Shown here: positions 1 through 36,355 of the stretch, one piece after another
Layout of the letters: each line of letters starts with the position of its first letter
Position numbering within the stretch: position 1 is the stretch's first letter
Assembly: GCA_018816555.1 (NCBI GenBank)
Contig: JAHIVT010000007.1
Location: forward strand, 1 to 36,355
DNA: 36,355 bases
Direction of reading: 5' to 3'
Origin: Pseudomonadota bacterium
GTDB lineage: Bacteria; Desulfobacterota; Desulfobulbia; Desulfobulbales; SURF-16
Position numbers and translations under genes: made by a program
Notes under the pieces: generated by a model
The model's input: the letters and a program-made list of their open reading frames with translations, nothing else
The model's database searches: none
Told to the model about the DNA's origin: nothing

Positions 1-701
1 CGCGCGGCTGCCTTTTCATCGTATTCCTGTTTCTCCCGGGCATATCGTTCAGCGGCACGCTGTTCAATTTTCTCTTTGGCTTCGGCAATTGCAGCAAGAC
101 GATCCTGGCGCCGGGTCAGCTCTTCCGGGATATTCATGCCATCTGCAATCTCCTCGGTGTCTGCTTTTTCGGCAAGCCGCATCAGCTCCTGCACCTCGGC
201 TTGCAGTTGTCGCTCAAGTTCACAGGCGTGCCCCCAGCTCAAGGCATGGTGTTTGGAGGCGTTGGCCTTCACCTTGGTACCGTCAAGGCTCACCTTGCCC
301 AATTTGAGGAGCCCCATTTCACGGGCCAGCATCAGGATTTGTACAAAGAGCGGCTGCAGTTGATCAAGAAAGCGCTTCCGGAAGGTAGCTATCGTGTCGT
401 GATCAGGATGGGTATTGGCGGCAATAAAACGGAAAGCGACGGAGTCATAGGTTGCTTGTTCTATTTTCCGGCTGGAAAATACTCCGGTGGCATACCCGAA
501 GAACAACAGCGATAAAAGGATATCAGGATGATAAGCCTTGGAACCTCTGCCGGCATATGCCTCCGATAGAGGCCGCAGGTTGAGCTGTGATACGATATCA
601 ACGACAAAGCGAGCCAGATGGTTTTCCGGCAGCCAGTCTTGAAGCGATGGCGGGAAGAGATATTGCTGATGTCTATTCGCAGATTTAAAATTTGAACTCA
701 T
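1..701 (-). CDS. IS1182-family transposase, 5' (N-terminal) part, cut by window edge
   Basis: Reading the minus strand from the ATG at 701 gives an open frame of about 233 codons that runs off the left edge without a stop. It begins MSSNFKSANRHQQYLFPP and continues with LPENHLARFVVDIV, KAYHPDILLSLLFGYATG, FRFIAANTHPDHDTIATFR and LGKVSLDGTKVKANASKH. This is the usual N-terminal layout of IS1182-type DDE transposases: a DUF772-like domain, then the first catalytic Asp in VSLDGTKVKANAS. A charged, Glu/Lys/Arg-rich stretch follows, typical of the insertion between the first and second catalytic Asp. The second Asp and the catalytic Glu lie outside the window, so activity cannot be judged. No frameshift or stop is visible in the part seen. 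It is transcribed away from the neighbouring ldcA. Confidence 0.85.
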   Translation of the reverse strand, partial: MSSNFKSANRHQQYLFPPSLQDWLPENHLARFVVDIVSQLNLRPLSEAYAGRGSKAYHPDILLSLLFFGYATGVFSSRKIEQATYDSVAFRFIAANTHPDHDTIATFRKRFLDQLQPLFVQILMLAREMGLLKLGKVSLDGTKVKANASKHHALSWGHACELERQLQAEVQELMRLAEKADTEEIADGMNIPEELTRRQDRLAAIAEAKEKIEQRAAERYAREKQEYDEKAAA

Positions 702-715
702 GGGGTTTGTCTCAA

Positions 716-739
716 TGTGTAATTTGTTGAAATTACACA
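716..739. promoter_or_regulatory. Perfect 10-bp-arm hairpin upstream of the transposase
   Basis: TGTGTAATTT and AAATTACACA form perfect 10-bp arms around a 4-nt loop, 15 bp upstream of the transposase ATG. In insertion sequences such hairpins in the leader can block translation from read-through transcripts or serve as a transposase or regulator site. That role is inferred; the symmetry itself is directly visible. Confidence 0.6.
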
Positions 740-909
740 GAAATATACTACAAATACAGAAAAAAATCAAATATTATATCGGAACATTAACAAGTTAAGC
801 CATTTTGGCTGATTACGTTTGTTTGGATTTTGTGCAAAGTCCGACAGACTCCTAGGTCTTGAAATATAAGATTTTTGCAAAGTACCTGTCAATGGCTTTT
901 GTAATTTGC

Positions 910-1839
910 TTACGGGATGCGGCAGCAGGGTGCCGGAAAGCTGAGCGTGCCGGTGGAAGAATCCATGCGTGCCTCGCTGCCCACCGGCACAATCATGTTC
1001 TGTTTGCCGTGGCCGATGGGGAAATTTGCCCAGATCGGCAGGTTTTCATCGCCAAAAAGCTCCATCACCCTGGCCCAGATCATTTCCTGGTCTCCGCAGT
1101 TGGTAAAAGAGCCGAGGATAAGGCCGCGGATGCCGGCAAACCTGCCTGCCATTTTGAGATGGGTCAGCATGCGGTCAATGCGATAGGGGGCCTCTCCCAC
1201 ATCCTCCAGAAAGACAATCTTATCCCGCCATGACACTTCAAAGGGGGTGGCCAGCAGATGGACTGCAGTGTTCAGGTTGCCGCCGATGAGCCTGCCTGAT
1301 GCCTGGCCTGATTTGAGGATCTCAACAGAACGGGTGGTTATTGGCCGGCAGGTGCCGCTGGTGATGGTGTCAAAAAAGGAGAGCAGGGACTCTTTGTCGA
1401 TTTTGGCCAAGGTTGTGACCATGGGCCCGTGAAAGGTGGTCAGGCCGGTCTGCTGCAAAATCGCACTGTGCAGGGCGGTGATATCGCTGAAGCCGATGAA
1501 GATTTTCGGCTGCTCGCGGATCAGTTCATAATCAATGGCCGCCAGGATGCGCAGGGATCCATAGCCGCCGCGCACCGACAGCACAGCATTGACCTCCGGG
1601 TCGCGCCATATCTCATGGAAGATGTCTGCGCGATGTCGGTCCGGCCCGGCCAGATAATTCTCCCTTGTCGTCAGATCGCGGGCTATTTTCACCTTGAAGC
1701 CGTATTGGTCGAGAATCTGCACTCCCCGGGCGAACTCCTCCTCGTCCCAGGGGCCGGCGGGCGCAACCAGGCCGATGGTGTCCCCCCTTCTTAAGGCGCG
1801 GGGAAAAAGAGATGGGGCCTGCTCAGCTGTTTCGTGCAT
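910..1839 (-). CDS. ldcA: Muramoyltetrapeptide (LD-) carboxypeptidase, peptidase family S66
   Basis: Serine peptidase that removes the terminal D-Ala from cytosolic tetrapeptide muropeptides during peptidoglycan recycling. From the ATG at 1839 the protein has 309 residues, a normal size. The N-terminal motif DTIGLVAPAGP, the GGYG loop near residue 91, and GFSDITALH, with the nucleophile Ser at about 118, are all present. So are the acid-bearing FLEDVGEAPYRIDRML and the C-terminal GHGKQN with the catalytic His, giving a complete Ser-Glu-His set. An upstream in-frame start at 1908 would add 23 poorly family-like residues lying inside coaX, so I prefer 1839. The start overlaps the end of coaX by 17 bp, which indicates cotranscription and coupled translation. 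No signal peptide is seen, consistent with a cytoplasmic enzyme. Confidence 0.88.
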   Translation of the reverse strand: MHETAEQAPSLFPRALRRGDTIGLVAPAGPWDEEEFARGVQILDQYGFKVKIARDLTTRENYLAGPDRHRADIFHEIWRDPEVNAVLSVRGGYGSLRILAAIDYELIREQPKIFIGFSDITALHSAILQQTGLTTFHGPMVTTLAKIDKESLLSFFDTITSGTCRPITTRSVEILKSGQASGRLIGGNLNTAVHLLATPFEVSWRDKIVFLEDVGEAPYRIDRMLTHLKMAGRFAGIRGLILGSFTNCGDQEMIWARVMELFGDENLPIWANFPIGHGKQNMIVPVGSEARMDSSTGTLSFPAPCCRIP

Positions 1840-2596
1840 GGATGATCTGTAATCCTTCCAGGGTGAGCATGGGTTCCACTGATTCGATTGATGGGGCAAA
1901 GGGAGCAATGACCCCGGCCATGCCGCCGGTGGCGATCACCTTGGGGATATCGGGGTGGAACTGTTGGGCTATCCGGTTGATCAGGCCTTCCACCAGGCCG
2001 CCGAAACCATATAGAAGGCCTGATTTCAGCGCAGTTTCCGTATTGGTGCCGATGGGTTGCCGCGGTGGTGAATTGATATCGATTCTGGGCAGTTTTGCCG
2101 TCTGGTTAATGAGGGCGTCAAAGGATATGCCGAGGCCCGGGGCAATTGCTCCACCCATGTATTCCCCCCTCCCGGAAACACAGTCAAGGGTGATCGCCGT
2201 GCCGAAGTCCACGATGATCAGAGCTTTTTGGTAACGGCTGTAAGCGGCGACCGAATTGATAATCCTGTCTGCGCCTACTTCCCTGGGATTGTCGGTGACA
2301 ATAATGATACCGGTATCAATTTTCCCGCCCGTGACAAGCAGGGGCTCACAGTTGAGGTACTTTTTTGCCAGGTTGCACCAGACGGATTCCAGGGGAGGAG
2401 CCACGGAGCCGATGATCATGCCGGTTATTTCATTAAGCCGGCGATTTTTCAGCTGGAAAAGCCCTTGCAGTCCGGCCGCCAGTTCATCGGATGTGGTGCT
2501 GCGGTTTGTTTGCATGCGCCAATCGCAGACAAGGTTTTTGTCCTGAAACAGGCCAAGCACCATATGACTGTTGCCGATATCCACTGCCAGTAACAT
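1823..2596 (-). CDS. coaX: Type III pantothenate kinase
   Basis: Catalyses ATP-dependent phosphorylation of pantothenate, the first step of coenzyme A synthesis. It is the CoaX type, which is insensitive to CoA feedback in characterised members. The 257-residue protein starts MLLAVDIGNSHMVLGLF, the acidic nucleotide-binding motif of the ASKHA fold. It continues with VGADRIINSVAAY, VDFGTAITLDCV and YMGGAIAPG, all in the expected order. The start codon at 2596 is preceded by AGGGTG at a reasonable distance. It is the first gene of a two-gene unit with ldcA. Length and motifs are intact. Confidence 0.93.
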   Translation of the reverse strand: MLLAVDIGNSHMVLGLFQDKNLVCDWRMQTNRSTTSDELAAGLQGLFQLKNRRLNEITGMIIGSVAPPLESVWCNLAKKYLNCEPLLVTGGKIDTGIIIVTDNPREVGADRIINSVAAYSRYQKALIIVDFGTAITLDCVSGRGEYMGGAIAPGLGISFDALINQTAKLPRIDINSPPRQPIGTNTETALKSGLLYGFGGLVEGLINRIAQQFHPDIPKVIATGGMAGVIAPFAPSIESVEPMLTLEGLQIIHARNS

Positions 2597-2750
2597 TGTG
2601 TCGCACCCTGTTAAAATTGTTTTTACAATGGTTCAATTGTGGAATACTATAACCGAAAATAGATTGATTCCGTTAGAAAAAATGTAATCAGTCCTTGGCT
2701 TAGTTTCCGGCTTATCAGCTTTTTTTACTATTGCAGCATGAGAGTGAGAT

Positions 2751-3842
2751 TTGAAGGTTCAGTATAAAATTTTAGTCGTCGATGATGAGCCGATCATCCT
2801 GTTTTACATCCAGGACCTGCTGGCCTCGGTCGATAATTATATTGTTGAAACCGCCGAGTCAGGTGAGCAGGCCCTTGAAATTCTGCCCTCATTCAAGCCC
2901 GACCTTATTCTGCTCGATATCCAGCTTCCCGCCATGAACGGCTATGAGGTCTGCCGGAAAATCAGGGCGGACAATCGGTACCGTTTTACCAAAATAATCA
3001 TGGTATCCGGCCATGCCCGCGTCAATGAACGTCTGATGGGCTATGAGGCCGGAGCTGATGATTATATCGGCAAACCCTTTGAAAAAGAGGAACTGCTGGC
3101 CAAAGTGCGCGTGTTTACCCAGCTGAAAAACAAGGAGGAGGTGGACCAGGTCAAGGGTGATCTGCTTACCCTGATTACCCATGAAACCAGGACTCCGGTC
3201 AGCGGCATCATCGGCTGCGCCGAGTTACTGGTCAGTGACCCCACTTTGTCGGAAGAAGGAAAGGAACTCGCGGGTCTTATTGCTAAATCCGGACAGCAGC
3301 TTTTTCAGTTCATGAAAAATGCCGTTCTGCTCTGCAAGCTGAAAGCCGGAATGGAGCTGCATTTCAATCCGGAACCGGTCAGCGGCATGCTGGCCAATGT
3401 CATCAACAACCTGGTTGAGGAGAATCTCGACAGGCATATCGGCATTACCACCGATTTTGATGACTCCATCATTTTGCAGGCCGACTGGCCGCTCCTGATC
3501 AACGTCTTTAAATTTGTCATCGATAATGCCTTTAAGTTTTCCCCGGATTCAGGCACCATTACCATTAAAAGCTGGCAGACAGACGGGATTCTGTTCGTCA
3601 GCGTGCAGGACGAGGGCGAAGGCCTTGATCCCCATATGCGGGAGCATATATTTGATGAATTTGCCATCAAGGATGTGGCCCATCATCAGAAAGGCCAGGG
3701 GATCAGCCTGGCAATCTGCCGCTATATCCTCCATTATCATCATGGCGCCATCCATGTTGAAGGAAATCCGGGCAGCGGGGCAACTTTTGTCATCAAGTTG
3801 CCGCTGCAGCCGATAGAAGGCATTGGCGAACACGAGTCCTGA
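2751..3842 (+). CDS. Soluble hybrid: receiver domain followed by HisKA and HATPase
   Basis: A 363-residue two-component protein without membrane segments. Residues about 5-125 form a receiver domain (VDDEP acidic pocket, phospho-accepting Asp56 in LLDIQLP, Ser in MVSGHA, Lys in IGKPF). Residues about 137-200 form a dimerisation domain with the phospho-acceptor His144 in THETRTP. The rest is a HATPase with N-box FVIDNAFKFSP, G1 DEGEGLD and G2 KGQGISLAICRYIL. A receiver at the N-terminus in place of a sensor suggests the kinase is set by phosphorylation from another kinase. The start is TTG at 2751, with GAGAGTGAG just upstream; no ATG lies near it. Its TGA overlaps the ATG of the next gene by one base, so the two are coupled. 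The target regulator is not evident. Confidence 0.88.
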   Translation: MKVQYKILVVDDEPIILFYIQDLLASVDNYIVETAESGEQALEILPSFKPDLILLDIQLPAMNGYEVCRKIRADNRYRFTKIIMVSGHARVNERLMGYEAGADDYIGKPFEKEELLAKVRVFTQLKNKEEVDQVKGDLLTLITHETRTPVSGIIGCAELLVSDPTLSEEGKELAGLIAKSGQQLFQFMKNAVLLCKLKAGMELHFNPEPVSGMLANVINNLVEENLDRHIGITTDFDDSIILQADWPLLINVFKFVIDNAFKFSPDSGTITIKSWQTDGILFVSVQDEGEGLDPHMREHIFDEFAIKDVAHHQKGQGISLAICRYILHYHHGAIHVEGNPGSGATFVIKLPLQPIEGIGEHES

Positions 3843-4048
3843 TGGAAGAGCAGAAGAAGAGCATCCAGCGCCGCCGCAGGAAGGGTGAGTTTGTCTGCCA
3901 TTGCTGCAAGAAGAAGTTGCCCTATTGTTTTAATTGCCCCTGCGGCTTCCAGATCTGCGAGGAGTGTTTTCGCGAGAATCTTTGGGGCATCAGCAACGGT
4001 CCCACCTGGGTCTGCCCCGACTGCGGCCGTGTCCGCATGACATATTGA
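3842..4048 (+). CDS. Small Cys-rich, probably zinc-binding protein coupled to the kinase
   Basis: A 68-residue protein with a basic N-terminus (QRRRRKGEF) followed by Cys pairs: CHCC, then CFNCPC, then CEEC and a final CPDC. The spacing resembles a zinc ribbon or RING-like cross-brace able to hold two metal ions. I do not recognise a named family. It starts on the last base of the kinase stop codon, so it is made with the kinase and may be its accessory or output partner; that function is inference. It has no signal peptide, so it should act in the cytoplasm. Confidence 0.75.
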   Translation: MEEQKKSIQRRRRKGEFVCHCCKKKLPYCFNCPCGFQICEECFRENLWGISNGPTWVCPDCGRVRMTY

Positions 4049-4089
4049 TCATACAGCCCATTGTGCCGTCACACTGCTGGTTCGCGTAG

Positions 4090-4109
4090 GGGCGGTTCGC
4101 GAACCGCCC
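4090..4109. repeat. REP-like perfect palindrome
   Basis: A perfect 20-bp palindrome with arms GGGCGGTTCG and CGAACCGCCC, flanked by GTAG on the left and TTAC on the right, so the symmetry extends a few more bases. It lies 40 bp after the small zinc protein. No T-run follows, so it is more like an extragenic palindromic repeat than a terminator, although a stem could still protect the mRNA 3' end. Confidence 0.6.
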
Positions 4110-4297
4110 TTACAAACAGGCCAGGCCAAGGGGTGCCCTTGTTATTTATGGATGCCATGACTCTATGGGAATGAGGCGGGGTAGCAATGAATGTTTGGTA
4201 ATTGATTTGTTATGTCCTGGATCGCGAGGCACATTGCCGCCATGGTCCCGATATTTTCGAGTACCAAGTGGCCCACATTGGGTGTCAGGCCGGGCTG

Positions 4298-4318
4298 AGG
4301 GCTCCCACAAGGGGTGCC
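4298..4318. repeat. Second REP-like imperfect palindrome
   Basis: GGGCTCCCAC and AAGGGGTGCCC form an imperfect hairpin. The motif AAGGGGTGCCC also occurs at about 4127-4137, next to CCAAGG, so related repeat fragments are scattered in the 310-bp spacer 4049-4358. Apart from these repeats I see no gene in that spacer. Confidence 0.45.
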
Positions 4319-4358
4319 CCTACGCGGCATCGGTAGGTTTTTTCAACCCCATTCTCCG

Positions 4359-5246
4359 TTACGACAAATCCTCGTCCGTATCCTTTTTACCCCTGGTAAA
4401 TTCATGGTGCAGCAGAGGACCGGTGCCGTGGCCGATAGAATATGCGGCGCTTCTGTTGAGCAAGGTGTCCATGAAGGCGCAGGTAGAGGTGAATGCCTTG
4501 TTGAGGTCCCCGGTGCGCATATAATAGGCGGTGAGGGCGGAAGCAAAGGTGCAGCCCGTGCCATGGGTGTTGCGGCTGAAGATCCTGGGATGCTCGATTC
4601 TGGAAATATGAAAGCCCGACTCCTCCGTCCATTTTTCCGGTGCAACTTTCTGCACCAGGTAGTCGGTAACGGTTTTCCCCTGGACATTCATATGCCCTCC
4701 CTTGACACAAACCGCCTTGAGCCGGGAGGAGAGGGCAAACAGGCCTTGGGCGGCGGCAAGGGCGCTGCCTGCAGCGCCGCACTCTTTGCCGGAAATGATT
4801 TCCAGCTCCGCAATGTTTGGTGTGACAACAGTTGCATGACTGATGATATGTTCGGTTACCGCCGTGCTGCCGGCTGTGAAAAGGGAAACCCCGCCTGAAG
4901 ATTTGATGACAGGGTCATAAATGACCTCTCCGGTAAATTCTGTCAGGACTTCGCCGATGGCCCGGGCAATTTCCTGGTTACCCACCATGCCGATTTTAAT
5001 GTGGGTGACATTCAGGTCATCGAGTACATCCTGAATCTGTTTTTTGACAAAAGCGGCGGGCAACGGCAGATACGATGATACACCCAGGGTGTTCTGTGAG
5101 GTAAGGGCCGTGATCGCCGCCCCGCAATAGACACCGATGACGGTGAATGTCTTGATGTCCGCCTGGATGCCGGCCCCGCCGGAAGGATCTGATCCTGCAA
5201 TGGACAGGCCTACCGGCATGTTGTTCTGGGGGGGCATGGCAACCAT
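4359..5246 (-). CDS. thiD: Hydroxymethylpyrimidine/phosphomethylpyrimidine kinase
   Basis: Phosphorylates HMP and HMP-phosphate to HMP-pyrophosphate in thiamine synthesis. The ribokinase-like signature is complete: GSDPSGGAGIQADIKT near residues 18-33, ALTSQNT, IKIGMVGN, YDPVIKSSGG, VTPNIAELEIISG, and HGTGCTFASALTAY with the conserved GTGCT anion hole. I take the ATG at 5246 (295 residues), which has AAGG about 10 bases upstream; a TTG two codons earlier at 5252 is the only extension. The C-terminal DEDLS tail is short and ordinary. It follows the FKBP gene by about 40 bp on the same strand. No TPP-riboswitch-like leader was recognised upstream of this unit. Confidence 0.92.
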   Translation of the reverse strand: MVAMPPQNNMPVGLSIAGSDPSGGAGIQADIKTFTVIGVYCGAAITALTSQNTLGVSSYLPLPAAFVKKQIQDVLDDLNVTHIKIGMVGNQEIARAIGEVLTEFTGEVIYDPVIKSSGGVSLFTAGSTAVTEHIISHATVVTPNIAELEIISGKECGAAGSALAAAQGLFALSSRLKAVCVKGGHMNVQGKTVTDYLVQKVAPEKWTEESGFHISRIEHPRIFSRNTHGTGCTFASALTAYYMRTGDLNKAFTSTCAFMDTLLNRSAAYSIGHGTGPLLHHEFTRGKKDTDEDLS

Positions 5247-5290
5247 ATTCAAATAACCTTGTCAGTATGGCGGGAACAGTTGGCGGCAGA

Positions 5291-5758
5291 TCAGTTCAGG
5301 GCAGAGGCGGCCGCTTGAAGTGGTTCTATGTTCTGCACGGTTAGCTTGTAAAGGATCTGCTTGCCGGCAAGCGGGTGGTTAAAATCAATGGTCACCTTGT
5401 CACCGGAAACCTCAGTGACCATGGCCGGCACCTGATGCTGCTCCCCATCTTTTTCCATGGTCATTCCCACCACGACCCCCGGCTTAATGTCCGCCTTTTT
5501 ATCCCAGCTTGCAAGGCTTACGGTGTGGATCAATTCCTCTTTGGACAACCCGTAAGCCTCTTCCGGCTGCAGGCGGATTTCCTTGCTTTCATTGATTCCC
5601 ATACCGATGACCGCCTTTTCAAAAGCGATCATGACACTGCCTGTTCCTATGCGGAATTGCAGAGGTCCGTTCTCCTGGGATGATTCAAATATCTCTCCGT
5701 TTTCAAGAATGCCATCATAAATGACGGTGACAAGATCACCGGGTTTTGCCTTGTGCAT
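5291..5758 (-). CDS. slyD: SlyD-like FKBP-type peptidyl-prolyl isomerase
   Basis: A 155-residue cytoplasmic prolyl isomerase/chaperone. It begins KPGDLVTVIYDGILENGEIF and shows FRIGTGSVMIAFEKAVIGM, the split FKBP core. PEEAYG leads into the insert-in-flap segment (about residues 70-125), and DFNHPLAGKQILYKLTV closes the fold, as in SlyD. It lacks the His/Cys-rich metal-binding tail of enterobacterial SlyD and ends in a plain QAAASALN. AAAGGAGT sits about eight bases before the ATG, a strong ribosome site. It is upstream of thiD in the same direction; the pairing has no obvious biochemical logic. Confidence 0.88.
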   Translation of the reverse strand: MHKAKPGDLVTVIYDGILENGEIFESSQENGPLQFRIGTGSVMIAFEKAVIGMGINESKEIRLQPEEAYGLSKEELIHTVSLASWDKKADIKPGVVVGMTMEKDGEQHQVPAMVTEVSGDKVTIDFNHPLAGKQILYKLTVQNIEPLQAAASALN

Positions 5759-5784
5759 GTGACTTTACTCCTTTAATAATTGTT

Positions 5785-5863
5785 GCTGGTCGCTACCAGG
5801 TCTCCCGACAGCAGCTGGGGTGTCGGAGAAAATATGTTTTTGCCATGCCGGTATGTTCCCGGC
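5785..5863 (-). promoter_or_regulatory. Three consecutive stem-loops between the 482-residue gene and slyD
   Basis: Within the 118-bp spacer there are three stems. GCCGG/CCGGC at 5847-5863 lies just after the stop of the upstream gene. CCGACA/TGTCGG is at 5805-5826 with extended flanks. CTGG/CCAG is at about 5785-5800, just before the slyD ribosome site. The first could act as a weak terminator or 3' end; the others would fold in the slyD leader. There is no strong U-run and I match it to no known riboswitch. Confidence 0.4.
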
Positions 5864-5876
5864 TTGCAAGCAGGTC

Positions 5877-7325
5877 TCAGTTTCGATTCTGCAGAGAACA
5901 GAGGCGGGCGCTGCCTGTCTCAATTTTACTTAGCAGTCGGCCCATCAGGATCTCCGGCATGAGCGGAGGGGAAAGGGAACCCTCATCCTCAGCAGGATCC
6001 GGTCTCTTTTCGGCCTTGAATTGAGCAAAATCCTTTTCTATGAGAGAGCCATACGTTGTGATTGCATCTTTTATGAGACGAAAAAGATCATCATAGGGGT
6101 ATGGTTTTCTGAATTTGCTGATAAGGCTGTCAATAAAATCCGGTATCCGTGCAGCATCTTCACTGTTCCCGCAATAATAGTAAGGGCAGGAAGACAGGGC
6201 AATGAATATTTTTTGGCTGAGGATGTCTTTGTCAATTGATCCGCTGCCGTCCGTGGCTGATAAGGCCAGTTTGAGTCGGCGGATAATTCCCCACAGGCCC
6301 CTGAAATAACCGCTTCCGGTCTCAACGGCAATAACCCGGGGGTTAAGCCGGAAGCCTGACTCATTCATCGTCACGGCAAGATGGGGATAGTACGAGTAGC
6401 GCAGGGATTCATAGAAAGTCTGGAGATTGTCAAGCAGCAGATCAGTATTTTCAATTTCTTTGATGAAGTTTGCTTTATACTGAAACTCATTGATGTTTCG
6501 GCATAATTTATTCCCTTCATTTGCCAGCGATTCAAGGATTTCTGAAAAGGGTTTCGATTTGAATGACTTGATATCTTCGTTAATGATGTCGATCTGGGTG
6601 ATCTCGCCTTTGAGCGAATGGTTGATGAATGCCAGAAAACGATTGATTTCTTGAAGGGCCTCATAGCAGGTGTCAATCTGGCAGGTTAATATGACCTTGG
6701 CCAGTTCAGGGATGGTCGGTAGATCAAGTTGACGGAATTTGGCTTCAATCCTGTCAGCTTTTGCCGAAACATCATGAATGTTTAAAAAATCCTCCTTGAA
6801 ATTTTTATCCGGGGTTACCAGTTTGAAAACCATGTACCCCTTCTCAAACATCTCCCTTTCCTTGTGGGATTTGGCGGCATTGATTTGGGCAATCTGGAGG
6901 AGATTTTTCAGGGAAAATTTCCCCTGTATATCTTTGGCCGCGGCAACCAGTATTGCTTTGTATTGTCTGATTTTTGCCAGGGGTGTCTGCAGTTCTTGTG
7001 CATCATGCAGCAGTTTGCGTGTTAACCTTTGGGCTTCTTCAACAGGAAGACTGTTCAACCGCAGGTCTGCCTCCAGGTTGCTCAGTTCATTCTCCAACCT
7101 GATTACCTGCTGTAGTGTCTCGTCAACCGTTTTCTGGTAACCGGTAACAGCTGCAACTACCTCTTGGACGTTAATGTCAAGATCGACAAGAACAGCAGTA
7201 TTCTGGTCGATGTCAATATTGCTCCATTGCCGTACAACCGGGTCGCTTACTATGCCCTGTGAATCTACGCGGCATTGACGGAGAAGGGCTTTAATGCCGG
7301 CAATGGTTTCTTCTGTATTTTCCAT
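5877..7325 (-). CDS. Uncharacterised 482-residue cytoplasmic protein, partly coiled coil
   Basis: I do not recognise this family. The chain has no signal peptide or membrane span and is rich in helix formers. Residues about 60-135 have the heptad-like charged pattern of a coiled coil (VIRLENELSNLEADLRL, RLTRKLLHDAQEL). The middle third is alpha-helical with Lys/Glu repeats and scattered Phe/Tyr. The last third holds GSGYFRGLWGIIRRLKLAL, a Cys-Pro-Tyr-Tyr-Tyr-Cys cluster (CPYYYC), and an acidic, proline-rich tail before the C-terminus. The ATG at 7325 lacks a clear ribosome site. It is upstream of slyD-thiD, separated by 118 bp. Base usage looks like that of its neighbours, with no sign of transfer. 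Function unknown. Confidence 0.75.
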   Translation of the reverse strand: MENTEETIAGIKALLRQCRVDSQGIVSDPVVRQWSNIDIDQNTAVLVDLDINVQEVVAAVTGYQKTVDETLQQVIRLENELSNLEADLRLNSLPVEEAQRLTRKLLHDAQELQTPLAKIRQYKAILVAAAKDIQGKFSLKNLLQIAQINAAKSHKEREMFEKGYMVFKLVTPDKNFKEDFLNIHDVSAKADRIEAKFRQLDLPTIPELAKVILTCQIDTCYEALQEINRFLAFINHSLKGEITQIDIINEDIKSFKSKPFSEILESLANEGNKLCRNINEFQYKANFIKEIENTDLLLDNLQTFYESLRYSYYPHLAVTMNESGFRLNPRVIAVETGSGYFRGLWGIIRRLKLALSATDGSGSIDKDILSQKIFIALSSCPYYYCGNSEDAARIPDFIDSLISKFRKPYPYDDLFRLIKDAITTYGSLIEKDFAQFKAEKRPDPAEDEGSLSPPLMPEILMGRLLSKIETGSARLCSLQNRN

Positions 7326-7368
7326 AGTATAGGTTTTTTAGTATGATGGGAAAAAATAACCTAAAGAT

Positions 7369-7398
7369 TTGACAAGTTATTGATAGGCAATATATAAC
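7369..7398 (+). promoter_or_regulatory. Strong sigma-70-like promoter facing the gene-poor spacer
   Basis: TTGACA at 7369-7374 is followed by TATATA at 7391-7396 (16-bp spacing) or TATAAC at 7393-7398 (18 bp). This is one of the best sigma-70-type matches in the window. It points right, into about 530 bp without a convincing gene before the cytochrome gene at 7938. It may make a long leader or a small RNA. Promoter use is inferred from the match only. Confidence 0.5.
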
Positions 7399-7937
7399 AT
7401 ATTCAATTGTAAGCAAATTGTAAAAAAAATGATCACCTGGAAATTTGATGGCTTCGCAAAAAAAAGTCCTGACCAGGAATTTTTGTGACGATAAATCAAG
7501 GACTTGCCCACTTTACGGCGGGCGGTTTTTTACCCGCAAGGGGCATAAACACCCTCAAGGGCATAAAGGCGAGACAGTCAAATTTCAGCAAATCTCCGCG
7601 GGAGATGCAGAGAATTTCCTGCTCGTTCTCCAGAGTCGGCCGGGGAGATTCCTGATCTCTATGGAATGTCTTGTCCTGGGCCTTGAAAGGGTAACAATGG
7701 TGATCAGATAAAAAATGTTGTCTGCTGGGTTGCTGGGTTATCAATACAATAGCGTCATAAGTTCGAGGCGCTCATCCAGGCGCGAAACGAGCGAGGAGCC
7801 GGCGGAGCCGCCTTGCCGCGCTGTGTATAATAATAACCCTGGATTCTTTAGGCCCGTCACAAAGAAATGCTTGCAAGAGGAGTGGTGCGTGAAGCGCACT
7901 TAAAATACAATACAAAATTATTGGGGGGGGGAAAAAA
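7399..7937. other. Gene-poor spacer with repeat fragments and a doubtful 88-codon ORF
   Basis: Contents visible: inverted arms AAGTCCT (7464-7470) and AGGACTT (7499-7505), a GCGGG/CCCGC stem near 7517-7540, and two near-copies of AAGGGGCATAAA 18 bp apart (about 7539 and 7557). GATGGCTTCGCAAAAA at 7447 looks like an end of a dispersed repeat. An open frame at 7445-7711 could encode 88 residues, but it has no good ribosome site or family-like sequence and probably is not a gene. The remaining part up to 7937 is GC-rich around 7760-7820 and otherwise featureless. Confidence 0.4.
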
Positions 7938-8243
7938 ATGAAATGGCGAATTGTCTGCTGTATGGCATTGGCCACAGCACTATCGACCACCGCTGTATAC
8001 GCTGATGGTGGGGCACTTTTTCGGCAGAAATGCGGTTCCTGTCACCAGAAGGGCGGGCAGGCTCCACCCGTGAATCCGGCGGATAAGGCCGCTGTGGTTT
8101 GGCAAAAGTTTTTTGACAGAAACCGACACGCTACCGATATATCGGGAGTTTTAACTGCTGATGAACTGCAGAGCGTTATCGAGTATCTCAAGCAATTTGC
8201 CGCAGACAGTGACCGTCCGGAGACCGCGGCTATTCCAAAGTAA
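7938..8243 (+). CDS. Small periplasmic monoheme cytochrome c
   Basis: A 101-residue exported electron carrier. A signal peptide occupies about residues 1-22 (MKWRIVCCMALATALSTTAVYA, Ala-X-Ala-like cut). The single haem site CGSCH is at residues 32-36, soon after the mature N-terminus, in GGALFRQKCGSCHQKGG. No Met follows the haem site, so the usual His/Met ligation of class I cytochromes is not possible. His64 in DRNRHATDISG is the candidate distal ligand. The C-terminus, ADELQSVIEYLKQFAADS, is the typical last helix. A G-rich run ending GGGGGG stands just before the ATG as ribosome site. The outer-membrane protein gene follows after 23 bp, so the pair is probably one transcript. Confidence 0.88.
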   Translation: MKWRIVCCMALATALSTTAVYADGGALFRQKCGSCHQKGGQAPPVNPADKAAVVWQKFFDRNRHATDISGVLTADELQSVIEYLKQFAADSDRPETAAIPK

Positions 8244-8266
8244 AAGTATCATAAGGGAGAAAAGAG

Positions 8267-9793
8267 ATGAAAAAATACTTACTGACAGCAGGAGCGCTGC
8301 TGTTGTGGTCGGGAACAGCTTTGGCGGGAGGGGCAGATACCGTTACCATACCTGCAAATACCTATAAAGCCATTATGGACAGACTGGATGCCCTGCAGAA
8401 AAGGGTTGATATGCTGGAGGAGGGCGGCAAAACGGCCCCGGCGCCGGCTCCTGCCGTTGTCACCCGTGAGGAATTTGACAAGCTGAACGGTGATATCAAT
8501 AATATCTATGACACCCTTGATGTGGTGGAAACCAAAACTCTGAAAGACCGCATCAACTGGGGTGCCGAAATGCGAACCCGGGTGGACAATTACAAGTTGT
8601 CGGATCTTGGTCTCAATGATGTCCAGATAAAATATGTGAACGGCGTGCCGACAGCCTCGTCCATGTCCGGCGATGAAGATGATGACAATAACTGGACCAA
8701 TCGTTTCCGGTTGAATATGGATGCCCAGATCAATCCGACGCTAAGTTTCCACGGCCGGATGACGGTTTACAAGAACTGGGGTGATTCTGATTATACCACC
8801 ACCGCCCTGTATAACGACATGAACAGTGCCCACCGTCCGGGAACAAGCGGGGTCAAGCTTGACCGCGCCTATGTCGACTGGGTCCCCGATTTTATTTTAC
8901 CCATTGCCGTTACTGTTGGTCGTCATCCTTCCTCCGAGGGCCCCCCGTTGGAGTATAAGGAGAACAGGCAGCGCCAGTCCACCTATCCGGGGCTGCTCTT
9001 TGACGCGGAAAATGACGGTATTGTCGTTACCCTTGGACTTGAACGCTATACTGGTCTGAAGAATTCGGGATGGCGTCTGGCTTATGGCAAGGGATATCAC
9101 AGTGACGATGATGATTCATCCAGCTTTTCCTTCTTTGATGATGCAAATGCCGGTGACACCAATATGTACGCTACCTTTCTTGAAAGCGAGATTCCCGGTC
9201 TGAAAAATAGTCTGGTGGTGTTGAGCTATGCCCACATGACCGATCTGCCCAGTTCGTTCCTAGGATCGGATTCGCCTATAAGTGTGGGTGATATGGATAT
9301 GTACGGTATCCACATGCAGGCATCCAACTTCCTCGATTCACGTTTTGATATTTTCGCTTCCTGGGCAGCGAACAGAACTGATGCCAATGGTGAATTTGTT
9401 GATTATTCCGCATTGTTCGGTAGGCCCACATACATGGGTCTGTTGTCTGACGGTACTGAGGATAGGAGCGGTTCGAGTATTTTTGCCGGTGTGCGCTACA
9501 CCATCCCGTTTGCCCCGCTTAATGACCCGAAAATCGGTTTTGAGTATAACCATGGCTCCAAATACTGGATGAGCATGACCATGGCCAGCACCGAGATGTT
9601 CAACAAGCTGGCCACCCGCGGTGATGCCTACGAGCTGTACTATATCCAGCCGGTGAACGAAAATCTTTTCTTCCGGGTCGGTTATACTTTAATCGAATAT
9701 GATTATACGGGCAGTGGTTCTCATCTGGGACAGCCTGCTGAGACGGATGCCGAACTGGAGAATTACTACATGTTGATGGATGTTCGTTTCTAA
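8267..9793 (+). CDS. Outer-membrane beta-barrel protein, DUF3373-like
   Basis: A 508-residue exported protein. A signal peptide covers about residues 1-20 (MKKYLLTAGALLLWSGTALA). A short coiled coil follows (AIMDRLDALQKRVDMLEE, about residues 33-52), an arrangement used by porins that trimerise or anchor to the cell wall. The rest has alternating short aromatic-bounded strands and Asp/Gly-rich loops, and the protein ends in MDVRF with the terminal Phe expected for Bam-inserted barrels. It resembles the DUF3373 family of Desulfobacterota and Campylobacterota as I remember it; the function of that family is unknown. AGGGAGA lies just before the ATG. The linked cytochrome suggests a role around periplasmic redox chemistry or solute uptake serving it, which is inference. 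Confidence 0.8.
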   Translation: MKKYLLTAGALLLWSGTALAGGADTVTIPANTYKAIMDRLDALQKRVDMLEEGGKTAPAPAPAVVTREEFDKLNGDINNIYDTLDVVETKTLKDRINWGAEMRTRVDNYKLSDLGLNDVQIKYVNGVPTASSMSGDEDDDNNWTNRFRLNMDAQINPTLSFHGRMTVYKNWGDSDYTTTALYNDMNSAHRPGTSGVKLDRAYVDWVPDFILPIAVTVGRHPSSEGPPLEYKENRQRQSTYPGLLFDAENDGIVVTLGLERYTGLKNSGWRLAYGKGYHSDDDDSSSFSFFDDANAGDTNMYATFLESEIPGLKNSLVVLSYAHMTDLPSSFLGSDSPISVGDMDMYGIHMQASNFLDSRFDIFASWAANRTDANGEFVDYSALFGRPTYMGLLSDGTEDRSGSSIFAGVRYTIPFAPLNDPKIGFEYNHGSKYWMSMTMASTEMFNKLATRGDAYELYYIQPVNENLFFRVGYTLIEYDYTGSGSHLGQPAETDAELENYYMLMDVRF

Positions 9794-9866
9794 GTAACCG
9801 GCAGATATCGCAGATGGAATCTGCTGGTTGTTAAACTGCATTGACAGAAAATCAGGTCTGTTTGGG

Positions 9867-9904
9867 ATAGGCCGCTCATCTTTTTTGATGGGCGGTCTAT
9901 TTTA
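9867..9904 (+). terminator. Rho-independent terminator after the cytochrome/OMP operon
   Basis: ATAGGCCGCTCATC and GATGGGCGGTCTAT pair with few mismatches around a TTTTTT loop, followed by TTTA. It begins about 75 bp after the DUF3373-like stop codon and closes that transcript before the chemoreceptor gene. Confidence 0.75.
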
Positions 9905-9936
9905 TTGAAAAGAGTTAATATAATAACGTGGGAATC

Positions 9937-9945
9937 TGTTATAAT
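9937..9945 (+). promoter_or_regulatory. Extended -10 promoter for the chemoreceptor
   Basis: TGTTATAAT is a perfect extended -10 element (TG, one base, TATAAT). A weak -35 (TTAATA at 9915-9920) lies 19 bp upstream, which is acceptable for an extended -10. A start around 9952 would leave a leader of about 47 nt before the ATG at 9999. There is no flagellar sigma-28 pattern. Confidence 0.5.
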
Positions 9946-9998
9946 TTCCATTGACAGTGTGAAAATATATCAGATCCTGCAACCGGAGTTTGCTGAAT

Positions 9999-12011
9999 AT
10001 GACCAGGAAAATACCACCGCAATTTTCTTTCCGGGGCTCCTTGAAGCTTAAAATCCTTATCCCATCGTTTATCATCATTTTTTTTCTTATTGCCATTGCT
10101 TCACTGAGTTTTAAGAATTTCCATTCGCTCGGGGCAACCGTTTCCGAGATTATCCACAGTTCGGAAAAGACGCTGACTTCGGAAAACAGGTTGACCACGC
10201 TTATCGGCCAGACCCAGCAGACTGCCAGCCGTTATTTTTATTTTATGAACGATGCTGATCGGGATGAGGCGAAAAGCACCATTGCCGAGTTGAAATCACT
10301 GGAGTCCATTGCCGGTGATGAACCGGTTATGGGCGCCCTTACTCAACTTGAGCAGCTTATTGATGCGGCAGGGGTTCGTTTTGAGGCCCTGGCTAAACAG
10401 CAGAATTCCGCTATCGCCCTGATCAAGGAAATTCGTTCAGGTCTCTCCGGCGTTCCCACTGAAAAGGGAAATGAAATATTAAGTGTGATAGATTTGGTCT
10501 CAGCTGATATGAAAGACCCTGTCCCTGAAAACAAGGCCGAGATTGAGCTGGAATTTGAGCAGGTGATGCCCGGTATTTCCGGTGATCTGAAATTTAATCT
10601 GGAGGATTTTTCAGACATATGGGCCGGCCATAGCGCCGTAGCTCTCAAACTTCGTTCAGACACCACCCAGGCTCTGCAGGATACCTTGAATACCCTGCGC
10701 ACGTTTCAGGCAAATCATATCAAGATGAGTCAGGAGCAAATGGGACAAGTCAGGCAGAAAACCCTGCAGCAGATAAATTCCGCCGGTGTGGTCATGGGGG
10801 TGGTCGGTTTTGCCGGTATCGTCATCTCTGTTGTGCTGGCAGTTTTCGTCGCCGTTTCCATCAGCAAACCAATTCTTGCCTGTGTGGCCATGGCCAATAG
10901 AGTAGCCCAGGGTGATGTGCGTGAAAATCTCAATATGAAGCAGAGAGATGAGGTGGGCGACCTGGGCCGCAGTATGGATCTCATGATCGTCGGATTGCGC
11001 AAGCGGGCCGAACTTGCTGAAGCAATTGCCTCAGGTGATCTGACCAAAGAAGTAAATGTCTACTCGGAGCACGATGTGCTTGGTAATTCGCTGAGTCGCA
11101 TGGTGGAAAATCTGGCCGGCATGATCGAGCAGATTCAGGAGAATTCCGTCCGGCTGAACCATTCTTCCGATCAATTGACTGAGATAGTCAATCAACTGGC
11201 CACCAGTTCGGATGGCATGATCAGCCATTCGGCCAAAGTCACCAATGCCACAGAGGATATGAACCGACAGGTGGAACAGGCCTCGCTTATCGCCGGCGAT
11301 ATGTTGAAGGATATGGAAATGGTTGTCGAATCGTCGCAGCAGATGTCCCAATCCGTTGGTGAGATCGGCAGGAATGCCGACCAGGGGGCAAGCATCACGG
11401 AAACGGCCTTGGCCATGTCTGAGCAGGCCAGGGTGTCAATGGAAAAACTGAACGCGGGCACCGAAGAAATAGGCGAGATCACCAAGGTCATCCATGATAT
11501 TACCGAGCAGACCAAGCTGCTTGCCTTAAATGCCACCATTGAAGCGGCGCGGGCCGGTGAGGCGGGCAAGGGTTTTGCCGTGGTGGCCGGGGAGGTGAAA
11601 GAACTGGCATTGCAGAGTTCCCAGGCCGCGGACCGTATTGCCCTGCAGATTACCGATGTGCAGAAAAACACCCATCAGGCGGTGAAGGCCATCGCGGATG
11701 TTGCCGAAATCGTCAAAAAATCCCACGCCTCTTCAACAACCATCTCGGAGTCGGTTGAGAGCCAGAGCAGGATGACAGCCGCCATCTCCAATACGGTTTC
11801 CCAGTCCCATTCCGGGGTCAACCATGTGGCGGAGGCGATTAATCTGCTCTCCTCCGGAGCTGCGCAGGTTGCGGAAAATATCCAGCAGATTGATCAGGAA
11901 ATCAAGGCAGGGGGCACGGAATTGCAGAAGATAAGCGCATCAACCAGTGAGCTTGTCGAGCTTGCCGTAGGTCTCAAGAAACTGGTGGAAAAATTCAGGA
12001 TTGCTTCGTAA
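9999..12011 (+). CDS. Methyl-accepting chemotaxis protein
   Basis: Membrane chemoreceptor of 670 residues. TM1 is at about 18-38 ([20 protein letters not shown]). The periplasmic sensor, about 39-260, is alpha-helical like a four-helix-bundle/HBM-type domain. TM2 is at about 261-285 and a HAMP domain follows. The signalling hairpin tip lies near 490-537, with [20 protein letters not shown] and [15 protein letters not shown]. The C-terminus stops at VEKFRIAS with no CheR/CheB-tethering pentapeptide. I use the ATG at 9999, which has CGGAG ten bases upstream; the in-frame TTG at 9990 is only one base from that site. The ligand cannot be read from sequence. The gene stands alone, with no che genes nearby, and converges on an HD-GYP gene. 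Confidence 0.92.
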
Positions 12012-12058
12012 GTCGCGCAGGAGACAGAATGGAGCAATTGCCAAGTTAACGGTCCGGG

Positions 12059-12085
12059 GAAAAATGCCATGAATATTTCGTGGCA
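12059..12085 (-). terminator. Terminator for the HD-GYP gene
   Basis: Read on the minus strand, TGCCACGAA and TTCATGGCA form a 9-bp stem (one G-U pair) with a 3-nt loop, followed by TTTTT. It is about 30 bp beyond the HD-GYP stop codon, between the two convergent genes. On the plus strand no T-run follows, so it should work mainly in one direction. Confidence 0.6.
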
Positions 12086-12113
12086 ATGCGTTGGAAAAAT
12101 CCCCAACAGCCGT

Positions 12114-13166
12114 TTACTCCTTATGGTCTGCGCATTGCTCTTTGATGCGCAGAATGGTTTCCATATTCTGCAGGAATATATCCAGCAGATCAGGATCAAA
12201 GTGACTCCCTCTCCCCTCTTTCAGGATTTCAACTGCCTTGTCGACCTCGATTGCTGATTTGTAAACGCGATTCGTGGTCAGGGCGTCAAATACATCGCTG
12301 ATAGCGGCAATCCTGCCTTCGACGGGAATGGCCGTTCCCTTCATTTTTCTCGGATAGCCGCTTCCATCAAATTTCTCATGGTGGGTATAGGCAATTGTGG
12401 CGCCCAGGCGGAGTGAGTCTGATTTTGCATCCACCAGAATGCGATAGCCTATTTCCGGGTGCTGCTGGATAATGACAAATTCCTCATCAGTAAGCCTGCC
12501 CGGTTTCAACAAAATGGTGTCGGATATGCCGATCTTGCCGATATCATGCAGTGGGCTGGCCAGCCGGATCTGCTCACACTGGCTTTCCGGCAGGCCGCAT
12601 TGTCGCGCCAGCATCTGGCAATAGTGGCTCATTCTAATGGTGTGCTGGGCTGTTTCGTTGTCCCGGAACTCCGCGGCCTTGCCAAGGGTCATGATCGTTT
12701 CTTCTCTGGCAAGATTGAGCTCTTCCGTCCTGGCCTCAACCAGCTTCTGTAGCTGCTGATTGTATCTTTTGTTGACGATTTCCAGTTCTCTGCGGTGCAG
12801 CGCATTGGCGACATTGATGACAAGTTCGTTCATCTGCACGGGTTTGATGATGTAACCGTAGGCCCCCATTTCAAGACAGTTGATGGCAACATCCCGGTCA
12901 TCGATACCGCTTATCATCAACACGGCCAGATCTCCGTGTTTCTCAACCACGGTGCGCAGCAGATCAAGACCGCTCATAAAAGGCATATTGATATCGGACA
13001 GCAGAAGCGAAAATTCCTGCTGCTCCAGCATTCTCAACGCCTCTTTTCCGTTCTGGGCCACTTGGCATGTATAGCCGGCATAGGTGAGAAGGCGGGAAAA
13101 GGTATCACAGATGACTTCTTCGTCATCAACAATGAGAACATTATGTAGCGATTGAATATTTTTCAT
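12114..13166 (-). CDS. Response regulator with HD-GYP domain (probable c-di-GMP phosphodiesterase)
   Basis: A 350-residue cytoplasmic regulator. The receiver domain at about 8-125 has DDEE, phospho-accepting Asp58 in LLSDINMP, Ser in LMISGIDD and Lys108 in IIKP. A coiled linker spans about 126-160. The HD-GYP domain has the metal-binding HD pair at 207-208 (PLHDIGKIG), HPEIGYRIL, THHEKFDGSGYP at 261-272 with an intact GYP, and AISDVFDALTTNRVYK. Every signature residue for cleavage of cyclic di-GMP is present. Phosphorylation of Asp58 would be expected to control the phosphodiesterase. No cognate kinase is adjacent, so it is an orphan regulator. Ribosome site is weak. Confidence 0.93.
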   Translation of the reverse strand: MKNIQSLHNVLIVDDEEVICDTFSRLLTYAGYTCQVAQNGKEALRMLEQQEFSLLLSDINMPFMSGLDLLRTVVEKHGDLAVLMISGIDDRDVAINCLEMGAYGYIIKPVQMNELVINVANALHRRELEIVNKRYNQQLQKLVEARTEELNLAREETIMTLGKAAEFRDNETAQHTIRMSHYCQMLARQCGLPESQCEQIRLASPLHDIGKIGISDTILLKPGRLTDEEFVIIQQHPEIGYRILVDAKSDSLRLGATIAYTHHEKFDGSGYPRKMKGTAIPVEGRIAAISDVFDALTTNRVYKSAIEVDKAVEILKEGRGSHFDPDLLDIFLQNMETILRIKEQCADHKE

Positions 13167-13481
13167 AACTCAGAGATATTATCACGGCGCAGATTGATTA
13201 TTCAACAAAAAATGAGGAGCTGTTGCGTGGGCATGATAAAAAAATATGCAAAATATATTTATTGGTTATCTATCTGCCTGTGGTGAATTTCCGGAACGGA
13301 ATTGAAAAAAAATCAAGGAAACATTGAGGGACTCGAACCATCTGAAAATTCACCACGGAGAGCACAGAGCCCACAGAGTTAACTGACTATAATCTCTGTG
13401 TGCTTTGTGGTGAAAAAAAAAGACTTTTTACCCTCAAGTGGCATTAAAGAGAAGACTGGTAAACATTGAGCGCTTGACTTC
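13167..13481. other. AT-rich spacer with repeat material, no gene seen
   Basis: The part near 13167-13300 is AT-rich and should hold the HD-GYP promoter, though I see no clear match. AAACATTGAG occurs twice, at 13319-13328 and 13461-13470, bracketing the inverted repeat at 13351-13412. GGGACTCG at 13328-13335 copies the end of the adjacent MITE-like element, so older insertions or rearrangements are likely. Confidence 0.5.
13351..13412. repeat. CACCACGG-type inverted repeat with 9-bp internal periodicity
   Basis: The left arm (CACCACGGAGAGCACAGAG) is matched by a right arm ending CTTTGTGGTG with three mismatches in 19, about 22 bp apart. The left arm itself repeats every nine bases as a CCACAGAG-like unit. 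Sequences of this kind are common dispersed extragenic repeats in deltaproteobacterial-type genomes (from memory). A-rich sequence follows on the plus strand, so a bidirectional terminator role is possible but unproven. Confidence 0.55.
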
Positions 13482-13666
13482 TTAGGGACTCGGAAAATGT
13501 TAATTTACCTGGATCGCGCCCGGATTTGGGTCAGATTTGGTTGCGCCGATTGAGCAAAACCGCAGGCGTAGCAGTGCTCCGGCGAGGATTTTGTGATTGA
13601 GGCACGGCCAAAGATGGCCTGAAGACGGGATGCGTTATGGTATTTTGGTATTTTCCGAGTCCCTTA
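13482..13666. mobile_element. MITE-like element, 179 bp with 14-bp perfect terminal inverted repeats
   Basis: GGGACTCGGAAAAT at 13485-13498 is matched by its exact reverse complement at 13650-13663. Each is flanked on the outside by TTA (13482-13484 and 13664-13666), which is what a 3-bp target duplication would leave. The interior has no reading frame of note, but contains a GGCCA/TGGCC hairpin near 13608-13621. Size, ends and lack of coding capacity fit a miniature inverted-repeat transposable element moved by a transposase elsewhere. The right TTA is, on the minus strand, the TAA stop codon of the mscS-like gene. Confidence 0.7.
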
Positions 13667-14911
13667 TTTCCCGCCCGCCATCTGTTGCAGGTCGTGGCCG
13701 GAAGGATACTGGAAGACCCGGAGACCAAATTCGGGGACTATAGCCAGCAGATGGTCAAAGATGTCTGCCTGGATAGACTCATAAACTGCCCATTTTTTTT
13801 CAGCGCTGAAAACATAAATTTCTATGGGCAGCCCCTGGGGCGTGGGGGCAAGATGGCGCACCAGAAAAGTCAGTTCCTGGTTGATATTGGGGTTATTGTG
13901 CAGATATGCCTGGATATAGGCTCTGAAAACGCCGATATTTGTCTGCCGCCGCCCACCAAATTTTCCCGGCTCAGGGTGATGGGCACTGTTGTATTCTGCA
14001 ATCTCCTTTTCCTTATTCTGCAGATAGTCATCAAGAAGTTCGTATTTTTTAAAATGTTCCAGCATTTCATCCGTGCAGAATGTGATTGAGCTGGTATCGA
14101 TGTATATGGCGCGTTTGATTCTGCGTCCGCCGGACTGGGTCATACCCCGCCAGTTTTTGAAATCCTCGTTCACCAGGTGATAGGTAGGGATGGTGGTAAT
14201 GGTTTTGTCCCAGTTCTGTACCTTAATCGTGTGCAGGGATATATCGATCACATCTCCGTCGGCACCGCGTTTCGGCATTTCTATCCAGTCGCCCACCCGG
14301 ATCATGTCGTTTGCCGTCAACTGCAGATTGGCGACAAAACCCAGGATCGTATCTTTGAATATCAGCAGCAGAACCGCGGTCAGACCGCCCAGAACGCTGA
14401 TGATACCCCAGGGGGATTTACCGGTGAGAATGGAGACGATGAAAATGGTTGAAAGGATATAAAGAATGATTTTTACGGCGCTGATATATCCTTTAACCGG
14501 CCAGTCCGAGGCCAGTTTGGAGTTGTCATATATCTGATGGAATGAGCGCAGAGCTGCATCCGCTACCCGGATGCCGATGATGACGAGCAGGATCAAGGCC
14601 AGCCGCTTGATGATCAAATTGATGTGACTGTAATCAGAAAAAACGAGATCAGCCGCTTCGTATAAAACAACAGCCGCCGGCAGTGTGGCCAGCCTTTTGA
14701 AAAAGTGGTTGTGGATAAAGATGTCATCCCATTGGAAGCTGCTGCGATAGGCTGTTTTTTCCATAACCGGGATGATAATGCGCCGGGAAAACCAGGTAAT
14801 GGCCAGTGCAAGAAAGGCGACAAACAGTATGGTCACCGCGAGATACACCAGTTCCTGTGTTCCTTCAGAAAGACCGTAACCAGCCAGGTATGTGCGGAAA
14901 GTAGTCAGCAT
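13664..14911 (-). CDS. MscS-family mechanosensitive channel, YbdG-like
   Basis: Inner-membrane channel expected to open under osmotic down-shock. From the ATG at 14911 it has 415 residues, matching the length I recall for E. coli YbdG. Membrane helices are seen at about 17-40 (ELVYLAVTILFVAFLALAITW), 75-90, 110-130 and 155-180. The pore segment and the beta domain follow (GGLTAVLLLIFKDTILGFVANLQL, VGDWIEMPKRGADGDVIDISLHTIKVQNWDKT), then a long C-terminal cytoplasmic part with FKNWRGMTQSGGRRIKR. An upstream start at 15085 would add 58 basic, low-complexity residues that overlap a probable promoter for the opposite strand, so I reject it. The stop codon lies inside the target duplication of a MITE-like insertion; the last residues QQMAGGK may therefore be altered. 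Confidence 0.85.
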   Translation of the reverse strand: MLTTFRTYLAGYGLSEGTQELVYLAVTILFVAFLALAITWFSRRIIIPVMEKTAYRSSFQWDDIFIHNHFFKRLATLPAAVVLYEAADLVFSDYSHINLIIKRLALILLVIIGIRVADAALRSFHQIYDNSKLASDWPVKGYISAVKIILYILSTIFIVSILTGKSPWGIISVLGGLTAVLLLIFKDTILGFVANLQLTANDMIRVGDWIEMPKRGADGDVIDISLHTIKVQNWDKTITTIPTYHLVNEDFKNWRGMTQSGGRRIKRAIYIDTSSITFCTDEMLEHFKKYELLDDYLQNKEKEIAEYNSAHHPEPGKFGGRRQTNIGVFRAYIQAYLHNNPNINQELTFLVRHLAPTPQGLPIEIYVFSAEKKWAVYESIQADIFDHLLAIVPEFGLRVFQYPSGHDLQQMAGGK

Positions 14912-15008
14912 AAGTAATATAATATATAACCAATCAGATTTTTTCTTATTCTTACGGGAGGATGGCCACCTTGTCAAGTGCAGGTTCTTCTTCTGCCGGT
15001 GGTAAAAC

Positions 15009-15037
15009 TTGACAAAATCCTTTGATGGGCATAATCT
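15009..15037 (+). promoter_or_regulatory. Candidate promoter for the small-protein/his/engB unit
   Basis: TTGACA at 15009-15014 is perfect. The -10 is either CATAAT at 15030-15035 (15-bp spacing, slightly short) or TAATCT at 15032-15037 (17 bp). A start near 15043 would give a leader of about 100 nt before the Cys-rich ORF at 15143. It lies between the divergent mscS start and this operon, as expected. Confidence 0.4.
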
Positions 15038-15142
15038 GAGAGCTTTAGGTTTGGCTTGGCAATCCTTTTGAGGGTCAGGAGACATGCTTGAAGCCTTTTG
15101 GTGTGCCGTTACGGCAGTTAGACTTCCAGGTCAGGTGAAGTT

Positions 15143-15322
15143 TTGGAGTTGCTTTGCGAGAAATATAAGGAAAAGGTCGATTCCGATCAGGCCGTCTGTT
15201 CCCACCCCGGAGAATACTGCCGTTTCAGGACGTCATGCATGATTCATTTCATTGAAAAGGAAAATAGTCGGGAACAGCGGGTAAAAAAGCAGGAAAAAAA
15301 CGATGCAGAAACTGAGATTTGA
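15143..15322 (+). CDS. Small Cys-rich protein overlapping hisI
   Basis: A 59-residue frame starting at TTG 15143, with AGGTGA at 15133-15138, and ending at TGA 15320-15322, 20 bases inside hisI. The product starts [12 protein letters not shown] and contains [18 protein letters not shown]. Four Cys (positions 5, 19, 26 and 32) and two His suggest a metal site, followed by a Lys/Glu/Gln-rich tail. The Cys/His-dense core does not look like random shadow translation, and the overlap implies translational coupling to hisI. I believe similar short proteins occur in related genomes, but cannot verify it. No signal peptide. TTG at 15149 is an alternative start. Function unknown. Confidence 0.6.
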
Positions 15323-15680
15323 CAAAGGGGGAGGGCTTCTTCCGGTGATTGCCCAGGACCACGTGACCGGCGAGATTCTCATGCTGGCCTATATCAACCA
15401 GGAAGCCTGGGAGAAAACCCTGTCCACCGGCAAGGCCCACTACTGGAGCCGTTCGCGCAACAAGCTCTGGCTGAAGGGTGAATCCTCCAACCATGTGCAG
15501 CTGGTCAAAGAAATTTTGGTTGATTGCGATGAAGATACAGTTGTATACAGGGTTGAGCAGTTGGGAGGCGCGGCGTGCCATAAAGGATATCGAAGTTGTT
15601 TTTTCCGCCGCGTGCAGGGCGACGAACTCGTAATCAAAGATAAACCTGTGTTTGATCCACAGGAGGTATATAAGAAATGA
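15303..15680 (+). CDS. hisI: Phosphoribosyl-AMP cyclohydrolase
   Basis: Opens the purine ring of phosphoribosyl-AMP, the third step of histidine synthesis. The 125-residue protein has the single-domain form (no HisE fusion). Motifs are [40 protein letters not shown], and the zinc/magnesium-binding [14 protein letters not shown] and [14 protein letters not shown] with the conserved Cys residues. The ATG at 15303 lies within the end of the Cys-rich ORF. The stop overlaps the hisG start as ATGA, so hisI and hisG are translated in sequence. No other his gene is in the window, so the pathway is dispersed or located elsewhere. Confidence 0.95.
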
Positions 15681-16555
15681 ATGAACTAAAGCTAAAGCTT
15701 GGTATTCCGAAGGGCAGCCTGGAAAAGGCGACCATTGAGCTTTTCGCCAAATCCGGATGGCAGATTAAGCTCTCTTCCAGAAATTATTTCCCGGAGATTG
15801 ATGATCCTGAGCTTTCCTGCTCCATCTGCCGCCCCCAGGAGATGTCCCGCTATATTGAAGAAGGTATCCTTGATGCCGGCATTACCGGCAAGGACTGGAC
15901 TCTGGAAAATGAATCGGACGTGGTTGTTGTTGAAGATCTCATCTACTCAAAGGTAAGCCGGAAACCCACCCGCTGGGTCATCGCCGTGCCGGGTGATTCC
16001 GCTATGAAGACCGTTGAGGATCTGGAGGGTAAGAAAATCGCCACGGAGCTGGTTGGCTATACCAGGCGTTTTTTCGCGGAAAGAAATATTCATGTTGATA
16101 TTGAGTTTTCCTGGGGCGCAACCGAGGCCAAGGTGGTCTCCGGCCTGGCCGATGCCATTGTCGAAGTGACGGAAACCGAGTCCACCATTCGAGCCCATGG
16201 GTTGAAAATCATCCATGAACTGATGACTTCCAATACCCAGTTGATCGCCAACAAGGCGGCCTGGAATGATCCATGGAAACGTGAAAAGATTGAAAATATC
16301 GCCATGCTGTTGCAGGGCGCCCTCAGGGCGGACAAGATTGTCGGCCTGAAGATGAATGTGCCGGAGGAAAAACTTGAAAAGGTGATCGCTATGCTGCCCA
16401 GCATGAATGGCCCGACCATTGCTCCTCTTTACAATACAAAGTGGTTTTCGGTTGAGACCGTTATTTCCGAACATCAGGTGCGTGATTTGATTCCCGGGCT
16501 TCTCAAGGCAGGTGCGGAAGGCATCATCGAATACGCCTTGAACAAGGTAATTTAA
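15677..16555 (+). CDS. hisG: ATP phosphoribosyltransferase, long form
   Basis: First enzyme of histidine synthesis, joining ATP and PRPP. At 292 residues it is the long (HisG-L) type, with a C-terminal ACT-like regulatory domain (from about residue 220, [17 protein letters not shown] through [19 protein letters not shown]) used for histidine feedback in characterised members. So no HisZ partner is needed. The catalytic part begins [16 protein letters not shown], includes DAGITGKDW and [14 protein letters not shown], and carries the PRPP loop [14 protein letters not shown]. It overlaps hisI by four bases; engB begins three bases after its stop. Confidence 0.95.
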
Positions 16556-16558
16556 CTG

Positions 16559-17149
16559 ATGGGCATATGGCAGAATGGAGAGGCGATTTTTGTAAAAAGT
16601 GTTTTTAACACATCCCAGTTGCCTGAGGCACAATATGCGGAAATAGCCTTCGCCGGCCGCTCCAATGTGGGCAAGTCGAGCCTCATCAATAAACTTTTGA
16701 ACCGGCGCGATCTTGTCAAGGTGAGTTCCGTGCCCGGCAAGACCCAGAGTCTGAATTTTTTTCTACTCAGTCAGGGGCTTTATCTGGTTGATTTGCCTGG
16801 CTATGGTTATGCCAAGGTCCCAAACAAGATAAAAAATGACTGGAAGGGTTTGATCTCTTCCTATATTCTTAATCGCGAGACATTAATCTGCGTCGTGGTG
16901 ATTATCGATATCCGCCATGAGGTGAAGAGCCAGGACCTTGAACTGGTAACCTGGCTGAAAAATGAACATATTCCACTACTGCTGGTATATACCAAGCAGG
17001 ATAAGTTGACTGCCAATAAACGACTGCACCACGCCGCCGTTCTTGATGCCGGTTTCGGCATTTCCAAGGCGGATCGGGTGCTGTTTTCCGCGAAAACCGG
17101 GGAGGGGAGGGAGGAGCTCATTTCCAAAATCGAACAGTTTGCCGTATAG
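16559..17149 (+). CDS. engB: Ribosome-biogenesis GTPase YsxC/EngB
   Basis: TRAFAC-class GTPase that assists assembly of the large ribosomal subunit. The 196-residue chain has all five G motifs: G1 GRSNVGKSS at about 33-41, the G2 region with PGKTQSLNFF, G3 DLPGYGYAKVP, G4 TKQDKL and G5 FSAKTGEG. It is a stand-alone domain of the expected size. The start is three bases after hisG, which indicates it shares the his transcript; the link to histidine synthesis is positional rather than functional. Confidence 0.95.
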   Translation: MGIWQNGEAIFVKSVFNTSQLPEAQYAEIAFAGRSNVGKSSLINKLLNRRDLVKVSSVPGKTQSLNFFLLSQGLYLVDLPGYGYAKVPNKIKNDWKGLISSYILNRETLICVVVIIDIRHEVKSQDLELVTWLKNEHIPLLLVYTKQDKLTANKRLHHAAVLDAGFGISKADRVLFSAKTGEGREELISKIEQFAV

Positions 17150-17217
17150 TGTTAAGCGTGTGGGTCTCACGCAGTACATGAGACTCAAATTGATCATCTC
17201 TGAATAAGGGGAAACTC

Positions 17218-17559
17218 TTGAGTGAGAGGGTGAAAATGCTTAGAGAGACAGCATTGAACGAGGTGGAAGTACCATTAAGTGATGTGAAAGTGATGTCTGT
17301 AAGTTCTCAATATTCCTGTTGGGAAATTATGCAATGCGGTAATCAGAGGTGCACAGCCCGCATCCAGCGCAGCATGCCCTGCTGGGAGATTGCCAGTAAG
17401 CTCGATGATTATCGTACCGCTTTAAATGTCTGTTCCGACTGTATCGTTTATCTGAGTCATCATAAGAATTCCATTCTCTCCCCTAAGGAGATTGATGAGA
17501 TTCTCAAACAGAAAGGGGTGTGCATTCTGCATGAGAGATGCCAGCAGAAAGCGGATTGA
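17218..17559 (+). CDS. Two-CW domain small protein
   Basis: A 113-residue cytoplasmic protein with two Cys-Trp motifs: CWEIMQCGNQRC at about residue 34, and CWEIA near residue 59. These are followed by CSDC near 78 and two more Cys near the C-terminus (GVCILHERC). This pattern matches what is called a two-CW domain; its function is not established, and the Cys groups suggest metal or redox binding. The start is TTG at 17218 with AAGGGG six bases upstream; an ATG at 17236 would drop six residues. It follows engB by 68 bp and may have its own promoter. Confidence 0.75.
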   Translation: MSERVKMLRETALNEVEVPLSDVKVMSVSSQYSCWEIMQCGNQRCTARIQRSMPCWEIASKLDDYRTALNVCSDCIVYLSHHKNSILSPKEIDEILKQKGVCILHERCQQKAD

Positions 17560-17655
17560 GTGACCCGCAAAATAAATTATGGACACCGGCGGTAAGGGCT
17601 CCTGCCTCTCTCCTGAGGGAGATATGCGGCATTTTACGAAAGCCGCTTGATACGT

Positions 17656-19215
17656 TTATCCTGGGCTGCCCCAGCCCCCGCCGCCGGGTGTCTTAATAAT
17701 CAGTCTGTCGCCCGCCTGGGCGGCAAGGTTGGTTTTCCCTGCTATTTTTTTAATTCTATTCTGATGAATCAGCAGATTTTCCCCTTTTCGGCCGGGTGAT
17801 CCGCCCTGCAGTCCGTAGGGTGGAATCTCCCTTCTTTCGGTCAGCAGCGACACCTGTCCTGTTGACAGAAATCGATAGGTGCGGATGATGCCGTCTCCTC
17901 CCTGCTCCTTTCCTTCACCCCCAGATCCGTAGCGTATCGCGTATTTTTCAATCTGCAGCGGAAAGCTGTGTTCCAATGCTTCCACCGGTGTATTCATGGT
18001 GTTGGTCATATGGGTATGGATGGCCGAGATGCCGGGGCTGTTCGGCCGCGCGCCCATGCCGCCGCCGATGGTTTCGTAGTAGGTGTATTGTCTGCCTGTT
18101 CTGTGATCCATGCCGCCGATGGCGATATTGTTCATCGAGCCGCAGCTGGCGGCCGGGATTTTTTCCCGGCTGGCCTGGGCCAGGGCTCCGAAAAGGGTGT
18201 CGACGATGCGCTGGGATGTCTCCACATTGCCTGCGGCAACCGGCGCCGGCGGCTGGGCGTTGAGCAGGGAGCCGGGCCGGGTAATGATGCGGATGGGCCG
18301 GTAGCTGCCCTGGTTGATGGGAAATCCCTCACCCATCAGACACTGGAAGACGTAAAGAGTGGCGGAGGTCACCACGGATTCCACCGTATTAAGCGGCGAT
18401 CCGACCTGGTCCGCTGAGCTGCTGAAATCGGCCACCACCTCATCATGATCAATGGTAAGCTCGACCCTTATGGGCAGCTTCTTTTTCGTTATCCCGTCAT
18501 TATCCAGAAAATCACAGAAACCGTAGGTTCCGTCCGGCAGGCCGGCAATGGTTGCCCGCATGAGCCGCTCGGCATAGCCCTGCAACTGGCCAATGATGGT
18601 GTCAATATGTTGAGTGCCGTATTTGGCGTGCAGTTCAAGCAGCCTGGTTCTGCCGCGCTTGAGGGCGGCGAGTTGAGCCCTGAGGTCACCCTGGCGTTCC
18701 TCTGGATTTCTGACCTTTGCCAGGAATCCGGCAAGAAAGTCCTCATTAATTTTGCCCCGGCAGGCAAGCAGGGTAGGAGGAATCAGCACCCCTTCGTCGG
18801 CAATATCCGTGACAAAGCCCATGGAACCGGGGTTTTTGCCGCCCACATCGGCATGGTGGGCTCGGTTCACCGCGTAAAAAAGCGGTTTGCCGCTGACTGC
18901 AAACACCGCCTCGACCAAGGTTATATCCGGCAGATGGCTGCCGCCGTGGAAAGGATCGTTGACAATGACCACATCACCGGGATTAAAACAGTGGGAGTCA
19001 AGGACATGCTGCAGGGTTTTCGGCATGGCGCCGAGATGCACCGGAATATGGGCTGCCTGGGCGACCAGATCACCCCTGGCGTCGAATATGGCGCAGGAAA
19101 AATCCCGTCTTTCCTTGATATTTGAGGAAAAGGAGGAACGGGTGAGGATAATGCCCATTTCCTCGGCAATGGAGGCAAAGAGCTTATTGAAAACTTCAAC
19201 TTCGATAACGTCCAT
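17656..19215 (-). CDS. HyuB-type hydantoinase B / oxoprolinase subunit
   Basis: A 519-residue cytoplasmic protein of the N-methylhydantoinase B/oxoprolinase family, which together with a HyuA subunit hydrolyses hydantoins, 5-oxoproline or, in acetone/acetophenone carboxylases, activates ketones. The N-terminus begins VEVFNKLFASIAEEMG. It continues with FDARGDLVAQAAHIPVHLGAMP, IVNDPFHGGSHLPDITLVE (residues about 84-102), NRAHHADVGG near 118 and a C-terminal PGGGGWGSPG. All are intact and the length is normal. No hyuA-like gene lies on either side, which is odd because A and B are usually adjacent. The partner could be elsewhere, or the protein could act alone. The substrate cannot be assigned from sequence. 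Confidence 0.88.
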   Translation of the reverse strand: MDVIEVEVFNKLFASIAEEMGIILTRSSFSSNIKERRDFSCAIFDARGDLVAQAAHIPVHLGAMPKTLQHVLDSHCFNPGDVVIVNDPFHGGSHLPDITLVEAVFAVSGKPLFYAVNRAHHADVGGKNPGSMGFVTDIADEGVLIPPTLLACRGKINEDFLAGFLAKVRNPEERQGDLRAQLAALKRGRTRLLELHAKYGTQHIDTIIGQLQGYAERLMRATIAGLPDGTYGFCDFLDNDGITKKKLPIRVELTIDHDEVVADFSSSADQVGSPLNTVESVVTSATLYVFQCLMGEGFPINQGSYRPIRIITRPGSLLNAQPPAPVAAGNVETSQRIVDTLFGALAQASREKIPAASCGSMNNIAIGGMDHRTGRQYTYYETIGGGMGARPNSPGISAIHTHMTNTMNTPVEALEHSFPLQIEKYAIRYGSGGEGKEQGGDGIIRTYRFLSTGQVSLLTERREIPPYGLQGGSPGRKGENLLIHQNRIKKIAGKTNLAAQAGDRLIIKTPGGGGWGSPG

Positions 19216-19795
19216 GGGTGCATCCCGTCCCCGTTTTGCGGGGGATTGTGCTGATAGCAGTCGCTGCGGCCTCTATTGCTTCACTTTACAGAATAAGCGC
19301 TATTCAATAACACGTTGGTCGGTGATTTTCAATATGCTCCGTTCTGTATGAAACATCGCAGAAATACGAAGGTAAATATTGACCGGATTGCCCCTTCATT
19401 TATTCAGACAATGCTTCCTCAAAGTATCATCCACCAAACGTCACATCAATAAAACATGTGTTTCTTTGACCCGAATACGATTTTTAACGGGTCAAACTGC
19501 CTCCTGTAACCTTTCCGCCAATTCCCCGCCCAAACAGGCCGGGAAAAAACAAGGATTTTTCACTCCCAGGTACTCGTTTGAGTAATTTTATCTGGACAGA
19601 AAGCCCCACCTTTTTGGACCAGATGGTGAGAGAATGGGTGAAGATGAAAGTTCTGAGATGCCTGATCTCATGGCTCTTTTTGCAATTAACCGTTGCCGGG
19701 TCCACAGATGGCACACTGCCTGCTAAGAATCGAACGAACTATTTAAATTCATCGAGTATTTTACTTAATGATCAGAAAGGACAAAGGAGAAAAAC
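19216..19795. other. Spacer with an inverted repeat and a doubtful short ORF
   Basis: This 580-bp stretch should hold the promoters of hyuB (leftward) and of the outer-membrane gene at 19796 (rightward), but I find no strong match to sigma-70 elements. An inverted repeat lies at 19465-19496. A possible 51-residue frame from ATG 19644 to TGA 19797-19799 begins MKVLRCLISWLFLQLTVAGS, which looks like a signal peptide, and overlaps the next gene as ATGA. It lacks a good ribosome site and its mature part is nondescript, so I leave it unannotated. Confidence 0.35.
19465..19496. repeat. Inverted repeat with perfect 9-bp arms
   Basis: TTTGACCCG and CGGGTCAAA are separated by 14 bases, in the spacer between hyuB and the outer-membrane protein gene. 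It could be a stem-loop or a binding site for a dimeric regulator. No T-run follows. Coordinates are well defined; function is not. Confidence 0.5.
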
Positions 19796-20674
19796 ATGAG
19801 AAATTTGGTGACGCATTCATTGGTCCTGGCGGGCTTAATTTTACCTGGGTTGCAAAGTCCGGTGTCCGCCGACAACGATGCAAGGGATTATATCCCCATG
19901 GAGCCGGGTAAGACACTTATCGCGACCTATTTTAATCACATCAGCGCGACCGATTTCTATAACAATGGGGACAAGACCAGCGATGATGTCAATCTGTCAG
20001 CAAATATCGGTATATTCCGTCCTGTTTATTATACCAAAATCGGTCCTTTTGTGATGGATCCCCAGGCTCTGATCCCTTTTGGCAACCAATCCCTGGATGG
20101 AGATGGGGTGGGAGGGGTTGAAGTGAGCTCTTCCGGACTGGCAGATCCCATTGTCACTGCCACGATCTGGTTTGTCAACGATCCCGCATCAAAGACATGG
20201 CTTGGGTTCACGCCGTTTATCACTCTGCCACTGGGGGAATATGATGAGGACAAGTCATTAAATCTGGGGGCCAACCGCTGGGCATTCAAGCCGGAAGTCG
20301 GCTTTGTCAAAGGTTTTGGTAATTATTTTTTCGAGCTGACCGGCAACTGTGAGTTTTATACGGACAACGACGATTACACCTCTCAGTCAGTAACCCTGGA
20401 ACAGGATCCTGTCTACACGCTTGAGTCTCATTTGAGCTATAATTTTACCGATGCCTTCTATATTTCCGGCGATTATTTCTATCACAACGGTGGAGAGACC
20501 ACAGTTGCCGGTATCGACCAGAACGACGAAAAGGATGATCATGCGGTACAGCTTTCACTTGGTTTTTTGCTCAACCCTTCATATCATCTGCTTCTGAAAT
20601 ATAAAACGGATATCAAAGTGGAAAACGGCTTAAAAACCAATACAATCGGACTTCGTATCGCTCATTTCTTTTAA
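19796..20674 (+). CDS. Outer-membrane protein of the SphA/MetA (phenol degradation-type) family
   Basis: A 292-residue exported protein with a signal peptide of about 25 residues (MRNLVTHSLVLAGLILPGLQSPVSA, then DNDARDY). The mature protein begins DYIPMEPGKTLIATYFNH, continues with YYTKIGPFVMDPQALIPFG and WLGFTPFITLPLGEYD, and ends GLRIAHFF with the terminal Phe of a barrel. These features match the MetA-pathway/SphA-like transporter family of predicted outer-membrane barrels, which appear in aromatic-degradation clusters but also widely elsewhere. No degradation genes surround it, so a substrate cannot be named. AGGAGA lies just before the ATG, and a strong terminator follows the gene, so it is probably monocistronic. 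Confidence 0.82.
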   Translation: MRNLVTHSLVLAGLILPGLQSPVSADNDARDYIPMEPGKTLIATYFNHISATDFYNNGDKTSDDVNLSANIGIFRPVYYTKIGPFVMDPQALIPFGNQSLDGDGVGGVEVSSSGLADPIVTATIWFVNDPASKTWLGFTPFITLPLGEYDEDKSLNLGANRWAFKPEVGFVKGFGNYFFELTGNCEFYTDNDDYTSQSVTLEQDPVYTLESHLSYNFTDAFYISGDYFYHNGGETTVAGIDQNDEKDDHAVQLSLGFLLNPSYHLLLKYKTDIKVENGLKTNTIGLRIAHFF

Positions 20675-20783
20675 GTGGCGTAACAATGCAAGGATTGAAA
20701 ATCCGCCCGGGAAAGTCACAAGGCCGAATGAGCCGTTTATGACAACAGACATGACTTGATTAGCTGAGGCGGGATATGTTCAG

Positions 20784-20823
20784 AGCGGCGCGGGACCAGT
20801 AAATGGTTCTGCGCCGCTTTTTT
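20784..20823 (+). terminator. Rho-independent terminator
   Basis: AGCGGCGCGGGACCA and TGGTTCTGCGCCGCT form a 15-bp stem with two weak pairs and a 5-nt loop, directly followed by TTTTTT. It is about 110 bp after the outer-membrane protein stop and separates it from the cyclopropane synthase gene. This is the strongest terminator in the window. Confidence 0.85.
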
Positions 20824-20896
20824 GTGGGTGCGCGGAAGCCCGGGGGGATCATCGAGATTGTCCGGCAGGAATGAAGAAGGACGCGGGAGGTAGGGA

Positions 20897-22420
20897 TTGC
20901 CAAAGAAACAAAATGACGGGGGAGAAAAGGATTATCGGTCTGGAATATCCTTTGTCAAATTGACGGAATGTGATAGTTATTTGGCAAACCATAGGGTAAT
21001 GAGTGAGAATGACAAATACCAAACGAGGGTATTTTACAGCCAATTAATGAGGGGCGCAGGGTTTATGAGTTTTTTTTCGGACGAAAACACATTGGTTGCC
21101 GCACGAAAAATTTTTGCCTATGTCGGAGAACATATCAATGCCCGCTTTTCCGTGCGCCTCTGGGATGGATCAATGGTTCCCTTGGGTAACGATGTCGATT
21201 CTGAATTTTTTCTTGCCATTAACGGACCGGGAGTGATAGGAGCGCTTTTACGCAGACCGACTTACGAGAACCTGCTCCTGCATTATGTAAATGGCTCTAT
21301 CGATATTCATGGGGATCTTATCGATTTCGTAGCTCTTGCCCGCGAAAAGCAACCAAAAAAGAAACTGAAAAAAATAAACAAGTTTTTTCTGCTCAGGCAA
21401 GCACTGCCGCTCCTGTTATCTTTTTCTGAAAAAATTCGCATTCAGCATCAATACCTGGATGATGAAGTGGGGCGGAAAGAGTCACGGAGGGACAATAAAG
21501 AGTTTATTCAATTTCATTACGATATCAGCAACGATTTTTATGGGTTGTTCCTCGGCAACGAGATGCAATATTCCTGCGGATATTTTACTGATCCGGACAA
21601 TTCCCTTGATCAGGCTCAATACGATAAACTTGATATGATATGCCGGAAGCTTCGCCTGAAACCAGGGGAAAAACTGCTCGACATAGGCTGTGGCTGGGGA
21701 GGGCTTATCTGTCATGCCGCGCAAAAATATGGTGTGACGGCGCATGGTGTCACCTTGTCCCAACAGCAATTCGACTTTGCAAGGGCAAAAGTAAAACGTC
21801 TCGGCCTGGAGGACCGCATAACAGTCGAACTTCGAGATTATTCCACTCTTGACGGGACCTACGATAAAATCGCCAGCATTGGTATGTTCGAGCACATCGG
21901 CATCGCAAACATGCCGAAATATTTTCGAAAAATTAAATCTCTTCTCCGGGACAGGGGTATATTGTTAAACCACGGAATCTCCCGCCATGCAAAACCAACC
22001 AAGCGGGCAGCCCGCAAAATAAGGCCGGAGCGCAGGCTGCTCTTAAAATATATTTTCCCGGGAAGTGAACTGGATAATGTGGGGCATACCATAGACGTAC
22101 TTGAGATGAACGGATTTGAAGTGCATGATGTCGAGGCCTGGCGTGAGCATTACGCCCTCACATCCCGCCACTGGTACAGAAGACTCATGGCGCGTCAAGA
22201 AGACGCTGTCAGCTTTGTCGGCAGGGAAAAATTGCGTATGTGGCTGCTTTATCTAGCCGGGGTCTCAATCGGGTTTACAGACGGATCAATGCATATCTGC
22301 CAGGTTGTTGCAACCAGGCATTCTGCCAAAGGGGCATCAGGCCTTCCTTTTACCAGGGCAGATCTTTACAGCAACGAATCCCCATTAAAGGGCAATTTGG
22401 CCAAGGAAAAATTTGAGTGA
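20897..22420 (+). CDS. cfa: Cyclopropane-fatty-acyl-phospholipid synthase
   Basis: Transfers a methylene group from S-adenosylmethionine to unsaturated phospholipid acyl chains in the membrane. The N-terminal third (about 40-200) is the lipid-facing domain typical of the family (FSVRLWDGSMVPLG, INGPGVIGALLRRPTYENLL). The catalytic domain has FIQFHYDISNDFYGLFLG and MQYSCGYF. The SAM site LDIGCGWGG is at about residues 261-269, and GVTLSQQQ, FEHIG and SRHWYRRL follow. The start is TTG at 20897, with GGGAGG upstream; an ATG about 34 codons in (MSENDKYQ) is an alternative, since the first 30 residues do not look conserved. Length 507 is somewhat longer than the E. coli enzyme. It is alone between a terminator and convergent lepA. 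Confidence 0.92.
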   Translation: MPKKQNDGGEKDYRSGISFVKLTECDSYLANHRVMSENDKYQTRVFYSQLMRGAGFMSFFSDENTLVAARKIFAYVGEHINARFSVRLWDGSMVPLGNDVDSEFFLAINGPGVIGALLRRPTYENLLLHYVNGSIDIHGDLIDFVALAREKQPKKKLKKINKFFLLRQALPLLLSFSEKIRIQHQYLDDEVGRKESRRDNKEFIQFHYDISNDFYGLFLGNEMQYSCGYFTDPDNSLDQAQYDKLDMICRKLRLKPGEKLLDIGCGWGGLICHAAQKYGVTAHGVTLSQQQFDFARAKVKRLGLEDRITVELRDYSTLDGTYDKIASIGMFEHIGIANMPKYFRKIKSLLRDRGILLNHGISRHAKPTKRAARKIRPERRLLLKYIFPGSELDNVGHTIDVLEMNGFEVHDVEAWREHYALTSRHWYRRLMARQEDAVSFVGREKLRMWLLYLAGVSIGFTDGSMHICQVVATRHSAKGASGLPFTRADLYSNESPLKGNLAKEKFE

Positions 22421-22459
22421 CCCTTTTTATATTTCCTGAACAAAAGCAAAATTCATGTG

Positions 22460-24262
22460 TTATCTCTCGTCGGATTTAAGCACCGCCAGAAAGGCGCTCT
22501 GGGGGATATCCACATTGCCCACGGTTTTCATCCGCTTCTTGCCGGCCTTCTGTTTTTCCAGGAGTTTGCGCTTTCGGCTGATATCACCGCCGTAGCATTT
22601 GGCGGTAACGTCCTTGCGCAGGGCGGAAATGGTCTCCCGTGCAATGATGTTGCCGCCGATTGCCCCCTGGATGGCGATCTTGAACATCTGGCGCGGGATT
22701 TCCTCTTTGAGTCGCGCACAGGCGTGCAGTGCACGTTCCCTGGCCTTGATGCGGTGTACGAGTTGGGAAAGGGCATCCACCTTTTCAGCGTTAACCAGAA
22801 TATCAAGTTTGACCAGATCGCTGGGCCGGTAATCGATCAGGGTATAATCAAAGGAGCCGTATCCCTGGGTGATTGACTTGAGACGGTCATAGAAGTCATA
22901 GATCACTTCAGCCAGCGGCAGTTCACAGGTGAGTTCAATCCTGCCCGGCGTGGGGTAATGGTAGTGGGTGTTTTCACCCCGTCTTTCCATGCACAGGGTC
23001 ATGACCGCGCCCATATAGCGTTCCGGCATAAGAATGGTCGCCTTGATAAAAGGCTCCTCGGTGCGGGAAATGGCGGCCGGATCAGGGAAATGGGCCGGAT
23101 TGTCCACCTCGCGCATGGTGCCGTCCGTCAGGTAGAAATGATAACAGACCGAGGGAACGGTGAGGATGAGCGGGATATCAAATTCCCTTTCCAGCCTTTC
23201 CTGGATGACCTCCAGATGAAGAAGGCCGAGAAAGCCGCAGCGGAAGCCGAAACCCAGGGCGGTGGAGGCATCCTTCTGATAGGTCAGGGAGGAGTCATTT
23301 AAGGTGAGTTTTTCCATGGCCGCGGCCAGGTTCTCATATTCGTCGGTGGAGATGGGGTAAATGGACGAAAAGACCACCTGCTGGATTTCCTTGAAGCCGG
23401 GAAGTGCCTGCTGGCATGGGTTGTCCTTTAAGGTGATGGTGTCACCCGCCCTGGTGTCGCTTACTGTCTTGATGCCGGCGAGAATATAACCGACCTGGCC
23501 TGCCCGCAGTTCCTTGCGGGGGATGCGTTCGAGCCTGAAGAGCCCGACTTCGTCAACCTTGTAGGCCGTTTTGTTTGACATGAACATGATGGTGTCGCCG
23601 GCCTTGACAATGCCGTTGAGGATACGGCAGGAAATAACGGTGCCGCGGAATGGATCATAGCGGGCATCGAAAATGAGCGCCTGCAAAGGGGCGTCCGGGT
23701 CTCCTTCAGGCGGCGGCAGCAGATTGACAATGGCCTCCAAAATGGCATCAACCCCTTGGCCTGTTTTGGCCGAGCACATCTGAATGGCATCCGCATCAAG
23801 GCCGAGATCTTCCTCTATCTGCATGGCCACAGCTTCCGGATCGGCGGATGGCAGGTCTATCTTGTTGATAACCGGAATGATCGTCAGGTCGTTTTCCATG
23901 GCCAGGTAGAGATTGGCCAGGGTCTGCGCCTGCACGCCCTGGGCTGCGTCAATGAGCAGCAGGGCACCTTCACAGCAAGAGAGCGCCCGGGAAACCTCAT
24001 AGCTGAAATCAACGTGGCCAGGCGTGTCAACCAGGTTGAGGAGATACTCTTTGCCGTCTTTGGCTTTGTAGGGAAGACAGATGGTCTGGCTTTTGATGGT
24101 GATGCCTCGCTCCCTTTCGATATCCATGTTATCCAGCAACTGGTCTTTGAATTCCCGGGCGGTCACCATGCCGCAAAGTTGGATAAGTCTGTCTGCCAGG
24201 GTCGATTTTCCGTGGTCAATGTGGGCGATTATACTGAAATTTCGGATATTTTTTTGCTGCAT
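22460..24262 (-). CDS. lepA: Elongation factor 4 (LepA)
   Basis: Translational GTPase that acts on stalled or initiating ribosomes and can back-translocate tRNA. The 600-residue protein is full length. G1 AHIDHGKS is at about 13-20, with [12 protein letters not shown]3 [12 protein letters not shown] near 78, G4 [11 protein letters not shown] and G5 [11 protein letters not shown]. The EF4-specific region has [19 protein letters not shown], and the C-terminal domain has [18 protein letters not shown] and ends near [10 protein letters not shown]. The ATG at 24262 is preceded by AGAGG somewhat far upstream. A strong promoter is at 24376-24404. It ends 39 bp from the convergent cfa gene. Confidence 0.96.
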
Positions 24263-24327
24263 GAGTAACTGACAACCTCTGTTTTGCTGGCGGAATTTTC
24301 TGAAATGATGTAAATTTTCTGTCTTTT

Positions 24328-24374
24328 ACCTATAGAATAGGTAGAGAACTGTGGACATTCTATATAAAATAGGT
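24328..24374. promoter_or_regulatory. Three ATAGGT half-sites between lepA and rpoH-like gene
   Basis: ACCTAT (24328-24333) and ATAGGT (24337-24342) form a 15-bp palindrome with a 3-bp centre. A second ATAGGT occurs at 24369-24374, 32 bp further, which is close to three helical turns. The last copy overlaps the expected lepA transcription start. It could be an operator for a dimeric regulator, or chance in AT-rich DNA. Confidence 0.35.
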
Positions 24375-24375
24375 G

Positions 24376-24404
24376 GATATATAGTGGAGGTTTCTGCTTG
24401 TCAA
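24376..24404 (-). promoter_or_regulatory. Sigma-70-type promoter for lepA
   Basis: On the minus strand, TTGACA (24404-24399) is followed after exactly 17 bp by TATATC (24381-24376). Transcription should begin near 24369, giving a leader of about 107 nt before the lepA ATG. This is a near-consensus match. No equally good promoter was found for the divergent sigma gene. Confidence 0.65.
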
Positions 24405-24443
24405 GAAAGAAACTAAAACTGCGCTTCACTCTAGAATACTATT

Positions 24444-25421
24444 ATGACAAAAGAAAGCGAAATCGAAATCGAAATCGAAACTGAGATCTCTGAAGAGCAG
24501 ACCTTTCATCCGCTGCTGGCATTATCGGATGACAAGCATCTGCCGGCGCTCAGCCACCCCGGGCTGCATCGCTATCTGCAGGAAATCAACCAGCACAGGC
24601 TCCTGACCAGGGAAGAAACCGAGGAACTGGCCATCCGTTTCAATGAAACCCAGGATCCGGAAGCCGCATATGAGCTGGTGACAGCCAATCTGCGCCTTGT
24701 GGTCAAGGTGGCCATGGATTTTCAGAAGTACTGGATGCAGAATTTTCTCGATCTGATCCAGGAAGGCAACGTGGGACTGGTGCAGGCCGTCAAGAAGTTT
24801 GATCCCTATCGCGGCGTTAAATTTTCCTACTATGCCGCCTATTGGATTCGTGCTTATATTCTAAAGTTCATCATGGATAATTGGCGGTTGGTGAAGATCG
24901 GCACCACCCAGGCCCAGCGCAAGCTGTTTTTTAGCCTGAACAAGGAAAAGAAACTGCTGGAATCCCAAGGCTTCAAGCCGGAAACAAAACTTCTGGCCGA
25001 AAGACTCGGGGTCAAGGAAAGCGAAGTGATCGAGATGTCCCAGCGTATGGACAACTGGGATGTTTCCCTGGAGAGCCCCGTGCGGGAGGATTCCGATGAT
25101 GAACAGAAGAATTTTCTGCCGGACGTCAGCCCATCGGTGGAAGAACTGGTTGCCGATATTGAGATGAAGGAACGGATGGCGGAAATTTTAGATAAACTGC
25201 AGGACTTCTTAAATGAAAAGGAGAAAACGATCCTGGCGGCGCGGTTGCTCAGTGACGAACCGCTTACCCTGCAGGACATTGCCGATCAGTTTCACATCTC
25301 CCGGGAGCGCGTCAGGCAGATTGAAGCGAATTTGTTGAAAAAAATGAAAAAATATCTTGAGCAGGAAATTCCTGATATTCAAATTTTCCTGGAACATGTA
25401 TATAAGCAGTGGCAGAATTGA
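24444..25421 (+). CDS. rpoH: RpoH-like RNA polymerase sigma factor
   Basis: A 325-residue sigma-70 family factor. Region 1.2 begins LHRYLQEINQHRLLTREE. Region 2 has LVVKVAMDFQKYWMQNFLDL, IQEGNVGLVQAVKKFDP and FSYYAAYWIRAYIL. AQRKLFFSL at about 157-165 matches the RpoH box typical of heat-shock factors. Region 4.2 has ALTLQDIADQ-like LTLQDIADQFHISRERVRQIE near the C-terminus. The factor is therefore most likely the heat-shock sigma (sigma-32), though group 2/3 members could look alike. The acidic N-terminus is built from a GAAATC tandem repeat. The ATG has only a weak ribosome site, so translation may be regulated by mRNA structure; this is inferred. It diverges from lepA. Confidence 0.85.
   Translation: MTKESEIEIEIETEISEEQTFHPLLALSDDKHLPALSHPGLHRYLQEINQHRLLTREETEELAIRFNETQDPEAAYELVTANLRLVVKVAMDFQKYWMQNFLDLIQEGNVGLVQAVKKFDPYRGVKFSYYAAYWIRAYILKFIMDNWRLVKIGTTQAQRKLFFSLNKEKKLLESQGFKPETKLLAERLGVKESEVIEMSQRMDNWDVSLESPVREDSDDEQKNFLPDVSPSVEELVADIEMKERMAEILDKLQDFLNEKEKTILAARLLSDEPLTLQDIADQFHISRERVRQIEANLLKKMKKYLEQEIPDIQIFLEHVYKQWQN
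24459..24480 (+). repeat. GAAATC tandem repeat inside the sigma gene
   Basis: Three perfect hexamer copies plus a partial copy (GAAA) encode alternating Glu-Ile residues near residue 6-13. The unit is six bases, so slippage would change length without shifting the frame. Confidence 0.85.
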
Positions 25422-25468
25422 TCCGTTTCGAGCGGAATCTGTTCGGCTTTGGACAACGAACATTAACC

Positions 25469-25474
25469 TATAAT
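25469..25474 (+). promoter_or_regulatory. Candidate -10 element upstream of the aminotransferase/TPR operon
   Basis: A perfect TATAAT at 25469-25474 lies 28 bp before the ATG at 25502. No good -35 is seen at 16-18 bp; TTGGAC at 25449-25454 is only 14 bp away. Use as a promoter is therefore uncertain. Confidence 0.3.
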
Positions 25475-25501
25475 ATAACCAACTGAAATTAGCTGACTTT
25501 T

Positions 25502-26689
25502 ATGAATATTCCCTTACTTGACTTGAAAGCGCAACTCGAGCCGATCCGTGATGAGATCATGGCGGCGATTACGGCCACGGTAGATTCAACCTGCTATATC
25601 ATGGGGCCGCAGATCGAGCTGTTTGAAAAAAATGTGGCGGACTACTGCGGCACTAAAAACGCTGTCGGCGTTTCCAGCGGCACTGATGCCCTGCTGGCCG
25701 GTCTCATGGCCCTGGGGGTCGGCCGTGACGACCTGGTGCTCACCACCCCCTACAGCTTCTTTGCCACCATGGGCAGCATTCTCCGTCTGGGTGCCCAGCC
25801 GGTATTTGTCGATATCGACCCTGTTACCTATAATATCGATCCGCAGCAGGTCGCAACACTGCTCTCTGATTCTTCTCTTGCTTCGAAACTGAAGGCGATC
25901 CTGCCGGTTCATCTTTTCGGACAGTGCGCGGACATGGCTCCTCTGTTAAAAATGGCCGGGGAGTTGCATATCCCTGTGGTGGAAGATGCGGCACAGGCAA
26001 TCGGTGCATCATACCCCATGCCGGTGGATGGCGCTCTGCAATGGCAGAAGGCGGGCAGCATGGGCGCCTGCGGCTGTTTTTCCTTTTTCCCCAGCAAGAA
26101 TTTAGGCGGCATGGGAGATGGAGGAATGGTTGTCACCAACAGTGAAAAGATGGCCAAGGATCTGCGTCTTATCCGGGTACATGGGGATATCAGCAAATAT
26201 CAGCATACCGTTGTCGGCGGAAATTTCCGGCTTGATGCCATGCAGGCGGTGATTTTAAATGTTAAGCTGCAGTATCTGCAAAAATGGCATGCCGCCCGGC
26301 GGCAGAATGCCACCCTCTATAATGCGCTTTTCAAAGAGTCGGGCCTGGTTGAGGCAGGCTATGTGGTTACTCCGCAGGCCGTCTATCAGGATGCTGCGGC
26401 GGCGGGAAACGGCGTTGATTACCATATCTACAACCAGTATGTCATACGGGTGAAAGACCGGGATGCACTGAGGGATTATCTGCTGGAACAATCAATCGGT
26501 GTGGCCGTCTATTATCCAATCCCGTTGCATCAGCAGAAGTGTATCTCCGACCTGGCGGCCAGCCGCCTTTCTTTGCCTGAGTCGGAAAAGGCAGCCGCTG
26601 AGACCCTGGCTCTGCCGATCTATCCAGAGCTCACTTCGGACATGCAGGAGTACCTGGTAGAGCGGATTCGCACTTTTTATAAAAAATGA
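25502..26689 (+). CDS. DegT/DnrJ/EryC1/StrS-type PLP aminotransferase
   Basis: A 395-residue sugar aminotransferase of fold type I. It starts IPLLDLKAQLEPIRDEI and has the entry motif YIMGPQIELFEKNVADYCGTKNAV split over residues about 31-54. GVSSGTDALLAGLMALGV and TTPYSFFATMGSILRLGA follow. The PLP-binding Lys199 sits in FFPSKNLGGMGDGGMV, and a near-constant DAAQAIGA supplies the Asp that contacts the ring nitrogen. GGNFRLDAMQA and VAVYYPIPLHQQ complete the site. Such enzymes transfer an amino group to a nucleotide-linked keto-sugar in O-antigen, capsule or glycan synthesis; the exact sugar is not predictable. The TPR exporter-like gene starts 20 bp after its stop, so the two are likely one operon. 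Confidence 0.9.
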   Translation: MNIPLLDLKAQLEPIRDEIMAAITATVDSTCYIMGPQIELFEKNVADYCGTKNAVGVSSGTDALLAGLMALGVGRDDLVLTTPYSFFATMGSILRLGAQPVFVDIDPVTYNIDPQQVATLLSDSSLASKLKAILPVHLFGQCADMAPLLKMAGELHIPVVEDAAQAIGASYPMPVDGALQWQKAGSMGACGCFSFFPSKNLGGMGDGGMVVTNSEKMAKDLRLIRVHGDISKYQHTVVGGNFRLDAMQAVILNVKLQYLQKWHAARRQNATLYNALFKESGLVEAGYVVTPQAVYQDAAAAGNGVDYHIYNQYVIRVKDRDALRDYLLEQSIGVAVYYPIPLHQQKCISDLAASRLSLPESEKAAAETLALPIYPELTSDMQEYLVERIRTFYKK

Positions 26690-26709
26690 CAAGTAGTTGA
26701 TGATTACTG

Positions 26710-29700
26710 ATGAATAGACTTTCTCTCCTGTTTAGCTGCGCAGCCTTGCTCGGTTCAACTGCGGTATGTCAAGCAGTGACATTGGGAGATTTCTATCAGT
26801 CACCCAGGTTGCCCCAGCAGACAGTAATTTTTTCTCAGGAAAGCCGCCCTGCATGGGTTTCTCTCTGGCAGAATGCCCGGAGACTTGCCCATGACGGTGA
26901 TTATCCCGCGGCACTGAATCAGTATGAACTTTTTCTCAGGAGCAAAAAGGATATCGTTCAACCCCGTTGGGAGATGGCCTCCATCCTTCTGGCTCAGCAT
27001 GAATTCGACCGGGCGGCAGGGTTTCTGGAAATGCTGCTTGAAGAGTTCCCTGGGCAGGTAGACTATCTCAACGGGCTTGGCTATGCCATGCAGGAGACGG
27101 GGCGCTTTGATCGCGCCGTTGAGCTTTTTGAACAGGCCGAACAGGCGGATCCGGAAAATATCATCACCTTGACCGGCATGGGCGAAAGCCTGTTAAGCCT
27201 GGGCCAATTGCAGGATGCCTTGCCTTATCTGGAACAGCTTTACGCCCGCAGAACTGATGATGTTGGTTTGTGTGAGAAACTGGTCAATGTCTATGAGCAG
27301 CTGGGTCTTTACGACCGGGCGCGGCCTCTGGCCGTTCAGCTGGCAGATCGCAAGAATGCCTCGGCCATCAATCTCAAGGTTGCCGCCAGGATCTGCGGAA
27401 CGCTGGGACAGGATAAGCTGTCTGAGCGCTACTGGAGCCGGCTGCTGGATAAATTGCCTTTGGATGAAAGCGCCCACACCTGGCTCGCCACCCATCTTGA
27501 AGAAAAGGGCAGTTGTGGCGCGGCGCTCACGCATCTGCATTTTCTGCTTGATCAGGATAAGGAAAATCCTGACATTCTCCTCCGCACCGGTGGTTGTTAT
27601 CTGGAAATCAAAGAACCGGCCAGAGCCCTGCCTTATTATGAAAAGTATCTCACATATTTCCCAGGGGACAAGGAGGTCAGCAGGCAACTGGTCAATATCC
27701 ATGCCGCGTTGGGTGATGAGTCGGGAACCCTTGCCGCCCTGGACCGTTATTTCCAGATTGAGCCTGATCCATCCCTCAGCAATCTCAGGCGCGCGGCCCG
27801 ACTTTATGACGGAGTCGGCCGTTTTCATGACGCTATTCCCATTTATCGACGTCTGCTTGCGGGCAACCCGGATGATAACGAGGTGCTCGGGATTCTGGCC
27901 CAGGATCTACTCGCCGTAGGGGAAGATGAGGAGGCCTTGAAGGTCTGGTCTCATCTTGCCACTGTTTCTCCGGACAGTAAAACAATTTATCGTTTGATGC
28001 TTGACCTGCTTCTGCGGCTTGACCGCCCGGCGGAGCTGCGTTATGTGCTCGATCAGCTCCATAAGCTCGATCCAGACGACAAGCAGGTGACCCTGCGTCT
28101 GGCATACTCGTTTATCGCGGCAGGCGAGATCGCTAAAGGGGAAGCCGTTTTTCAAAATGTTTCAGCCATTGAGCTTCCGGCGAATGATCTTCTCCTGATG
28201 CGTGCCAGCATATTCGAATCGCTGCAGATGCCCGATCATGCCCTCGCGGATTATGAAGTTGCGCTGAAAAGCCATGGGGAAAGAACGGACCTTCAGCTCA
28301 AAGCCCTGCAGCTTGCCGCCTCTCTCGGAAAATTGAGCGAGGCGAACAGCCATAATGCGGCTTTGGCGAATACCGCGTTAACCCCGCAGGAACGGCTGTC
28401 TGTCGCCAATGCCTTTCGGGATGGCTGTGATTTTGACAGCGCCTGTGCCATCTATCAGGAAATGATCCATGATCCCGGACTTGATAAGGGGCTGCGATGC
28501 CAGGCATATATTGGGCTTGCCGCCTCTTATGAGCAGCAGGGCCTTTTTTATGAGGCGGAACAGGCACTGCGGCTTGCCTTTTTTGCAGATGCCGACAGGC
28601 AGGCGGAGGTGATGTGCCGGTTGGTGGATCTCAAGTTGCGTAGTGGCCTTTCAGCTGATGCCGGAGTCTGGCTTGCCCAGATGCGCTCTGTGGATCTTCA
28701 TTCCCCGCAGAACGGAGCAGCAGATGAGCGGGAGATTCTGCGCAGGTTGATGATGATCAAGCAGTTCAACGCCGATGGGAAATATGCCGCGGCCATGCGA
28801 AAGGCCGTTGAGCTGCAAAACGAGATCAAGACGAAAGGGTCAACAGAGAGTTACCGGGGAGTCCCGCTGGCTGATCGGACTGCTTTTGAACTTGCCAGGG
28901 CGTATCTGGGCATGAAGGAATATGCGGAGGCGGAAAAGCAATGCCTGCTGCTTCTTGAGCGACAAACCGTCGACTTTCCCACCTTGATGCTGGTGCGAAA
29001 AATTTATACGGCCCAGGACAATACGGCGGCAGCCGCCGAAGTGGGTAATAGGATTAAGGTATTGGCAGGCCATGACCTGGGCAGGATGCTGATGCTGGCC
29101 AAGTTGTATCATGAAACAGGTGACATTGCGCAAATGGCCCAAGCTGCCCAAACCGCCCGGGATATGGGGCCGGATTCCTTCAGCGCCGCCATCTGTCTTG
29201 CCAGGGCTTACAGTAGTTCAGGGCAGCTTGCCCAGGCCCGTGATCTGATAAATTCCCTGCAGCGTGATTATCCTGAAAATCAGGCCATCCAAGCTCTGGC
29301 TGCCCGTGTTGCCTTTATCATGGGTTTTAATCAGGAGGCCATGAGTTACTGTGACTCTGTACTGGCCCGCTATCCCGACCGAGGGGATATGCAGCTGCTC
29401 AAGGCAAGGGTCTACTGGCGGAAGCTGGAGTGGAAGAATGCGTTTAAAATATATGAAGATTATCTGACCCCTTCCGCCAGTGATCTTTTCGTACAACAGT
29501 CCTTGGCAGCCGGCCTGCAACTGCCGCAAGAGCCGAAGCCAACCATCTGGCAGCGTCTGACTTTCTCCCAGTCCGGCAAGGGACGTTTTATTGATCAGGT
29601 CATGAGCCCTGTTTTCATGGCAACCCCCGGGCAGAAAGATGTCAACATGGTTGCGATTCCTCTTTATTCGCGTTACATGTGGCAGCAGAGATTCGCTGCT

Positions 29701-30852
29701 GAGATGGAAGCCCGGCAACTGGTTGCCCAACGGGATGATTTTCAGGCGGTCAATCAGTTTACCCAGCTTGCCAAGAAATATCCTGATGATGAATCACTGC
29801 TTTTCGACCTGGCCGGCATTTACAGCAGAATGGGAAAACTGAGTGACGAGGCCATGCTTTATCGGCGCCTTGCCCAGATTGACCCCGACTATCCCGGACT
29901 TGTTGAGGCCAGCGAACGAAACAGGTTGAAACGTATGCCCCGGGTCAGTATGGCCTATCATTACCAGGAAGAGAACGGCTGGAGCGGTTACAAGGGGTTG
30001 CGCAGAGATTCAGCGGATTTCGGTTCCTGGGCATCCCTTGAATCGGGTTCTGATATTGACCTGTCGCTGTCGCGCATCAAGTACAGTGATGCTGATTCTG
30101 ATGACAGCATGATGGCAAACAGGGCGGTAATTGCTTATGATGCCAATATTTTCGACAGACTTGACGTGCGGTTGGGCGGCGGCCTGGAGGCATCGGACGG
30201 AGAATATGATGATACGGAAATCATTGAATGTGGCTTGACGGGGAAAGTAGGCGACAGGATTCAGGGTGAATTCACGTATGTCAGAGACGTAGTCACCGAT
30301 ACCCTGGCCAGTCTCACCCGAAATATTGTTGCTGAAAATTACAAGGGGGGGCTTTTTCTCGGAATTCTGCCCCGGTTGATCACCGGCGGAGACTATGGCT
30401 ACACCAATTATTCGGATGGAAACGAGGTGAAGGGCTATTCAATCTGGGCATCCTATATTATTATTCCCGAACCGACCTATCTGCAGTTTAAATTTAAATA
30501 TGAATTTCTGGATGCGCGGGAATCGGGAGATACGGGAGGTCCTCTGCTTGCGGATGGTTTTGCCGCCCTTGATCATCCCTACTGGGCTCCGTCGAATTAC
30601 TGGAAAAACAGTTATAATATTTTGTGGAAGCATAAATTATCTGCAGATACCCTTGAGCGTGGGACGCCAAGTTATTATAGTGCGGAATTCATGCTGGACT
30701 ATGATTCCCTGGGGCATGTCATACAGACGATCAAGGGCAGTTTTTTTCTTGAACTGACCAGGAACTTCATGCTGGAATCGGCCCTTCGGTTGGTGAATTC
30801 CGACGAATACCGGGACAGGGATTTTACCTTGTCAGCCATTTATCGCTGGTAG
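26710..30852 (+). CDS. Large TPR / outer-membrane beta-barrel protein, BcsC/PgaA/PelB-like
   Basis: A 1380-residue exported protein. A signal peptide covers about 1-22 (MNRLSLLFSCAALLGSTAVCQA). About 900 residues of tetratricopeptide helices follow, with repeated signatures such as ALNQYELFLRS, YLNGLGYAMQETGRFDRAVELFEQA and YPGLVEASERN near 1070. From about residue 1076 the helices stop and a 300-residue C-terminal domain begins (MPRVSMAYHYQEENGWSGY), rich in alternating strands with aromatic bands and Asp/Gly turns, ending TLSAIYRW. A periplasmic TPR scaffold with an outer-membrane barrel is the architecture of exopolysaccharide exporters BcsC, PgaA and PelB. No synthase or deacetylase gene is beside it, so the exported polymer is unknown. 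A terminator follows the gene. Confidence 0.82.
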   Translation: MNRLSLLFSCAALLGSTAVCQAVTLGDFYQSPRLPQQTVIFSQESRPAWVSLWQNARRLAHDGDYPAALNQYELFLRSKKDIVQPRWEMASILLAQHEFDRAAGFLEMLLEEFPGQVDYLNGLGYAMQETGRFDRAVELFEQAEQADPENIITLTGMGESLLSLGQLQDALPYLEQLYARRTDDVGLCEKLVNVYEQLGLYDRARPLAVQLADRKNASAINLKVAARICGTLGQDKLSERYWSRLLDKLPLDESAHTWLATHLEEKGSCGAALTHLHFLLDQDKENPDILLRTGGCYLEIKEPARALPYYEKYLTYFPGDKEVSRQLVNIHAALGDESGTLAALDRYFQIEPDPSLSNLRRAARLYDGVGRFHDAIPIYRRLLAGNPDDNEVLGILAQDLLAVGEDEEALKVWSHLATVSPDSKTIYRLMLDLLLRLDRPAELRYVLDQLHKLDPDDKQVTLRLAYSFIAAGEIAKGEAVFQNVSAIELPANDLLLMRASIFESLQMPDHALADYEVALKSHGERTDLQLKALQLAASLGKLSEANSHNAALANTALTPQERLSVANAFRDGCDFDSACAIYQEMIHDPGLDKGLRCQAYIGLAASYEQQGLFYEAEQALRLAFFADADRQAEVMCRLVDLKLRSGLSADAGVWLAQMRSVDLHSPQNGAADEREILRRLMMIKQFNADGKYAAAMRKAVELQNEIKTKGSTESYRGVPLADRTAFELARAYLGMKEYAEAEKQCLLLLERQTVDFPTLMLVRKIYTAQDNTAAAAEVGNRIKVLAGHDLGRMLMLAKLYHETGDIAQMAQAAQTARDMGPDSFSAAICLARAYSSSGQLAQARDLINSLQRDYPENQAIQALAARVAFIMGFNQEAMSYCDSVLARYPDRGDMQLLKARVYWRKLEWKNAFKIYEDYLTPSASDLFVQQSLAAGLQLPQEPKPTIWQRLTFSQSGKGRFIDQVMSPVFMATPGQKDVNMVAIPLYSRYMWQQRFAAEMEARQLVAQRDDFQAVNQFTQLAKKYPDDESLLFDLAGIYSRMGKLSDEAMLYRRLAQIDPDYPGLVEASERNRLKRMPRVSMAYHYQEENGWSGYKGLRRDSADFGSWASLESGSDIDLSLSRIKYSDADSDDSMMANRAVIAYDANIFDRLDVRLGGGLEASDGEYDDTEIIECGLTGKVGDRIQGEFTYVRDVVTDTLASLTRNIVAENYKGGLFLGILPRLITGGDYGYTNYSDGNEVKGYSIWASYIIIPEPTYLQFKFKYEFLDARESGDTGGPLLADGFAALDHPYWAPSNYWKNSYNILWKHKLSADTLERGTPSYYSAEFMLDYDSLGHVIQTIKGSFFLELTRNFMLESALRLVNSDEYRDRDFTLSAIYRW

Positions 30853-30901
30853 AAAAATGTCCCCATAAGACAAATCTTTGCAAAAACTCTGATGTCAATG
30901 C

Positions 30902-30930
30902 AGATCTCGAAGGAGATCTTTCTTTTTTTT
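30902..30930 (+). terminator. Rho-independent terminator after the TPR-barrel gene
   Basis: AGATCTC and GAGATCT form a perfect 7-bp stem with a 4-nt loop, followed by TTCTTTTTTTT. It begins 50 bp after the TPR-barrel stop and separates that operon from greA. Confidence 0.75.
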
Positions 30931-30988
30931 ATACACACAGGTTGCCGATAGCAGATTACCGGCGAAGCCGGCTTAGGAGGTTATATAC

Positions 30989-31474
30989 ATGATTGAACGA
31001 GTGCCAATGTCAAAAACAGGACATGCCCGCTTGCGGGAAGAATTACTGCGCCTGCAAAGGGTTGATCGACTTGAGGTGATTGCGGCCATTGGGGTGGCGC
31101 GTGAGCATGGAGACCTGAAGGAAAACGCTGAATATCATGCTGCCAAGGAGCGCCAGGGCCATATTGAAGGCAGGATCATGGAGTTGAAAGACAAGCTGGG
31201 CAGGGCAGAGATCATTGACTGCTCTGCCGTGAGCTGTGAGCGGGCTGTTTTTGGCTCTGTGGTAACCATTGAGGACTTGGATAGCGGTCAGGAGATTGTT
31301 TACCAACTTTTAGGCCCTGAAGAGGCGGACGTGAAAAAAGGCAGTATCTCTGTTCTTTCTCCGTGGGGAAAGGCTATAATCGGCAAGTCCATTGGTGATG
31401 AGTTTGAGGTCAAAACTCCTTCAGGCGTTCGTATGCTTGAGGTGATAGATATCAAAAGTGGGGTTGACGCCTAG
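30989..31474 (+). CDS. greA: Transcription elongation factor GreA
   Basis: Binds in the secondary channel of RNA polymerase and stimulates cleavage of backtracked transcripts. The 161-residue protein has the N-terminal coiled coil with the acidic tip GDLKENAEYHAAKERQ (about residues 44-59) and the C-terminal FKBP-like domain with FGSVVTIEDLDSGQEIVYQLLG and SPWGKAIIGKSIGDEFEVKTP. Both are complete. AGGAGG lies eight bases before the ATG at 30989; the ATG six codons on is less well placed. A small CCGGC/GCCGG hairpin (30959-30971) precedes the ribosome site and may affect initiation. Confidence 0.95.
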   Translation: MIERVPMSKTGHARLREELLRLQRVDRLEVIAAIGVAREHGDLKENAEYHAAKERQGHIEGRIMELKDKLGRAEIIDCSAVSCERAVFGSVVTIEDLDSGQEIVYQLLGPEEADVKKGSISVLSPWGKAIIGKSIGDEFEVKTPSGVRMLEVIDIKSGVDA

Positions 31475-31519
31475 CTGGCGCAGTGATGCGTGAGAGATTT
31501 TACCGCATGATGGGGATCT

Positions 31520-31546
31520 GACAGGGGCAACTGGGTAGCCCCTGTC
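31520..31546. terminator. Perfect 9-bp stem-loop between convergent greA and tetR
   Basis: GACAGGGGC and GCCCCTGTC are exact complements around a 9-nt loop, 46 bp after greA and 18 bp after the tetR-family stop. There is no T-run on either strand, so intrinsic termination is uncertain; it may stabilise 3' ends of both convergent transcripts. Confidence 0.5.
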
Positions 31547-31564
31547 GGGCCGAAGGAGAAAAAA

Positions 31565-32155
31565 TTAGCTGTTGCGAACGACTATGCCGTGCAGAAAAAT
31601 ACCAGTTATCTGTCTGGCGGTTTCCTCAAGGGTGTACTTAGGTTTTGCCGATAAGGCCCAAAGACGGGACATCTCATCAAGTGCGCCGAAAAATGCTCGT
31701 TTAACCACCCCCGGCATAACTTCCTGACGAAAATGACCTGATTGCTGTCCCTTGTGGACAATGTCGGAAACAATATCAATATATTCGATAAATTTTGTGT
31801 TGCGGTACTCTTTGATGAACTTGTTGCTTTGCCGCAGTTCCATTTGCAGCACTTCCACCAGTTCTTTTTGATCCTGCAGAAGGCTCATATGGTGAACTGC
31901 ATAAATTTCCAGCATTTTCAAAGGATCGGTTTCATTTTCCAGCAGCAGCTTGACCTTTAAGATGATTTTGCCTATTTCATCTTCAAAGAGTGAAATCAGG
32001 ATGTCATACTTGTTGTTGAAGTAGAGATAGATTGTCCCGTCAGCCACTTTGGCCTCTTTGGCAATATCTGAAATTCTGGCATTGAAAAAGCCTTTGCGGG
32101 CAAATACCTTTACAGCAGCCTGAGTGATTTTTTGGTGTTTATCTGAAACTCTCAT
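31565..32155 (-). CDS. TetR-family transcriptional repressor, FadR-like
   Basis: A 196-residue regulator. The N-terminal DNA-binding domain has KITQAAVKVFARKGFFNARISDIAKEA and the recognition helix VADGTIYLYFNNKYDIL, which is the classic TetR helix-turn-helix. The remaining 140 residues form the helical ligand/dimer domain with KLLLENETDPLKMLEIYAVHH. It resembles TetR regulators of fatty-acid degradation (acyl-CoA-responsive FadR of Bacillus), but that assignment is weak. A promoter and a 16-bp palindrome upstream suggest autoregulation. The adjacent greA and purDE are unlikely targets; no lipid genes are close, apart from cfa 10 kb away. Confidence 0.85.
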   Translation of the reverse strand: MRVSDKHQKITQAAVKVFARKGFFNARISDIAKEAKVADGTIYLYFNNKYDILISLFEDEIGKIILKVKLLLENETDPLKMLEIYAVHHMSLLQDQKELVEVLQMELRQSNKFIKEYRNTKFIEYIDIVSDIVHKGQQSGHFRQEVMPGVVKRAFFGALDEMSRLWALSAKPKYTLEETARQITGIFLHGIVVRNS

Positions 32156-32344
32156 CAGTAAGAATCTAAGGTGCGCTCTGGAGTATAAAAAAAAATGCTA
32201 CAAGAAGGGGTTCTTCTAGTTTTTATGCGTAAAATCAATCAGTTGTTTTTATTGTGTGACAACTGACCTTTAATTCGGTAAATAGTAAAACTATAATTTC
32301 CCAGGGAAAATGTTATTGCGAGAAATTGAAATAATGTCATTATT

Positions 32345-32360
32345 ATGAATAATGATTCAT
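32345..32360. promoter_or_regulatory. Palindromic operator candidate for the TetR gene
   Basis: ATGAAT and ATTCAT are exact inverted 6-bp arms around a 4-bp centre. The site starts within a few bases downstream of the expected transcription start of the tetR gene. The TGAAT...ATTCA pattern is similar to operators of FadR-like TetR proteins (TGAATG...CATTCA). It would be well placed for autorepression. Confidence 0.5.
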
Positions 32361-32370
32361 TTTTTGTCAT

Positions 32371-32399
32371 ATGATAGAGATCCGGGTGCACTCTGTCAA
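32371..32399 (-). promoter_or_regulatory. Sigma-70-type promoter for the TetR gene
   Basis: On the minus strand TTGACA (32399-32394) is separated by 17 bp from TATCAT (32376-32371), one mismatch from the -10 consensus. Transcription should begin near 32364, leaving a leader of about 210 nt before the ATG at 32155. Confidence 0.6.
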
Positions 32400-32440
32400 G
32401 GGTAAAATGATGTATTTTTGCATATTGGTAAAAGTTTTTG

Positions 32441-32472
32441 GAATTTTTCTTGCAATGAATTTTTCTTGCAAT
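32441..32472. repeat. Perfect 16-bp tandem duplication upstream of purDE
   Basis: GAATTTTTCTTGCAAT occurs twice, end to end (32441-32456 and 32457-32472), about 95 bp before the purDE start. The rest of the 410-bp spacer 32156-32565 is AT-rich; apart from the tetR promoter and palindrome it holds only a weak rightward promoter match (TTGAAA 32474-32479, TATGGC 32497-32502). Confidence 0.9.
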
Positions 32473-32565
32473 CTTGAAAGATGAACTGAGACTTGGTATG
32501 GCGATGGGAAAAATATTCGGGCAGGATTATTTTTTAAGGGACAAAATAGTTACGGAGAAGATGAG

Positions 32566-34332
32566 ATGAATATTTTAGTTGTTGGATCTGGCGGGAGAGA
32601 GCATGCCCTTGTCTGGAAACTGGCGCGGAGCAAAAAAGTGGAAAAGATTTACTGTGCTCCGGGCAATGCGGGCATCGCCTCTTTGGCTACCTGTGTGGAC
32701 ATCAGTGCCATAGATGTGGATGGCCTGCTTGCCTTTGCCCTGAAGGAAAAAATTGATCTGACCGTGGTGGGACCTGAATCGTCACTCACCCTTGGCATCG
32801 TGGATCGTTTCACGGAAAAGGGATTGCGTATTTTCGGGCCGGACCATAAGGCGGCAATCCTGGAAGGCAGCAAGGTGTTCACCAAGAATCTCATGGAAAA
32901 ATATGGGATCCCTTCCGGTTTTTTTAAGGTTTTCTCCGACCGGGATCAGGCCATGGCCTATCTTGATGGGATCAAGGCGCCCGTTGTTGTCAAGGCCGAC
33001 GGGCTTGCCGCCGGCAAAGGGGTTATTGTCGCCAACACTATTGCCGAGGCCCGTGAGGCGGTGGATCTGATTATGGCGGACAAGGCCTTTGGTGAAGCTG
33101 GGAACGAGGTGGTAATCGAGGAGTTTCTCGCGGGTGAGGAGGCCTCTTTTATTGCCTTTACCGATGGCAAAACCGTACTTCCGCTGCCCACTTCCCAGGA
33201 CCATAAAGCTGTTTTTGATGGGGACAAAGGCCCTAATACCGGTGGTATGGGGGCTTATTCCCCGGCACCGGTGGTGAGCGAAGAGCTGCACCGTCAGGTC
33301 ATGGAGGAGGTCATGCTGCCCACGGTCAGGGCCATGGAGTCTGAAGGGCGTCCTTACAAGGGCATGCTCTATGCCGGGTTGATGATTGACCAGGGCAGGG
33401 CGAAAGTGCTGGAATTCAACTGTCGTTTCGGTGACCCCGAGGCACAACCCCTGCTCATGCGCCTGAAAAATGACCTGATTGATGTGCTTGAGGCGGTGAT
33501 CGATCAGAGACTGTCTGACATAACCTTGGATATTGACCCACGGCCCACGGTATGTGTCGTGATGGCTTCCGGCGGCTATCCCGGTTCCTACAAGAAAGGG
33601 AAGGTCATTACCGGCCTTGAGCAGGCGGCAAAAATTGAGGATGTGGTCGTTTTTCATGCCGGAACAGGATATGCCGACGGCAATTTTGTCAATACCGGAG
33701 GCCGGGTGCTTGGCGTAACGGCCATAGGCGGCACGCTGCAGGCCGCTCTTGTCAGCGCCTATGAAGCGGTTCATCTTATTTCCTGGGAGCAATGCTTCTG
33801 CAGAAAGGATATCGGCCAGAAGGCTCTGCGCCGTGCACAGGTCAATATTGACGTGGGCATTGTCATGGGCAGTGATTCGGATCTGCCGGTGATGAGGGCG
33901 GCCGGCGATTTTCTGAAAAAAATGGGTATCGGCTGCGAGATGACCGTGGCCTCGGCCCATCGCACCCCGGCCCGTGCTGCCGAGTATGCCACCACGGCGC
34001 GGAGCAGGGGACTCAAGGTGATTATTGCCGGTGCCGGCATGGCCGCCCATCTGGCCGGCGTGCTGGCTGCGCATACCACCCTGCCGGTGATCGGCGTGCC
34101 GATAGATTCCTCATCACTCAATGGGCTTGACTCGCTGCTTTCCACCGTCCAGATGCCCCCGGGCATCCCGGTTGCTACCATGGGTATCGGCAAGTCCGGG
34201 GCGAAAAATGCCGCCATTCTTGCCAGCCAGATCCTGGCGCTGTCGGATGAGAAACTTGCCGGAAAACTCCTTGACTTCAAGGAAGAAATGGCCCGCCAGG
34301 TGGAAGAAAAGGCCAGAAATATTGTTTTTTGA
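32566..34332 (+). CDS. purD/purE: PurD-PurE fusion: GAR synthetase joined to N5-CAIR mutase
   Basis: One 588-residue frame carries two complete purine enzymes. Residues 1-424 are phosphoribosylamine-glycine ligase (PurD, step 2): VVGSGGREHALVWKL, the ATP-grasp segment VVVKADGLAAGKGVIVA, GPNTGGMGAYSPAP, FNCRFGDPEAQPLL and the terminal CRKDIGQKALRR. Residues about 427-588 are the class I PurE mutase (step 6b): VGIVMGSDSDLPVM, ASAHRTPARAAEY with the catalytic His, GAGMAAHLAGVLA and GIPVATMGIGKSGAKNA. Only about three residues separate the parts, so the linker is very short. The reading frame is continuous with no stop or slippery site at the junction. GGAG precedes the ATG. The tsaC gene overlaps or follows at once. 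The partner PurK is not in the window. Confidence 0.93.
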   Translation: MNILVVGSGGREHALVWKLARSKKVEKIYCAPGNAGIASLATCVDISAIDVDGLLAFALKEKIDLTVVGPESSLTLGIVDRFTEKGLRIFGPDHKAAILEGSKVFTKNLMEKYGIPSGFFKVFSDRDQAMAYLDGIKAPVVVKADGLAAGKGVIVANTIAEAREAVDLIMADKAFGEAGNEVVIEEFLAGEEASFIAFTDGKTVLPLPTSQDHKAVFDGDKGPNTGGMGAYSPAPVVSEELHRQVMEEVMLPTVRAMESEGRPYKGMLYAGLMIDQGRAKVLEFNCRFGDPEAQPLLMRLKNDLIDVLEAVIDQRLSDITLDIDPRPTVCVVMASGGYPGSYKKGKVITGLEQAAKIEDVVVFHAGTGYADGNFVNTGGRVLGVTAIGGTLQAALVSAYEAVHLISWEQCFCRKDIGQKALRRAQVNIDVGIVMGSDSDLPVMRAAGDFLKKMGIGCEMTVASAHRTPARAAEYATTARSRGLKVIIAGAGMAAHLAGVLAAHTTLPVIGVPIDSSSLNGLDSLLSTVQMPPGIPVATMGIGKSGAKNAAILASQILALSDEKLAGKLLDFKEEMARQVEEKARNIVF

Positions 34333-34355
34333 CCACACGGGAAACGTTATTCTTT

Positions 34356-35018
34356 ATGGTTGCAAAAAATGGGGGGAATGGAGCCGACACGCCGGACGAT
34401 TTTTTTCTGCCGACCAATGAAATACGTCAGGCGCTCACCGTCATCCGTCAGGGCGGGGTGGTGGCCATTCCAACGGAGACCTATTATGGACTTGCCGTCG
34501 ATCCCTTTAATGAGGAGGCTGTTTCCCGCCTTTTCATCCTGAAGAAAAGGCCATCGGCCAAGCCTCTCCTCACTTTGATTGCCAACCGGAACCATCTGGA
34601 TGCCCTTACTCCGGAAATACCCCCGGTTTACCTGCCGCTGCTGGATTTCTGGCCTGGTCCTCTTACACTTGTCTTTACTGCCCGCTCCTCCTTGTCTTCC
34701 CTTGTCACCGGAAAAACCGGAACAGTGGGAGCGAGAATTTCCTCCCACCCCCTAGCGCATTGTTTTGTCCGCGAACTCGATCAGCCGGTAACGGCGACCA
34801 GTGCCAATATCTCCGGTGTGCCTGCCGCAATCACGGCCGATGAGGTCCGGCAGGCATTCGGCAGTCAGATTGATTTTATTATTGACGGCGGCAGGACCCC
34901 GGGGGGAAAGGGTTCAACCCTGGTGGGGCTCAGGCAGGGAAGGCTTGCGCTTATCCGGGAAGGTGTCATCAGTTTTACCGAAATTCAAGAAAAAGCACGA
35001 CTAACTCAGGGAAGTTAA
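34356..35018 (+). CDS. tsaC: L-threonylcarbamoyladenylate synthase (TsaC/Sua5/YrdC)
   Basis: Makes threonylcarbamoyl-AMP from Thr, bicarbonate and ATP for the t6A37 modification of ANN-reading tRNAs. Motifs are GGVVAIPTETYYGLAVDPFN, LKKRPSAKPLLTLI, WPGPLTLVF, VGARISSHPLAH and ATSANISGVPA, the standard order of the YrdC fold. There is no Sua5 C-terminal domain. I use ATG 34356 (220 residues). The open frame extends to a TTG at 34329 that overlaps the purDE stop as TTGA, giving 229 residues; neither start has a strong ribosome site and the added residues are not conserved-looking. It is probably cotranscribed with purDE. Confidence 0.9.
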   Translation: MVAKNGGNGADTPDDFFLPTNEIRQALTVIRQGGVVAIPTETYYGLAVDPFNEEAVSRLFILKKRPSAKPLLTLIANRNHLDALTPEIPPVYLPLLDFWPGPLTLVFTARSSLSSLVTGKTGTVGARISSHPLAHCFVRELDQPVTATSANISGVPAAITADEVRQAFGSQIDFIIDGGRTPGGKGSTLVGLRQGRLALIREGVISFTEIQEKARLTQGS

Positions 35019-35107
35019 TAAAAAAAACTGGTCCCTGATTCTTTTATTTAATATAACTTACCAATACATATATTTCATTACACCAGGGAAAAGCTCAGGG
35101 AGTAAAG

Positions 35108-35443
35108 GTGAAGATAATGGGAGATTTTAGTTGGGATCGTGCTTTTGCCTTGGAGCAGGCCAGCGATGATGAAGAGCTGCTCCAGGAGTTGATAGATTTA
35201 TTCCACGATTCGTCGGCAAGTGATCTGGCAAAAATTAAGGAGGGGGCCTCTCAAGGCGATCCTGCAAGTATGGGCGATGCCTCACACAGCATCAAGGGTG
35301 CGGCGGCCAGTCTGGGTATAGAAAGTATCCGCACTGTGGCGGCTGAGCTGGAAGAGGCAGGCCGATCAGGCGATCTGGATGGGGCAAAAAAGCTGCTTCC
35401 AGACCTGGAATCACTTCTTTTGCAGTTCAAATCACTCACTTGA
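35108..35443 (+). CDS. Stand-alone histidine phosphotransfer (Hpt) protein
   Basis: A 111-residue four-helix phosphorelay protein. The phospho-accepting His60 is in SHSIKGAAASLG, the invariant Hpt motif, followed by the typical glycine and IESIRTVAAELEEAGRSGDL. It passes phosphate between receiver domains. The start can be GTG at 35108 (CAGGGAG just upstream) or ATG at 35117 (AAAGG upstream), which would drop three residues. It lies 62 bp before an HDOD gene, and the two may be coexpressed. No kinase or receiver is adjacent; the receiver-kinase at 2751 is far away. Confidence 0.88.
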   Translation: MKIMGDFSWDRAFALEQASDDEELLQELIDLFHDSSASDLAKIKEGASQGDPASMGDASHSIKGAAASLGIESIRTVAAELEEAGRSGDLDGAKKLLPDLESLLLQFKSLT

Positions 35444-35505
35444 GAGCAATCCGCCGGCCACTTCGCGCGAAGGCTTTTCACAAAAATTTTACTTTAAGAT
35501 AAAGT

Positions 35506-36355
35506 ATGCCGTCAGCTCAGAATCTCATTGATAAGTTCAATGATATGAAAACACTGCCCCATGTGGCGATCCGGGTTACGCAAATGGTCGGAACCGAATC
35601 AGCCACCATGCAGGAATTTGAGGAGATTATCAGGCTTGATCCGGTGCTGGTTACCCGTCTTCTCCGGCTGGTCAACAGTCCCTATTTCGGTCTCAGCAGT
35701 CAGGTGAATTCCATTGCCAAGGCGGTGGTGTATATCGGCATGAAACACCTGCGCAATCTCGTGGCCGTGGAAGGACTGCGCAACCTGTACCGGGATAAGG
35801 AGGAGAAGGGTGAAATCTTTTCCCGGAAGAATCTCTGGATTCATTCGTCGACGGTGGCCATTCTGTCCCAGATGATTTCTCGCCGTATTTTCGGCGAGGA
35901 CGGTGAAGATGTTTTTCTGGCCGCCATTATCCATGATATCGGGCTGATCATTGAAGATCAGCTGAGCGGGGCACAGTTGCGGCAGGTGTGCAGCGATTAT
36001 CTTGCCAAGGATCAGGAGGAGTCGATAACCGCGCTGGAAGATTCAGTCATCGGCACCAATCATGCGAAGGTCGGGCGCCTGCTTGCCACTGAATGGCATC
36101 TGCCGGAGCAGGTGATCGAGGCTATCCGTTTTCATCACAATCGTGACAAGAAATTCCCCATACCCAGTGTCATCAGCATTCTGCAACTGGCCGAATTCAT
36201 GGCCTGCAAGATGCATTACGGGGTGGTGGCCGGCCGCTGTGATCCTTTGCCCGATTACCTTGCCGGACACCTGAAAAGCAAGATGGCGGATTACAAGGTA
36301 CTGCTCAAGGCTTTGCCTGCCGAGATGGCAAAGGCAAAAGAGCTGTATGATTCCG
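35506..36355 (+). CDS. HDOD-domain signalling protein, 3' end cut by window edge
   Basis: An open frame of 283 codons from ATG 35506 that runs off the right edge. The N-terminal half shows the HDOD core: LPHVAIRVTQMVG, LDPVLVTRLLRLVNSPYFGL, SIAKAVVYIGMKHLRNLV. An HD-like part follows with AAIIHDIGLIIEDQ at about 140-153, NHAKVGRLLATEWHLPEQV and IEAIRFHHN. HDOD proteins are non-catalytic or poorly understood regulators found with chemotaxis, c-di-GMP and phosphorelay systems. The ribosome site is weak (AAGATAAAG). What follows the HDOD region is not visible. Confidence 0.88.
   Translation, partial: MPSAQNLIDKFNDMKTLPHVAIRVTQMVGTESATMQEFEEIIRLDPVLVTRLLRLVNSPYFGLSSQVNSIAKAVVYIGMKHLRNLVAVEGLRNLYRDKEEKGEIFSRKNLWIHSSTVAILSQMISRRIFGEDGEDVFLAAIIHDIGLIIEDQLSGAQLRQVCSDYLAKDQEESITALEDSVIGTNHAKVGRLLATEWHLPEQVIEAIRFHHNRDKKFPIPSVISILQLAEFMACKMHYGVVAGRCDPLPDYLAGHLKSKMADYKVLLKALPAEMAKAKELYDS

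Follow-up and report, generated by a model that had tools for sequence, protein, structure and literature searches.

A short open reading frame that overlaps the start of hisI in a genome of the order Desulfobulbales is a genuine gene, whose 59-residue product carries four cysteines that are fixed among its relatives; it is linked to hisI in the order, and in a number of genomes the two are fused into a single frame. We give about an even chance to the reading that the product is a Cys4 metal-binding accessory domain, the metal probably being zinc, which is translated just before HisI in this order and would serve as a docking or stabilising appendage rather than as a regulator. The window, meaning the whole stretch of 36,355 nt that was analysed (contig JAHIVT010000007.1), had previously been given a sequence-only reading, and the frame, its length, its TTG start with AGGTGA ahead and its end 20 bases inside hisI were all borne out:

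15133-15138, forward strand: Shine-Dalgarno-like AGGTGA, 4 bases before the TTG
15143-15322, forward strand: Cys4 mini-protein gene, 59 residues, TTG start at 15143, TGA stop at 15320-15322
15155-15157, forward strand: codon of Cys5 (in CEKY), invariant
15197-15199, forward strand: codon of Cys19, invariant
15218-15220, forward strand: codon of Cys26 (in the pair Tyr25-Cys26), invariant
15236-15238, forward strand: codon of Cys32, invariant
15303-15322, forward strand: 20 bases shared by the mini-protein gene and hisI
15303-15680, forward strand: hisI, phosphoribosyl-AMP cyclohydrolase, 125 aa, ATG start
15677-16555, forward strand: hisG, ATP phosphoribosyltransferase, 292 aa
16559-17149, forward strand: engB-like GTPase gene, same direction, after hisG (name taken from the sequence-only reading)

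Conservation of the frame

Matches to the mini-protein were found in 72 of 97 related genomes (E up to 0.01), with one match in the window's own genome; 70 of the 72 were read with their flanks, the two left out (G051 and G078) having turned out to be remnants. Across all 28 aligned rows of the order, Cys5, Lys7, Cys19, Cys26, Arg29 and Cys32 are invariant, whilst in 26 rows drawn from the whole phylum, the window included, the invariant positions are Cys5, Cys19, Tyr25, Cys26, Arg29 and Cys32. The window protein has the family motif, C-x-K followed by C and then Y-C-x2-R-x2-C, in register. Both the cysteine positions and the frame are thus conserved in related genomes, as the sequence-only reading had required of a genuine small Cys protein; the fixed cysteines also favour its suggestion that the protein is likely to bind metal. 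Its description of a compact core with four Cys and two His holds for the whole frame, in which the two His are not adjacent; the core that it quoted contains only three of the Cys, the fourth being Cys5 in CEKY. Neither His is conserved in the 28 rows: several have Arg at position 21, and Asn, Gln, Tyr and Cys all occur at position 35.

A scan of 84,980 species returned 58 relatives, of which 57 have hisI in the locus; the other, L156, appears by eye to continue into a methylase-type sequence. The record titles of the named loci give Desulfurivibrio, Desulfobulbaceae, Ca. Desulfobia, and unclassified Deltaproteobacteria or Proteobacteria, which points to Desulfobulbales as the order of the window; one carrier is Desulfurivibrio sp. 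AMeS2 (L146). These loci overlap largely with those of the 97-genome set. The mini-protein frame stays open for 41 codons in all 57, a count that is partly by construction as the loci were picked by peptide patterns of the same frame; the other frames are open in 14, 3, 37, 16 and 6. In 55 of the 57 the four Cys keep their register, the exceptions (L157 and L158) being frameshifted copies; this too is partly by construction, the patterns containing Cys5 or Cys26 and Cys32, except for Cys19, which is absent from every pattern.

The core of the mini-protein is under purifying selection. Over codons 1-42, dN/dS between the window and three relatives was 0.08 (L101), 0.15 (L103) and 0.10 (L104); L102 differs from the window by one silent change, and L105 and L107 are saturated at silent sites. 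Of the 133 differences that separate the window from six relatives, 83 are at third codon positions, and the last ten codons of the gene are under weaker constraint. At the homologous start position, 47 of 67 loci have ATG, 12 GTG and seven TTG, with one unassigned; this presence of a start codon at the same position across loci supports TTG as the true start. That there is no gene, and that the frame is open by chance or through its overlap with hisI, is an explanation that might appeal for a short frame with a TTG start; however, the frame, its start position, its cysteines and its codon pattern are kept across the order and beyond, and given the matches in 72 of 97 relatives, the fixed cysteines, the low dN/dS and the steady linkage to hisI, it was rejected as having a negligible probability.

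Linkage to hisI, fusion and loss

Synteny with hisI, a check proposed by the sequence-only reading, holds in 67 of the 70 matches whose flanks were read: hisI is directly downstream of the mini-protein gene or in one frame with it. In the remaining three (L067, L068 and L070) there is no hisI in the piece of sequence, and what is encoded is a longer, B-box-like form of the protein. The two genes are separate in 42 of the 67 loci, and in 26 of these pairs they overlap or are no more than 5 bases apart; the overlap is 20 bases in eight, as in the window, and four bases in seven, and the widest gap is 113 bases, these figures depending on hisI starts placed by alignment, where the codon is not ATG in 10 of the 42 pairs. 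This close spacing agrees with the earlier proposal, and the overlap in the window suggests that translation of the two genes is coupled.

In the other 25 loci, the mini-protein and HisI are encoded by one open frame. On a tree of HisI and HisG, made by a quick method, 12 changes of the fused state are counted, of which well-supported branches force at least six. An ATG is kept at the HisI start in 23 of the 25 fused frames, often, as judged by eye, with a purine-rich stretch before it; hence both fused and free HisI may be made from such loci. Fusions of HisI to the product of a neighbouring gene, such as HisIE, HIS4 and others, are known, and adjacency and overlap precede fusion (PMC1963479). 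The partners in the known cases covered by that source are his enzymes, whereas the mini-protein is a non-enzymatic Cys domain. None of the passages covered in that article on 'delta', 'Geobacter' or 'unknown function' is about the mini-protein, and 'Desulf' was absent from the text covered; nor was a description found in the parts of PMC8102479 that were covered. More generally, no description was found in the literature within the scope of the search, which covered mainly openly accessible papers, and this is no proof of absence.

The gene is less widespread in the order than its neighbour, hisI being present in 92 of the 97 genomes. Twenty genomes with hisI and without an intact match were inspected upstream of hisI: four contain remnants (E 6e-11 to 3e-4), namely a copy with in-frame stops (L248), one split over two frames (L247), a truncated copy (L245) and a fragment (L239), and 16 contain nothing clear, three of them giving matches at E 0.02-0.06 that were taken as chance and the rest none. 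Intact copies are kept in sister genomes of two of the remnants (L053 beside L245, and L063 beside L239). In family f11, a match was found in one of ten genomes and hisI in nine of ten. That the gene decays before an intact hisI in several genomes implies that the mini-protein is dispensable, and unneeded for hisI as such. Decayed copies before an intact hisI were seen in the draft genomes of L239, L245, L247, L248, L069 and L157; assembly errors may account for some of these.

Cys75 and Cys99 of HisI, which along with Cys92 have a role in zinc binding, are present in all 66 loci compared that have the gene, and Cys92 in 65 of them; all three are found in each of 18 loci without an intact copy. 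Hence the idea that the mini-protein substitutes for a lost zinc ligand of HisI was rejected. No diagnostic column of HisI splits the 66 loci cleanly from the 18, the best difference being 0.54 at column 20, a statistic that ignores relatedness.

These patterns also bear on regulation, the sequence-only reading having suggested that the protein could sense the state of the cell or act on its operon. The his leader peptide, or attenuator, is a short frame upstream of his genes that contains a run of His codons. The mini-protein is likewise a short frame upstream of his genes; however, it has no such run, it shows long-term conservation of its amino acid sequence, and it is fused to HisI. Identity with a leader peptide of this kind was rejected, the 59 residues including only two His, which are not adjacent. 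A broader version, in which a leader frame, by being translated, opens the hisI start and the operon responds to the peptide's metal or redox state, would be served by the 20-base overlap and by the closeness of 26 of the 42 separate pairs; against it, selection on amino acids acts over the core, far from the overlap, there are just the two His codons, no Rfam family in the window reaches its gathering score, and the gene is fused, up to 113 bases away or lost without loss of hisI. We regard it as very improbable. Promoter-like sites in the window are no more numerous than in shuffled sequence (three, against 4.1 expected), and there are four terminator-like sites against 3.1 expected. With other genes as its neighbours elsewhere, the suggestion of a sensing or regulatory role found no support.

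The family beyond the order and its likeness to known domains

The family extends across the phylum, and it is without a name in the libraries searched. A profile built from the order alone matched 124 of 395 phylum genomes; a broader one, applied to genomes at least 95% complete, matched 154 of 394 at E up to 1e-4, with a single match in 142 of these and two in twelve. The loci of 63 genomes outside the order were then hand-picked from the hit lists of 124 and 154 matching genomes, favouring mostly stronger hits and unusual frames, so that the shares given here for different partners are not frequencies. In none of the 63 does a same-strand hisI lie within 400 bases. Instead, surE is downstream in 16, from 11 families, and argJ precedes the gene in six; the order argJ, mini-protein, surE was seen conserved in L185, L183, L175, L180, L187 and L189. 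In about half of the 63, none of the partners searched for was found.

Fusions recur outside the order with different enzymes and proteins. In four of the 63 (L078, L081, L082 and L083), the Cys4 domain stands in front of a C-terminal tetrapyrrole methylase, which we take to be CobI; in another four, a 4Fe-4S ferredoxin is fused at the N terminus; and in four more, the C-terminal partner is RACo, the corrinoid-protein activase, in three whole frames and a fourth (in genome G542) that ends inside RACo. The RACo fusions (L193, L194, L249 and L250, the L249 frame stopping inside RACo) have the B-box-like long form in front, in which the motif is preceded by an extra C-x2-H stretch; this form occurs in 15 of the 63. 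A dnaJ gene was observed after one long-form copy (L254, 2239-3351, forward strand).

It is the N-terminal C-x2-H stretch of this long form that weakly resembles the B-box zinc finger (PF00643), with a best match at E 0.0018 and 18.9 bits against a cut-off of 24.1. Of five long-form proteins, three matched at E up to 0.05, each scoring under the 24.1-bit cut-off, and L193 did not match at E 0.01. The short form in the window differs in having no C-x2-H stretch, and the Y-C-x2-R-x2-C half lies outside the matched part; the window protein gave no match to the model at E up to 1. With every match below the Pfam gathering score, membership of the B-box family was rejected. A second likeness is to the N-terminal domain of DENR (PF21023), which has a zinc-binding role: a C-x-x-P-x-E-Y-C stretch was matched (E 0.012 and 0.008), but over only 14 residues, at 15.6-16.2 bits against a cut-off of 25.3, and in two of 26 members at E 0.05. 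The window protein itself scored 15.6 bits, below the gathering score of 25.3. Membership was again rejected, and the resemblance is probably a convergence. Otherwise, no Pfam or NCBIfam model matched the window protein at its cut-off, nor any NCBIfam model ten of its relatives; 26 family members searched against Pfam at E up to 0.05 gave, apart from the two DENR_N matches, one slime-mould repeat in a single member. A profile search of the PDB sequences and a search of a plasmid collection both returned no match.

The structure of the mini-protein was predicted with AlphaFold2 from 45 rows. In the best model (pLDDT 86, pTM 0.64), strands at residues 2-5 and 10-13 form a beta-hairpin, and residues 29-57 a helix; the other four models disagree in confidence, with pLDDT of 79, 60, 59 and 59. 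Foldseek found no match to the model among solved structures at E up to 10. A second structural look aligned one row of 11 at Z 2.0, to the helix only of a TRIM ligase, and this was taken as chance. In a model of the natural fusion L101, HisI is predicted with pLDDT above 90, the mini-protein domain, by blocks, with 67 to 39; the linker is likewise poorly predicted, and residues 28-54 fall below 50; the model gives no sign of the domain packing on HisI.

Possible roles of the mini-protein

The mechanism we favour, at the even chance given above, begins with one zinc ion, most likely held by Cys5, Cys19, Cys26 and Cys32 within a fold that would run from a beta-hairpin through a Cys loop to a long charged helix. 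Zinc is suggested by four invariant Cys within a span of 28 residues, in a small cytosolic protein with a B-box-like long form, and is the probable metal; an iron-sulfur cluster would fit the four Cys equally. An accessory domain is indicated by the overlap and by the repeated fusion to different enzymes, and members of this family may have become attached to different partners through operon overlap or fusion. In the Desulfobulbales that partner would be HisI: translated in succession from overlapping frames, or as one chain, the domain would be made beside nascent HisI, with which it could make contact as a docking or stabilising appendage and not as a regulator. Several results pull against this. 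The gene is dispensable, as the 20 genomes with remnants or nothing clear indicate; the HisI cysteines are unchanged with or without it; the fused model shows no packing, and the models of the lone domain disagree; the HisI ATG is left in nearly all fused frames; and a lasting neighbour could be explained by operon inertia alone, hisG and the engB-like gene, which follows hisG in most relatives too, also having stayed.

The same retained ATG and the same absence of packing suit a quite different account, which we hold to be plausible while giving it a minority share of our belief. The protein may have a housekeeping-like role of its own that has nothing to do with HisI, for example as a zinc-finger adaptor or in binding nucleic acid, and simply ride in whichever operon its lineage provides, the fusions being by-products of stop loss between overlapping neighbours. 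The change of neighbour from order to order, with hisI in 67 of 70 here and in none of the 63 picked genomes elsewhere, 16 of which have surE, fits this well, as does the single match in 142 of 154 phylum genomes. However, recurrent fusion to a tetrapyrrole methylase, ferredoxin, RACo and HisI disfavours a wholly independent function, and the lack of a clear trace in 16 genomes that have hisI is not what would be expected of a strict housekeeping gene. It is unlikely, in our view, that the domain instead carries electrons or an iron-sulfur cluster in place of zinc. The fusions to a 4Fe-4S ferredoxin and to RACo, with its 2Fe-2S domain, would suit such a role, as would the record titles of the named loci, which point to organisms presumed to be sulfate- or sulfur-metabolising anaerobes; however, the chemistry of HisI requires no electrons, and the long form resembles, if below the Pfam cut-off, a zinc fold.

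More speculatively, and we think with little likelihood, the family could be a partner-swapping metal mini-domain that acts while proteins that depend on a metal or cluster (HisI, SurE, ferredoxin, RACo and tetrapyrrole methylase) are being made or just afterwards, placing the metal or holding the partner. A helper role at the time of synthesis would explain why the domain is retained just before or inside such different genes, and, were it true that the domain serves the metal sites of its partners, it would represent a new kind of small helper in anaerobes. Otherwise it is still a clear orphan domain that can be annotated by its motif. In either case, a gene that is easily overlooked, being short, overlapping and begun with TTG, belongs to a family with matches in 154 of the 394 phylum genomes sampled and with fusions to proteins of four unrelated kinds, which name direct candidate partners, HisI first among them.

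Two other features of the window were observed. After the engB-like gene lies a second small Cys-rich frame (17218-17559, forward strand, 113 aa, TTG start), which had no match in Pfam and a weak one to the two-CW domain (NCBIfam NF045718, E 0.11); that domain is, like the mini-protein, a small Cys domain, but does not match the mini-protein frame. Upstream of the mini-protein gene, on the opposite strand, is an MscS-like gene assigned on weak family scores (best E 0.00025). Its frame (13664-15085, reverse strand) would encode an unusually long and charged N terminus, and the real start may be near 14911, leaving a wider space before the mini-protein gene.
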